Shown here: in pieces, positions 1 through 52,992 of the stretch
Layout: every line of letters begins with the position of its first letter
Position numbering within the stretch: the stretch's first letter is position 1
Assembly: GCA_022072245.1 (NCBI GenBank)
Contig: JAJVIA010000006.1
Location: 37,958-90,949, forward strand
DNA from: Anaerolineae bacterium
Lineage (GTDB): Bacteria; Chloroflexota; Anaerolineae; UBA4142; SHND01
Direction of reading: 5' to 3'
DNA length: 52,992 bases
Position numbers and translations under genes: made by a program
Notes under the pieces: generated by a model
Seen by the model: only the letters and a program-made list of their open reading frames with translations
Databases searched by the model: none
Told to the model about the DNA's origin: nothing

Positions 1-314
1 CCGGCGAGCAGGTGGAAATGCAAATGAAATACCGATTGCCCCGCGTCCGCGCCGACATTCGTCACCACGCGATAGCCGCCGTCCAGTCCGCGCGCCTGCG
101 CGATTTCGCGCGCCGCGCGCAAACATTTCGCAACCGCAACTTCTTTGGCGTCGTCGTCAATTTCCGCGACGGATTCGATATGCCGATTGGGAATAATCAA
201 AATGTGCGTCGGCGCGCGCGGATGCAAATCGGCAAACGCGGTCACGTGGTCGTCTTGAAAGACAATGTGCGCCGGCGCGCGGCGCGCGACAATTTCACAA
301 AAGATACAGGACAT
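1..314 (-). CDS. HIT family protein, 3' end outside window
   Basis: Reading the minus strand from the ATG at 314-312 gives 104 residues beginning MSCIFCEIVARRAPAHIV and running off the left edge. The family is nucleotide-binding hydrolases and transferases that use a histidine triad to cleave phosphoanhydride or phosphoramidate bonds of AMP-like substrates. The N-terminal CIFCEI motif, the TNVGADAGQSVFHLHFHLLAG stretch (key residues H-L-H-F-H) and HILIIPNRH are diagnostic. About 10 C-terminal residues appear to be missing. It lies 29 bp downstream of mtaB on the same strand, so co-transcription is likely. Family assignment is firm; the substrate is unknown. Confidence 0.9.
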   Translation of the reverse strand, partial: MSCIFCEIVARRAPAHIVFQDDHVTAFADLHPRAPTHILIIPNRHIESVAEIDDDAKEVAVAKCLRAAREIAQARGLDGGYRVVTNVGADAGQSVFHLHFHLLA

Positions 315-343
315 GCTCAATCCTCAAAGCGCAGAGTTGACTA

Positions 344-1630
344 TTAAACCAATTCGCCGCGCGCGCCATCGGCGGTTATATCCGTCAAACGCGTCGGCGC
401 CAGGCGATTGCTCAAATTTTCGCGGCTGGGCGTGACGACGCGAATATAATTATCGCTATAACCTGTCCATTCCGCGCCGCCCGCCGTATTTTCTTCGTAC
501 AAAACATTCAAAGTGCGCCCGACAAAATTTTCGGTAAAGCGGCGCAAACTCGCATCGGCGACGCGCTGCATGGCTTGATGCCGCGCGGCTTTGATCGCGT
601 CGTCAACGGACAAAGGCAATTGCGCGGCGACGGTGCCTTCGCGCGCGGAATAGGGAAAGACATGCACGCGCGCAAAATTCATCCGTTCGACAAAATCCAG
701 CGAGTCTTGAAATTCCACGTCCGCTTCGCCGGGGAAACCGACAATCACATCCGTCGTCAACGCGACGTCGCGAATTTTCGCGCGCGCCTCCGCCGCCGCG
801 TCCGCGAATTGTTCCGCGCTGTACGGGCGGCGCATCCGACGCAAAACGCTACTGCTGCCGCTTTGCAATGACAAATGCAAATGCCGACACAAGCGCGCGT
901 CGGAAAACAAATCGAGCAGCTCGGCATCCAAATCCCACGGCGCAATCGAAGTCAGACGCAAACGCGGCAAATCCGTTTCGCGCAAAATCGCGCGCGTCAA
1001 ATCGCACAAGCCGCGCAAGCGGCCCTTGCCGTTTTCTCTTTCTTCCAAACGATAATCCGAAATCTGGACGCCGGTCAAAATAACTTCTTGATACCCCGCG
1101 TTCGCCAACCGTTTGATTTCGTCAACAATTTCGGCTTGCGGACGACTGCGCGCCCTGCCCCGCGCGAGCGGAATGATGCAATACGTACAAGCCATATTGC
1201 AGCCGTCTTGAATTTTTACAAACGCGCGCGTTCGCAAACCGCCGAGTTTGTTTGCGTCATGCGCCGCAAATGGCGTCGCATACGGAAAATCGCCCGCGCG
1301 CTCGCGCGCCAATTCCACCAGCGCGTCTTTGGACGCGTTCGGCACGACGAGCGTCACATTCGGCAGCGCGCGCGCCTGCGCGGGCGACATGGTGGCATAA
1401 CAGCCCGTGAGAATAATTTGCGCTTGGTCGCCGGCGCGCGCGAGCTGGCGCGTCACATTGCGCGATTTGCGCGCGGCTTGCGCGGTGACGGTGCAGGTGT
1501 TGAGCACAATCGTTTCGGCGAGACGCGGGTCGTCCACGAGCTCGTCGCCGCGCGCGACAAAGGCGCGCGCCCACGCTTCGAGTTCGCTCTCGTTCAATTT
1601 GCAGCCGAGCGTTTGTAAATAAACTTTCAT
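344..1630 (-). CDS. mtaB: tRNA (t6A37) C2-methylthiotransferase MtaB
   Basis: Radical SAM methylthiotransferase that converts t6A37 to ms2t6A37 in tRNAs reading ANN codons. The UPF0004 N-terminal domain starts MKVYLQTLGCKLNESELEAW, with further cluster cysteines in NTCTVTAQAARKSR and LTGCYATMSP. The radical SAM motif CNMACTYCIIPLARGRARSR follows near residue 145, and a TRAM-like tail is at the C terminus. The tail and the CKLNE motif favour MtaB over MiaB or RimO. The longer open frame begins at 1684, but the ATG at 1630 places the conserved KVYLQTLGC at the N terminus, so I use it. About 428 residues, normal for the family. Confidence 0.92.
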   Translation of the reverse strand: MKVYLQTLGCKLNESELEAWARAFVARGDELVDDPRLAETIVLNTCTVTAQAARKSRNVTRQLARAGDQAQIILTGCYATMSPAQARALPNVTLVVPNASKDALVELARERAGDFPYATPFAAHDANKLGGLRTRAFVKIQDGCNMACTYCIIPLARGRARSRPQAEIVDEIKRLANAGYQEVILTGVQISDYRLEERENGKGRLRGLCDLTRAILRETDLPRLRLTSIAPWDLDAELLDLFSDARLCRHLHLSLQSGSSSVLRRMRRPYSAEQFADAAAEARAKIRDVALTTDVIVGFPGEADVEFQDSLDFVERMNFARVHVFPYSAREGTVAAQLPLSVDDAIKAARHQAMQRVADASLRRFTENFVGRTLNVLYEENTAGGAEWTGYSDNYIRVVTPSRENLSNRLAPTRLTDITADGARGELV

Positions 1631-1648
1631 CGGTCGTTTGACCGAAAG
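1624..1648. promoter_or_regulatory. Inverted repeat around the mtaB start codon
   Basis: CGGTC-GTTT-GACCG (1631-1644) is a perfect 5-bp stem abutting the mtaB start codon. Outer CTTT (1624-1627) and AAAG (1645-1648) extend it around the ATG. It could be an operator or a start-masking hairpin. No experimental precedent is claimed. Confidence 0.3.
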
Positions 1649-1729
1649 ATTATAAGTAGGAGCGCGGATTACGTCAAAAGCCACGCGCGCGCGTACACGG
1701 CGTAAAAGCGCGCTGCGCGCGTTTCAGCG

Positions 1730-1735
1730 TATAAT
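1730..1735 (+). promoter_or_regulatory. Probable -10 box of the arsA-like gene
   Basis: A perfect TATAAT lies 35 bp upstream of the ArsA-family ATG at 1771, in the divergent region with mtaB. No good -35 hexamer is visible at 16-18 bp. An AAGGA Shine-Dalgarno-like sequence at 1754-1758 follows it. Confidence 0.4.
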
Positions 1736-1770
1736 GCAAAGCGATATTTGAACAAGGATTGACCAGAGTT

Positions 1771-2931
1771 ATGCGAATTATTTTATATACCGGCAAAGGC
1801 GGCGTGGGCAAAACATCGGTCGCGGCGGCGACGGCGGTACGCTGCGCGGAATTGGGGTATCGCACCATCATCTTGTCCACCGACGCCGCGCACTCGCTCG
1901 CCGATTCATTTGACATTGCGATTGGCAAAGAACCTATTGAATTGGCGCCCAAACTGTGGGGCCAAGAAATTGACGTGTTGTACCAGATGGACAAATACTG
2001 GGGCACCGTGCAAGCGTATTTTCGTTCCATCCTGCAATGGCGCGGCGTGGATGAATTGATTGCGGACGAAGTGAGCGTTTTGCCGGGCATGGAAGAATTG
2101 GCGTCGCTCTTGCAAATCGTTTATCTCGCGGAATCAAAAAAATACGATGTCATTATCGTAGATTGCGCGCCGACGGGCGAAACGTTGAAACTCTTGTCGC
2201 TGCCCGAAGTTGCCCGCTGGTATCTCACGCACATTTTTCCCGCCGAACGGCTGGCGATGCGTCTGGCGTCGCCGTTCATGCGCAACTTTACCGATATTCC
2301 GATGCCCGACGACCAGGTATTTGAGACGATTAAAGAATTGATTCAACAATTGGACCGGATGCACAAATTATTGAGCGACACCAAAACGTCTTCGGTCCGC
2401 ATCGTCTTGAATCCCGAAAAGATGGTCATTCGCGAATCGCAGCGCACATTCACGTACATCAATCTGTACGGCTTTGCGTGCGACCTCATCGTCTCGAATC
2501 GCGTACTGTCTGATTCGGTCACGGATATTTATTTTGCCGCGCTCAAAGAAGCGCAGGCGCGCTATGGGCAATTGATTACTGAATCGTTCACGCCGGTACC
2601 AATTTTTCAGGTGCCGTTTTTAGACCAAGAGGTCGTCGGTCTCGCCATGCTGCAACGCGTCGCCGCGATTTTGTACGGCGACCAAGACCCGTCGCGCGTG
2701 TTTTACGAGGGGCAGCCGCAAGAAATCGTAAAGAACGGCGCGGGCTATCTGTTGAAAATGAATTTGCCCTTTGCCTCGAAAGAGGATGTGCATCTCACGC
2801 GCGCGGGCGACGAACTCGCCATCAGCGTCGGCAATTTTCGGCGCAATACGATTCTGCCGCGCGCGCTCGCCGCATTGACCGTGCAAAAAGCGAAAATGGA
2901 AGAGGGCAAACTGGTCGTCAGTTTCGCCTAA
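1771..2931 (+). CDS. ArsA/Get3-family ATPase with C-terminal HSP20-like domain
   Basis: P-loop ATPase of the arsenite-pump/tail-anchored-protein-targeting family. The deviant Walker A GKGGVGKTSVAAA is at residues 8-20, STDAAHSLADSF matches switch I, and VDCAPTGETLKLL matches switch II. The last ~75 residues (LKMNLPFASKEDVHLTRAGD to KLVVSFA) resemble the HSP20-like alpha-crystallin domain attached to ArsA homologues in phototrophs and Chloroflexota. No ArsB, ArsR or arsenate reductase is nearby and no CxxC metal site is obvious, so arsenite pumping is unlikely; a chaperone or targeting role is an inference. The ATG at 1771 is chosen over TTG 1759 because AAGGA at 1754-1758 fits it. 386 residues. 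Confidence 0.88.
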   Translation: MRIILYTGKGGVGKTSVAAATAVRCAELGYRTIILSTDAAHSLADSFDIAIGKEPIELAPKLWGQEIDVLYQMDKYWGTVQAYFRSILQWRGVDELIADEVSVLPGMEELASLLQIVYLAESKKYDVIIVDCAPTGETLKLLSLPEVARWYLTHIFPAERLAMRLASPFMRNFTDIPMPDDQVFETIKELIQQLDRMHKLLSDTKTSSVRIVLNPEKMVIRESQRTFTYINLYGFACDLIVSNRVLSDSVTDIYFAALKEAQARYGQLITESFTPVPIFQVPFLDQEVVGLAMLQRVAAILYGDQDPSRVFYEGQPQEIVKNGAGYLLKMNLPFASKEDVHLTRAGDELAISVGNFRRNTILPRALAALTVQKAKMEEGKLVVSFA

Positions 2932-2972
2932 GTTTTTTTCGACAAATCGCGTGTTGTGAATATAGTTACGGC

Positions 2973-3842
2973 ATGTCCGCAAAACATCCTATCGCCCCGA
3001 CGCCGCCGGAACGCTGGCGCAAATATCTGACCGACTATAACGAAGGGCTGGGTCTCGTCTATGAGCGTTTGATGCTGAATGATTTTCTCGAAGCGCTGCG
3101 CGTCCGTCATCAAATTGAATCCGTTCTCGAAGCGCCGCTGTATGGCATGGCGGGCGTGAGCGGCATCAATTCCGTTTTGCTCGCGCGGCGCGGCGCGCGC
3201 GTGACGCTCGTGGACGATAACGCGGAACGGCTCGCGGGCGTCGAACGCATTTGGGGCGAACTCGGACTGGAGGCGACCTTTACGCTGCTCCAGCCGCTGG
3301 TGGAATTGCCGTTCCAAGCCGAAACGTTCGACCTGGTGTGGAATTGGGCGGCGCTGTGGTATTTGTCCGACGCGGAAAAATTTATCGGCGAAATGGTTCG
3401 CGTCGCGCGTCGGCTGATTTTTATCGCCATGCCAAATCGCGCGCAAGTGGGCTATCTCTTGCGTAAATATGTGTTGGAAAAAGATTTTGTCCAGTACGTG
3501 GATGAAACGTGGGCAAACATCCATCGCGTAAAAAATATCTTGCAAGATTGGGATTGTAAAATTATTGACGAAGGCGTCCTGGATGTGCCGCCGTGGCCCG
3601 ATACGGTAATGCCCGCGACCGAAGTGTTGAAACGTTTGGGCATTCAATCGAAACAGATGCAAGCGCGTTTTCAAGGCGACGATTGGCAGTGGAGTTCAAT
3701 GGATTATTATTTGGGCAAAAAACCGGAATTGAAAGCGCAGATGGAGCGATACGCGTTTCTAGAGCGCGCGCCGCTGCCGTGGCAAATCAAAAGCGTCTGG
3801 GCGCATCACCGTTATATCGTGGCAAGTCGAGGTGTGAAATGA
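2973..3842 (+). CDS. Class I SAM-dependent methyltransferase
   Basis: A 289-residue Rossmann methyltransferase. The SAM-binding glycine loop is PLYGMAGVSGINSVLLARRG with the acidic ribose-binding residue in VTLVDDNAERL. Motif IV is visible as FDLVWNWAALWYL and motif post-I as EMVRVARRLIFIAMPN. The substrate cannot be read from sequence; the layout is that of small-molecule methyltransferases. It begins 41 bp after the ArsA gene and ends with an ATGA overlap with the Uma2 gene, so these form one transcription unit. Confidence 0.78.
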   Translation: MSAKHPIAPTPPERWRKYLTDYNEGLGLVYERLMLNDFLEALRVRHQIESVLEAPLYGMAGVSGINSVLLARRGARVTLVDDNAERLAGVERIWGELGLEATFTLLQPLVELPFQAETFDLVWNWAALWYLSDAEKFIGEMVRVARRLIFIAMPNRAQVGYLLRKYVLEKDFVQYVDETWANIHRVKNILQDWDCKIIDEGVLDVPPWPDTVMPATEVLKRLGIQSKQMQARFQGDDWQWSSMDYYLGKKPELKAQMERYAFLERAPLPWQIKSVWAHHRYIVASRGVK

Positions 3843-4564
3843 ACATTGTCGCGTTCCCGCCGCAAACCCAAGTCGAATATCCTACATCGGACGGCAAACC
3901 TATGGCTGAAACAATGAAACACATTCTGGTCATCACCTATCTACTGGATGCGTTGATGGCATGGTTTCGTGACCGCTCCGATATGTACGTCGGCGCGAAC
4001 AATCTCATTTACTATCTCGAAGGATTTCCTAAAAAATTTTTTGCGCCCGATGTTTATCTCATTCCCGGCTTGGACAAGACGCCGCGCCGCGTTCTGAAAC
4101 TTTGGGAAACCAAACGCGCGCCCGCCGTCATTTTTGAAATCACGTCGCGCGAAACATGGAAGGATGACATTGGCGCCAAAATGGATTTGTATGCCGAACT
4201 CGGCGTGCGCGAGTATTTTGTGTATGACGTCGAACACGAAGAACTCGAACCGCCGCTGGTCGGTTATCGGCTGGTCGAGGACGCGTATGTCTTGATGCCG
4301 CCTGATGAAAACGGCAAACTCTATAGCGCCGAAATGCAGCTAGAGCTGCAAGAGGTTGACGGCGCTTTGCGGCTCATCAATCCGCGCACGGGCGAAATGC
4401 TCCAGACGTACGCCGAAAGTCAAGCGGCGGGCGCGGAAGCGAAAGAACTTGTGCGCGACGCGGAGGAGCTTGCGCGCATCGCCCAAGAACGCACACGCGC
4501 CGTCGAAGCCGAAAACGCGCGCCTTCGCGCCGAGATAGAAACATTGCGCGGCAAGCAGGCCTGA
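3839..4564 (+). CDS. Uma2 family (DUF820) PD-(D/E)XK nuclease-like protein
   Basis: A 241-residue Uma2-type protein, a family expanded in cyanobacteria and Chloroflexota with a predicted restriction-endonuclease-like fold and unknown targets. The fold markers are FFAPDVYLIPG (PD), PAVIFEITSRETWKDD (E) and KMDLYAELGVREYFVYDVE. The last ~55 residues are rich in Ala/Glu/Arg and predict a coiled coil. The start is the ATG at 3839 inside an ATGA overlap with the methyltransferase stop; the open frame extends upstream to 3593 but only in the shadow of that gene. Confidence 0.85.
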   Translation: MNIVAFPPQTQVEYPTSDGKPMAETMKHILVITYLLDALMAWFRDRSDMYVGANNLIYYLEGFPKKFFAPDVYLIPGLDKTPRRVLKLWETKRAPAVIFEITSRETWKDDIGAKMDLYAELGVREYFVYDVEHEELEPPLVGYRLVEDAYVLMPPDENGKLYSAEMQLELQEVDGALRLINPRTGEMLQTYAESQAAGAEAKELVRDAEELARIAQERTRAVEAENARLRAEIETLRGKQA

Positions 4565-5476
4565 ATGATTGCGCTTGACCCATCGTCCGCCCCATCTTTT
4601 GAATCCGCCGCGGGCGCGAACGTTTCGATTGTCATTCCAGCATACAATGAACAAGAGGGCTTGCCGCGCGTTCTGGAAAATTTGCGCGCGTGGCGCGCGT
4701 GCGGCGCCGAAGTGATTGTGGTGGACGACGGTTCGACCGACCACACTGCGCGCGTGGCGGCGGAACATGGCGCGCGCGTGCTGCGCCATCGGAGCAATCG
4801 CGGTTACGGCGCGGCATTGAAATCGGGCATCCGCGCGGCAGAGCATGAGATTGTGGTCCTGTTCGACGCGGACGGCCAATTTGACGCGCAGGATATTGAA
4901 AAAATCGTGGACGCGCTGCAAGATTGCGATATGGCGGTCGGCGTAAGACCGCAAGGCGCCGGTTCACCAAATATCCGCAAGCCCGGCAAATGGCTTTTGG
5001 GCAAGACCGCCAATTATTTGGCGCGAACCAATATCCCCGATTTGAATTGCGGTTTTCGCGCGCTGCGCGTCGAGACCGCCAAACGTTTTTTGAACCTCTT
5101 GCCCAACGGCTTTTCTTTTACGACAACTTTAACGCTTGCCATGTTCAAAGACGGGTATAATGTAGCATACTTGCCGATTACGGTGCATCCGCGTACGACC
5201 GGCGCGAGCCGGGTGCGCGTCGCCGACGGGTTCAATACGCTGCTGCTCATCATTCGCATCATTGCCTTGTTCGACCCGCTCCAAGTTTTTTTGCCTGCGA
5301 GCGCGTTATTGTTTGGCGTCGGCATCGTGTATTGGTTCATAGACAGCGTTTCGCTGCGCCGCCCCAATATCCCTTCGGGCGCGGTAATTTTAATCGTCTC
5401 TGCCATTATGGTGTTCATGTTCGGCATTCTCGCCGACCAAGTGAGCGCGATTCGCAGAGGACAGAGTGAATTTTAG
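4565..5476 (+). CDS. Glycosyltransferase family 2, polyprenyl-phosphate type
   Basis: A GT-A glycosyltransferase: VSIVIPAYNEQEGLPRVLEN at residues 20-39, VIVVDDGSTDHT (nucleotide-binding DDGS), FDADGQF (DxD metal site) and DLNCGFRALR (acceptor region). After the catalytic domain come two hydrophobic segments near residues 235-255 and 270-295. This matches the DPM1/GtrB-like enzymes that load a sugar onto polyprenyl phosphate at the membrane. The start directly follows the Uma2 stop. The GT-C-like proteins at 14.8-22 kb are potential users of such lipid-linked sugars, by inference. Confidence 0.85.
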   Translation: MIALDPSSAPSFESAAGANVSIVIPAYNEQEGLPRVLENLRAWRACGAEVIVVDDGSTDHTARVAAEHGARVLRHRSNRGYGAALKSGIRAAEHEIVVLFDADGQFDAQDIEKIVDALQDCDMAVGVRPQGAGSPNIRKPGKWLLGKTANYLARTNIPDLNCGFRALRVETAKRFLNLLPNGFSFTTTLTLAMFKDGYNVAYLPITVHPRTTGASRVRVADGFNTLLLIIRIIALFDPLQVFLPASALLFGVGIVYWFIDSVSLRRPNIPSGAVILIVSAIMVFMFGILADQVSAIRRGQSEF

Positions 5477-5478
5477 AT

Positions 5479-5549
5479 TTTTGATTTTTGATTTCAGATT
5501 GCGCGTGATTCATGCAAATCTCAAATCATAAATCACAAATCATAAATCG
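5479..5549. repeat. A/T-rich imperfect inverted repeat
   Basis: The left half has repeated GATTTTT units (AGATTTTTGATTTTTGATTT). The right half has AAATCATAAATCACAAATCA-type units, the approximate reverse complement. Together they can form a long imperfect hairpin between the glycosyltransferase stop and the radical SAM start. This is simple-sequence hairpin DNA, possibly transcribed as a leader. Confidence 0.5.
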
Positions 5550-5550
5550 T

Positions 5551-6735
5551 ATGGCTTTATCCACCTATACCAACATTGCAAAATCCGTCGTCAACAATAA
5601 ACTCGGCCGCATTGAACTTCCCAGCATGGTCACATTCATCGTCACCTGGCGCTGCAACTTGCGCTGCTTTATGTGCGACGTTTGGAAAAAAACCGACCAT
5701 GACGATATGACGCCCGCCGAAGCGGCAAATATCTTTAAACAATTTCCGAAACTGGATACGCTGCGCCTCACGGGCGGCGAGCCGTTTTTGCGGCGCGATT
5801 TCAGCCAACTCGTCGGCAGCATCCTGGAGGTGGTTGACCCCACCGTCGTACATATCACCACCGCCGGCGTGCTGTACGACCGCATCATCGAATTTGTCAA
5901 AACGCACGGCTCGAAAAAATTGCACCTCAAAGTTTCGATTGACGCGGTCGGCGACCGTCACGATGAAATTCGCGGCTATCGCGGTTTGTACAATAAATCG
6001 CTCCGCACCCTGCGTACGCTCGTCGAATTGCGCGAACAGTACGGCTTTTATCTCGGCGTCAATCAAACGATTTCGGACCGCAATTGGGACCACATCGAAC
6101 CGCTGCGTCAGGTGATGACCGAATTGAACGTGCCAATTCATTATGCGATTGCGACCGACCACTATACGCTGTATCGGCTCAATACGTCCAAAGAAAAAGA
6201 AAAACCCGATATGCGTTCCGTTTCGCTGAGCGCTTTTACGCCGGAACAATTACAGTACATTTTCGACCAACTCGACCGCCGCGACGCGATTCACGATGTG
6301 CCAGAGTGGATTGTGCAGCGTTACTATTTACACGGTTTGAAAAATCGTCTGCTCAAAGGCATCGAAGAGCCGAAACCGCAGTGCATTGAATTATTCGACC
6401 ACATGCGCCTGATGCCGAATGGCGACGTCATGACGTGCGTATATTATCCAAACGTCGTCGGCAATTTACGCAAACAAACGCTGCGCGAAGTTTGGTACGG
6501 CAGCGACATCGAGCCGCAGCGCAAGGTGGTAAAAAATTGCGTCGGCTGTTGGGCGGGATGCGAAGTAAAACCGAACGCTATTTACACGGGCGATATTATC
6601 AAAGCGTTGACGATGGGTCCGGTGAGCGACCGGTCAAAAGACGCGCCAATGCCGGTAGTGAATCCGCCAACGATGGTGGACAATCCGTCCGCTCCAGAGC
6701 CGGCGGCAAATGTGGCGTTCGTGGATGCGACATAA
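5551..6735 (+). CDS. Radical SAM protein with SPASM-like C-terminal cluster domain
   Basis: A 394-residue radical SAM enzyme. The SAM/[4Fe-4S] motif CNLRCFMC follows VTWR near residue 33, LRLTGGEPFLRRDF is the GGE motif, and LKVSIDAVGDRHDEIRG is the conserved beta-4 region. The C-terminal MPNGDVMTCVYYPNVVGNLR followed by CVGCWAGCEV looks like a SPASM/twitch auxiliary cluster. Homologues modify peptides, lipids or sugars, and the substrate here is unknown. The ATG at 5551 is used because the 13 residues upstream are encoded by the A/T-rich repeat. Confidence 0.82.
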   Translation: MALSTYTNIAKSVVNNKLGRIELPSMVTFIVTWRCNLRCFMCDVWKKTDHDDMTPAEAANIFKQFPKLDTLRLTGGEPFLRRDFSQLVGSILEVVDPTVVHITTAGVLYDRIIEFVKTHGSKKLHLKVSIDAVGDRHDEIRGYRGLYNKSLRTLRTLVELREQYGFYLGVNQTISDRNWDHIEPLRQVMTELNVPIHYAIATDHYTLYRLNTSKEKEKPDMRSVSLSAFTPEQLQYIFDQLDRRDAIHDVPEWIVQRYYLHGLKNRLLKGIEEPKPQCIELFDHMRLMPNGDVMTCVYYPNVVGNLRKQTLREVWYGSDIEPQRKVVKNCVGCWAGCEVKPNAIYTGDIIKALTMGPVSDRSKDAPMPVVNPPTMVDNPSAPEPAANVAFVDAT

Positions 6736-6831
6736 CAACTCGATTCGATAACTATCTTTGCGAGTCTGATGCAAAACAAGTAGCAAAATGCATTATCCTC
6801 TGGCTTTTTGTGGCGTCAGAAATGTTCAATG

Positions 6832-6907
6832 GTAGAGGGCAGCTCAATGGTTAGGGCAGCAGTCTTATAAGGCGCCGCTTTGCAGGTTCGAGTCCTGCCC
6901 CGCCTAC
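6832..6907 (+). pseudogene. Degenerate tRNA-like element (anticodon position TAT)
   Basis: The T arm is perfect (GCAGG-TTCGAGT-CCTGC, 6882-6898) and the D arm is good (GCTC...GGGC, 6842-6857), with C-T-TAT-A-A in the anticodon loop position (6864-6870). The anticodon stem (GCAGT with GGCGC) has two mismatches. The acceptor arms pair only as GTAG/CTAC plus GGG/CCC around an unequal internal loop. A functional tRNA-Ile(UAU) is therefore doubtful; a decayed tRNA gene or tRNA-derived site fits better. Confidence 0.45.
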
Positions 6908-6941
6908 TTTGGATTCAGCATATAAAGAAGGAGCAAGTCGT

Positions 6942-7256
6942 ATGCTCACTGCAACAACCTACGAACATCTTCAAATTGACGAGAATGGCGTACCCTTCAT
7001 TGCGGGAACGACGATGAAAGTCGTTGAACTTGTGATGGCGCAATTGGGGTACGGATGGAGCCCGGAAGAGCTGCATTTTCAACATCCTTATTTGTCGTTG
7101 GGGCAGATTCATGCTGCACTTGCGTATTATTGGGACCATAAAGTAGAACTCGATGCCGATATTGAACGCCGTTGGCAATTCGCCGAACAAGCGCGACAAC
7201 AAGCGGGGCCATCTCGATTGGCGGAAAAACTGCGTGCCCAAGGACTATTAAAATGA
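6942..7256 (+). CDS. DUF433 domain antitoxin-like protein
   Basis: A 104-residue small protein of the DUF433/VapB-like family, which has a winged-helix-like fold and commonly pairs with DUF5615 PIN-like toxins. Characteristic stretches are GVPFIAGTTMKVVELVMAQL and EELHFQHPYLSLGQIHAALA. The ATG at 6942 has a GAAGGAG ribosome site at 6927-6933. The stop overlaps the start of the next small ORF (ATGA), the standard arrangement of this toxin-antitoxin pair. Because the partner is truncated, the pair is probably inactive as a toxin system. Confidence 0.85.
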   Translation: MLTATTYEHLQIDENGVPFIAGTTMKVVELVMAQLGYGWSPEELHFQHPYLSLGQIHAALAYYWDHKVELDADIERRWQFAEQARQQAGPSRLAEKLRAQGLLK

Positions 7257-7381
7257 CCGTCGCGCTCTACATGGATGTTCATGTTCACCGCGCAATAACA
7301 ACGGGACTGCGGTTGAAAGACGTAGATGTGTTGACCGCACAAGAAGATGGACATCGCACAGCAGAGTACCTGCCGCTTTGA
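7253..7381 (+). pseudogene. Truncated DUF5615 (PIN-like) toxin remnant
   Basis: A 42-codon ORF (MTVALYMDVHVHRAITTGLR then KDVDVLTAQEDGH) matches the first third of DUF5615 PIN-like proteins, whose usual length is about 110 residues. After TAQEDGH the similarity stops and a TGA follows, immediately abutting the asparaginase ATG. The rest of the nuclease fold, including the later acidic residues, is gone, so this is a 3'-truncated toxin gene. Confidence 0.7.
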
Positions 7382-8395
7382 ATGTCAAAACGCGTTTACA
7401 TCGCCCATACGGGCGGCACGATTGGGATGAAAAACGCCGGCGAGGGGTACGCCCCTGCGCCGGGTTTTCTTGAAGCGCGCTTGCGCGAAATGCCCGAGCT
7501 GCGCGACGCAGCCATGCCCGAATTTGTTTTGCGGGAATACGACCCGCTGCTCGATTCTTCCAACATGACGCCGCGCGAATGGCTTTTGATCGCGCAAGAT
7601 ATTTTTGAAAACTATGACGCGTTCGACGGCTTTTGCATTTTGCACGGCACCGATACGATGGCGTACACCGCCTCCGCGCTGCCGTTTCTGCTGCAAGGTT
7701 TAAACAAACCCGTCATTCTCACCGGCTCGCAAATTCCGCTCGTCGAATTACGCAATGACGCGCGCGAAAATATCATCACCGCGTTGATGCTTGCCGCCAC
7801 TTATCCCCTGCCCGAAGTCTGTCTGTATTTTGGCGACAAACTTTTGCGCGGCTGCCGCACGGTCAAGGTGAATGCGACGGGCTTTGACGCGTTCGATTCG
7901 CCCAATTATCCGCCGCTGGGCCAGGTGGGCATTGAGATTCAAATCAATTGGAACGCCGTGCGCGCCGCGCCGTCCACGCCCATGAAACCGCTGCCGCGCG
8001 AACTGAACGCGACGGTCGGCGCGCTGCGTTTGTTTCCCGGCATTTCCGCGCGTTTGCTCGACAATGTTTTGCAGCCGCCGCTGCAAGGTCTGGTTCTGGA
8101 AGCGTACGGCGCCGGCAATGCGCCCGACCGCGACGACGCGCTGCTCGAGGTTTTGGCGCGCGCGACGGCGCGCGGCGTCGTCATTGTGAACTGTACGCAA
8201 TGTTTGCGCGGCGCGGTGAATCTGCACGCGTACGCGACCGGCGCGGCGTTATTGCAAGCGGGACTCGTCAGCGGCAGAGACATGACGCCCATCGCGGCGT
8301 TGGCGAAACTGCATTATTTGTTTGGCAGCGGATACGCGCCCGCCCAAGTGCGCGCGTTGATGCAGCAAAATTTGTGCGGCGAAATGACGGTCTAA
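7382..8395 (+). CDS. ansA: L-asparaginase, type I (cytoplasmic)
   Basis: Hydrolyses L-asparagine to aspartate and ammonia. Catalytic motif one is AHTGGTIGMKN at residues 8-18, with the nucleophilic Thr in TGGTIG. Motif two is FCILHGTDTMAYTASAL near residue 85. There is no signal peptide and the length of 337 residues fits the cytoplasmic dimeric type. The ATG directly follows the stop of the truncated toxin ORF, so it is translationally close to that operon though functionally unrelated. Confidence 0.92.
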   Translation: MSKRVYIAHTGGTIGMKNAGEGYAPAPGFLEARLREMPELRDAAMPEFVLREYDPLLDSSNMTPREWLLIAQDIFENYDAFDGFCILHGTDTMAYTASALPFLLQGLNKPVILTGSQIPLVELRNDARENIITALMLAATYPLPEVCLYFGDKLLRGCRTVKVNATGFDAFDSPNYPPLGQVGIEIQINWNAVRAAPSTPMKPLPRELNATVGALRLFPGISARLLDNVLQPPLQGLVLEAYGAGNAPDRDDALLEVLARATARGVVIVNCTQCLRGAVNLHAYATGAALLQAGLVSGRDMTPIAALAKLHYLFGSGYAPAQVRALMQQNLCGEMTV

Positions 8396-8444
8396 CCACA
8401 GCCGCAAAATTGCGCGGGATGTCGCCGCGTGTACAATAACCCGG

Positions 8445-9140
8445 ATGAATTCACAATTTCAATGGCTTATCTTTGACGCCGACGATACGTTGTTTGATTA
8501 CGCGTATGGCGAACGCAATGCGCTAGAGACTACGTTTCGCGAGTTCGGCTTGCCCTTTGACGCGCGCGCGTTGGAGCTGTACCGCGACATTAATCATCAA
8601 CTCTGGCTGCGTTTTGAAAAGCGCGAACTTACCGGCGCGCAAATCCGCGCGGAACGCTTTACCAAACTCTTTGCCGCGTTGGCGCAGCGCGAACCGCCGG
8701 GCCTCGCCGAACGTTTCATTGACCATCTCGCGGAACAAACGACGTTGATTCAAGACGCGTGCGAACTCGTCCGCACGTTACAGCGCACGTATCGCCTCGC
8801 GGTCATCACCAACGGCATGGCGCGCGTGCAACAGCCGCGCATGGCGCAATCGCTTCTCGCGCCGTACATTTCCGAATTGATTATTTCCGACCAAGTTGGC
8901 GCGGCGAAACCCGCGCCCGAAATTTTCGATTACGCGTTTGCGCGCATGGGCAATCCGCCGCGCGAGCGCGTCATTATCATTGGCGACAGTTTGACTTCGG
9001 ACATGCAAGGCGGCGTCAATTACGGCATCGCCACCTGCTGGTACAATCCCGCCCATCAGCCGCGGCCGCCCCAACTTCCGCTCACCTATGAAATTCACGC
9101 TTTGCGCGAATTGATTCCGCTTTTGACGACAGAGAATTGA
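8445..9140 (+). CDS. yjjG: HAD hydrolase, YjjG-like 5'-nucleotidase
   Basis: A 231-residue haloacid-dehalogenase phosphatase. Motif I is FDADDTLFDY (Asp11 nucleophile, Asp13), motif II is LAVITNGMARVQ, and motif IV is VIIIGDSLTSDMQGG, with the catalytic Lys in GAAKPAPEIF. The early LFDY...A...TF pattern and the alpha-helical cap match YjjG/noncanonical nucleotide 5'-nucleotidases, which remove phosphate from modified pyrimidine nucleotides. Exact substrate specificity is inferred. It slightly precedes the phosphatase-family gene at 9164. Confidence 0.82.
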   Translation: MNSQFQWLIFDADDTLFDYAYGERNALETTFREFGLPFDARALELYRDINHQLWLRFEKRELTGAQIRAERFTKLFAALAQREPPGLAERFIDHLAEQTTLIQDACELVRTLQRTYRLAVITNGMARVQQPRMAQSLLAPYISELIISDQVGAAKPAPEIFDYAFARMGNPPRERVIIIGDSLTSDMQGGVNYGIATCWYNPAHQPRPPQLPLTYEIHALRELIPLLTTEN

Positions 9141-9163
9141 TTGCGCGTTGCATCTCGTCCAAC

Positions 9164-10810
9164 ATGAAAGTTTTTGTCATCGGTCTCGACGGCGCGACAT
9201 TTGATTTGATTCAACCCTTGATCGCGCAAGGATTTCTCCCCAATCTAAAAAATTTGATGGCGCGCGGCGCGTGGAGCGAATTAACCTCCACCGTGCCGCC
9301 CGTCACCGCGTCGGCATGGAATTCTTTCATGACCGGCAAAAATCCGGGCGGTCACGGCATGTTTGATTTCATGCAGCGCCGCAAAAATTCGTACGACCTC
9401 ACGCCCATTTCCAGCCACGACCGCGACGGCAAAACGGTTTGGGACCTCGCGGGCGAAGCGGGCAAACAGAGCGTCGTCATGGGCGTTCCGATTACGTATC
9501 CGCCGACGCCGCTGCAAGGCGTGATGGTGACGGGCATGTTGACGCCGCGCGGCGCGCCCGATTACACGTATCCGGCTGAATTGAAAAATGAAATCGCGCA
9601 AAACGTCGGCGAGTATGTCGTCTATTCCGACGAAGTGTATGCCAAAGGGCGCGGCGAAATTTTTTTGAACGCGTTACAGTATTCGATTCAGCAGCGCGCC
9701 AAAACCGCGCGCTATCTATTGCAAAAATATCCGTGGGATTTGGGCATTCTCGTTTTTCCCGAAACCGATACCGTGTGTCACGGTTTATGGTGGGCGTACG
9801 ACGCGACGCATCATCAACATCGGCAAGAGAACGCGGAAAAATTCAAACACGGCATCCGCGAGATTTACCAAGCCATTGACGCGCGCATCGGCGAACTCGT
9901 CGCCGCCTTGCCCGCCGACACGACCATTATCGTCATGTCCGACCACGGACACGGGCCCTTGCGAAATTTTTTGTACGTCAATAATTTTTTGAAACAGCGC
10001 GGCTATTTGAAAATCAAAAACACGCTCGCGTCGCAACTCAAAAATCTCGCGTTCGATGCGGGACTGACGCCGCGCGCCGTGTACGGCATGTTATTGAATC
10101 TGGGCTTGGGCAAATTGCGGCGCACTATGGACAAACGGCGCGCCGGACGCGGCATGTTGAAACGCTTTTTCCTTTCGCTCAACGATGTGGATTGGGCAAA
10201 CACCCGCGCCTATTCCGTCGGCTATATCGGCGAAGTGCATATCAACTTGAAAGGACGCGAACCGCAAGGCATCATCGAACCGGGCGCGGCATACGAAACT
10301 TTGCGCGATGAATTGATCCGCGATTTGCGCGCCATGCAATTGCCCGACGGCTCGCCGCTTGTGGAACACATTTGGAAAAAAGAGGAAATTTATAGCGGCG
10401 CGCATGTCTGGGACGCGCCCGATATTTTGTTCTTGCCGAAAAATCTCGAAACGATTGCGTTCGGCGATTTTGAATTTGGCTCGAACAAAATTCTCGAACC
10501 ATCCTATGGCGTTTCGTCGTCGCACCGCATGAATGGCATTTTGATTGCGGCAGGTTCGCAAATTCGCGCCAAGCCGCGCATCGCCCCCACGCCCAACCTC
10601 ACCGACCTGGCGCCGACGATTTTGCACGCGCTAAATTTGCCCGTGCCGCCCGACATGAACGGACGCGTGTTGAACGAAATTTTTGCCGAGACGCGCGCGG
10701 TGGAATATGGCGGCAGCGCGGCGGCGGAGCGCGCGGACGGCGAAGGATATTCCCCCGACGAACAAGCCGAAGTGATTGAACGCCTGAAAGATTTGGGATA
10801 CATTTCTTGA
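9164..10810 (+). CDS. Alkaline phosphatase superfamily protein (phosphodiesterase/nucleotide pyrophosphatase-like)
   Basis: A 548-residue member of the alkaline phosphatase superfamily. It starts MKVFVIGLDGATFDLIQPLI with a metal-binding Asp in GLDG, and the likely nucleophile region is STVPPVTASAWNSFMTGKNP. The second metal site is TIIVMSDHGHGPLRNF, with further histidines in FPETDTVCHG and SSSHRMNG. No N-terminal signal peptide is visible. Chloroflexota and archaea carry many such proteins of unknown substrate, often near glycosyltransferases. ATG 9164 is chosen because the conserved domain starts at that residue. Confidence 0.85.
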   Translation: MKVFVIGLDGATFDLIQPLIAQGFLPNLKNLMARGAWSELTSTVPPVTASAWNSFMTGKNPGGHGMFDFMQRRKNSYDLTPISSHDRDGKTVWDLAGEAGKQSVVMGVPITYPPTPLQGVMVTGMLTPRGAPDYTYPAELKNEIAQNVGEYVVYSDEVYAKGRGEIFLNALQYSIQQRAKTARYLLQKYPWDLGILVFPETDTVCHGLWWAYDATHHQHRQENAEKFKHGIREIYQAIDARIGELVAALPADTTIIVMSDHGHGPLRNFLYVNNFLKQRGYLKIKNTLASQLKNLAFDAGLTPRAVYGMLLNLGLGKLRRTMDKRRAGRGMLKRFFLSLNDVDWANTRAYSVGYIGEVHINLKGREPQGIIEPGAAYETLRDELIRDLRAMQLPDGSPLVEHIWKKEEIYSGAHVWDAPDILFLPKNLETIAFGDFEFGSNKILEPSYGVSSSHRMNGILIAAGSQIRAKPRIAPTPNLTDLAPTILHALNLPVPPDMNGRVLNEIFAETRAVEYGGSAAAERADGEGYSPDEQAEVIERLKDLGYIS

Positions 10811-10897
10811 CGCGTCGCTTTTGGCGTTCATCCAGCGCTATGCTAGAATTTTGACGTTTTGCCCGCCCCGCGCAAGTTGTCATCCTTGGAGGTCGCT

Positions 10898-11998
10898 ATC
10901 AAACACAGTACGTTTCGTTGGCTTGTATGCTGCGCGCTGGCAAGCGTTGGGCTTGTCATCGGCTGCACTGCCACACCCACCGCCGCGCCCGTTACCATCG
11001 TCGTTCCCACCAATCCCCCGCCTCCGCCGAGCGCGACCAATCCGCTTCCCACTAGCGTCGCGCTCGCGCCAACCGCGACGCCCAACGCGCAAGGCGCCGT
11101 CATCATCGCGCAATTGGACCCGACGCGCCAAGTTTTGATTATTTACGGCGTCACCCCCGCCGTAACCGTCGAATTGGGCGGAACGCCGCTGCCCTTGCCG
11201 CCGTCGCCGACGCGCACCTTTACGCCCTTGCCGCCGCCAACCACAGCGCCGACCTTGACCCCCAGCGTCACGCCCACGCGCGGCCCGCGTCCGCCAACGA
11301 AAACGCCAATCGCCTATTCGCGCGGCGCGTTGGTGGGAAAAATTTTGTTCAAGAGTACGCGCAACGGCGGTTCGCTCTTTCGCCCCAATTGGTTCATGAT
11401 GAATAGCGATGGCACGGGCATCCAACCCTTGGACAATGCCGCCGCCGAAGCGTTTGCGATTTCATTAGATAGTCAGGCGTACGGCATTGAAAATTTGGAA
11501 CCGGGCGGCGCGCGACGCGTCTTTGGCGAACGCCGCTGCCCCGGCGTCGGCACCTGCTTGTTGTATATTCTCGATACCGCGCTCGACGCCGCGCTCATCA
11601 ATTCGAGCGAAGATATTAGCAAAGGGCAATGGTTCGGCAGCCGCAATGCCGTCGCCAAAGACCCGGTGTGGTCGCCGAACGGCCAATACATTGCGTTCGC
11701 GTCGAATCATGATCCGGGCGATACGTGCGTTCGCAAAAGCATGAATATCTTTAAAGCCACGCCCGATCAAAATCCAACCGTGCGCCGCTTGACGCATTTT
11801 TGCGCGGGCGGCAATGTCGGACATCCGTCATTCAACGGCGACGGCAGCCGCTTGGTTTTTTACGCCGACGCGGATGGTTTGCGCCAATTGTTTGTCGTGG
11901 ATGTCGGCGCGAACGACGGGATTGATTTTACCCAAGTCGCAGAACAAAAAATCAGCGACGGGCAGGCGAATGATTGGGACCCGCTTTGGGTGAAATGA
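10898..11998 (+). CDS. Lipoprotein with TolB/WD40-like repeats
   Basis: A signal peptide with lipobox (LVCCALASVGLVIGC) is followed by a Pro/Thr/Ala-rich linker of about 110 residues with PTAT and PPTK repeats. Then comes a beta-propeller-like part with TolB signatures: DPVWSPNGQYIAFASNHD, HPSFNGDGSRLVFYADAD and DWDPLWVK. It is probably anchored on the outer face of the membrane. The start is unusual: GGAGG at 10888-10892 sits 5 nt before an ATC codon (10898) that begins a perfect signal peptide (KHSTFRWLV). Conventional alternatives are TTG 10886 or TTG 10859, neither with a ribosome site. Function unknown. Confidence 0.75.
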   Translation: MKHSTFRWLVCCALASVGLVIGCTATPTAAPVTIVVPTNPPPPPSATNPLPTSVALAPTATPNAQGAVIIAQLDPTRQVLIIYGVTPAVTVELGGTPLPLPPSPTRTFTPLPPPTTAPTLTPSVTPTRGPRPPTKTPIAYSRGALVGKILFKSTRNGGSLFRPNWFMMNSDGTGIQPLDNAAAEAFAISLDSQAYGIENLEPGGARRVFGERRCPGVGTCLLYILDTALDAALINSSEDISKGQWFGSRNAVAKDPVWSPNGQYIAFASNHDPGDTCVRKSMNIFKATPDQNPTVRRLTHFCAGGNVGHPSFNGDGSRLVFYADADGLRQLFVVDVGANDGIDFTQVAEQKISDGQANDWDPLWVK

Positions 11999-12396
11999 AT
12001 TCCGTGTTGACGCATAAACATTTTGAAGGGCGCTGGATTGGCGAAACGATAGAGTGCGAGAGTCCCGCGCATCTGTGGCACATTCGTTTGCGCGGCTCTT
12101 GGCTTCAGGTGCAAACGGTGTGGGAGGGCCACGAAACCATTGGCGCGCCAATGTACTGCAATCTGATTGCAGGCGAACCCGCGTTTGAAATCAAAACCGA
12201 GTTGAGCAATTTTCGCGCGCAGCTCGTGGACGCGCAGCATTTCATTATCGCGGGGTGGGATACGAACGACATGCGCGGCGGCGTGGGACCCGCGTACGAT
12301 GTCGTCTTTTCACGGCCGGGCATTGCGGAATTGAACGCGCGGAATGTGTGGCTGGAATGGAAACAAAACCAAACGCGGAGCGAACGCGAGGGATAG
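11995..12396 (+). CDS. Hypothetical protein, beta-rich
   Basis: A 133-residue soluble protein starting at the ATG in an ATGA overlap with the TolB-like lipoprotein stop. It contains FEGRWIGETIECESPAHLWH and later VGPAYDVVFSRPGIAELNA, and looks beta-rich with alternating hydrophobics. I do not recognise a family. The overlap argues that it is translated with the lipoprotein. It ends 25 bp before the convergent DUF2201 gene. Confidence 0.65.
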   Translation: MNSVLTHKHFEGRWIGETIECESPAHLWHIRLRGSWLQVQTVWEGHETIGAPMYCNLIAGEPAFEIKTELSNFRAQLVDAQHFIIAGWDTNDMRGGVGPAYDVVFSRPGIAELNARNVWLEWKQNQTRSEREG

Positions 12397-12421
12397 AATA
12401 ATCTGACGTCAAACGCTAGTT

Positions 12422-13615
12422 CTATATTTTTACAAACGGCGTCCGCTGCGTTTTCAACAAGCGCACCGCTTCGCCAAACGGAAATTTTTCCAGCGCCAAT
12501 CCGCCGGGCGGCACAACCCACAACACCGGCACGTGCGGCGCGCGTTCGGGAAATTCGCCGTAACCGTCCGTCAAATAAATCGCGACGGTTTGATTTTGTA
12601 AAAAACGATGGTTCGCAATGCGCGAAAAAAATGGGCGGAAATCGGTGCCGCCGCCGCCAATCGGTTTTGGCAGCGGCGCGCCAATTTTCAAGGGAAAGGG
12701 TCCATGCAACGCCGCATCCGCGAAAAACAATTCACATTCGAGATGCGGATACGCGCGCAAAATTCCCAACACTTCGCCGAAAAAAACTTGCAGCTCGCCC
12801 TCGTCCACCGAACCGCTGGTATCCACGCACACCAAGACGCGCACCGCTTCGCCGTCAATTGTATCGAGATACATGCCGCGCCCCACAAAGCGGCGGTCAA
12901 AATTTGAAAAATCGGTTGGCGTTTGCGTGAGATAGCGCCACAAATAACTGCGCCAATCGAGCTGCGTTTGCATGACGCCATGCAATTCGCGCAAAATGCC
13001 TGCCGGTACAGTCCCGACGAGATTTGCGCGCGCGACAATTTGAGCTTGCTCTAACGCGTTCTTCCAAAAACCGTCCGCCTGTTCACGCGTTATTTGGACG
13101 TCGCCCGCTTGACCCGCGTCGCTCGCTTTGCCCACCCCGCGTTTGCGCGTCGCATCCGTCGGCGCGTCGTCCAATAAATCGGCGTTCAACTCTGTCGCCA
13201 AATTCGCGTCGCGCAATAATTTTTCATACACCTCTTCGACCGCGAGATGCTCCCAGCGCGCGTCACGAATCCGTTTTTCGGGCAGCGTCCAACCTTCGTT
13301 CAAAATAATGCCGTTCACCACCACATCCGCCGCGATATTCCATACGCGCGCATCGCGCCCCGCGCGCCGCGTGACATGCGTGAGCGCGGCGTGCAAAACT
13401 TCGTGCAGCAGCACGCCGTCTTGTTCCGCGCTCGAAAGCGAATTCCAAAAGTCGGGATTGATATACACCGCGTCGCCATCGGTTGCGGCGGTCGGAATTT
13501 CGTCGCTCGCCTCCAAACGCGCGTGAAGCGCCAGCGCGGCAAAGAACGCGCTGCGGTCGGTGATTCGCACAAGCGACGCGGCAAGTTTTCGTTTTAGAGT
13601 GGCGTCAAGTTCCAT
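12422..13615 (-). CDS. VWA-like/DUF2201 putative metallopeptidase partner of MoxR ATPase
   Basis: A 397-residue protein with an N-terminal zinc-peptidase-like motif HEVLHAALTH (HExxH) near residue 72. The C-terminal von Willebrand A-like domain contains the MIDAS motif VLVCVDTSGSVDEGEL. This is the DUF2201 family, almost always encoded beside a MoxR AAA+ ATPase, as here. The pair is thought to act in assembly or remodelling of other complexes; the client is unknown. ATG 13615 is preferred over the upstream in-frame codon at 13636 because the conserved ELDATLKRKL helix begins there. Confidence 0.85.
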   Translation of the reverse strand: MELDATLKRKLAASLVRITDRSAFFAALALHARLEASDEIPTAATDGDAVYINPDFWNSLSSAEQDGVLLHEVLHAALTHVTRRAGRDARVWNIAADVVVNGIILNEGWTLPEKRIRDARWEHLAVEEVYEKLLRDANLATELNADLLDDAPTDATRKRGVGKASDAGQAGDVQITREQADGFWKNALEQAQIVARANLVGTVPAGILRELHGVMQTQLDWRSYLWRYLTQTPTDFSNFDRRFVGRGMYLDTIDGEAVRVLVCVDTSGSVDEGELQVFFGEVLGILRAYPHLECELFFADAALHGPFPLKIGAPLPKPIGGGGTDFRPFFSRIANHRFLQNQTVAIYLTDGYGEFPERAPHVPVLWVVPPGGLALEKFPFGEAVRLLKTQRTPFVKI

Positions 13616-13639
13616 TGGTCGAGCGCGCGGCGACAAATT

Positions 13640-14650
13640 TTATTCGTCCGCCGCGTTCAATACGTTCTGATAATTTTGCATCCACGCTTGCAATTCGGCA
13701 TCCTGGGCGATAAGCGTTTGCAGCGCGCGCAGCTGTTTTTGCGCGCGCATTTTGCGTAATAAATCGGTCGCGCACAGTTGCACCCATTCGAGCGGCGCGA
13801 CGCGCGCGAGCCATTGCAGCGCGTGAAACGCGTGCGACGCGGTTTCGCTGCGCGCCACCAAGCCGACGACAATCGCGTACCGCAAAGACGGTTCGTCGGG
13901 AAACGTCAGCGCCGCGCTCTCGCCATTCAACACCTGCTGCAAATCGGGCAAGTCGCGATACAACGCAATGTACGCTTCAAATTCCGTCGCCGCGCCAACG
14001 CCCACCGCCGCCGCAACGCTCAAGCCGGCGCGATGCAGCGCGTTTGCCATTTCCCATGAACGCGGCGAGGGCCACGCCGGCAGTTGTGGGTCGAGCTTGT
14101 GCAGCAGTTCGGGCCGAAATGCCAGAAAGGCGAGAATTTGTTCGTGAAAATTTTTGGCTTGCGCGTACGCTTTGAAACTGTCAAAATCGGGATGCACGTC
14201 GAGATGCAAAAAACGATTCGCCAGAGGCGCGGGCATATCAAACACCGCCGCGCGGTCTTCGCTGCGATTGCCCGCCGCCCAAATGTACCAATGTTTGGGG
14301 ACGATATAACTGCCGACGCGGCGATCCAAAATCAATTGCTGCGCCATGCCTTGCATCGTCGGCGGCGCGAGATTGATTTCGTCGAGGAACAAAACGCCCG
14401 CGCCCTTGCGCGGCAAAAATTCGGGCGGATACCAACGCGAGATGCCTTTGGCGGCGACGGGCAAACCGCGTAAATCGGTGGGCGCAAGCTGCGACAAACG
14501 TAAATCAATGAACGCGAGTTTATGCGCCCGCGCGGTTTGCGCGACGATGGACGATTTGCCAATGCCCGGCGGACCCCAAATCATGGTGGACAATTTTATT
14601 TTGTGTTGGACGATTTGATTCAAATACGCGGCAAGTTCGGCAGGTTTCAT
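13640..14650 (-). CDS. MoxR-type AAA+ ATPase
   Basis: A 336-residue AAA+ ATPase. Walker A is IWGPPGIGKSSIVAQ near residue 24, Walker B is GVLFLDEINLAPPTMQ, sensor 1 is WAAGNRSEDRA, and the arginine region is APLANRFLHLDV. Such MoxR proteins act with VWA-domain partners, here the gene 24 bp downstream on the same strand. The N-terminal helix MKPAELAAYLNQIVQ fits the MoxR lid-type start. An ATP-driven chaperone or maturation role is established for the family, while the specific substrate is not visible. Confidence 0.88.
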   Translation of the reverse strand: MKPAELAAYLNQIVQHKIKLSTMIWGPPGIGKSSIVAQTARAHKLAFIDLRLSQLAPTDLRGLPVAAKGISRWYPPEFLPRKGAGVLFLDEINLAPPTMQGMAQQLILDRRVGSYIVPKHWYIWAAGNRSEDRAAVFDMPAPLANRFLHLDVHPDFDSFKAYAQAKNFHEQILAFLAFRPELLHKLDPQLPAWPSPRSWEMANALHRAGLSVAAAVGVGAATEFEAYIALYRDLPDLQQVLNGESAALTFPDEPSLRYAIVVGLVARSETASHAFHALQWLARVAPLEWVQLCATDLLRKMRAQKQLRALQTLIAQDAELQAWMQNYQNVLNAADE

Positions 14651-14688
14651 ATTTTCCTTTTGACGCTCGAAATAATTTTACAGGTTTC

Positions 14689-14737
14689 GGCAAATTGGAA
14701 ATTTGTCATACATGGTACGGCAAATTTTTTATTTGCC
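14689..14737. repeat. Two AAATTTGCC-type palindromes
   Basis: GGCAAATT-GGA-AATTTGTC (14689-14707, one G·T mismatch) is followed by GGCAAAT-TTTTT-ATTTGCC (14719-14737, perfect 7-bp arms). A third, longer member of the same palindrome family is at 37252-37282. They lie between the divergent MoxR and DUF2723 genes. Confidence 0.6.
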
Positions 14738-14790
14738 CAATCTTTATTCGCAAGCTTGCTTACGCAAAATTCGCGCGAAAGGTATCATAT

Positions 14791-14818
14791 TTTGCATCTC
14801 GATTGTCTCGATTATAAT
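14791..14818 (+). promoter_or_regulatory. Promoter of the DUF2723 gene, leaderless start
   Basis: TTTGCA (14791-14796), a 16-bp spacer, then a perfect TATAAT (14813-14818). The expected transcription start falls on or next to the GTG at 14825, so the message would have essentially no 5' leader. Confidence 0.5.
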
Positions 14819-14824
14819 GTAACT

Positions 14825-16777
14825 GTGGTTGCGTTCCGCGCGCGGCTCAAGATAAAAAGCGAGCCGCGTTTTGATTTCTATATCGGGCTGGCGCTTGCCC
14901 TCGCGGCATTCGTCGTCTATCTGCGAACCCTGACGCCCGGCGTTCTCGACGGCGATAGCGGCGAGTGGCAGTACATGGCAAACATTCTCGGCGTGCCACA
15001 CTCGACCGGTTATCCGTCGTATGTGCTGCTCGCCAAACTGCTAACGCTTTTTCCCATCGGCAATGCGGCGTGGCGCGTGAATCTGTTCTCTGCCCTCTGC
15101 GCGGCGCTGACCGTTCCCATCGTTTATTTCTTGGCAAAACGCCTCGCGCGTGCGCGCGTCGCCGCCATTCTCGCCGCGTCCTTTTTCGCGCTCATGCCGA
15201 CGCTGTGGGCTTCTGCGACCATCGCCGAAGTGTATGCGCTCAATACGCTGCTCATCGCGTTGACTTTATTTTTCGCCGTTCGTTTTTTTGACCGCGCCCA
15301 CGCGCGCGATTTGTATGCGATGGCGTTTTGTTTCGGTCTCGCGCTCACCAATCATCGCATCGCGTTTTTTATCGCGCCCGCGCTGCTCGCGATCATATGG
15401 TTCAAACGACGCGAACTGTCTTGGCAAAAATTCGCCTCTGCCGCGCTCGCATTTTTGATTCCCCTGACGCTGTATCTGTACATACCGCTGCGCGCGTCGC
15501 AATTGCTCGCGGAACAATCGCCGCAAAATTGGGAATTGTATCCGCGCGCGCAAGCGATAGTGAACGGCAAAATTACGGCGTATTACAACCACACGCCGCA
15601 AGGTTTTTTCAATCTCGTCACCGCGCTCGACAATCGCAACAAACTCGGCTTTCAAGATGCAAGCGGCGAGGACAAAATGATGGCGCGGTTCGTCAACGCG
15701 TGGACGCTGCTCCGCGAACAAATTGACCCGTTCGGCATCCTCCTCGCCTTGGGCGGCATCGTCGTCTTGTGGCGGCGCGAACGGCATTTGACGATTGCGC
15801 TGCTGCTCGGCGGTTTGAGCGTCGCGGCGATTTCGATTTATTTGCGCGCGGAATCAACGCGCTTTTATTTCAGCGGCGCCTATCTCGTCATGGTTTTGTT
15901 TTTTGCCGTCGCCATCGGTTGGATTTTGGAAAAAATAAAAATGCGCGCGGCAGAACCCAATTCGAGCGCGCGGCATCAAAAACTATTGCGCCTCGCCTAT
16001 TACGCTGCGATTTTCTATTTCGCGTTCTTTCCGCTTTGCGCGTTGTATTTCAATTTCGCGCGCATGGATCAAAGCGGCAATACCAAATATGACGCGTACG
16101 CGCGCGCGATTTTGAATGATAATCTCGCGCCCAACGCCGTCCTCGTCGCGCCGTGGGAAGTGGCGACGCCGATTCGCTACTTTCAATATGTCGAAAATGC
16201 GCGGCCCGACGTGTTGACCATTCACGAATCGCCCGTACGACCGCAGTATCAAAAAATTTTGGACGCCGCGCAGCGTTTGGGTCGTCCGTTTTATTACGCG
16301 CAATTCACGCCCGAAGATAAAAACGCGGACGGCGCGCGCACCATTCAAGCCGTCGCCTTTCCGCTGCCGCAAGAACCGCAGCCGCAGTTTCGCTTGAATG
16401 AAAAATTGAACGATACGCTGCGCGTGGCGGGTTACGATTGGCAGCCGTTCGACGCGCGCAACGCGCGTTTAATTATTTATTATCGCGCCGCCAAACCGAC
16501 GCGCATCGAATATGTGAATGAATTGGAAGTGAGCGACGCGCAAGGAGTCACGCGCGCGACATTTGCGCGGCATCCCGTCAGCGAGTATTATCCGACGTAT
16601 TTGTGGAAGCAGGGCGAGTATTTCCGCGATGTCTATGACATTCATCTGGACGCGGACGCGCCCGCCGAAAGTTATCGCGCGGAATTGATTTGGTACGTTT
16701 ATGATGCCGCCGCCGCGCAGCGCGATGAGGCGAGCGCGCGGGCGTTGACGTTTGAAAATCTAACGTTCGGGAAATAA
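14825..16777 (+). CDS. DUF2723 membrane protein (O-mannosyltransferase-like, GT-C fold)
   Basis: A ~650-residue polytopic protein. The DUF2723 signature is at the N terminus: FVVYLRTLTPGVLDGDSGEW (the acidic D-x-D/E-x-G-E loop after TM1), then GVPHSTGYPSYVLLAK and LFSALCAALT. About 10 TM helices extend to residue ~390 and a soluble region to the end. Homologues are lipid-sugar-dependent glycosyltransferases of protein O-mannosylation type. A paralogue lies at 20325-22265. The GTG start at 14825 is inferred from the TATAAT box just upstream; the open frame itself runs back to 14522 through promoter DNA and the MoxR gene. The start is therefore tentative. Confidence 0.8.
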   Translation: MVAFRARLKIKSEPRFDFYIGLALALAAFVVYLRTLTPGVLDGDSGEWQYMANILGVPHSTGYPSYVLLAKLLTLFPIGNAAWRVNLFSALCAALTVPIVYFLAKRLARARVAAILAASFFALMPTLWASATIAEVYALNTLLIALTLFFAVRFFDRAHARDLYAMAFCFGLALTNHRIAFFIAPALLAIIWFKRRELSWQKFASAALAFLIPLTLYLYIPLRASQLLAEQSPQNWELYPRAQAIVNGKITAYYNHTPQGFFNLVTALDNRNKLGFQDASGEDKMMARFVNAWTLLREQIDPFGILLALGGIVVLWRRERHLTIALLLGGLSVAAISIYLRAESTRFYFSGAYLVMVLFFAVAIGWILEKIKMRAAEPNSSARHQKLLRLAYYAAIFYFAFFPLCALYFNFARMDQSGNTKYDAYARAILNDNLAPNAVLVAPWEVATPIRYFQYVENARPDVLTIHESPVRPQYQKILDAAQRLGRPFYYAQFTPEDKNADGARTIQAVAFPLPQEPQPQFRLNEKLNDTLRVAGYDWQPFDARNARLIIYYRAAKPTRIEYVNELEVSDAQGVTRATFARHPVSEYYPTYLWKQGEYFRDVYDIHLDADAPAESYRAELIWYVYDAAAAQRDEASARALTFENLTFGK

Positions 16778-16796
16778 AAAAAAGCGGCGGCGCGCA

Positions 16797-16820
16797 TTGC
16801 AAAATTTGCAACGCCGCGCT
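16797..16820. terminator. Hairpin between convergent genes
   Basis: TTGCAAA-A-TTTGCAA (16797-16811) forms the tip, with partial GC-rich pairing outside (AGCGG...CCGCGCT). An A8 run at 16776-16783 reads as a T run on the minus strand, so it may end the TVP38 transcript. Confidence 0.4.
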
Positions 16821-17546
16821 CTATCGTTCGTCCAGCTCTGTCGTTTGCGCCGCCAACAAGGCGCGGCGTTCCACGCGTTGGCGCAGCCAATTGCCCGCGA
16901 GCGAGACCAAGAGCATCGCGCCGATGAGGATAAAAATCCACTGCACGCCAAACGTCTCGACATTCGCGCCGATGACGCTAGAGAGAATAATGCCGGGCGT
17001 GCGGCCCAGCACGACGAGCAGCATAAAGCGGCGAAACGAAAGCGTGGTCAAACCGGCGATAAAGTAAAATACGTCGGCGGTCGGCGCGAGCATCAAGAGA
17101 AACCACAGGATAGAAGAATTGACGGCGGATAAATTGCGCCAGCGTTCCAACCAACTCGCCGGCGTAATTTTTTCGAGCAGGGGCCAACCCAAACGCCGCG
17201 CCAGCCAAAACGCGACCGCGCTGCCGAGAACGATGCCAAGCATCGAAAAAATTGAGGCGGTGACGGGACCAAACAAGAATCCGGCGGTGTACGATAACGG
17301 CGCGCCGGGGATGGGCGCGACGATAATTTGCAGCGCGTAAAATAACGCATACACGACCGGCGCGAGAATGCCGTACTTGGGCAATTCTTCTTTGACGCGG
17401 TCGCCGATTTCCAAGAGCCACGCCAGCGGATTGGCGGGAACCCAACCCAAACGCGCCGCGATAAAATAGGCGGCGAGACACGCGCCCAATAACGCGACGC
17501 GCGGCGCCCAAAGACGTACCGTCTTTTTGTCAATGTTCACAAACAT
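16821..17546 (-). CDS. TVP38/TMEM64 (VTT domain) membrane protein
   Basis: A 241-residue multi-spanning protein. The VTT/SNARE-associated Golgi domain shows the hallmark APIPGAPLSYTAGFLFGPVT followed by FWLARRLG near residue 130, and GLTTLSFRRFMLLVVLGRTP. About six TM helices are expected. Bacterial TVP38/DedA relatives are implicated in lipid scrambling or undecaprenyl-phosphate flipping. That role would suit a locus with lipid-linked glycosyltransferases, though this is inference. The start MFVNIDKK at 17546 is 20 bp from the divergent GT-C-like gene. Confidence 0.88.
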   Translation of the reverse strand: MFVNIDKKTVRLWAPRVALLGACLAAYFIAARLGWVPANPLAWLLEIGDRVKEELPKYGILAPVVYALFYALQIIVAPIPGAPLSYTAGFLFGPVTASIFSMLGIVLGSAVAFWLARRLGWPLLEKITPASWLERWRNLSAVNSSILWFLLMLAPTADVFYFIAGLTTLSFRRFMLLVVLGRTPGIILSSVIGANVETFGVQWIFILIGAMLLVSLAGNWLRQRVERRALLAAQTTELDER

Positions 17547-17566
17547 AAATTATACGGACAAGTGAA

Positions 17567-20314
17567 ATGAAACCAAACCGGAACTTTTGGCGCCATCTCG
17601 GCGTAATTGCCTTGTATCTGCTGATTGCGCTCGTTACGACCTATCCGCTCATCCTGCATTTCGGCGACCATCTGATTGGCAGTCCGACTTGGGCGCTCGA
17701 CGAATTCTTTCAAGCGTGGAACAATTGGTGGTTCAAGTTCGCGGTCTTTGACCGGGGCGTCTCGCCCTTTTACAGCGATTGGCTATTTTATCCGCAAGGC
17801 ACGAACATGATCCTGTATGCTTATACGCTGCTGCACGTCATTTTGTTGCAGCCGTTGTATTTTGCCTTTGGACTCGTGCCGGCGCAAAACGCGCTCGTCC
17901 TCTTTTCGTTTGTGGTGAGCGCGTACGGCATGTATCTTTTTACCTCGTACCTGTTGCGCGTCTCGTTTCGCATTTGGCAAACGCAGGGTTATTCGCCCGC
18001 GCCGCGCGACCCATCGCCGCGTTGGATTGGACTCGCCGCATTTCTCGCGGGCATCGTCTGGACATTTTCTTCAAATCGTTGGGTGTATGCGGCGCTGGGC
18101 CACTATAACATCCTCGCCATCGAGTTCATTCCGTTTTACATGCTCTTTTTGGTCAAGACGCTGCTGCGCCCCGATTGGAAATTTCCCATCCTCGCGGGTT
18201 TGTTTGCCGCGTTCGCCATGTATGCCGAATTGTCCAACGGCGTGCTGCTGGTTCTGTTGACCGCCGTCGTGCTGGTTTTTGAATGGCGGCTGCTGAAACA
18301 ATCCGCGTCCGCATTTTTGCGGCTCTTGGTCTTGGCGGGCTGCGCGGCGCTTTTCTTTGCGCCGCTGCTGCTGCCGACGCTCAACGAAATTTTCAATAGC
18401 GGATACAAATTGCCCGGCTGGGGTCATTCCGAAAAATTACTGGTGGACCTGTTTGGCTTTTTTACGCCCATCAGTTTGCATCCCCTAAATCGGCATTGGG
18501 AACAAGAATTGGATTTGGTGCGCCAGGGCATTTCACGTTTCAGCGACATTAACACGTTTTTCGTCGGCTATCTCACGGTGGCGTTGGCGATTCTCGGCGC
18601 GGCATTGTATTGGCGCAAAGTTCGCATGTGGGCAGCCATCGCCATTCTCTTTTCCATCCTCGCGCTGGGACCCTTGCTGCACATCAACGGCGTTTCGGAA
18701 TTTGACCTCGACGGCATTACGACGACGGTGCCGCTGCCGTTTTTTATTTTGCATTACATCCCGCTGCTCAAAGAAAATCGCGTGCCCAATCGTTTTTCGA
18801 TTTTGGTACTGTTTGCGCTCGCCGTTTTGGTCGCGTACGCCGCGTACTGGTTGATGGACTGGCTCGCCAAACGTCAACCCGCGCGCGCGAATCTTTTGGC
18901 GACCGGGCTCTGCGGTTTGCTTGCCGTCGCGCTGTTGTTTGAACACATTCCCACGCCCATCTCGCTTTCGGATGCGCGCATCCCGGAAATTTATTCGCAA
19001 ATCGGCGCCGATCAAGAAAATTTTACCGTCCTGTCGCTGCCGGTGGGATGGCGCAATTCGTTTGGCACCATCGGCGCCGAAGATACGCGCACTCAATTTT
19101 ATCAAACCGCATCCCAAAAATATCTCCTCACCGGGCAACTCGAACGCAATCCGCCGTTTCTGTTTGAATACTTTGCGCGCGCGCCGATTCTACGTTCGCT
19201 CATTGCGCTGGAAACATACAATCCGGTGGACGAGGCGACGCTGACCCAAGACCGCGCGCTCGCGCAGCAGTTTGTAAATTTTTTTGACATTCGGTATCTC
19301 GTCGTCAATTCCGCCATTCCCAATCGTCCGCCGTGGAGCGATACGCGCGACGTCGTAACCGAGTACGTGAAACAAGTGTTGCCGCTCGGCGAACAAGTTT
19401 ATGACCGCGACGGCACGCTCGCTTTTCGCGTCAAGCAAACGCCCCTGCCCATTCCCTATCAAGTGAAATTCAACGACGAACTCGGCATGTTGTATCAAGG
19501 CGCGGGATGGCTGCCGACGGAACGCATTGCCGACGCGGATGCAAATTGGGCAACCGCGCCGCGCGCGACTCTTTATCTGCCGCTGCGCGAATTACGAGAT
19601 TACACCTTGACGCTGCGCGCCTTGCCGTTTGTCTATCCCGACAGTCCGCCGCAATCGTTTGGCGTAACGCTTAATGGGCAAACGCTCGAACGCGTCACGC
19701 TGAATCCCGGCTGGAACGAATATCAAATTAAATTGCCGGCGGCGGTAGTAAAAAGCGGATTGAATCAGGTGGATTTGGATTTCAATTATGTCGCGCGGCC
19801 GCGCGATGTTTTGCCCGCGCATTTTGAAATTGGCGGCACGGGCGTGACGAGTCCGGTGGATATTGTCGCCACCAGCACAGCCGAATTCGGCTCGCTGAAA
19901 ATTAACGACAAAGAAGTTTCGCCGTTGAAACGCGGTTACAATCTCGCGGTGATTGACCCGCAGTCGGGCAACGTGTTGGATGTGAAAAATTTCGATACGG
20001 GCGGCAAAAGCATTTTGGAATCGCGCGCGCTGCGCGAATTTATCAATCAGATTCCCAACGGCATGATTGTCGCGGGCGCCGTCCAAGAAGACGCGACGGC
20101 AATGTTGGGCGAAGCGGCGGCGGCGGCGATTCAAGCGCTGGGTTTGCAAACCAATCTGCGCGGTCACGACGGCTATACGCACGCGTTCATTGCCGTCAAA
20201 GGCAAACCAAACGGTTTGGAACAGACCGGCGAAGGCGCCAGCGCGGTGAGCGTTGGCCACGCGCTGGACAATCGGCCGTTGAGCGCGGCTTTGGATTGGT
20301 TCCGCGTGGAATAA
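17567..20314 (+). CDS. GT-C-like polytopic membrane protein with C-terminal ILEI/FAM3-like domain
   Basis: A 915-residue protein. The N-terminal ~480 residues hold about 11 TM helices, and the first periplasmic loop has an acidic motif (PTWALDEFFQAWNNWWF) typical of GT-C enzymes. A soluble beta region follows (~480-770). The last ~140 residues match the interleukin-like EMT inducer (ILEI/PANDER) fold: KRGYNLAVIDPQSGNVLDVK, FINQIPNGMIVAGAVQEDAT, LGLQTNLRGHDGYTHAFIAV. That domain is known as a carbohydrate-associated module in eukaryotes and some bacteria. It starts 10 bp upstream of, and likely shares a transcript with, the DUF2723 gene that follows. Confidence 0.78.
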   Translation: MKPNRNFWRHLGVIALYLLIALVTTYPLILHFGDHLIGSPTWALDEFFQAWNNWWFKFAVFDRGVSPFYSDWLFYPQGTNMILYAYTLLHVILLQPLYFAFGLVPAQNALVLFSFVVSAYGMYLFTSYLLRVSFRIWQTQGYSPAPRDPSPRWIGLAAFLAGIVWTFSSNRWVYAALGHYNILAIEFIPFYMLFLVKTLLRPDWKFPILAGLFAAFAMYAELSNGVLLVLLTAVVLVFEWRLLKQSASAFLRLLVLAGCAALFFAPLLLPTLNEIFNSGYKLPGWGHSEKLLVDLFGFFTPISLHPLNRHWEQELDLVRQGISRFSDINTFFVGYLTVALAILGAALYWRKVRMWAAIAILFSILALGPLLHINGVSEFDLDGITTTVPLPFFILHYIPLLKENRVPNRFSILVLFALAVLVAYAAYWLMDWLAKRQPARANLLATGLCGLLAVALLFEHIPTPISLSDARIPEIYSQIGADQENFTVLSLPVGWRNSFGTIGAEDTRTQFYQTASQKYLLTGQLERNPPFLFEYFARAPILRSLIALETYNPVDEATLTQDRALAQQFVNFFDIRYLVVNSAIPNRPPWSDTRDVVTEYVKQVLPLGEQVYDRDGTLAFRVKQTPLPIPYQVKFNDELGMLYQGAGWLPTERIADADANWATAPRATLYLPLRELRDYTLTLRALPFVYPDSPPQSFGVTLNGQTLERVTLNPGWNEYQIKLPAAVVKSGLNQVDLDFNYVARPRDVLPAHFEIGGTGVTSPVDIVATSTAEFGSLKINDKEVSPLKRGYNLAVIDPQSGNVLDVKNFDTGGKSILESRALREFINQIPNGMIVAGAVQEDATAMLGEAAAAAIQALGLQTNLRGHDGYTHAFIAVKGKPNGLEQTGEGASAVSVGHALDNRPLSAALDWFRVE

Positions 20315-20324
20315 AACGTAACCC

Positions 20325-22265
20325 ATGAGCGCCGATTCGCTTTCGCTTGCGCGTCCAAACGCGCGTTGGACGCGCGTCCGGGAATTTGTAACGCGCCCCG
20401 CGTCGTTAGCTGTGTGCATCGCCCTTGCCGCGCTGCTGTTGTATTGGCGCACCGCGTATCCTTCCGTTTTGCCCGGCGACGCGGGCGAATTGCAATTTGC
20501 GGCGTGGGGCTTTTGGCTCGCGCATCCGACGGGTTATCCGCTGTATTTAACGCTCGGCGGAATCTGGCAGCATTTGTTGCCGTTCGGCGACCCCGCGTAT
20601 CGGCTCAATCTTTTCTCCGCGCTGTGGTCCGGGTTGGCGATTGGCGTCGCGTTCCTCGCGTTTTTCCAAGTCACGCGCGCGCGCGGCGCGGCAGCCATCG
20701 CCGCGTTGACGCTCGCGGTTTCGCCGCTGTTGTGGGCGCAGGCGACGCGCGCCGAAGTGTACGCGCTCAATACTTTTTTCGTCGCGCTCTTGACGCTGTT
20801 GGGCTTGATGTGGCGCGCGCAGCCCCAACGCAAATACGCGTTCGCGTTCGCGCTTGTGTTCGGCTTGGCGCTCACGCACCACCGCATGACGCTGCTGCTC
20901 ATTCCCGCGTTCGCCGCGTTGTTTGCCGAAAGCGTGTGGAATTTTCGCGCACAACCGTTGGAATTTTTGAAACGCGCGCTGCCGTATCTCGGCGTCGCCG
21001 CCATTCCCCTGCTGCTGTATCTGTACATTCCCCTGCGCGCGGGCGCGACGCCGTACGCGACGCTGGATATTTCGCCCGCCGCGCCGATTGTGATTTTTGA
21101 AAATTCGCCGCGCGGCTGGTTGAACGTCATTCTCGGTTCCGATTTCGCGAGCGAGGTCGCGTGGAATGAAGCGAGCGTCGCCGCGCTGCGCGCGCTGCCA
21201 ACGCAATGGGTGTACCAGTTCAATTGGTTCGGCGCCCTCGTCGCGGTGTGCGGCATCGGCGCGCTGTTGTGGCGGCGCAAATTCGCCGTCGCCGCGTTTG
21301 TGATATATGGCTTGAGCGCGTTCATCCTTTTCGCCGGCTTGTATCACATCGGCGACATTGAAGATTATTACACGCCCGCGTATTTTTTCGCGTGTCTGGC
21401 GCTGGCGGAAGGCATCGCCTTGCTCGTCCAGCTTTTGCGAACGCATCCATTCACGCGCGGCAGTACGCTGCCCGTCATCGCGCTGTTGGGCTTTTTCGCG
21501 CTGTTGCCTTTACAAAATTTGTTCAACAATTTTGTGTACCAAAATCAGCGGCTGCATGCCGAAACGCGCGTGCGCTGGGAAAATCTATTAAAAACCGATT
21601 TGCCGCCAAATGCGATTTTGATTTCCAACGACCGCGACGAAATGACGCCGTTGTATTATTTGCAATATGTCGAAAACAAACGCCCGGACTGGCGCGGACT
21701 GTTTCCCAAGATCGCGGCGGGCGCGCAGTACGATAACGTCATTGCGCTCGTGAATCGCGTTGCGGCGTCGGAGCGGCCCATTTATGCGTTAAAGCCCATC
21801 CCCGCGTTGTTTATGAAATACATTGTCGCGGAAACTAAAACTGGTTTGTGGAAAATTCACACGCAGCCGCTGCCGCCCTTGAGCAATGTCAGCGACGCGA
21901 CGCTGGACGACGCGCTACGCGTGCGCGGGTGGGAAGTGATTGACGGCGAGACGCGGCCCGGGGATTCGTTCACGCTGCGGCTGCAATACGAACCGCTGCG
22001 CGCCTTGACGCGCGATTATAAATTCAGTTTGCAATTGCAGCGCGAGGGCGTCAAAGTCGCGCAAGGCGACGACCATCTGCCGGGCGAGGGCGAATATCCG
22101 CCGACGCGCTGGCGCGCGCGCGAAATTTTGCAGGACGAATTTCTTGTACGCCTTGACCCCGCGCTCGAACCCGGCGCCTATCAGCTAACGCTGACGGCGT
22201 ACGATGAGGCGGACGGCAGCGCATTGGGCCCCGTTGAAATCGGGACGCTGCGCGTAGAGGAATAA
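20325..22265 (+). CDS. DUF2723 membrane protein, paralogue
   Basis: A 646-residue paralogue of the protein at 14825-16777 with the same plan: LLLYWRTAYPSVLPGDAGEL (DUF2723 acidic loop), AHPTGYPLYLTLGG, QATRAEVYALNTFFVALL, then about 10 TM helices and a C-terminal soluble domain with a beta-sandwich look. It starts 10 bp after the ILEI-domain protein. The conserved acidic residue and the HPTGYPLY motif are intact, so it is probably an active lipid-sugar-dependent glycosyltransferase. The acceptor is unknown. Confidence 0.85.
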   Translation: MSADSLSLARPNARWTRVREFVTRPASLAVCIALAALLLYWRTAYPSVLPGDAGELQFAAWGFWLAHPTGYPLYLTLGGIWQHLLPFGDPAYRLNLFSALWSGLAIGVAFLAFFQVTRARGAAAIAALTLAVSPLLWAQATRAEVYALNTFFVALLTLLGLMWRAQPQRKYAFAFALVFGLALTHHRMTLLLIPAFAALFAESVWNFRAQPLEFLKRALPYLGVAAIPLLLYLYIPLRAGATPYATLDISPAAPIVIFENSPRGWLNVILGSDFASEVAWNEASVAALRALPTQWVYQFNWFGALVAVCGIGALLWRRKFAVAAFVIYGLSAFILFAGLYHIGDIEDYYTPAYFFACLALAEGIALLVQLLRTHPFTRGSTLPVIALLGFFALLPLQNLFNNFVYQNQRLHAETRVRWENLLKTDLPPNAILISNDRDEMTPLYYLQYVENKRPDWRGLFPKIAAGAQYDNVIALVNRVAASERPIYALKPIPALFMKYIVAETKTGLWKIHTQPLPPLSNVSDATLDDALRVRGWEVIDGETRPGDSFTLRLQYEPLRALTRDYKFSLQLQREGVKVAQGDDHLPGEGEYPPTRWRAREILQDEFLVRLDPALEPGAYQLTLTAYDEADGSALGPVEIGTLRVEE

Positions 22266-22311
22266 AGATTGAAAATTCTGCGGGTCTCGCTTGACGCCGC
22301 AAAGGATTTTA

Positions 22312-22743
22312 TTAGAGCGCGGGAAATTCGCCGGGGACCATGCCGCGCAATAAAACATAAAACGGCACGCCCAATTCGTTCCAATTTTCTATCGCGGTGG
22401 ATAAAATCTCGACGGCGATTTCCCAATCTGCGCGCGCGTTTTTGACGAGCCGTTCCGGCGCTTGAAACAGCAAGATATACCCCGACGCGGGCGCCCACGA
22501 TAAATCATTGACACATTCTTCGAACGCGTCCCAATTGTGTCCAAAGTACGCGGGAAAATTTAGCGCGCGCGCGGCTTTAGCCAAAAACGATTTTTTGTCG
22601 CGCACTTTGGCGCCGTCGAGATAAAAGAGCTGCCAGCCCGCCGCGTCCGCTTCATTGCGTAAAAATTCGACCGTCGCGCGCGAATCGAACCGATACATGC
22701 CGGGGGTGCGCTCTTGCGTGAGCGCGAGTTGTAATTTGCTCAT
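22312..22743 (-). CDS. Barstar family RNase inhibitor
   Basis: A 143-residue barstar-like protein. The defining helix is FPAYFGHNWDAFEECVNDLS, where the Asp/Glu residues plug the RNase active site in barstar. LFYLDGAKVRDKKSFLAKAA precedes it. There is no signal peptide, so it acts in the cytoplasm. It overlaps by ATGA with the upstream barnase-like RNase, the classic toxin-inhibitor layout. It should protect the cell from its own RNase before export. Confidence 0.9.
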   Translation of the reverse strand: MSKLQLALTQERTPGMYRFDSRATVEFLRNEADAAGWQLFYLDGAKVRDKKSFLAKAARALNFPAYFGHNWDAFEECVNDLSWAPASGYILLFQAPERLVKNARADWEIAVEILSTAIENWNELGVPFYVLLRGMVPGEFPAL

Positions 22744-23279
22744 GGGTCAAGAATGATTTTGAACGAGGCGTAATGGTCGCTCGTGTAATAGTATTCGTCG
22801 TTCGCGCCGGTCACAATGCGCCGCGCGCCGCGGTCATCCGAACCGGGCGTTTCCACCGTGTATTCATGATAATAGCCCGACTTTTTGGTGGGCAAAATTC
22901 TTTCGCGATTTTGAAACACCTGCCCATCCTGCCGGTACGGAAAGGGCCCGCCGCGTTGAATCAACGTCAACGTTTCAAGCGCTTCGGGCGGCAGTTCCGC
23001 GCGCGTAATCGTTTTGAAACCGTCGCGTACAGTTACGCGCGTCGCCGTCGCGGGCGGACGCGTGCGCGTCGGTTTGACGGCGGTGGCGGTGGGCGCGGCG
23101 CGCGTCGCCGTAGCGAGAACGACATTGGCGGAATCGGTTGCCGTCGCGCGCGCGGCGGTCGCCAATGGCGGAACGGGATTCGCATTATCCACATTGCGCG
23201 ACGCAGAGCTGCAAGCCGCCAAGACCAAACCGCACGCCGCAATCCATAACACAGCCAAACCAAATTGAATTTTATTCAT
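22740..23279 (-). CDS. Barnase/RNase Sa-like guanyl RNase, predicted lipoprotein
   Basis: A 179-residue protein. The N-terminal lipoprotein signal VLWIAACGLVLAAC has a lipobox, followed by an Ala/Thr/Pro-rich linker (~40 residues with PTATAVKPT-type repeats) and a C-terminal microbial RNase (N1/T1/Sa) domain. The domain has LPPEALETLTLIQRGGPFPY, then Glu in YYHEYTVETPG, Arg in RGARRIVTG and His in YTSDHYASFKI, which are the catalytic triad positions of the family. It should cut RNA after G. A lipid anchor on an RNase of this type is unusual. Start ATG 23279 follows from the signal peptide. Confidence 0.85.
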   Translation of the reverse strand: MNKIQFGLAVLWIAACGLVLAACSSASRNVDNANPVPPLATAARATATDSANVVLATATRAAPTATAVKPTRTRPPATATRVTVRDGFKTITRAELPPEALETLTLIQRGGPFPYRQDGQVFQNRERILPTKKSGYYHEYTVETPGSDDRGARRIVTGANDEYYYTSDHYASFKIILDP

Positions 23280-24969
23280 TCGCTCCTCGTGCGCGGCGCG
23301 CGGGCTTGGACAAGAACGCCCCCAACGCGCAGCCAAAACCCAGCGCGGTAAAAATTCCAATTAACCACCACGGCGGCGTCGTTGCCGTCAACGGCGCAAT
23401 CGTAAAACCGTCGAGATTGACCGCGCCGTCCGCGCGCATTTCCAGCGTATGCTCGCCGCGCGGGAGTTGCCGCGCAACCGGCAGCGTCGCGCGCCATTCG
23501 GTTTGTCCGCTTGCCAGCTCGATATACGATTCGCCCGACGCGGCGCGCGGCAAACCATTTACCGCTTTGCCGTCCAACGTCACAAACAAACGGCCCGCGC
23601 CGGGTTCGCGGCGCGCGATTAAATCCACTTGCTCGCCATAAAAACGCAGCGTCGCCGTCTCGGCGGCGGACGTATCGGAAATCGCATCGGCGGCGCTAAT
23701 GTATTGCGCGCCGTACGCGTTTGTATCCGCTTGATACAACCAAGCGCCGACAAAGGTGAGCGCGGGATTGGTCTCTTCGTATTCGCCTGGGCCCGCGACG
23801 CGCTGCGGTTTGCTCGCCGCGCTGACGCTAAAGTACACCGGACGCGGCGCGAAATCCGCGTCCACCATGCGGAAATAGTATTCGGGATTGGTCGGCGGAA
23901 TATCGCCAACCTGACGAAAATACCAGATGCTAAAAACGCCTGCCCAGGGCCAATTGTTGCGCGCCAAAGTAATGCCGCGCACCGTGTATTGCGCCTGTTG
24001 TTCTTCGGTCACGCGCCCCCAAATCAAACGACTATCGGGAATGGATTCGGGCGCGGCGTTCCAGCCATATTCCAAAATCCAAATCGGTTTCGCGCCATCG
24101 CCATTTTTTTCCATCACCTCGCGCTCCAACAGCACGCGTTGAAAATTTAACGTGCCGGGATTCGGCGGGTCTTCGGGCGGACTGCCCAAACCGAACGCGT
24201 TCGCCGACATGATGTCGAAATACGCTTGCGCGCCCGCGGCGTACATTTCTTCCAAGAATTGCAAATCATTCATGTTCCGGTACTGGCTCGAATTGGGCGC
24301 CATCGTTTCGCCCAACGTAATCGCCAGCGGCGCGCTCAAAATGTACACGTTCGGCGAAACAGCTTTGGCGTTTTCGTACGCGATTTTCAACAGCCGCGTG
24401 TACGCGACGGGGTCAATCGGCGCGTCGTTCCATTCGCGTCCCAAATTCGGCTCGTTCCAAATTTGCAAATAATTGATTTTGTTTTGATACCGTTTGACAA
24501 ATTCTCGGACAAACTTGCCGTACAATTCAAAATCATCGGGCGGGCCCGAAGAGCCGGTGCCGCTGGCATTGACGCGCGCCCATTGCGGCGGCCGGTCGAG
24601 CCGCGCAATGACGCGGATATTGTTCCGCAGCATCAAATCTACAATGTCGTCGTATTTGCTCCAGTTATAGACGCCTGGTTCGGGTTCGATTTCCGCCCAA
24701 ATAAATTCTTGGCGCGCCCAACCGATGCCCGCCTCGCGCGCCATTTGCACCGTGCGTTCGCGTTTCCACGCTTCCACTTCGCGCTCGAGAAAAAAATTTG
24801 CGCCGTACGGATTGACGTCGGTATTGGGAAACGCGCGGCGCGGTTGAAACGCAAGCGGCGGCGGCGTCAAATACACGCTAAACAGGAACGCGCCGATAGC
24901 GCCGCCAAAACACAACAGCGCGGCGCACACAAAAAAAATAAAGCGTAAACGCGAACTTGGGCGAGACAT
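23272..24969 (-). CDS. Membrane-anchored glycoside hydrolase (GH-A clan, GH39-like)
   Basis: A 565-residue TIM-barrel hydrolase. TM1 is at residues 9-32 (FIFFVCAALLCFGGAIGAFL). The catalytic acid/base lies in LQIWNEPNLGREW (N172-E173-P) and the nucleophile is probably E300 in IWILEYGWN, the standard clan-A pair. A C-terminal beta-sandwich region and a final TM helix (near 530-550) follow. The stop overlaps the RNase gene by 8 bp, so glycosidase, RNase and barstar form one operon. The substrate cannot be read from sequence. Confidence 0.8.
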   Translation of the reverse strand: MSRPSSRLRFIFFVCAALLCFGGAIGAFLFSVYLTPPPLAFQPRRAFPNTDVNPYGANFFLEREVEAWKRERTVQMAREAGIGWARQEFIWAEIEPEPGVYNWSKYDDIVDLMLRNNIRVIARLDRPPQWARVNASGTGSSGPPDDFELYGKFVREFVKRYQNKINYLQIWNEPNLGREWNDAPIDPVAYTRLLKIAYENAKAVSPNVYILSAPLAITLGETMAPNSSQYRNMNDLQFLEEMYAAGAQAYFDIMSANAFGLGSPPEDPPNPGTLNFQRVLLEREVMEKNGDGAKPIWILEYGWNAAPESIPDSRLIWGRVTEEQQAQYTVRGITLARNNWPWAGVFSIWYFRQVGDIPPTNPEYYFRMVDADFAPRPVYFSVSAASKPQRVAGPGEYEETNPALTFVGAWLYQADTNAYGAQYISAADAISDTSAAETATLRFYGEQVDLIARREPGAGRLFVTLDGKAVNGLPRAASGESYIELASGQTEWRATLPVARQLPRGEHTLEMRADGAVNLDGFTIAPLTATTPPWWLIGIFTALGFGCALGAFLSKPARRARGANE

Positions 24970-25025
24970 GACGCGAATTAAAAGGGCTCAAACCGTTGGG
25001 CGGCGCGCGCGAGGATAAAACAAAC

Positions 25026-25058
25026 GCCCCCGAACGTAGCTATTATACATTCGGGGGC
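25026..25058. terminator. 9-bp hairpin after the cytochrome operon
   Basis: GCCCCCGAA (25026-25034) pairs perfectly with TTCGGGGGC (25050-25058) across a 15-nt loop. It follows the diheme cytochrome c gene on the minus strand. The loop also contains TATAAT on the minus strand (25047-25042), a possible -10 for the downstream glycosidase operon. Confidence 0.55.
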
Positions 25059-25082
25059 AGCTTGTACGCGAAAGACAAACGC

Positions 25083-25937
25083 TTAGGGCGTGTACAACTT
25101 GCAAGGTTCGCGTTCGTACATAATCACTTTCCAAACTTCTTCCGTAGAAAGTTTTTTGCCCCACGCGGGCATTCCCGTAGCCGGCAGACCGTTCACCACC
25201 ACATCATGATGCAGAACCAGACTCACCTGCGCCATGCCGGTGCAGTCGGTGAAATCGCGCGGCGGTTTAATCGAACCCAATCCGCCGGGGCCCTTGCCGT
25301 CGCGGTTTTCGCCGTGACACGCCTGACAATTCTTGGTATAGAGGTCTTTGCCCTCGGCGATAATTTGGTCGCTGGGCGGCATCGGGAATGGAATCGCCTT
25401 GAGAATTTCTTCAGGCGGAATGGGCGTCGGCGTGGGACCTACCGTCGGCGTCACCAACGCAATGAGCGGCGGATTTTCACCGGGCGCCCAGTTCATAATG
25501 AACGCGGTCAACGCGTTCACCTGGTCCGGGCGCAGGGGGCCGCCAAAATCTTCGCTCCATGTCGGCATGTGCTGCTGATAATTCTCTTCCGCATAGTAGG
25601 ATGAAAATTGGGGCCGCCCCGCCGCGATAGTATTGCGAATGAAATCCGGCGTCGTGCCTTGCCAGCCGATTTGTTTCAAGTACGGCGTCTTTTTCAGGTC
25701 AAGCAAATCGGTGCGATTGAGCGGCGGACCCTTGCCCACAATGCCTTCGCCCTTTTCGCCGTGACACGTCGCGCAATACGTTTCATAATATTCGGCGCCG
25801 GCTTGAATGGTGCGACCCGCAAAATTTTTCTGGTACTGCGACATGCGGTTGTCTTCGTTGATGCCATACAAAACCAGCACCACGATTGTCGCCACTGTGA
25901 ACAAGATGCCAATTAGAATCTTGAATTGAACGGACAT
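25083..25937 (-). CDS. Membrane-anchored diheme cytochrome c of the bc-type complex
   Basis: A 284-residue protein. An N-terminal TM anchor (ILIGILFTVATIVVLVLYGI) is followed by two class I cytochrome c domains with heme sites CATCHGEKGEG (near residue 55) and CQACHGENRDG (near 213). Axial methionines are likely in QHMPTWSEDF and GMPAWGKKL. A Pro-rich linker (PTVGPTPTPIPP) separates the domains. It is the last gene of the Rieske-cyt b-cyt c operon and takes the place of cytochrome c1 or f. Electron acceptors may include NarC or an oxidase elsewhere. Confidence 0.88.
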   Translation of the reverse strand: MSVQFKILIGILFTVATIVVLVLYGINEDNRMSQYQKNFAGRTIQAGAEYYETYCATCHGEKGEGIVGKGPPLNRTDLLDLKKTPYLKQIGWQGTTPDFIRNTIAAGRPQFSSYYAEENYQQHMPTWSEDFGGPLRPDQVNALTAFIMNWAPGENPPLIALVTPTVGPTPTPIPPEEILKAIPFPMPPSDQIIAEGKDLYTKNCQACHGENRDGKGPGGLGSIKPPRDFTDCTGMAQVSLVLHHDVVVNGLPATGMPAWGKKLSTEEVWKVIMYEREPCKLYTP

Positions 25938-25996
25938 GCTCTGAAAATCCTTGTGTGCGTATTACAGTCCCGCGCCGGACGCGAGACTATTTTGGC

Positions 25997-28018
25997 TCAT
26001 TGGTATCTGGTGTCCTGCTGTAAATAAATGACCCGCTTGAATTCGCCGGTATCGCTCGGCGTGGTCTTGGTCCAATTGATTTGGAGTTCGATGCGTTTCA
26101 AGCCATTCTGCTGCCATTGTTCAATCGTAAAGACCCCGGTCGGTTCCGGCAAACCATGTTCCTTGTCGCCCTCTTCCCAGAGCTGGCCGCGGCGCATGAT
26201 TTCCTGTTGAATCGCCGACAGGATACGCTCAAACTCGGTATAGGTCGTTTTCGGTACCGCATATTCCGCCAAATCATATTCGCCATCCGGCAGATTTTCA
26301 TACCCCAAGCGACGAATCGGACCCCAATCGTCCGGCACCAACGGCACAGGCGGCAATACGCCCTCTTCGGGCAAAAACGCCTGCCCAATTTCTACCGCCG
26401 GCGGCGCGGTCACGCCATAGAACGGCGTGCCTTGGTACCAAATCACGAGCATGAAAATTGTCGAGAGGATGGCGACGACAACCGTGCCTTTGCGATTCTT
26501 GAGCAATTGGCGGCTGGGTTTGCTGCCCCAGAATTTTTCCCACCATTCGTTAATGTATGGCACGCCAAAGAACAAGGCGGGAATAATCATCGTCGGAAGG
26601 ATGACGCCCATCCACGCCGGACTGTCATAGAGCGGCACAATGATGGTCGAACCCGGCGGCATCACTACGCCAATGTATTTGACCGACGAAATAATCAGCT
26701 GATCCAAAGCTCGAATCGCGGGCAGCACAAACGCGTCCTTGAGCAAACCTTGAATCCACAGGAAATACCACGGCGCGGTTGTGTGCAGCGGCGTATGCAG
26801 GGGATTGCTGTGTTCTTGGAGCGGCGCGTGAAAAACATATGCCGAATAGACGACGACCAAAAACGTCGTAATAGCAGCCCACAACAATTCCCGCGTGAAA
26901 AGTTCAGGCAGATAATCAATGCGTTCTTTGGCCGCTTTGCGAACGGCGGGATCGGGATCTTCTTCTTCAGCCGCCGGCAGCGAGATGCCGTGCGAACGCG
27001 CCACGCGATAGTAATGCACCGAAATCAACACCAGCGTAATCGCGGGCAACGCAAAGACGTGCATGAGGTAAAAGCGCAAGAGGCCGTTTTGATTAATCGT
27101 ATCGCCGCCGCGCATGATGAGATTTGAAAAGTAGCCGACGATTTCTTTGGGCGGCACCGATTTAGCCATCGAAGTGCCGATGGTGACAGCCCAGTACGCG
27201 AGTTGGTCCCACGGGAGCAAGTAACCGCTGAACGACAAAGCAAAGGTGAGAATCAAGAGGACGACGCCGGTCAACCATGTAAAACTGCGCGGCGGTTTGA
27301 ACGACCCGGTTAAAAAGACGCGCGTCATGTGCAAGACCACAATCAGCACCATCAATTCCGCGCCGACGCGATGCAAATCGCGCATGAGCTGCCCGTACGG
27401 AATCGAGCTCATGATTTTTATGATGTCTTCATAGGCGCGGCGGTCGGACGGCGTATAAAAGACCATCAAGATTACGCCGGTGATGGTTTCCAACAAGAAC
27501 ATGTAAATGCTCAAGTAACCGAGCGCAAAGGTGTGCGAAAATTTGGTGGACGCTTTTTCGTAATACTTGGGGCGGAGATGCGCAAAGAACGCGTTGACAT
27601 GAACTTTATAGCGCGGGTTCGGTTTTTCAATCGGCGGGTCGCCGCGAAAAAACGCGCGCGTATCGGCGATGCCCATGCCCGCGCTAATGGCGCGCACGGT
27701 ATTGTCCGCTTGCACCCACGCGACTTCTTTGGTCTTGTCAATAAATTCCGCGCGCCCTTCAGGGCCCGAACGCGCCTTGTCAATCCACGGCATCAACGCC
27801 TTGATAGCGTGCGGCGATTTGTCGCGCAGCGTACCGCCAACGCGGTCGCCCATCGTCTCTGAGGTCTTGACGTCAAACAATTCGGCGCCGCCCTCGCCCG
27901 TTTCCGGCGACGGCGGAACGTCATGCCCATTCGTGTCCTGACCATTGGGCGCGTTCCCGTTGGCTTTGCCGTTTCCGTTTTCAGTTTTCTTTTTGACTTG
28001 ACGATTGAACAATCCCAT
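25997..28018 (-). CDS. Cytochrome b (fused N- and C-terminal halves) of a Rieske/cyt b complex
   Basis: A 673-residue membrane subunit. Heme-binding His pairs are in RDLHRVGAELMVLIVVLHMT (13 residues between) and FYLMHVFALPAITLVLISVH (14 between). The Qo motif region appears as the PPGST-containing stretch VVMPPGSTIIVPL, not a typical PEWY. A ~140-residue hydrophilic N-terminal extension (Asn/Gly-rich, then ENVKT-type charged stretch) and a ~110-residue soluble C-terminal tail flank the TM core. Such extensions are unusual for bc1/b6f. ATG 28018 has GGAGGGAGTAGGT upstream. The Rieske gene precedes and cytochrome c follows. Confidence 0.85.
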   Translation of the reverse strand: MGLFNRQVKKKTENGNGKANGNAPNGQDTNGHDVPPSPETGEGGAELFDVKTSETMGDRVGGTLRDKSPHAIKALMPWIDKARSGPEGRAEFIDKTKEVAWVQADNTVRAISAGMGIADTRAFFRGDPPIEKPNPRYKVHVNAFFAHLRPKYYEKASTKFSHTFALGYLSIYMFLLETITGVILMVFYTPSDRRAYEDIIKIMSSIPYGQLMRDLHRVGAELMVLIVVLHMTRVFLTGSFKPPRSFTWLTGVVLLILTFALSFSGYLLPWDQLAYWAVTIGTSMAKSVPPKEIVGYFSNLIMRGGDTINQNGLLRFYLMHVFALPAITLVLISVHYYRVARSHGISLPAAEEEDPDPAVRKAAKERIDYLPELFTRELLWAAITTFLVVVYSAYVFHAPLQEHSNPLHTPLHTTAPWYFLWIQGLLKDAFVLPAIRALDQLIISSVKYIGVVMPPGSTIIVPLYDSPAWMGVILPTMIIPALFFGVPYINEWWEKFWGSKPSRQLLKNRKGTVVVAILSTIFMLVIWYQGTPFYGVTAPPAVEIGQAFLPEEGVLPPVPLVPDDWGPIRRLGYENLPDGEYDLAEYAVPKTTYTEFERILSAIQQEIMRRGQLWEEGDKEHGLPEPTGVFTIEQWQQNGLKRIELQINWTKTTPSDTGEFKRVIYLQQDTRYQ

Positions 28019-28101
28019 ACCTACTCCCTCCGGCAAAAGACGCCATCACTCCGCCGTGGCAAGTTAATTCGTTCGCATCCCAAAGCGCGGTGAGAAAAAC
28101 T

Positions 28102-28764
28102 CTACCCGTGCGCTTTACCTTGAATGATTTTGCCCGTGTCCACGATCATCAAAGCGTTTGGCGACGGAATCTCCAAGGGGTCGCCTTGCGCGTTCGTTTC
28201 CGCCAACACCGTTCCGTTCGCATCCGTGAACCGAATGACAAAACGGTCCAAGCTGCGCGGCGCGGGACCCGCGATATAGGTGCCATCCTTTTCGTATTTC
28301 GAACCGTGACAGGGACATTCAAAGCGATTTGTAATCGGTTCCCACCCATATAAACAACCCAAATGCACGCAGACGTTATACAGCGCGACGACGCCTTGGT
28401 CGGTATTAGAAACCCACGACCGCGCAGCGGTGCTGGCTTTTGGCGCGTCTTCGGTCCCCGGAATCGCGTCGCCCGCCAAACCCAAATCGAATACGCCGCC
28501 GAATTCGCCGGCGCCGAAACGCGGCAAGGCAAAGACAAAAAATGCGCCGCCAAACACGACGAGAAAGATGCCGAGACTGCCCAAAAACGCGTAATTCAAA
28601 AATTCGCGCCGCGTCATGGGCGCTTGCACCATCGCCAGTTCCGCTGCAGAGGGCCCGATATTTACGGCGTCGCCATGTCCAGCCGCCGGTTTCGCCGCCG
28701 CCGGTTTTACCGCTGCCGCTTTTGCCGGCGCCGCGCTCGCGGCAGTCGCTTGTGCTTCAGCCAT
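28102..28764 (-). CDS. Rieske iron-sulfur protein
   Basis: A 220-residue protein. The Rieske cluster motifs are CVHLGCLYGW and CPCHGSKYEKDG. A TM segment at ~52-80 (NYAFLGSLGIFLVVFGGAFF) is preceded by TRREF, suggestive of Tat export. An Ala/Pro/Lys-rich N-terminal stretch of ~30 residues lies in the cytoplasm. This is the high-potential [2Fe-2S] subunit that takes electrons from quinol at the Qo site and passes them to the cytochrome c. First gene of the three-gene operon. ATG 28764 is preferred; an ATG at 28770 is equally possible. Confidence 0.92.
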   Translation of the reverse strand: MAEAQATAASAAPAKAAAVKPAAAKPAAGHGDAVNIGPSAAELAMVQAPMTRREFLNYAFLGSLGIFLVVFGGAFFVFALPRFGAGEFGGVFDLGLAGDAIPGTEDAPKASTAARSWVSNTDQGVVALYNVCVHLGCLYGWEPITNRFECPCHGSKYEKDGTYIAGPAPRSLDRFVIRFTDANGTVLAETNAQGDPLEIPSPNALMIVDTGKIIQGKAHG

Positions 28765-28770
28765 AACCAT

Positions 28771-29291
28771 TCACCTACACTTGTATTCACACACGCAACA
28801 GTTAAACCGCCGATGCGCGTCGGATGTACTGTCGCCGTTCTATGTGAAACGAAAAGTTTGAATTGCCGATTTTGTATGCAATACGAGGAATTGCGTTGTG
28901 GTCTCGAATGTTTGCCGATTATAGCACAATCTTTTTCTAAACTCAATTCGTGAAATTCAGCGCAAACGTTTTCGAGCGCATAGCGTCCGCGACAACAAAA
29001 ACACGCAACGACGCTACGGACGTTGCAAAACTCATTGGCATTGCGAGGGATGCGATGCAGTTCATCGCCGCTATCTCACCCGCGCGATGGGGATTGCTTT
29101 GTCGCAAAATGCGCTCCTCGCAATGACAAGTGGGGCGCGCTTGCGACTTGGTTGCCATGCCTTGCCAGATAGAGAGATTGACAAATCGCGCAACGCGGAT
29201 AGCATGGGCGACGACGGAACGCGCAACGTCCGCGTATCCGCATCCACTTTCCAAAGCGCAATCCAAAAATTCTGTCGGCGTCGTTTTCTGT
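28771..29291. other. Non-coding stretch with dispersed repeat upstream of tRNA-Sec
   Basis: No credible gene in about 520 bp. It contains the Rieske gene leader, a small inverted repeat GCAACG/CGTTGC (29005-29026) and the 87-bp repeat described separately. A candidate promoter for the tRNA, TTGACA (29178-29183), 16 bp, TAGCAT (29200-29205), lies about 90 bp upstream of it. Confidence 0.5.
29039..29125. repeat. 87-bp dispersed repeat with CATTGCGAGG/CCTCGCAATG ends
   Basis: Perfect 10-bp inverted termini (29039-29048 and 29116-29125) enclose a spacer with GCAATCCCC- and GTCGCAAAATGCG-type sequence. On the minus strand it translates as CHCEERILRQSNP, the familiar CHCEERSD-like spurious peptide produced by this repeat family in many bacterial genomes. 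It is a non-coding MITE or REP-like element. Confidence 0.65.
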
Positions 29292-29387
29292 GGGGGTAGT
29301 TTTGTCCCGGTGGGCAACGCGGTCTTCAAAATCGTCGCGGGGCGGTGGACCCGTCCCGGGTGGGTTCGACTCCCATCTACTCCCGCC
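29292..29387 (+). tRNA. selC: tRNA-Sec (anticodon TCA)
   Basis: All hallmarks of bacterial selenocysteine tRNA are present. The acceptor stem has 8 bp, GGGGGTAG (29292-29299) with CTACTCCC (29377-29384), one G·U. The D stem has 6 bp, TTGTCC/GGGCAA, with a 4-nt loop CGGT. The anticodon loop CTTCAAA carries TCA at 29326-29328. The variable arm has 8 bp (29338-29358) with loop TGGAC. The T stem has 5 bp and a TTCGACT loop. G (29385) is the discriminator followed by CC. The 8+5 acceptor/T helix plus long variable arm excludes ordinary Ser/Leu tRNAs. Confidence 0.93.
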
Positions 29388-29410
29388 TATCGCCGCGCGC
29401 GCGCCGTATC

Positions 29411-30445
29411 CTAGCGCGCGTCGCGGCGGCGCAGCGTCAACGCCAAGATGAAAAGCATGACCAATAAAACGCCGACAAACATCAACACGTTGCCCGCGCC
29501 CGTATAAACGTCGCCAATGGCGAGACGCGAAATTGTCGTAAGCGGCGAGACGCCCGCCAAAAAACTCGCGCCGACCAAACCCATTAACGCCAACGCGTAC
29601 ACAAATTGCGCCTGTTCGCGATTTTTAAATGTTACCGCGACAAACGCGGCGAGCGTACCAAACATTGCCGCGAGCAAGCCGCCCATGACCAACAACCATG
29701 GCAGGTTGAACAATTCCGTGCGATTCAACGACAACAGCGCGAGCCACAGCGCGCATTGCAGCAGCGCCAAAATAATCGCCGCGGCAATTTTCGCGCCGAC
29801 AATCGAACCCCACGTCAACGGCGTCGTCAGCAGCGTTTCGAGCGTATTCATTTCAAATTCTTCCGCCAAAGAATCGGCGACCAAATTGCCCGCGACGAAC
29901 GCGGGAAAAAACAACAGCACTGGCAAAATAATAGAATATAAAAATTCAAACGTCGTCGGCGGCGCGCCTTTTAAATCCATATACCGCGCCGGCGTTCCGT
30001 TTTGAACGCGCAGCGCATTTTCGTACTGCTTGAGCGGTTCTTGCAAGACCACTTGAATCGCCGACGCGCGCACTTCTAAATGCGGCAGATACAATTGCAG
30101 CGTCGTCACCGCCTGCGCCGCGTCCGGCGCCACAATCACCGTTTCGACATCGCCCTGTTGATACGCCGCGCGCGCCGCATCCAAATTTTCAAAACGCGTA
30201 ATCTGAATGCCGCGCGCCTCTAAAATTTGCGTCAACGCCTCGACCTGCGCGCCGACCAAACCCACCCGCATATCAACGCGCCCCGAAATAGCCACCGATT
30301 CCGGGTCGTACATGGAAAGCAAACCCAACAGCAGCGCCGACGAAAAAGATGCGATAAACAATTGAATCAAAATCGCAATCAAAATCGTGCGCTCGCGCGC
30401 GACGGACGCGAGTTCGCGTTTCAGCAGCGCCCAAAACGGTCTCAC
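29411..30445 (-). CDS. ABC-2 type transporter permease
   Basis: A 344-residue permease starting at GTG (30445), with GTGA overlap to the upstream gene. The plan is a short cytoplasmic N terminus (LLKRELASVARERTILIA), TM1, a ~140-residue extracytoplasmic domain, then five TM helices beginning ILPVLLFFPAFVAGNLVADS. EFEMNTLETLLTTPLTWGSI is the coupling-helix signature of NatB/YhaP-like ABC-2 permeases. It likely pairs with the PrsW-fused permease and the ATPase at 32064. Transported substrate unknown; Na+ or lipid/antibiotic export are options in this family. Confidence 0.82.
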   Translation of the reverse strand: MRPFWALLKRELASVARERTILIAILIQLFIASFSSALLLGLLSMYDPESVAISGRVDMRVGLVGAQVEALTQILEARGIQITRFENLDAARAAYQQGDVETVIVAPDAAQAVTTLQLYLPHLEVRASAIQVVLQEPLKQYENALRVQNGTPARYMDLKGAPPTTFEFLYSIILPVLLFFPAFVAGNLVADSLAEEFEMNTLETLLTTPLTWGSIVGAKIAAAIILALLQCALWLALLSLNRTELFNLPWLLVMGGLLAAMFGTLAAFVAVTFKNREQAQFVYALALMGLVGASFLAGVSPLTTISRLAIGDVYTGAGNVLMFVGVLLVMLFILALTLRRRDAR

Positions 30446-32028
30446 AGCGCGCCTCCCAAAATCAACGCGTTATAGAGCGTGTGCAAAATAACGCCGACGC
30501 CCAACGCGACCCAATACGGCACGCGGCGAAATCGCGCGTAAAGCAAAACGATGATGGCGGTGAACGAAAAATGCGCGGCGAGCGGCACGAGCAACAAGCC
30601 GCCGCTAAAAAGCGCCGTCGCGAGAAACGCTTGCGATACGACGCTCACCGAAACCAGCGTCAATAATTTTTCGCCAGCCAAGAAACCGAGCGCGGACAAA
30701 AAAGCCAGCCACACGATTTGCCGCAGCGAATGAGTTTCGCCGCGTTCAATCAAAACCGCAATGCCCATCGTCTTGACCGTTTCTTCCAGCGCCGCCGAAG
30801 CCACCAGCGCGGCAATGAGCAGCGCGCGCAGCGGCAGATTCGACGCCACCGCCAAAATCACCAACTGCATCAAATAGACGGCGGGAATCGAAGCGAAACT
30901 CATCAAGAAAATCGAGCGCGCCGGTTTGCGACGGTCAATAATCCAATACAGCGCGTCCGCGAATTTGCGCCCGATGCCGTAATAGGTCATTAAAAATTCT
31001 TCGTGCAGCAAGCGCGCGGCAATCGTCACGGTCACGCCAAAAACCAAAATCATCGGCAGCGAAGGAAACAAGTATTCTTGTACGCCAAACGGTTCGCCGC
31101 GATACATTTTTACCGCGAGCGTCAACGGCGACATGTACGCCAATTCCGAAACGTCCGCGAACATGGCGGGAAACACCAAATAGACCGCCGTCATGGTCGT
31201 CACAAACATCGAGATAAAGGTCGTATCTTGAAAGGTGCGATAAAACAGCGGCACCATCAAATAGATGGCAAAGATAAAGAGCGAAGTCGGCATATAAATC
31301 GCCACCGCCAACCAGAGCGGCGCGCCCGTCAACCACGCAATCCCCATCGTCATGAGAACGGCAAAGACGAGGTACGGCAGCATCTTGCCAATAATAATTT
31401 GGAACGGCGTCAGCGGCGCGGACAATAATAACGTGAGCCGCCGCTTGATTTTTTCCTCCATGAAACTTGACGTGAAAAAAATGCTAATGAACGTCAAGGG
31501 CATGATGTACAAAAACGCGGTAATGACCTGACCGAACGGCGTCGGCGGCGTTCGCAGCGAGGGAATGAACGGTTCAGACGGCGCTTGCTGCGGCGCGTCC
31601 AAATCGTACACTTGGACGCGCAAGGGAAACGCGCGCGTCATTTCTTGCGTCGCCGCGAGTTCCAGAATCGTTTGTTTGGACAGATAGCGTTTCAACGCGC
31701 CCAGCGCGTATTGCGATTTTTGGTCGTCGCGCGTCACGACTTGGGCGCCGTCCACAACGAGGTCCAACGCGCGCTGCGCCAACAACGCGTCTGCGTTCGA
31801 CGCGTCCACCGGCGTCACGACAAAACGCGCATCGCGGATTTCCGCCGCGTCGCCCATCACGCCGACGCGATACAAACCATAGCCGAGCGTCACGCTGTCG
31901 CGCAGCAAAAAACCCAGCACGCCCAACGCGCCGAGCAGCAGCAAAACAAACAGGGGCGAAACGCCGCCGCTGAACCGCCGCCGCACGCGCAAGACCTCGC
32001 GCAGTGCAATCGTCCAAATTTGTCTCAT
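30442..32028 (-). CDS. ABC-2 permease fused to a PrsW-like intramembrane protease domain
   Basis: A 528-residue protein. Residues 1-~350 form a NatB-like ABC-2 permease: TM1, a ~130-residue external domain, and TM helices after EEKIKRRLTLLLSAPLTPFQ, the coupling signature. Residues ~385-528 carry PrsW (CPBP-related) motifs: AALEETVKTMGI (E415-E416-x-x-K419), ALGFLAGEKLL (E453), AAHFSFTAI (H486) and VILHTLYNALI (H516, N520). These are the conserved metal/catalytic positions of PrsW. Such a fusion is not a common annotation. It is encoded in operon with the second permease and divergent from the ATPase. Confidence 0.78.
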   Translation of the reverse strand: MRQIWTIALREVLRVRRRFSGGVSPLFVLLLLGALGVLGFLLRDSVTLGYGLYRVGVMGDAAEIRDARFVVTPVDASNADALLAQRALDLVVDGAQVVTRDDQKSQYALGALKRYLSKQTILELAATQEMTRAFPLRVQVYDLDAPQQAPSEPFIPSLRTPPTPFGQVITAFLYIMPLTFISIFFTSSFMEEKIKRRLTLLLSAPLTPFQIIIGKMLPYLVFAVLMTMGIAWLTGAPLWLAVAIYMPTSLFIFAIYLMVPLFYRTFQDTTFISMFVTTMTAVYLVFPAMFADVSELAYMSPLTLAVKMYRGEPFGVQEYLFPSLPMILVFGVTVTIAARLLHEEFLMTYYGIGRKFADALYWIIDRRKPARSIFLMSFASIPAVYLMQLVILAVASNLPLRALLIAALVASAALEETVKTMGIAVLIERGETHSLRQIVWLAFLSALGFLAGEKLLTLVSVSVVSQAFLATALFSGGLLLVPLAAHFSFTAIIVLLYARFRRVPYWVALGVGVILHTLYNALILGGAL

Positions 32029-32063
32029 GCGTATATCTCTTTACAATACACAGACGCCGAATT

Positions 32064-32945
32064 ATGATTCATCTCGACCACGTAACCAAACAATACCACA
32101 ACTTTACCGCCGTCCACGATTTGGATTTCCGCGTCCACGCGGGCGAAATCATTGGCATCATCGGACACAATGGCGCGGGCAAAAGCACCACGCTCAAAAT
32201 GATTGCGGGCTTGATTGCGCCGACGACCGGCACAGTCTATATCAATGGGCGCGACATTCAAAAGCACGGCGTCGCGCTGAAACGCCAAATCGGTTATCTG
32301 CCCGAAGAAAGTCCGCTGTACGAAAATATGAGCGCGCGGCAGTATCTTTTATTTTTTGCGGATCTGTACGCGCTGCCGCGCGCCGACGCGCGCCGCCGCA
32401 TTGACGAGCTGCTCGGCTCGCTGCAATTGCAAGACCCGGATAAATTCATCGGCGAATATTCCAAAGGCATGAAGCGCAAAGTCGCCATCGCGCGCGCGCT
32501 GCTGCACGACCCGCTGCTCTTGATTTTGGACGAACCGAATTCGGGACTCGACCCGCTCACGTCGTTCTTTATCATTCAATATCTCAAATCGCTGCGCCAT
32601 TCCGAAAAAACGATTTTGCTCAGCGCGCACAATTTGTTTCACATCGAATCGGTGTGCGACCGCGTCGCCATTATCAAAAACGGCAAACTGCTCGTCTTTG
32701 ATACAATGGAAACGATTCGCGCGAATCTGGGCGAACGCGAATTTCAAATCGTCTTTCGCGCTGCCGCCGCGCTGGATTATCCGCAGCGCGACGGCAACTA
32801 TTTGTATCACACGCACGCGATTGACGCCATCACCGCCATGCTCGAAAAAATTTCCGCCAATGGCTGGACGCTCGTTGATTTATCCGTCCAAGAATCGGCG
32901 CTCGAAGAAATCTATGTCAAACTCATGACGAATCCGAACGATTAA
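32064..32945 (+). CDS. ABC transporter ATP-binding protein
   Basis: A 293-residue ATPase of the NatA/CcmA-like group. Walker A is IGHNGAGKSTTLKMI near residue 38, the Q-loop is IGYLPEESPLYENM, the signature EYSKGMKRKVAIARAL takes the LSGGQ position, Walker B is LLILDEPNSGLDP, and the H-loop is ILLSAHNLFH. A ~75-residue C-terminal regulatory tail follows. It powers the two ABC-2 permeases divergently encoded at 29411-32028; only 35 bp separate the two starts. ATG 32064 is chosen since MIHLDHVTKQYHNF is the normal N terminus; the open frame runs to 32004. Confidence 0.9.
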   Translation: MIHLDHVTKQYHNFTAVHDLDFRVHAGEIIGIIGHNGAGKSTTLKMIAGLIAPTTGTVYINGRDIQKHGVALKRQIGYLPEESPLYENMSARQYLLFFADLYALPRADARRRIDELLGSLQLQDPDKFIGEYSKGMKRKVAIARALLHDPLLLILDEPNSGLDPLTSFFIIQYLKSLRHSEKTILLSAHNLFHIESVCDRVAIIKNGKLLVFDTMETIRANLGEREFQIVFRAAAALDYPQRDGNYLYHTHAIDAITAMLEKISANGWTLVDLSVQESALEEIYVKLMTNPND

Positions 32946-33001
32946 GCGCGCGGGCCGCGTTACGCGTGCGTAAGACGGACCGCCGCACATCTTTTTCTCT
33001 C

Positions 33002-33955
33002 ATGTCATATATTCTCACGCTCGACCAATGCAGTTTTGAAAATAGCGCCCGCGTAGGCGTCAAAGCCGCCGCGCTCGGCGAATTGCGGCGCGCGGGGTTT
33101 CGCGTGCCAAACGGTTTTGTAATCACAGCCGAAGCGTATCCGTCCTTTATCGCGCCGCTGCGCGACAAAATCGCCGCGCGCCTGACCGACGACGTCGTCA
33201 ACGACCCCGCCGAATTGGAAGGGTCCGCGACGGAAATCCGCGAATGGATTGGGGCGCAGGTCTTGCCCGCCGCGCTGCGCGCCGAAGTGGAAACGGCGCT
33301 CGACGCCTTGAGCGCAAGCGAACGCACATCGCTCATTGCGCGTTCGTCCACCGCAGCGGACGATTTGGCGACCTCATTCGGCGCGGGCGTCGCGCGCGCC
33401 TATGCGGGTCTCGTCGGCATTGACGAAATCGCCCGCGCGATTGCGCGGGCGTGGGCGGCTTTGTGGAATTCGCGCGCCATCTATTATCGCTGGCGCAAAA
33501 AAATTGTCCAGACCGAACCCGCGTTCGCCATTCTCATTCAGCCGATGGTGCGCGCGGACAGCGCGGGCGTCATCTTGACCGAACATCCGATAACGGGCAA
33601 TCGCGATGAAATGGAAATCAAATCCGTTTTCGGTTTGGGGATGCCGGTGATGAATGGACGATTTCATCCCGACGAATTTATCTTTGACAAATCAAAAAAC
33701 GAAATCACCGACCGCACTCAAGTGGAACAGGCGATTCGTCTCGCCGTCGGCGATGACGGACATGTCGAAGAACAGGTCATGCCCGCAGCCCAAGCCGATA
33801 CGTCTTCGCTCACCGACGCGCAAATTGCGGAACTCGCCGCGCTCGGTCAGCGCGTCCAAACATTTTTCAAGGCGCCGCAAGATATCGAATGGACTCTGGC
33901 AAACGGGGAATTTGTGATTGTCCAAGCGCGTCCGATTGGGATGCGTCATTCATAG
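33002..33955 (+). CDS. PEP/pyruvate-binding (PPDK N-terminal, ATP-grasp) domain protein
   Basis: A 317-residue stand-alone ATP-grasp domain of PEP synthase/PPDK type. VGVKAAALGELRRAGFRVPN is the N-terminal signature, RSSTAADDLATSFGAG the nucleotide-binding loop, AILIQPMVRADSAGVILTEH the central grasp region, and DIEWTLANGEFVIVQARPIG the closing motif. The swivelling phosphohistidine domain and the PEP-binding TIM barrel of full-length enzymes (~800 residues) are absent, and no following gene supplies them. It may use a separate partner or act on another substrate, as in rifampicin phosphotransferase-like proteins. Confidence 0.8.
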   Translation: MSYILTLDQCSFENSARVGVKAAALGELRRAGFRVPNGFVITAEAYPSFIAPLRDKIAARLTDDVVNDPAELEGSATEIREWIGAQVLPAALRAEVETALDALSASERTSLIARSSTAADDLATSFGAGVARAYAGLVGIDEIARAIARAWAALWNSRAIYYRWRKKIVQTEPAFAILIQPMVRADSAGVILTEHPITGNRDEMEIKSVFGLGMPVMNGRFHPDEFIFDKSKNEITDRTQVEQAIRLAVGDDGHVEEQVMPAAQADTSSLTDAQIAELAALGQRVQTFFKAPQDIEWTLANGEFVIVQARPIGMRHS

Positions 33956-33993
33956 CGTCGCGGACAGATTGTCAAGCGCATTACCCGTGAATA

Positions 33994-34030
33994 AAAAACT
34001 CCCCTCGCCCATTGGCAGAGGGGAGTTTTT
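33994..34030. terminator. Bidirectional rho-independent terminator
   Basis: AAAAACTCCCCTC (33994-34006) is the exact complement of GAGGGGAGTTTTT (34018-34030), separated by an 11-nt loop. The A and T flanks allow termination in both directions. It follows the ATP-grasp gene. The core resembles the CCCCTCTCCC...GGGAGAGGGG repeats at 34595 and 50987. Confidence 0.65.
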
Positions 34031-34060
34031 CAAGAGAACGATATTGGACCGAAAAAACCA

Positions 34061-34165
34061 ATGAACGAATCCATCGCAATCATTGACGCCGACGGCACGC
34101 TTTTGAAAAACCAAGACGCTGTTTTGCCAAAACTGACGCGCTTTTTTGAAACAGCGTTCGCGTAA
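34061..34165 (+). pseudogene. HAD-like N-terminal fragment
   Basis: A 34-codon ORF MNESIAIIDADGTLLKNQDA... with the HAD motif I DADGTLL and a TAA stop at 34163-34165. Nothing resembling the rest of a HAD phosphatase follows. It is either a gene remnant or a chance ORF. Confidence 0.35.
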
Positions 34166-34173
34166 ACATCATC

Positions 34174-34506
34174 ATGGATTCTGAACTAACGGATAAACTG
34201 GACGAGATTGAGGCAGAGCTGCGGCGCATCGGTTACTGGAGCGAGAACCCGCCGGATCTGCAAGCGCAATACGCCGGCGGCAGCGCGCGCAGCTATCTGG
34301 ACGCGCCGACGTTTGAATTGTGGCTGCAAACAATTTTTCTGCCTCACGCGCGTCAAGCGGTCGCAACCGCTTCGCTCCCGACGGATAGCCATGTCGGGAC
34401 GATGGCGCTGCGTCAATACGATTATCATTCGTCCGTCCCGGAAGCGCATAGCTTGGTCGAGCTGCTCTTGGAATTTGACGAAATGGTTCGGAACAAGACG
34501 CGTTGA
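34174..34506 (+). CDS. YqcC family protein
   Basis: A 110-residue protein of the YqcC family: the N-terminal helix DEIEAELRRIGYWSENPP, then APTFELWLQTIFLPHARQAV (the F-x-x-W-L-Q-x-I-F-L-P signature) and a C-terminal helical pair. In proteobacteria yqcC sits beside truC (a tRNA pseudouridine synthase); no such gene is here. Function is unknown. No strong ribosome site precedes the ATG at 34174. Confidence 0.75.
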   Translation: MDSELTDKLDEIEAELRRIGYWSENPPDLQAQYAGGSARSYLDAPTFELWLQTIFLPHARQAVATASLPTDSHVGTMALRQYDYHSSVPEAHSLVELLLEFDEMVRNKTR

Positions 34507-34529
34507 TATTGAACTGTCAACGCGCTGTC

Positions 34530-34620
34530 CCTCACCCCCAGCCCCGACTCTCAGTTCCGACTCCCAGCCCCGACTCCCAGCCCCTCACCCCCAACCCCTC
34601 TCCCAATGGGAGAGGGGGGA
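34530..34620. repeat. C/T-rich tandem repeat ending in CCCCTCTCCC/GGGAGAGGGG hairpin
   Basis: Repeats of CCGACTCCCAGCC-type units at about 34540-34590 precede a perfect 10-bp hairpin CCCCTCTCCC-AAT-GGGAGAGGGG (34595-34617). No gene occupies 34507-34641. Related hairpins lie at 33994 and 50987, indicating a dispersed repeat that may also act as a terminator between the convergent YqcC and Rieske-DUF2231 genes. Confidence 0.6.
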
Positions 34621-34641
34621 GTAGAGGGTCTATAATTTGTT

Positions 34642-35556
34642 CTAGTGCGGTGAAACGGTTTGCGCGACGCGCAGTACGCGAATCCAGATTTTATCGTCTT
34701 TGACATCCGTTTCGTACAATGGAACGGGCGCTGTGGCGGGGCCCGTTTTTACGCTGCCGTCCTCTAACGAAAAACGCGAATAGTGCCACGGACATTCGAT
34801 GGTGGAACCATGAATCGTCCCTTGCTCGAGCGGCGCGCCATAATGCGAACACACCGCGCCAATGGCATACACGCGCTGCCCATGCCGCACCAATAAAACC
34901 GGTTGGCCTTGCACGACAAAACGCGTCGGTTTATTGTCCGCCAAATCTTCAAAAGCGACCACCGGCGTAAATTCTTTGGGCCCGCTCCGATAGGCGTTGC
35001 GATTTATCATTGTGCCGAAACGAAAGACGAGCGTGCCGCCGAGATACGCGCCGCCGGCGATTACGCCATAGCCCACCAACGCGGGGATAAAATTTGCGAC
35101 GCTCACTTGCCACTGCGCGATAAAGAGCAGCGCCCACGCGACAATAAAAAGCAGCGTGCCAAAACTGTTGACCACCGCGTGCGTGAATCCAATCGAAAGT
35201 TCGGTCGGGTCAACGTCCATCCAATCCATGAACCCCGTCGCAATCGCGGCGAGCGCGGCGAGAATTCCCAAACCCATCGCCAGCGCAATGGCAATGCCCA
35301 ATTCATTCATGCCAAACAAGAGCGCCGCCAGATATAGCAAAATTGTAACCGTCCACGCGCCAACCGGCACGTCGGTCAAAAGCGGATGCAGCGGATGCTC
35401 CAGCCAACTGCCATTGGCAAAATTTTTGAGCGGGCGCAGCGGGCCCTCTAGAAAAATTTTATTGAGCAAGCGCTGCAATTTTTTACTGACGGTTCGATTC
35501 AACCGATTCCCCGTGATGGCAGCGTCGAGCGCTTCACTAAAATCGCGATTCTGCAT
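34642..35556 (-). CDS. DUF2231 membrane protein with C-terminal Rieske domain
   Basis: A 304-residue protein. Residues ~50-190 are a DUF2231 four-helix membrane domain (NGSWLEHPLHPLLTDVPVGA has its conserved His/Pro). The C-terminal ~105 residues are a cytoplasmic Rieske domain with cluster motifs CSHYGAPLEQG and CPWHYSRF. This fusion occurs in actinobacteria and Chloroflexota. It may pass electrons from a membrane heme or quinone to an unknown partner, by inference. ATG 35556 begins MQNRDFSEAL. Confidence 0.85.
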   Translation of the reverse strand: MQNRDFSEALDAAITGNRLNRTVSKKLQRLLNKIFLEGPLRPLKNFANGSWLEHPLHPLLTDVPVGAWTVTILLYLAALLFGMNELGIAIALAMGLGILAALAAIATGFMDWMDVDPTELSIGFTHAVVNSFGTLLFIVAWALLFIAQWQVSVANFIPALVGYGVIAGGAYLGGTLVFRFGTMINRNAYRSGPKEFTPVVAFEDLADNKPTRFVVQGQPVLLVRHGQRVYAIGAVCSHYGAPLEQGTIHGSTIECPWHYSRFSLEDGSVKTGPATAPVPLYETDVKDDKIWIRVLRVAQTVSPH

Positions 35557-35910
35557 AGTTGCCTCCCAACTCGAATCGAAACAAAAAAATCCGCAAAGCG
35601 TTGCGCGCCTTTTACGGATTCCAATTCGCGTCGCCTTGCCGCGTCGCGTCGCGCAAGCGGCGCAGCGCCAAAATCGTTGGAGTTACCTTAACGATACCAC
35701 ATTTATCCGCCGCGCTATATAAAAATTTGCTCAAATTTTATCGCGCGTTCAAAAGTGTTTGACAGAATAGAACACGAGGATATACTTAACAAGGATTCGA
35801 CCGCGCAGCGTTACACGAGGCAGAGCCGCTCAAACAATCCGCGCCGGTTCCACTTTTGTCAAGGCGCGCAAGCTAAAATTCTACCAATCATCACTCAAAA
35901 GAAGGACGCT
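35557..35910. other. Leader region of rnk-like gene
   Basis: About 350 bp without a supported gene. It contains an imperfect hairpin AATCCG...CGGATT near 35590-35623, a promoter at 35759-35786 and the ~118-nt predicted leader of the Rnk-like gene. Confidence 0.4.
35759..35786 (+). promoter_or_regulatory. Sigma70-type promoter for rnk-like gene
   Basis: TTGACA (35759-35764), a 16-bp spacer, TATACT (35781-35786). Transcription should start near 35793, leaving a ~118-nt leader before the ATG at 35911. Confidence 0.6.
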
Positions 35911-36327
35911 ATGGAAAACAAACCCATCTACATTACGGCATTCGACCTGGAGCGTTTGCAAAAACTGATTTCGGAAGCGCAATTTACCGAATATCGCAAA
36001 AGCGAATATCTAAAAATTCTCGAAACGGAAATCGCCCGCGCGACGGTGGTTGCGCCGCAAGATATTCCGAACGACGTGATTACAATGAATTCGGTGGTGC
36101 AGCTCCAAGATATAGACACCAAAGAAGAAGAAGTGTACACTTTGGTTTTTCCCGAAAACGCCGACCTCGCCAAAGGAAAAATTTCCATCTTTGCGCCGAT
36201 TGGCACAGCCATGTTGGGTTATCGCGTGGGCGATCTGTTCGAGTGGAAGGTGCCAGCCGGCACACGCCGTTTGCGCGTAAAAAAGATTTTGTATCAGCCG
36301 GAAGGTTCCGGCGACTTTGACCTCTAG
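35911..36327 (+). CDS. rnk: Nucleoside diphosphate kinase regulator (Rnk/GreA C-terminal domain)
   Basis: A 138-residue protein: a short N-terminal helical pair (ITAFDLERLQKLISEAQF), then a GreA/GreB-like C-terminal domain with DVITMNSVVQLQDIDTKEEE, YTLVFPENADLAKGKISIFA and GTAMLGYRVGDLFEWKVPAG. In Rnk the fold binds RNA polymerase near the secondary channel. The longer open frame from 35755 is rejected because ATG 35911 has GAAGGA 7 nt upstream. It precedes an SDR gene by 16 bp. Confidence 0.85.
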   Translation: MENKPIYITAFDLERLQKLISEAQFTEYRKSEYLKILETEIARATVVAPQDIPNDVITMNSVVQLQDIDTKEEEVYTLVFPENADLAKGKISIFAPIGTAMLGYRVGDLFEWKVPAGTRRLRVKKILYQPEGSGDFDL

Positions 36328-36343
36328 AACAGGAAAAAAATAA

Positions 36344-37204
36344 ATGCGAATTGCGTTAATTGGTCCGACCGGTGTTTTGGGGCGCGCGCTCGCGCCCTTG
36401 CTTTTGCAAAAAGGATATACCGTGCGCGCATTGGCGCGTTCCGCAGCCAAAGCGCGCGCGACGCTTCCCCAAGCGCTTGAAATAGTTGAATGTGATTTAC
36501 TTGCGACCAATGCCGACGCCCTGGCGCCGCTCCTGCAAGGTTGCGATGTCGTGGCGCACATTGCCACCGCCATTCCGCGCGATTTCACCGCGCCCAACGC
36601 GTGGGAGGCGAATACGCGCTTGCGAACGGACGGCGTTCGAACCTTGCTCGACGCGGCGCGCCAAGCCAAAGTGGGACGCTATCTTCAACAGAGCATTACA
36701 ATGGCGTATCCCGACCACGGCGACGAATGGATTACCGAAGACATGCCGCTCGATGCGACGCCGCGTCGCGGCCAAGTGACCAACCCGGTCATTACGATGG
36801 AACAAATGATCCGAGACACGCCGCCCGATACATTGCAGTGGTGCATTTTGCGCGGCGCGAATTTTGTGGGCCCGGATACGGCGCAAGCGCAGACGCTGGA
36901 AGCATTGCGGCAGGGCAACCAAGTCGTTCCGTGCGACGGCCGCAACTTTGTTTCGCTGATTCATGTCGCGGACATTGCCGCCGCCTTTGTCGCCGCAATC
37001 GAGAACGCTCCCGCCGGGTCCATTTTCAATATCACCGCCGAACCGTTGCGGCATGGCGAATATCTTGACGCGCTGGCGGATTCCATCGGCGTCCCCCGAC
37101 CAAAACGCGACGAGAGCGTTCCGTGTCCGCCGTCATGGCGTTGCAGCGCCCAAGCGGCGAAAACCAAATTGCGTTGGCAGCCGACCCACCCGCTTGTGCC
37201 TTGA
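36344..37204 (+). CDS. NAD(P)-dependent epimerase/SDR family protein
   Basis: A 286-residue extended or atypical SDR. The nucleotide-binding glycine motif is MRIALIGPTGVLGRALAPLL (GxxGxxG), followed by ALARSAAKARATLPQA and VVAHIATAIP. A complete YxxxK catalytic pair is not obvious, as in NmrA-like or NDUFA9-type proteins. Likely a redox-dependent epimerase, reductase or regulator of unknown substrate. It follows the Rnk-like gene closely on the same strand. Confidence 0.8.
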   Translation: MRIALIGPTGVLGRALAPLLLQKGYTVRALARSAAKARATLPQALEIVECDLLATNADALAPLLQGCDVVAHIATAIPRDFTAPNAWEANTRLRTDGVRTLLDAARQAKVGRYLQQSITMAYPDHGDEWITEDMPLDATPRRGQVTNPVITMEQMIRDTPPDTLQWCILRGANFVGPDTAQAQTLEALRQGNQVVPCDGRNFVSLIHVADIAAAFVAAIENAPAGSIFNITAEPLRHGEYLDALADSIGVPRPKRDESVPCPPSWRCSAQAAKTKLRWQPTHPLVP

Positions 37205-37251
37205 CGCAAAAAAAATTTCCGTAAGCCAATGGCATATTCCAGTCACTAAAG

Positions 37252-37282
37252 ATGTGCGGCAAATTGTAAATTTGCCGCACAT
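37252..37282. repeat. 14-bp perfect palindrome of the AAATTTGCC family
   Basis: ATGTGCGGCAAATT (37252-37265), loop GTA, AATTTGCCGCACAT (37269-37282). It lies between the SDR stop and the cupin start and shares its core with the palindromes at 14689-14737. It may terminate the SDR transcript or be a dispersed repeat. Confidence 0.65.
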
Positions 37283-37298
37283 TTTCAAAAAAGCGCAG

Positions 37299-37748
37299 AT
37301 GAACGCCCACCCCTTTTTTTCCATCGCCGGACAGCGCGCCACGTTTCAAGAAGATGGCGTTGAAGATACCGAGATTCTTGTCTCGAACGCCCAGAGCGAG
37401 GGCCGTTACAGCATCATGATTTCGCGTTGGCTCTCGACCTTTCAAGTCCCGCCGCACATTCATAAAGAACACGCTGAAACGTTCTATGTTCTCGACGGTC
37501 AGGTCGAATGGACCGTGGCGGGCGAAACGCGCATCTTGAAGGCGGGCGATGCGTTGTACGTTCCGCCGCATACCGTGCACAGCGTGCGCGTCGTCGGCGG
37601 ACAGGACAGCCGCAATATGTTGATTTATACGCCAGGCGGTTATGAGGCGCAAGCCGATTTCAAGATGAACTATACGGCGGAAGAACTCGCCACGCCGGAA
37701 ATCAAAGACCGCATTCGCAAAATGAGCGATTTTCATGTAGTGGAATAA
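37299..37748 (+). CDS. Cupin domain protein
   Basis: A 149-residue single-domain cupin. Motif 1 is FQVPPHIHKEHAETFYVLDG (metal ligands H, H, E) and motif 2 is GDALYVPPHTVHSVRVVG. Both are intact, so it probably binds a divalent metal. Homologues are dioxygenase- or isomerase-like or simple binding proteins; substrate unknown. ATG 37299 is supported by the start of the conserved region (open frame runs to 36963 inside the SDR gene). Followed 30 bp later by folE. Confidence 0.82.
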   Translation: MNAHPFFSIAGQRATFQEDGVEDTEILVSNAQSEGRYSIMISRWLSTFQVPPHIHKEHAETFYVLDGQVEWTVAGETRILKAGDALYVPPHTVHSVRVVGGQDSRNMLIYTPGGYEAQADFKMNYTAEELATPEIKDRIRKMSDFHVVE

Positions 37749-37778
37749 CGCGCCAATTCAACGTAAAGGAAAATTTTA

Positions 37779-38438
37779 ATGAACATCCATGACGACCTCG
37801 ATGATCTGGAATATCAAAATGCAATCAAATTAAAGTTACGCCAAATCTCGGACGAACAGTATCAAAAGTTTGAAGGATATGCGGCAGAAATTTTTTCGGC
37901 GTTCGGTTTGGATTTGAATACGCCCGCGACCAAAGACACGCCGCGTCGTTTCATCAAAGCGCTTTTCGACGCGACCGAAGGGTACGACGGCGACCCCAAA
38001 TTGCTGCGCGTGTTTGACACGGAATGTCGCGGCGAACCGGATTGTCGCCTGAGCCAAGTGGTCGAGGGCCCAATTCCATTCTTTGCATTGTGCGAACATC
38101 ACGCGCTGCCTTTTTACGGCATGGCGTATGTCGGCTATATCGCGCACGAAAATATCATTGGCATTTCAAAACTAACGCGTCTGGTGCGTCTCTTTGCCAA
38201 ACGCTTTTCGGTGCAAGAACGCATCGGTCAACAAATCGCCGATACGCTCGACACCATGCTTCATCCGCACGGCGTCGCGGTCTTTCTCGAAGCGCATCAC
38301 CTGTGCATGGAAATGCGCGGCGTGCGCGAACTTTCGCCCAAGACGCGCACAACCGTCTGGCGCGGACATTACGCCGCAGACGCCACTTTGCGTTCCGAAT
38401 TTTTTACCGCGTGCGGTTTGCAGCGCAACGAGAAATAG
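37779..38438 (+). CDS. folE: GTP cyclohydrolase I
   Basis: A 219-residue FolE. It converts GTP to 7,8-dihydroneopterin triphosphate, the first step of tetrahydrofolate and pterin synthesis. Zinc ligands are visible in FALCEHHALPFYGMAYVGYI and in HHLCMEMRGVRELSP. DTPRRFIKALFDATEGYDGD and GISKLTRLVRLFAKRFSVQE are family hallmarks. ATG 37779 has AAAGGA upstream. The stop is 3 bp before the selenoprotein-type DsbA gene, so the two are likely cotranscribed. Confidence 0.95.
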   Translation: MNIHDDLDDLEYQNAIKLKLRQISDEQYQKFEGYAAEIFSAFGLDLNTPATKDTPRRFIKALFDATEGYDGDPKLLRVFDTECRGEPDCRLSQVVEGPIPFFALCEHHALPFYGMAYVGYIAHENIIGISKLTRLVRLFAKRFSVQERIGQQIADTLDTMLHPHGVAVFLEAHHLCMEMRGVRELSPKTRTTVWRGHYAADATLRSEFFTACGLQRNEK

Positions 38439-38441
38439 ACC

Positions 38442-39131
38442 ATGACTGAAAAAATGATTCCTGAATTGTGGGAGTGGGCGGAATACTACTGACCGTGGTG
38501 CTATGTTGCAGCCGTGCGTCTGCAAAAAATTGCGCCCGAATACGCGGGCCGCGTACGTTTGCGGCAGCGCGCCTTTCCTCTAGAAGTGTATGGCGGCGGT
38601 CCGCCGGACCGCGCAGAGCTGGAATTGGAAATTTGGCTCGCGGCTTTGCAAGAACCCGCCGCCGTTTTCAAACCGTTCGGCGCGGAATGGCCCACGACGA
38701 CGCTGCCCGCTTTCGAAGCGGCTTGGTGCGCCCGACAACAAGACGAGACGCTGGGAGACGAATTTGATTTACGAATTCGCCGCGCCTTTTTTGCTGAAGG
38801 GCGCAATATCGGAAAACGCGAGGTCATGCTGGAGCTCGCGCGCGAAGCGAATTTAGACATGGAACGCTTTACGCGCGATTTCGATAGCGCCGCGCCGCGC
38901 GCCGCCGTGCTGGCGGAAGGTCGGCTCGGTCAAACGCAATATCGCGTGCGCGGCACGCCGACCATCATGTTGAGCGACGGCGCCAAATTGCGTCACCCAA
39001 TCGCGTATCCCAAAATCCAAGACGGTAAAATTCTGAGCGTCGGAAAATTGCCGTGCTGCGGCGAAGCGTGTTACGCGGCGACGCGCGAAATGTTTGAAAC
39101 CGCGCTCCGCCTGTTTGCTTTTAATGCTTGA
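38442..39131 (+). CDS. Selenocysteine-containing DsbA/FrnE-like thiol oxidoreductase (in-frame TGA at 38490-38492)
   Basis: Reading the TGA at codon 17 as Sec gives 229 residues. The start is MTEKMIPELWEWAEYY, then U17-P-W-C20-Y, replacing the C-P-W-C-Y active site of FrnE-type DsbA proteins. The rest is a full DsbA fold: helical insert, RRAFFAEGRNIGKREVMLEL, and the cis-proline loop RVRGTPTIML (P173). C205, C206 and C210 near the C terminus could form extra redox centres. The ATG is 3 bp after folE and the 3' end overlaps alkA by 8 bp. Conventional calling would start at GTG 38514 and lose the active site. A hairpin after the TGA and tRNA-Sec at 29292 support recoding. Confidence 0.85.
38497..38536 (+). 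promoter_or_regulatory. SECIS-like hairpin after the in-frame TGA
   Basis: The lower stem GGTGC (38497-38501) pairs with GCGCC (38532-38536), one G·U. An internal loop separates it from a perfect 6-bp upper stem TTGCAG (38506-38511)/CTGCAA (38520-38525). The apical loop is CCGTGCGT, starting 19 nt after the TGA. An extra C-G pair with a bulged U would give loop CGUGC. Geometry and the GU in the loop match known bacterial SECIS elements such as that of E. coli fdhF. Confidence 0.7.
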
Positions 39132-40065
39132 CTTGAAACAGCTCGCGCTGACCCTCACGCCCGTTCCGCCCTTTCGGCTCGACCTCACCGCTTGGACGCT
39201 GCGTCGCCGTCCCGACAATTGCGTGGATCGTTGGGACGGCGAAACGTATCGCCGCGTCCTCGTCGCCGCCAATGGCGAACCGTTTGAAATCGCCGTGACG
39301 CAATTCGGGCCGCGCGCCGCGCCGCAACTGCGCGTGACAATCCATTATCGCGCGTCGAGCCGGGGACTCTGCCGCCAAACCGCCGCGGCGTTAGAGCGTT
39401 TGCTCGGCATCCATTTGCGACTGGACGATTTTTATCGTTTTGCCGCGCGCGACGCTAAACTAAAACCGGTGGCGCAACAATTTCGCGGTTTCAAACCGCC
39501 GCGCCTCGAATCGCTCTTTGAAACGCTCGTCAACGCGATGGCGTGTCAACAATTCACGCTGACGGTGGGCATTCGTTTGCTCAATCGGCTCACGGAACGG
39601 TACGGCCAAGCGTTCGTCGGCGCGGACGGAATTTTTTACGCGTTCCCGCGCCCGCAAGATTTAGCGCACGCGGACATCGAGACATTGCGCGCGATGCAGT
39701 TCAGTTATCAAAAGGCGCGCTATATCACCGGCCTGGCGCAAGCGATTGTGCGCGGCGAACTCCAGCTTGAGGAAATCAACGCGCTGGACGACGCGCGCGC
39801 GCTGGCGCGTTTATGCGAATTAAAAGGCGTCGGTCGTTGGACGGCGGAATACTGTCTGCTGCGCGGTCTCGGACGCACGCACATTTTTCCGGCGGACGAT
39901 GTGGGCGCGCGCAATCATTTGCAGCGCTGGCTCGGTTTGCCCGAAAAATTAAATTACGCCGCCGTCCACCAAGCTATCCAACCCTGGAAAAATTACGGCG
40001 GGCTGGTCTATTTTCATTTGCTGCTAAAGAGTTTGACGGAAAAAGCTATCATTGCCGCCGAATAA
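39124..40065 (+). CDS. alkA: DNA-3-methyladenine glycosylase II (AlkA/HhH-GPD)
   Basis: A 313-residue base-excision glycosylase. The helix-hairpin-helix is LCELKGVGRWTAEYCLLRGL and the catalytic Asp is in HIFPADDVGARNHLQ. The N-terminal ~110 residues resemble the AlkA TBP-like domain, and LFETLVNAMACQQFTLTVGI opens the HhH-GPD core. It removes alkylated purines. ATG 39124 overlaps the selenoprotein stop by 8 bp. No Cys-rich [4Fe-4S] tail is seen, which separates it from MutY/Nth. Confidence 0.9.
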   Translation: MLDLKQLALTLTPVPPFRLDLTAWTLRRRPDNCVDRWDGETYRRVLVAANGEPFEIAVTQFGPRAAPQLRVTIHYRASSRGLCRQTAAALERLLGIHLRLDDFYRFAARDAKLKPVAQQFRGFKPPRLESLFETLVNAMACQQFTLTVGIRLLNRLTERYGQAFVGADGIFYAFPRPQDLAHADIETLRAMQFSYQKARYITGLAQAIVRGELQLEEINALDDARALARLCELKGVGRWTAEYCLLRGLGRTHIFPADDVGARNHLQRWLGLPEKLNYAAVHQAIQPWKNYGGLVYFHLLLKSLTEKAIIAAE

Positions 40066-40167
40066 TTTTTGTTTTTCGCTCTTTGCGCTTCCGCAAAGAC
40101 AAAATTTGTATTGTAGATTATCTTGGGTCTGTGAATTACAAACATCATAAACCAAAGGAGTTTCCGC

Positions 40168-40413
40168 ATGAGCGAAAATGTAACGACTACGATTGATGTG
40201 CGCCCCATTCCGCCGCCGCAAAAACATTCGACGATTTTTCAGACGTTTGATGCGCTGGCGCCGGGGCAGAGTTTTATCTTGATTAACGATCACGACCCCA
40301 AACCCCTTTATTATCAATTTGCAAGCGAAATGCCGGGCAAGTTCACTTGGGAATATCTGGAACAGGGCCCCCAAGTTTGGCGCGTGCAAATCGGACGACC
40401 CGCGTCAACCTAA
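40168..40413 (+). CDS. DUF2249 domain protein
   Basis: An 81-residue small protein: VDVRP-like opening (TTIDVRPIPPPQKHSTIFQT), then FDALAPGQSFILINDHDPKP and YLEQGPQVWRVQIGR, the DUF2249 pattern. Family members are often linked to nitrogen-oxide and respiratory gene sets; biochemical function is unknown. AAAGGAG lies 9 nt upstream of the ATG. It is transcribed alone, with a terminator just after it. Confidence 0.85.
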   Translation: MSENVTTTIDVRPIPPPQKHSTIFQTFDALAPGQSFILINDHDPKPLYYQFASEMPGKFTWEYLEQGPQVWRVQIGRPAST

Positions 40414-40450
40414 AGCATTGCGCGTTAGAACGCGGACGGCTGTAATGGTA

Positions 40451-40483
40451 ATGGATGCAATCCAATTTGGTTGCATCCATTTT
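40451..40483 (+). terminator. Rho-independent terminator after DUF2249 gene
   Basis: ATGGATGCAA (40451-40460) and TTGCATCCAT (40471-40480) pair perfectly; the loop contains CCAA/TTGG that can pair further. A short T run follows. Confidence 0.65.
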
Positions 40484-40652
40484 CCCGTTTCAGAGAACGC
40501 CGCGCCGCAAGCAAACAAACACAAAATCAAGCTGCTGCGCAATCGCTTTGCCAAAACGATTCGTTTGTCCCGCCGCGGCGCTTTAACGCGACGCGAAAAT
40601 TTTGAATGACGAACCAATTGGCTCGACGATTGCGCGAAAGGATCTTTTAATC

Positions 40653-40883
40653 ATGGCTGATGTATGGCTCACCACGCTCATTACCGAAACTCCGCAAGCG
40701 GGCTTTGAACTCGCGATTACGCTGAGCCGCCGCGGAGTCAAATATACGCAACCGGATGTCGAAGTGCTCAAACGTCTGCGCCCCGAATACGCCGAAGACG
40801 CCAAAGCGCTGACCGCCGCCTCGCAAGTTGTCGCCATCAATTTTCAAACTATCGCCGCCGCAAATAATTACTGGCGCAAATAA
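40653..40883 (+). CDS. Small hypothetical protein
   Basis: A 76-residue protein starting at ATG 40653, with a GAAAGGA ribosome site 11 nt upstream. It contains MADVWLTTLITETPQAGFEL, VEVLKRLRPEYAEDAKALTA and a C-terminal NNYWRK. It looks helical and soluble. I do not recognise the family. A strong terminator follows and a separate one precedes it, so it is probably a monocistronic gene. Confidence 0.65.
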   Translation: MADVWLTTLITETPQAGFELAITLSRRGVKYTQPDVEVLKRLRPEYAEDAKALTAASQVVAINFQTIAAANNYWRK

Positions 40884-40897
40884 ATTTTCGGCAAGCC

Positions 40898-40937
40898 AAA
40901 CCCCCAAGCGTTTTGCAAAACGCTTGGGGGTTTGTTT
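40898..40937. terminator. Strong perfect-palindrome terminator
   Basis: AAACCCCCAAGCGTTTT (40898-40914), loop GC, AAAACGCTTGGGGGTTT (40917-40933), then GTTTT. The 17-bp perfect stem with T-rich flank is a clear rho-independent terminator, usable from both directions. Confidence 0.75.
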
Positions 40938-41071
40938 TAGCTCGCATTACATCCCGCTACGAAAAATTAGAGCGGACAGGTACGACAAATTTCTGCGCTG
41001 CGATTCAACGCCCTTGCCTTGGCATTGCCCCGACAATGCGTACAAATCCGCGCGCGGTGTTTAACCGTGCG

Positions 41072-41539
41072 CTATAGCCCTCTCGCCGCTTTTTTGACGA
41101 GCGCCGTAATTTTCGCCTCTTCGGCGGCAGTCAACTTGATGACCGCAAACGAAGCAGCCCACATATTGCCTTTATCCAATTTCGCGTCGGGTTGAAAACC
41201 GAACGTCGCGTACCGCGTGTTGAACTTGCTTGCGGCTTGGAAAAAGCAAATGATTTTGCCCTCTTTGTTTGCAAACGCGGGCATACCGTACCAAGTTTTC
41301 GGCAAGAGCGCGGGCGCGCTCGCGTTGACCAGCTCGTAAATCCGTTGGGCTAGACCGCGATCCGGTTCGGGCATCCCGGCGATGACCGCAAGCGCGGCGC
41401 TCTCGCCCGCCGCCCTGTTCTTGTTCATTCGTTCTTCCGCTTTCAGCTCTTGGGCGCGTTCGCGCATCGCCGCTTTTTCTTCCGCCGACCACATGTTGGT
41501 TTTGGTTTGTTTTTTCGGCGTTTCGTTCTTTGCGCTCAC
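41072..41539 (-). CDS. DUF1801 (YdhG-like) domain protein
   Basis: A 155-residue protein. The N-terminal charged helix (KAAMRERAQELKAEERMNKN) is followed by a DUF1801/YdhG domain: RIYELVNASAPALLPKTWYG, MPAFANKEGKIICFFQAASK and YATFGFQPDAKLDKGNMWAA. Family relatives are called iron chaperone-like or YdeI-like. GTG 41539 is chosen because AAGGAG lies six nt upstream (at 41546-41551 on the plus-strand numbering); the open frame extends to 41620. Confidence 0.82.
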   Translation of the reverse strand: MSAKNETPKKQTKTNMWSAEEKAAMRERAQELKAEERMNKNRAAGESAALAVIAGMPEPDRGLAQRIYELVNASAPALLPKTWYGMPAFANKEGKIICFFQAASKFNTRYATFGFQPDAKLDKGNMWAASFAVIKLTAAEEAKITALVKKAARGL

Positions 41540-41808
41540 AATTAGCTCCTTGTCCGCTTTGAATTTGGTTTCTTGCCTCGAAACGCATTTTATTATATCA
41601 TCAGGATACTTGAAAATCAAGATAACGTCAGCGCCCTGTCAGCGTTAGAGAACGCTTCCTACGCGTGGTGAGCCGGAACGTCCGCGTTGTCGGTACGCGC
41701 CAGAACGCCGCGAACGCTTATTCACTCGCTGCGTAATACGATTTATAAATTCACGCAGCGCGCTCTTTTTGCCTTGCAAAACGAGACGCGCTTGGCGCCA
41801 AGCAAGCC

Positions 41809-42276
41809 ATGACCAAATCCAAGACCGAATTAAAGCGCCGCGCCTTGCTTGCGGTGAGCAATTATGGCGCCCACCTGACGCTGTTTCGCAATGCCGTCAG
41901 CGCCTGGGCGGGCCTCAACGTCAGCGATACAGAATGTCTCTTTTTTTTATTCCTTCAAGGCATGGCTACGCCGTCCGAACTGGCTCGACATACCGGACTC
42001 ACTTCGGGCGCCACGACGGCGATGCTCGACCGTCTGGAACGCGCGGGACTCATTGAACGCCGTCCGAATCCCAAGGACCGTCGCGGAAGTCTGATTGCGC
42101 CCGCGCCGACGAGCGCCGAAAAAATGGCGGCATGGTTTCAATCGGCGCGACAGGCGCAAGCCAAGTTAATCGCGCGCTATTCGACAAGCGAACTCGAGCT
42201 CATTGTGGATGTCTTGGAACGATTCACAGAATTATGGGACCGGGAGCGCGCGCGGCTGCAAAACAAAGCGTCATAG
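41809..42276 (+). CDS. MarR family transcriptional regulator
   Basis: A 155-residue winged-helix repressor. The HTH is GMATPSELARHTGLTSGATT, followed by MLDRLERAGLIERRPNPKDR (wing with the conserved D-R-R). Its targets may include itself or the adjacent crp-like genes, by inference. Start ATG 41809. It is read in the same direction as the Crp/Fnr genes and lies 116 bp upstream of the first. Confidence 0.9.
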   Translation: MTKSKTELKRRALLAVSNYGAHLTLFRNAVSAWAGLNVSDTECLFFLFLQGMATPSELARHTGLTSGATTAMLDRLERAGLIERRPNPKDRRGSLIAPAPTSAEKMAAWFQSARQAQAKLIARYSTSELELIVDVLERFTELWDRERARLQNKAS

Positions 42277-42341
42277 AAAAAAAGATTGCGCGCGTACATT
42301 GCGCCTCTAAAACGGCGCCCAGTTCGGCAACGGCGAAAAAT

Positions 42342-42360
42342 GTGATATGATATTTGTCAC
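42342..42360. promoter_or_regulatory. Candidate Crp/Fnr operator upstream of first crp-like gene
   Basis: GTGA (42342-42345) and TCAC (42357-42360) form an inverted pair within TGTGATATGATATTTGTCAC, resembling Crp/Fnr-family half-sites. Located 33 bp before the ATG at 42393. Autoregulation is an inference. Confidence 0.35.
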
Positions 42361-42392
42361 GACTGCAAGAACCGTTTTCCGAGGCAAATGTC

Positions 42393-43082
42393 ATGACGAC
42401 TGTGACGATAGAGGATTTGCGCGCGATTTTTCTCTTTGCCAAATTTCAGGATTCCGAGCTTGCGACGATTCGCGAGATGATCGCCGCGCGCGCGTATCCC
42501 GCGCGGACGATTATTTTTTCACAAGGAGACCCCAGTCCCGGCTTGTGGTTTGTGCAGCGCGGCCGCGTCCGCCTTTATCGCGTTGCGCCGTCGGGACGCG
42601 AATTCACCCTCTGCCTCGCGCGCCCGGACAGTTTGCCGTGCGTGGGCGCGTGTCCGCTCTTTGACGGCGACCATTGTCCTGCCACCGCGCAAGCGTTGGA
42701 AGATTCCACCGTTTTTTTCATTGACCGCGCCCGCGCGCTCGCCAGCGCCGCGCATCATACGGCCGTGGCGCGGTTGTTTGGACAGGTATTAGCCAATCAC
42801 TCGCGCCTCCTGATGCGCCTCTCGACGAGTTTGGCGCTCCACTGTACGACCCCGCGTTTGATTGACCTGCTCTTGACGTACGCCGACGAACGGGGACGCG
42901 CCACCACGCGCGGCATCGAATTGGATTTGGACGTGGATCAACAGCTGCTCGCCAGCGTATTGGGCGCCACGCCGCAGATGGTTGCGCACGATTTCTTGAA
43001 ATTGGAGCGCGCCGGCGTCATTGATGCGCGCGGCAAACACATTGTCATTCTGCGGATGGAGCGATTAAAGTCTATGATTTAG
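42393..43082 (+). CDS. Crp/Fnr family regulator with four-cysteine cluster
   Basis: A 229-residue regulator: a cNMP-type beta-roll (IIFSQGDPSPGLWFVQRGRV), the dimer helix, and a C-terminal winged helix (QQLLASVLGATPQMVAHDFL then ERAGVIDARGKHIVIL). The loop of the beta-roll carries C74, C83, C87 and C95 (CLARPDSLPCVGACPLF then DGDHC). Four cysteines so spaced suggest an Fe-S or metal site, unlike ordinary Crp proteins. It lies just upstream of a second regulator and the nar genes, so oxygen or nitrogen-oxide sensing is plausible. ATG 42393 is used. Confidence 0.85.
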   Translation: MTTVTIEDLRAIFLFAKFQDSELATIREMIAARAYPARTIIFSQGDPSPGLWFVQRGRVRLYRVAPSGREFTLCLARPDSLPCVGACPLFDGDHCPATAQALEDSTVFFIDRARALASAAHHTAVARLFGQVLANHSRLLMRLSTSLALHCTTPRLIDLLLTYADERGRATTRGIELDLDVDQQLLASVLGATPQMVAHDFLKLERAGVIDARGKHIVILRMERLKSMI

Positions 43083-43085
43083 GAA

Positions 43086-43115
43086 TGTGACTTTTTTGGT
43101 ATTATTTAGGTCACA
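43086..43115. promoter_or_regulatory. TGTGAC...GTCACA inverted repeat
   Basis: TGTGAC (43086-43091) and GTCACA (43110-43115) are perfect inverted half-sites with 18 bp between. They resemble the half-sites upstream of the first crp-like gene. A possible -10 TATATT lies at 43123-43128. Confidence 0.4.
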
Positions 43116-43128
43116 CATAAAGTATATT

Positions 43129-43160
43129 GAGCCACAAGCGATTTGTGGCTCTTTTTTTTT
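43129..43160 (+). terminator. Terminator or attenuator between two Crp/Fnr genes
   Basis: GAGCCACAA (43129-43137), loop GCGAT, TTGTGGCTC (43143-43151), then nine T residues. A textbook intrinsic terminator, yet only 16 bp before the next ATG (43177). It ends the first gene and may attenuate the second. Confidence 0.75.
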
Positions 43161-43176
43161 CTTGCGAGTTTGAACG

Positions 43177-43857
43177 ATGAGCGCCCCGACGACCAAAGAA
43201 CTAAAGACCATTCCACTCTTGACTTTGTTGCGCGCGGCAGACCTCAAACCGGTGGCGCGAGTTTTGCAAGAGCGCATCTTTAGCAACCGCCAATACATTT
43301 TCCGTGAAGGCGGCGCTTGCGCGGGCTTGTACGTCGTCAAGACGGGTCAGGTGAAACTCATTCAAGCGCGCCACAATAAAGAACGCCTCCTTGCCATCGT
43401 CGGCGCGGGCGAGTCGCTGGACCTCGTACCCTTTCTTGACAACGGGCCCCATTCCTTATCCGCGCAAGCGCGCGGCCCCGTGACGCTCTATTACATCGAG
43501 TGCAAAGCGGCGCACGATTTGATTTGGAATACGCCGCCGCTTTTGGCGGCGGTCTTGCACACCGTCAGCGCGCGCTTGCGGACGCTGGCGACGCTCGCGA
43601 GCGACCTCGCATTCAAAGATGTCACGGCGCGCGTATGCAAAATCCTCCTCGACCAAGCGCAGACGGAAGGCACCCGCCAACACGACGGCATTCATTTGCG
43701 GCGCACGCTCTCGCAACAAGAATTTGCGTCGCTCGCAGGCACCGCGCGCGAAGTGGCATGGCGCTCGCTTAAAAAATTAGAGGACGAAGGCATCGTCCGC
43801 ATCGAACGGAAACAAATCACGCTGCTCGACATGGAACGTCTGACGGCGATGGCATAA
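43177..43857 (+). CDS. Crp/Fnr family transcriptional regulator
   Basis: A 226-residue regulator: beta-roll with YIFREGGACAGLYVVKTGQV, a long dimer helix, and the winged helix LRRTLSQQEFASLAGTAREV then AWRSLKKLEDEGIVRIERKQ. It lacks the four-cysteine cluster of its neighbour (only C48 and C109 in the sensor part). Possibly a heme- or ligand-sensing DNR/NarR-like regulator of the nar operon 116 bp downstream; this is inferred from position. Start ATG 43177. Confidence 0.88.
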   Translation: MSAPTTKELKTIPLLTLLRAADLKPVARVLQERIFSNRQYIFREGGACAGLYVVKTGQVKLIQARHNKERLLAIVGAGESLDLVPFLDNGPHSLSAQARGPVTLYYIECKAAHDLIWNTPPLLAAVLHTVSARLRTLATLASDLAFKDVTARVCKILLDQAQTEGTRQHDGIHLRRTLSQQEFASLAGTAREVAWRSLKKLEDEGIVRIERKQITLLDMERLTAMA

Positions 43858-43860
43858 CAC

Positions 43861-43883
43861 CTTGCCGCGCGGCGCGCGGCAAG
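43861..43883 (+). terminator. GC-rich hairpin after second Crp gene
   Basis: CTTGCCGCGC-GGC-GCGCGGCAAG (10-bp perfect stem). No T run follows, so termination would be weak. The remaining upstream region of narC also holds CCGAGCT/AGCTCGG (43901-43927), a possible operator, and ATTGAT/ATCAAT half-sites (43886-43891, 43938-43943). Confidence 0.45.
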
Positions 43884-43973
43884 CGATTGATTTGGAAAGA
43901 CCGAGCTTGGAAGCGTTGCGAGCTCGGTACAAGCGTTATCAATGAATCACCGTACGAGAGGAGCCAATAAAAC

Positions 43974-44843
43974 ATGGTCGAAAATGTAAAGCCGCCCTCC
44001 ATCCCCCGATATTTTTTATTTCTGCTGACCTTGACGGGGATCTTGATTTTTATCGCAAGCACTTTTAGCGTCGTCGCGGCGATGGGTCCCGCGCAAGCGG
44101 CGGACGGCGCGACCGTTTTCAAAGAGAAATGCGTCGGATGTCACACCATCGGCGGCGGTAAATTGGTGGGGCCCGACCTCGCCGGCGTGACCGAACGCCG
44201 CACAAAGGAATGGCTCACCAAGTGGATTAGCGCGCCCGACCAAATGTTGGCGGCGGGCGACCCGACCGCGACCGAACTATTCAATACGTATAACAAAATC
44301 GCCATGCCCAACCTGCAACTGACGCCCGACCAAGTGGCGGCGGTCATTGCTTATATGGGCAGCGGCGAGACGACAACCGCAAGCAGCGCGGTCGCGCTGC
44401 CGCCCGGCGATGCCAATGCGGGACGCGCGTATTTCGTCGGCGATTTGCATTTTGCCAATGGCGGGCCGCATTGCATGTCATGTCACAGCATTTCGGGCGT
44501 CGGTTCGTTGGGCGGCGGCAATCTTGGGCCCGACCTGACGATTAACGGTTATTCCAAATACGGCGCGGGGCTGCCCGCCTTTCTCGCGTCGCCCGCTACG
44601 GTAACCATGAACGCGGTCTGGAAGAATACGCCGCTCACGCCACAAGAACAAGCGGATTTGTTTGCATTTTTGCAAGAGGCGTCGGTTTCGCAGCGCGCGC
44701 CGGACACGTTGTTGCTTATCGCGGGGCTTGCCATTCTCGGCGCGGCGGCGCTCATCGGGCTGGCGCAATTGCGGTGGAGCCGACGGCTCAAAGGCGTACG
44801 CAAACCGATGATTGAACGGACGTTAGCGGCAAAGAAAAGATAA
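43974..44843 (+). CDS. narC: NarC-like membrane diheme cytochrome c
   Basis: A 289-residue protein. An N-terminal TM ([20 protein letters not shown]), two cytochrome c domains with [20 protein letters not shown] and [20 protein letters not shown], and a C-terminal TM ([20 protein letters not shown]) followed by a basic tail. The position directly before narG matches the Thermus narC, a cytochrome that docks to the Nar complex. It could link the complex to other periplasmic electron carriers. GAGAGGAG precedes the ATG. Confidence 0.85.
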
Positions 44844-44944
44844 TTTCACGCGCGTCATTCCAAAAAATCTATTCGCATCAAACATGCAAATTGCCCGGCG
44901 CAAGGACGCCGCCGCGCAAGCAGAGTTCGGACGGAGGCATTGAA

Positions 44945-47900
44945 ATGAGTTGGATTCAAGATATGGTCAACCCGAAAGCCCGCAAATGGGAAGAGTTTTA
45001 TCGCAATCGCTGGCAGCACGATAATATCGTTCGCAGCACGCATGGCGTCAACTGCACGGGCGGCTGTTCGTGGCAAGTCTATGTCAAAGACGGCATCATC
45101 ACGTGGGAGATGCAGCAGATTGATTATCCGCTATTGGAGGAAGGGCTTCCGCCGTACGAGCCGCGCGGCTGTCAGCGCGGCATTTCCGCGTCGTGGTACG
45201 TCTATAGCCCCATCCGCGTCAAATATCCGTACGCGCGCGGCGTTCTGCTCGATTATTGGCGCGACGCGCGCATGAATGGAAAAAATCCAATCGAGGCGTA
45301 CGCCTCAATTATGGAGGATGAAGAGAAACGCGCGCGCATCCAAAAGGGACGCGGCAAAGGCGGTTTTCGCCGCACCACGTGGGACGAAGTATTGGAAATT
45401 GTCGCCGCGTCCTGTCTCTATACGGCAAAGAAATATGGGCCCGACCGCGTGTTTGGTTTCTCGCCCATTCCCGCCATGTCCTATCTTTCGTACGGCGGCG
45501 GCTCGCGCTTTTTGCAATTGTTCGGCGGCGTCAACATGAGTTTTTATGATTGGTACGCCGATTTGCCGAACGCCTTTCCCGAAGTGTGGGGCGACCAGAC
45601 CGACGTGTGCGAATCCGCCGATTGGTACAACAGCAAATTCATCGTTTCGATGGGTTCAAATTTGAACATGACGCGCACGCCCGATGTCCATTTCATTTCA
45701 GAAGCGCGGCACGAGGGCGCCAAGTTTGTCGTCATTGCGCCCGACTTTTCGCAGGTAGCCAAGTATTCCGATTGGTGGATTCCCGTCAAAGCGGGCCAAG
45801 ACACCGCGATTTGGATGGCAGTCAATCACGTCATCTTGAAAGAATATTACGTTGACCGTCAAGTGCCCTACTTTGTCAATTATTTAAAAGAAAATACCGA
45901 TATGCCGTTCCTGATTGAGCTGGAAAAGGACGGCGACAGTTACAAAGCGGGGCGCTATATCCGCGCCAATACCGTCGCGCGCTACAAGGACGTGGAAAAT
46001 GGCGAGTGGAAATTTTTGGTGCATGACGCGCAAGCGAACGCGCCGCGTATGCCCAAAGGCGCGGTGGGCGACCGCTGGAGCAAGGAAAAGGGCAAGTGGA
46101 ATATCAAGATGGAAGACGGTCTGGATGACACGCCCATCGAACCGACGCTTTCGTTTCTCGGTTCGCAAGACGAAACGGTGAACGTCGCATTCTATGAATT
46201 TGCGGAACAAAAGACCGCGCTGCGTGCCGTTCCCGCCAAATGGGTCGAAACCGAAAACGGACGCACGCTGGTCACGACGGTTTTTGATTTGGTCATCGCG
46301 CAGTTTGGCGTGGGACGCGGCTTGCCCGGCGATTATCCGCAGAGTTATGACGAGGTTGGGGCATACACGCCCGCCTGGCAGGAAGAATATACGCACATCG
46401 GACGCGATACCGTCATTCGGCTGGCGCGCGAATTTGCGTCCAACGCCGAAGCGACAAACGGCAAGTCCATGATTATTATCGGCGCGAGCATCAATCATTG
46501 GTACAACAACAATCTGGTGTATCGCGCGCCGATTTACGCGTTGATTCTGTGCGGCTGCTGCGGCGTCAATGGCGGCGGCATGAATCATTATGTCGGTCAG
46601 GAAAAATTGACGCTCGTCGCGCCGTGGACTTCGCTGGCGTTTGCGCTCGATTGGCAAAAACCGCCGCGGCAGCAGCAATCGCCGACATGGCATTACGTCA
46701 ACAGCGACCAATGGCGCTATGAAGGCAATTTCACCGATTACGCGCACGTTCCGCCGCAGACCAAATGGGCAAAAGGGCACGCGATGGATTTGGAAGCGAT
46801 GGCGGTGCGTATGGGTTGGATGCCGTATTTCCCGCAATTCAAAACCAATTCGTTCGACGTAGCCAAGCAAGCGCGCGATGCGGGCGCCAAATCGAACGCC
46901 GATGTCGCCAATTGGACCGCGCAGCAATTAAAGGACGGCAAGCTGGAATTTGCGGTGGACGACCCCGACGCGCCAGAGAATTGGCCCCGCGTGTGGATTA
47001 TCTGGCGCGGCAACGCCATCCAAGCGAGCGCCAAGGGTCACGAATACTTTTTGCGCCATTATCTCGGCACGCACAATAACGTCATTGCCGAAGAACACGC
47101 CAAGGATACCGTCCAGACCGTCAAGTTCCGCGAACCCGCTCCGCGCGGCAAAATGGATTTGGTCGTTGACCTCAATTTTCGCATGGATTCGTCCGCGCTG
47201 TATTCGGACATTGTTCTGCCCGCCGCGTTCTGGTACGAAAAGAACGACCTCAACTCGACCGACCTACATTCCTTTATCCATCCGCTGGGACAGGCAGTGC
47301 CGCCCGTGTGGGAATCCAAAACGGATTGGGAAATTTTCAAGGCGTTTTCCAAAAAGGTCAGCGAACTCGCGCCTTCCGTCTTTGCCGAACCGCTTCAAGA
47401 TTTGGTGATGGGGCCGCTCAAACATGATACGCCCGACGAACTGGCGCAACCCGAAGTCAAAGACTGGCGCGCGGGCGAATGTGAAGCCATTCCCGGCCAG
47501 ACGATGCCGCATTTTCAAATCGTCGAGCGCGATTACGCCAATCTGTACAACAAATATATCTCGCTTGGGCCAAACATCCGCACGGATGGCGTCAGCGGCA
47601 ACGGCGTCCACGTTCCGGTGGCGGAATTTTATGACGAGTTGTTAAAGAATCCCGTCGGCGGTTCGCCCGACCCGCGCCACATGCGCTGCGTCGAATGGGG
47701 CGGCGTCAAGTATCCGTCGCTCGAAGACGCGCTCGATGCCGCGAATGTGCTGCTCTATCTCGCGCCCGAAACCAACGGCGACGTCGCGTACGCGGCGTTC
47801 AAGCACGAAGAAGAACGCGTCGGGATGCCGTTAGCGGATTTGGCGGAAGGTATCCGCGATGTCCGCATGACCTTTTTTGATTTGACGCGCCAAGTGCGCC

Positions 47901-48604
47901 GCACGCTCGTCAGTCCCTGTTGGTCAGGCATCGTCAACGACGGGCGCGCGTATTCGGCTTGGTGCATGAGCGTCGAGCGCCGCGTCCCCTGGCGCACGCT
48001 CACCGGTCGCCAACACTTTTACATTGACCACCCGTACTATATTGACTTTGGCGAAAATCTGCCGACGTTCAAACCCAAACTCGTCGCCAAACCCGGCGAT
48101 TGGAAAAAAATCGGCGACATTGTCAAGAGTCCGGTGGACGACAAGAGTTTGATTCTCAATTACATCACGCCGCATGGCAAATGGAATATCCACTCGACCT
48201 ACAAAGACAATCATCGCATGTTGACGCTCTCGCGCGGCATGGATCCCGTCTGGCTCAACGACAAAGAAGCCGAAAGCGTCGGCATCGTGGACAATGATTG
48301 GGTCGAGATTCACAATGATAACGGCGTCGTCGTCACGCGTGCGGCGGTGAGCGCGCGCGTCCAGCCCGGCACCTGTTTGTACTATCACGCGGTCGAACGC
48401 ACCATCTTTATTCCCAAATCGCAAGTGCGCGGCGGCAAGCGCGCGGGCGGACACAACAGTCTGACGCGCACGCGCATCAATCCTATCCAACTCGCCGGCG
48501 GCTATGCCCAATTTTCGTACAGCTTTAACTATTGGGGTCCCATCGGCGTATTCACGCGCGATACCTATTGCGTCGTGAAAAAGATGGAAAAATTAGAGTG
48601 GTAG
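44945..48604 (+). CDS. narG: Respiratory nitrate reductase alpha subunit (NarG; NxrA-like layout)
   Basis: A 1219-residue Mo-bisMGD oxidoreductase. FS0 ligands are H33, C37, C41 and C76 ([11 protein letters not shown] and YEPRGCQRG), with exactly the spacing of E. coli NarG H49/C53/C57/C92. The probable Mo-ligand Asp is in the [16 protein letters not shown] segment. No twin-arginine signal is present, so the active site should face the cytoplasm. ATG 44945 has GGAGG upstream; the frame opens at 44891 without a ribosome site. Followed by narH, J, I. Nitrite oxidation by a cytoplasmic-type NXR homologue cannot be excluded from the sequence. Confidence 0.93.
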
Positions 48605-48732
48605 CCGCAAGAGAACAAAAAAAGTTTTTACGCTAGAGACGATGGGCATAGCTCGCACATCGCCCGCAGAGATATATTGCCCGCTAGAGTGTACTGCCAA
48701 GCTCTATCGGGGCTGACAAGAGGAGCAGCAGC

Positions 48733-50250
<1,518 letters not shown>

Positions 50251-50262
50251 TACGGAGTCTTT

Positions 50263-50970
50263 ATGTACACCGCAACCGAAATGCAAGAGCTCTATCAATG
50301 CTTTGCCTGTCTGTTGGAATATCCCACCGGCGAAACGCTCCCTGCCGCTCTCGCCGCGCAAAAAATTGTCGCGGCGCAAGACCCGGAAGCCGCCGCGCAA
50401 TTCCAAGAATTTTACGCCTATGCCGCCGCGCTTGCGCACGGACGGCTCGAAGAAGTGTACACCGGCACATTCGATTTGGACGCCGCGTGCCATCCGTATA
50501 TCGGCTATCATCTCTTTGGAGAAACCTACAAGCGCAGCGCCTTTCTCGTCGAATTGAAACAACGCTATAACGCCGAAGGTTTTTGTTTTTCCGATACAGA
50601 GCTGCCCGACCACCTCGCCGTTGTCTTGCGCTTTCTCTCTGTCACGCGCGACGACGTCCTCGCTACAGAAATCGCGCGCGACGCGCTGCTGCCCGTGCTG
50701 GACCGCATGACGGGACGCGCCAAATCGGAGGGTTTTGACCAAGACGAAAACGCTGGCGCGATGGAATCGGAATCGTGTTCCGGCTCTACGCCAAATTTCA
50801 TTCCAACCATGGGTCCCGACGCGATGTCCGATTCCGACGCTATGCCTGCGGTAGAGCATCCCCGCACCCAATTTCATGGCATCTTGGAAGCGCTGCGTTC
50901 AATCCTGCAAACTCAGATGACAGAATCCGATTCCGTTACAACGCCTTTGCATGTATTGGAACCCGCATAG
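50263..50970 (+). CDS. narJ: Nitrate reductase assembly chaperone NarJ
   Basis: A 235-residue NarJ/TorD-type chaperone, needed for Mo-cofactor insertion into NarG and not part of the final enzyme. Helical core: MQELYQCFACLLEYPTGETL, GRLEEVYTGTFDLDAACHPY (family motif), YIGYHLFGETYKRSAFLVEL. The ~70-residue C-terminal tail is low-complexity (Ser/Met/Glu/Asp-rich) and less conserved. It starts 12 bp after narH. Confidence 0.9.
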   Translation: MYTATEMQELYQCFACLLEYPTGETLPAALAAQKIVAAQDPEAAAQFQEFYAYAAALAHGRLEEVYTGTFDLDAACHPYIGYHLFGETYKRSAFLVELKQRYNAEGFCFSDTELPDHLAVVLRFLSVTRDDVLATEIARDALLPVLDRMTGRAKSEGFDQDENAGAMESESCSGSTPNFIPTMGPDAMSDSDAMPAVEHPRTQFHGILEALRSILQTQMTESDSVTTPLHVLEPA

Positions 50971-50986
50971 AAATGCACAGCCCCTA

Positions 50987-51030
50987 GCCCCTCTCGTTCG
51001 AGAGAGGGGCGCGCCTCTTGACGTCAAGAG
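50987..51030. repeat. Two palindromes between narJ and narI
   Basis: GCCCCTCTC (50987-50995) pairs with GAGAGGGGC (51002-51010), a member of the GGGAGAGGGG repeat family. It is followed by CTCTTGACGTCAAGAG (51015-51030), a perfect 16-bp palindrome. Both are inside the nar transcript and could form RNA hairpins that set narI expression. Confidence 0.55.
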
Positions 51031-51063
51031 CGTCGGGGCGAGAGAACACAAAAGGAGCAACTC

Positions 51064-51735
51064 ATGTTTGACAGCGCCCTCTTTATCGGCTTTCCCTATG
51101 TGTCCGTCGTTATCGCCGTCGTGGTTTCCATCTATCGCTATCGCACGGAACCATTCACCTATTCGAGTCAGTCGTCCGAGCTGCTCGAAAATCGCAAACT
51201 ATTCTTTGGCTCGGTGCCCTGGCATTATGGCATCATCATCATCCTCTTGGCGCACCTCATCCCCTTTCTCTTTCCGGGATTGTGGGGCATGATTACGGCG
51301 GACCAGACCCGTCTCTATATTATGGAGCTCATCGGCCTTTCGTTCGCGCTCATGGCGACCATCGGGCTGGTCATTCTCATTCTGCGCCGCCTGACCAATG
51401 TGCGCGCCCGCACCGTCACCTCCATTCCCGATTGGCTGCTCTTGTTCTTTCTCTTGCTCCAAGTGGGGTTGGGCTTTTGGGTCGCCTATTATTACCGCTG
51501 GGGTTCGGATTGGTTTCTGCATATCGCCGTGCCGTGGCTCATGTCGCTCGTCACGCTCCAACCCGATATTTCTTCCGTCATCGCGCTGCCGGATTTGGTA
51601 AAGTTTCACTTTATCAATGGTTTTATCGTTATTCTGCTCCTGCCGTTCACGCGGTTGGTGCATCTGCTGACGTTCCCATTCACGTATATCTGGCGCCGCA
51701 ATCAAATCGTGATTTGGAATCGTCGCGGCCGCTAA
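51064..51735 (+). CDS. narI: Nitrate reductase gamma subunit (cytochrome b)
   Basis: A 223-residue membrane protein with five TM helices. Likely heme ligands are in SVPWHYGIIIILLAHLIPFL (two His) and in VKFHFINGFIVILLLPFTRL plus VHLLTFPFTYIWRR. It takes electrons from quinol and passes them to NarH. AAAGGAGC precedes the ATG at 51064. Length and layout are normal for NarI. Confidence 0.93.
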   Translation: MFDSALFIGFPYVSVVIAVVVSIYRYRTEPFTYSSQSSELLENRKLFFGSVPWHYGIIIILLAHLIPFLFPGLWGMITADQTRLYIMELIGLSFALMATIGLVILILRRLTNVRARTVTSIPDWLLLFFLLLQVGLGFWVAYYYRWGSDWFLHIAVPWLMSLVTLQPDISSVIALPDLVKFHFINGFIVILLLPFTRLVHLLTFPFTYIWRRNQIVIWNRRGR

Positions 51736-51881
51736 CAGATTCCGCGCGCCGTGTACCGCGCCGCTTGTCCCGTCGCGCCTAAACCCGGCAAAAAATTCGG
51801 GGCAAACAGCCATCGCGCGCGGCGCATTGCGCGACCCCATACAATGTTGTCAAAACACAGTCATTCCAAGAATAGCCAGAT

Positions 51882-51907
51882 CCTTTGGGTTTTCTGAAAC
51901 CCAAAGG
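51882..51907 (+). terminator. Hairpin between narI and the NarK-like gene
   Basis: CCTTTGGGTTT (51882-51892), loop TCTG, AAACCCAAAGG (51897-51907); 11-bp perfect stem without a T run. Located 16 bp before the transporter start. It may pause or partly end the nar transcript. Confidence 0.4.
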
Positions 51908-51922
51908 GTCTTGTGTTGTGCG

Positions 51923-52992
51923 ATGAATTCTAACACGCGATCCTATCGGGCTTTGGGAATCAGCGCCTTTGCGTTCACAGTTTGCTTTGCGGCTTGGACG
52001 ATGTACGGCGTGCTGATTACGTTCTTGGTGGACAAGGGCGTGTACCAGTGGAGCGCCGCCGAAATGGGTTGGCTCATCGGAATTCCCGTGCTGACGGGCG
52101 CGCTCATGCGAACGCCCATGGGCATCATTACCGACCGATACGGCGGCAGAATCGTATTTCCGGCGCTGATGTTGCTTGCCGCGCTTCCGATGTATCTGAC
52201 GAGTTACGCGGATAGCTTTGTTGGGTTTCTCGCCGCCGGGCTGGGCTTTGGTTTGAGCGGCGCGGGGTTCGCGGTCGGAGTTTCGTACGTTCCGCTGTGG
52301 TTCAAGCGAGACAGACAAGGCACCGCGTTGGGCGCCTTTGGCATCGGCAATATGGGCGCGGCAGTCACCAGCGTCCTAGCCCCTATCACTTTGGCTTGGC
52401 TCACCAACGGCGAGACCGACCTGGAGGGATGGCGCACGCTGCCCAAACTGTACGCGTTCGCGCTGGTCGTCACCGCCGTTCTTTTTTTCGTCATTGCGCC
52501 GACCAAGTTGACAGAGGGCGCGCCGAAACAAACTCTCGGTCAACGCTTGGCGCCGCTCAAGAATACGCGCGTCTGGCGCTTTGGCTTGTATTATTTTTTC
52601 GCGTTCGGCGGTTTTGTCGGCTTGGCTGTGTGGTTGATTCCTTACTATGTCAACGTTTATTCCATAAGTCTCATCACCGCCGGTTTGATTGCCGCCATCT
52701 TTAGTTTGCCCGCCGCGCTCATTCGGGTCTTTGGCGGATGGGCTTCGGACCGCTGGGGCGCGCGCACCATCATGTACGTCGCGCTAATTGCCGGTTTGGT
52801 CTGTTTGGTTCTGCTCTTTGTGCCGCGTATGGAAATTTATTTGCCCGGCGAAAACGTCGCGGCAAGTCGTGCCGGCACGGTCACTGCCGTCGCGGCGGAT
52901 CAAATCGTCGTGGGAAACGACACTTATAAATTGCGTCCGGCGGCTGAAGTGCGCGGCTTGCACAATGACAGCGGCGAACGATTGCTCGTTTT
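51923..52992 (+). CDS. narK: NarK-type nitrate/nitrite transporter (MFS), 3' end outside window
   Basis: Open from ATG 51923 to the right edge, ~356 residues. Starts MNSNTRSYRALGISAFAFTV with TM1. The nitrate-signature region is GLGFGLSGAGFAVGVSYVPL, then WFKRDRQGTALGAFGIGNMG, matching the NNP (NarK) group of MFS transporters. TM helices continue through IRVFGGWASDRWGARTIMYV. After TM8 comes VPRMEIYLPGENVAASRAGT then VTAVAADQIVVGNDTYKLRP, a beta-rich soluble insertion that ordinary NarK lacks. The context after narGHJI supports nitrate or nitrite transport. Confidence 0.85.
   Translation, partial: MNSNTRSYRALGISAFAFTVCFAAWTMYGVLITFLVDKGVYQWSAAEMGWLIGIPVLTGALMRTPMGIITDRYGGRIVFPALMLLAALPMYLTSYADSFVGFLAAGLGFGLSGAGFAVGVSYVPLWFKRDRQGTALGAFGIGNMGAAVTSVLAPITLAWLTNGETDLEGWRTLPKLYAFALVVTAVLFFVIAPTKLTEGAPKQTLGQRLAPLKNTRVWRFGLYYFFAFGGFVGLAVWLIPYYVNVYSISLITAGLIAAIFSLPAALIRVFGGWASDRWGARTIMYVALIAGLVCLVLLFVPRMEIYLPGENVAASRAGTVTAVAADQIVVGNDTYKLRPAAEVRGLHNDSGERLLV

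Follow-up and report, generated by a model that had tools for sequence, protein, structure and literature searches.

The stretch of DNA analysed here (52,992 nucleotides of one contig of an Anaerolineae bacterium, phylum Chloroflexota; the window) contains a short gene of the DsbA type whose reading frame is interrupted early by an in-frame TGA. The gene lies between folE and alkA, and the following features of the window, all on the forward strand, are referred to below.

37779..38438, + strand: folE, GTP cyclohydrolase I, ending 3 bp upstream of the predicted selenoprotein gene
38442..39131, + strand: predicted selenoprotein gene, DsbA/FrnE-type oxidoreductase of 229 residues with ATG start and selenocysteine (Sec) at position 17 (UPWC)
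38490..38492, + strand: in-frame TGA, codon 17, assigned as the Sec codon from the TGA/Cys alternation in orthologues; position 1 of the active-site motif U-P-W-C
38494..38538, + strand: candidate bacterial SECIS, from RNA fold, pairing and synonymous conservation
39054..39071, + strand: CX4C motif CCGEAC, codons 205-210; the outer Cys205 and Cys210 are invariant in 23/23 aligned sequences
39124..40065, + strand: alkA, DNA glycosylase of the AlkA/Ogg-type HhH-GPD family; its ATG at 39124 gives an 8-bp overlap with the predicted selenoprotein gene
29292..29387, + strand: tRNA-Sec gene with anticodon TCA (Rfam RF01852, 70.9 bits; ARAGORN), 9 kb upstream on the same contig

The stop codon of folE (TAG, 38436-38438) is followed after 3 bp by the ATG at 38442, and the frame opened there meets the TGA at codon 17, continues for 212 sense codons and is closed by its stop codon proper, TGA 39129-39131. 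When the first TGA is translated as U, the product reads MTEKMIPELWEWAEYY-U-PWCYVAAVRL... This layout, with the frame running on into a DsbA fold, had been described in a first-pass annotation of the same DNA and proved exact to the base. The longest conventional ORF in this frame starts only at GTG 38514 and encodes 205 amino acids; this is the form in which the program-made list of ORFs gives the gene, and as it begins downstream of the TGA, the UPWC site is lost from it, as the annotation had pointed out. When the ORFs of the whole window were inspected by eye, no other TGA was found that splits a recognisable gene in two or resembles a Sec codon.

Relatives were collected from 25 other genomes and from 396 sampled genomes of the class, and removal of identical copies left 31 distinct full-length orthologues, including the window copy. 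The codon preceding PWC was TGA in 17 of them (the window copy among these) and TGC or TGT, both encoding Cys, in the remaining 14; TAA, TAG, another residue or a frameshift at codon 17 occurred in 0/31. Thus Cys stands at this position in every orthologue without TGA, as the first-pass annotation had expected for the first residue of a CPWC motif, and the ordinary stop or frameshift in relatives that it had named as speaking against Sec was absent. The peptide WAEYY[U/C]PWC is kept across the TGA codon. Among 23 aligned sequences, which are 55-82% identical to the window protein, residues W10, W12, A13, E14, Y15, Y16, P18, W19 and C20 are invariant, in the Cys copies as well. Since W10, W12, A13, E14, Y15 and Y16 precede the TGA, their invariance indicates that the upstream region is translated, and the conserved peptide together with a TGA at the exact codon in 17 distinct sequences shows that the frame across the TGA is not due to chance.

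These data bear directly on the reading that a Cys-type DsbA gene has acquired the TGA by nonsense mutation or that its TGC/TGT codon has been misread. TGA is one base away from either Cys codon, and the rows closest to the window copy on the family tree (L011, L012 and L043) all have Cys, which speaks for this reading. However, 16 further distinct orthologues carry TGA at codon 17 as well, with intact frames on both sides, so that an assembly error at 38490-38492 is very unlikely; moreover, selA, selB, selD and tRNA-Sec are present, and the codons after the TGA are under synonymous constraint in the TGA copies only (see below). A pseudogene or sequencing error was therefore rejected as very improbable, and for the family it is already refuted. 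Similarly small is the probability of a truncated functional protein that starts at GTG 38514, which would have no active site and would leave the upstream part untranslated. This ORF is the longest conventional one, but the residues on both sides of the TGA listed above are invariant in 23/23 sequences, Cys copies included, and the first strand of the modelled fold (residues 8-13) lies upstream of the TGA.

A Sec codon in bacteria calls for a SECIS element, and in the window RNA a candidate hairpin directly follows the TGA. Its lower stem is formed by 38494-38495 and 38497-38501 pairing with 38532-38538, and its apical stem of 6 bp (38506-38511 with 38520-38525) closes an 8-nt loop, CCGUGCGU. 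The fold energy was -17 kcal/mol, with a z of about -2 (-2.1). The apical helix was paired in 94% of cells in Sec copies compared with 56% in Cys copies. Synonymous identity over codons +5 to +12 was 0.754 in Sec copies, compared with 0.517 over the whole gene, which placed these codons at rank 2 of 201 eight-codon windows; in Cys copies the same codons showed no excess (0.438 versus 0.442 gene-wide). This synonymous conservation after the TGA, restricted to Sec copies, is the strongest sign of a SECIS-like hairpin. Pair covariation of the hairpin did not exceed that of shuffled controls, a search of Rfam with the hairpin gave no match, and in two Sec copies (L022 and L025) the minimum-energy fold differed from the candidate structure. 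A SECIS-like hairpin after the TGA is thus likely, its exact shape being less certain than its presence.

The machinery for Sec insertion was found as well. The genome to which the window belongs contains selA, selD and, over the cut-off, selB, and tRNA-Sec is encoded inside the window itself; the search proposed by the first-pass annotation accordingly returned all three genes, and the genome without selB/selA that would have contradicted the annotation is not what was found. The tRNA-Sec gene is solitary in the window, with cytochrome bc-type genes on one side and ABC-transporter genes on the other, and selA, selB and selD are located on contigs other than that of tRNA-Sec. Across genomes, selA was detected in 18/18 tested genomes with a TGA copy (the own genome plus 12 plus 5) versus 9/15 with a Cys copy (p ~0.005, hypergeometric, kinship ignored). 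That UGA is read as another amino acid, by a suppressor tRNA or in a reassigned code, is hardly credible: although read-through of the frame by itself leaves the residue unnamed, every non-TGA orthologue has Cys, the complete Sec machinery including tRNA-Sec was found, and TGA serves as an ordinary stop codon of other genes in the window (e.g. 4562, 22742) and of this gene itself (39129), so that TGA is not globally reassigned. Altogether, it is well supported that the apparent stop encodes Sec at the catalytic site of an enzyme of this Chloroflexota bacterium, which would contain selenium and handle disulfides. The gene call is corrected accordingly, as the standard one would omit the catalytic site.

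In the same genome, selD (G000:C22:39758-40690, L008) has an in-frame TGA within CAGUASKLG and is thus predicted to encode a selenoprotein SelD, a known type. A match from the same genus (L036) represents a different Sec DsbA-type protein, MQPIRIDVWSDFV-U-PWC, only 24% identical to the window protein, and an orthologue of it is present in the window's own genome (G000:C1:49953-50540, L056). Orthologues of this second type carry TGA in four genomes (L056, L053, L054 and L055, i.e. the own genome and three congeners) and TGC in one (L057). A GGCTTGAGTCTCAAGC hairpin with a GUC loop shortly follows the TGA in 4/4 of the TGA copies, whereas the Cys copy L057 lacks it. Together with the window protein and SelD, at least three selenoproteins are therefore predicted for this genome, two of them of the DsbA type.

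Concerning the protein family, the read-through product matched Pfam DSBA (PF01323) over residues 11-179 with an E-value of 3e-17 and 63.5 bits, above the curated cut-off of 25.6. An AlphaFold2 model, in which Cys was put at position 17, had a mean pLDDT of 91 and a pTM of 0.89 and showed a DsbA-type fold; the thioredoxin fold with inserted helical domain that defines the family was seen both in the model and by Foldseek. Foldseek matches to 2in3, DsbM and FrnE had E-values of 1e-7 to 1e-8, and the nearest solved folds thus include the cytoplasmic disulfide oxidoreductases 2in3, DsbM and Deinococcus radiodurans FrnE. None of the NCBIfam families matched the read-through protein. Two traits of FrnE proteins were found: the CP(W/F)C-type active site, as [U/C]PWC in all orthologues (23 aligned), and the C-terminal CXXXXC of many, though not all, members of the FrnE subfamily, as C205/C210. 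The first-pass annotation had proposed a cytoplasmic FrnE-like Sec oxidoreductase; the assignment to Sec-containing DsbA-type enzymes is supported, FrnE being one of several cytoplasmic DsbA-type relatives (2in3, FrnE and DsbM) that were about equal in score in both the PDB sequence search and Foldseek.

In the model, the CX4C motif is located at the beginning of the last helix. The loop before the last helix of a thioredoxin fold is on the active-site side. In D. radiodurans FrnE, the C-terminal CXXXXC is near the CXXC of the partner molecule and aids reduction by thioredoxin reductase (PMC8945050).

The genomic neighbourhood is partly conserved. Among the loci of the 25-genome search, the alkA gene was found downstream in 11/11 Sec-copy loci long enough to show the region and in one Cys locus; folE was nearby in seven loci, and an eighth has a fragment of it. 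In relatives, the selenoprotein gene and alkA are usually separated by a CMD/AhpD-family gene, which is missing in the window; nearby genes in relatives also include metE and those for an NAD(P)H flavoprotein, DUF488 and a cupin. In the window, alkA is followed by a DUF2249 gene at 40168, and reading of L017 revealed the same. An Anaerolineae cluster, situated at about 6.7-8.6 kb in locus coordinates, is kept in L010, L014, L016, L018 and L019; it comprises a Sec or Cys DsbA-type gene, a CMD/AhpD-family gene, alkA and often DUF488, with metE, NAD(P)H flavoprotein or folE genes near it. From the spacing and the conserved neighbourhood we infer that the selenoprotein gene is probably cotranscribed with folE and alkA. 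The links to alkA and folE and, in relatives, to AhpD/CMD and NAD(P)H flavoprotein genes suggest that the protein may function in oxidative or alkylation stress.

On the family tree, which was rooted at midpoint only and drawn without the outgroup rows L050-L052, Sec and Cys copies are interleaved, with at least 8 changes by parsimony, 3 of which are forced by well-supported branches. Copies from Gemmatimonadota and Thermomicrobiota all have Cys. The distribution of the gene is patchy: a match of ≥70% identity was present in 13/396 genomes of the class, the gene was absent from the 19 other genomes of the window's order that were searched, two having weak matches only (25-27% identity), and no relative was found in plasmid records. 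Horizontal transfer of the Sec-DsbA gene is plausible. The Cys copies L016, L020, L021 and L042 (G375) are nested among Sec copies, and their genomes retain selA; this suggests that Sec has been changed to Cys in place without loss of the Sec machinery. Close Sec and Cys orthologues in the same neighbourhood, sometimes with the Sec machinery kept, provide a natural comparison of the benefit of Sec over Cys in a DsbA-type enzyme.

We consider it highly probable that, as a whole, these observations are best explained by a selenoprotein from the cytoplasmic DsbA/FrnE/DsbM group with SECIS-driven Sec17, whose UPWC site would be that of a reductase or isomerase served by a putative CX4C relay. According to this model, the hairpin right after the UGA would bring SelB with Sec-tRNA to the codon, resulting in Sec at position 17. 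The UPWC site would then serve to reduce or isomerise disulfides. By analogy with D. radiodurans FrnE, the selenolate of Sec17 may attack a substrate disulfide or oxidised thiol, Cys20 would then resolve the selenenyl-sulfide, and Cys205/Cys210 could relay electrons that re-reduce UPWC from a thioredoxin/thioredoxin-reductase-like system. It is possible, but rather doubtful, that the protein represents a distinct Sec-DsbA subfamily that combines the Sec-Cys pair and CX4C relay with an operon for AlkA-type repair and AhpD-like peroxide reduction and with repeated in-place Sec/Cys exchange; if so, this subfamily would constitute a selenium-dependent stress-repair module in Anaerolineae.

Compared with known systems, D. 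radiodurans FrnE (DR_0659; 5cnw, 5co3, 5xwh) shares the cytoplasmic DsbA-type fold, the CPWC motif and a C-terminal CX4C, which is suggested to restore the active site of that protein (PMC8945050). It differs in having Cys instead of Sec, is 18-19% identical in the Foldseek alignment, and carries the CX4C in the tail after the last helix, whereas the motif is at the N-terminus of this helix in the window protein. Pseudomonas aeruginosa DsbM (5hfg, 5hfi), the best single-sequence PDB match with 25% identity in the Foldseek alignment, shares the fold of a cytosolic disulfide reductase; unlike the window protein, it has a Cys active site aligned as C-G-W-C and no Sec. As the first-pass annotation had stated, Sec-containing DsbA-like proteins have been reported before: descriptions of such UxxC proteins belonging to COG2761 go back to 2005. 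Nine DsbA-like UxxC proteins come from the Sargasso Sea, where they were placed in COG2761 (PMC1088965), bacterial genomes contributed four (PMC1794560) and GOS several forms (PMC2398784), and they also appear in a 2026 review (PMC13188914). As far as passages from these four papers tell, the known COG2761/PF01323 UxxC selenoproteins and the window protein have in common the fold family, Sec in place of the first Cys of CxxC and widespread Cys homologues. In the passages from the four papers, which were compared by term, the C-terminal CX4C, the alkA/folE cluster and a Chloroflexota clade are not mentioned. Since UxxC DsbA-like selenoproteins have been described earlier, the kind of protein is known, and what is added here is an operon-linked member hidden by gene calling, by which Chloroflexota gain a well-supported selenoprotein clade. 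Set against these literature passages only, the invariant C-terminal CX4C, the conserved link to alkA, the repeated Sec/Cys switching and the second Sec-DsbA in the same genome are new details.
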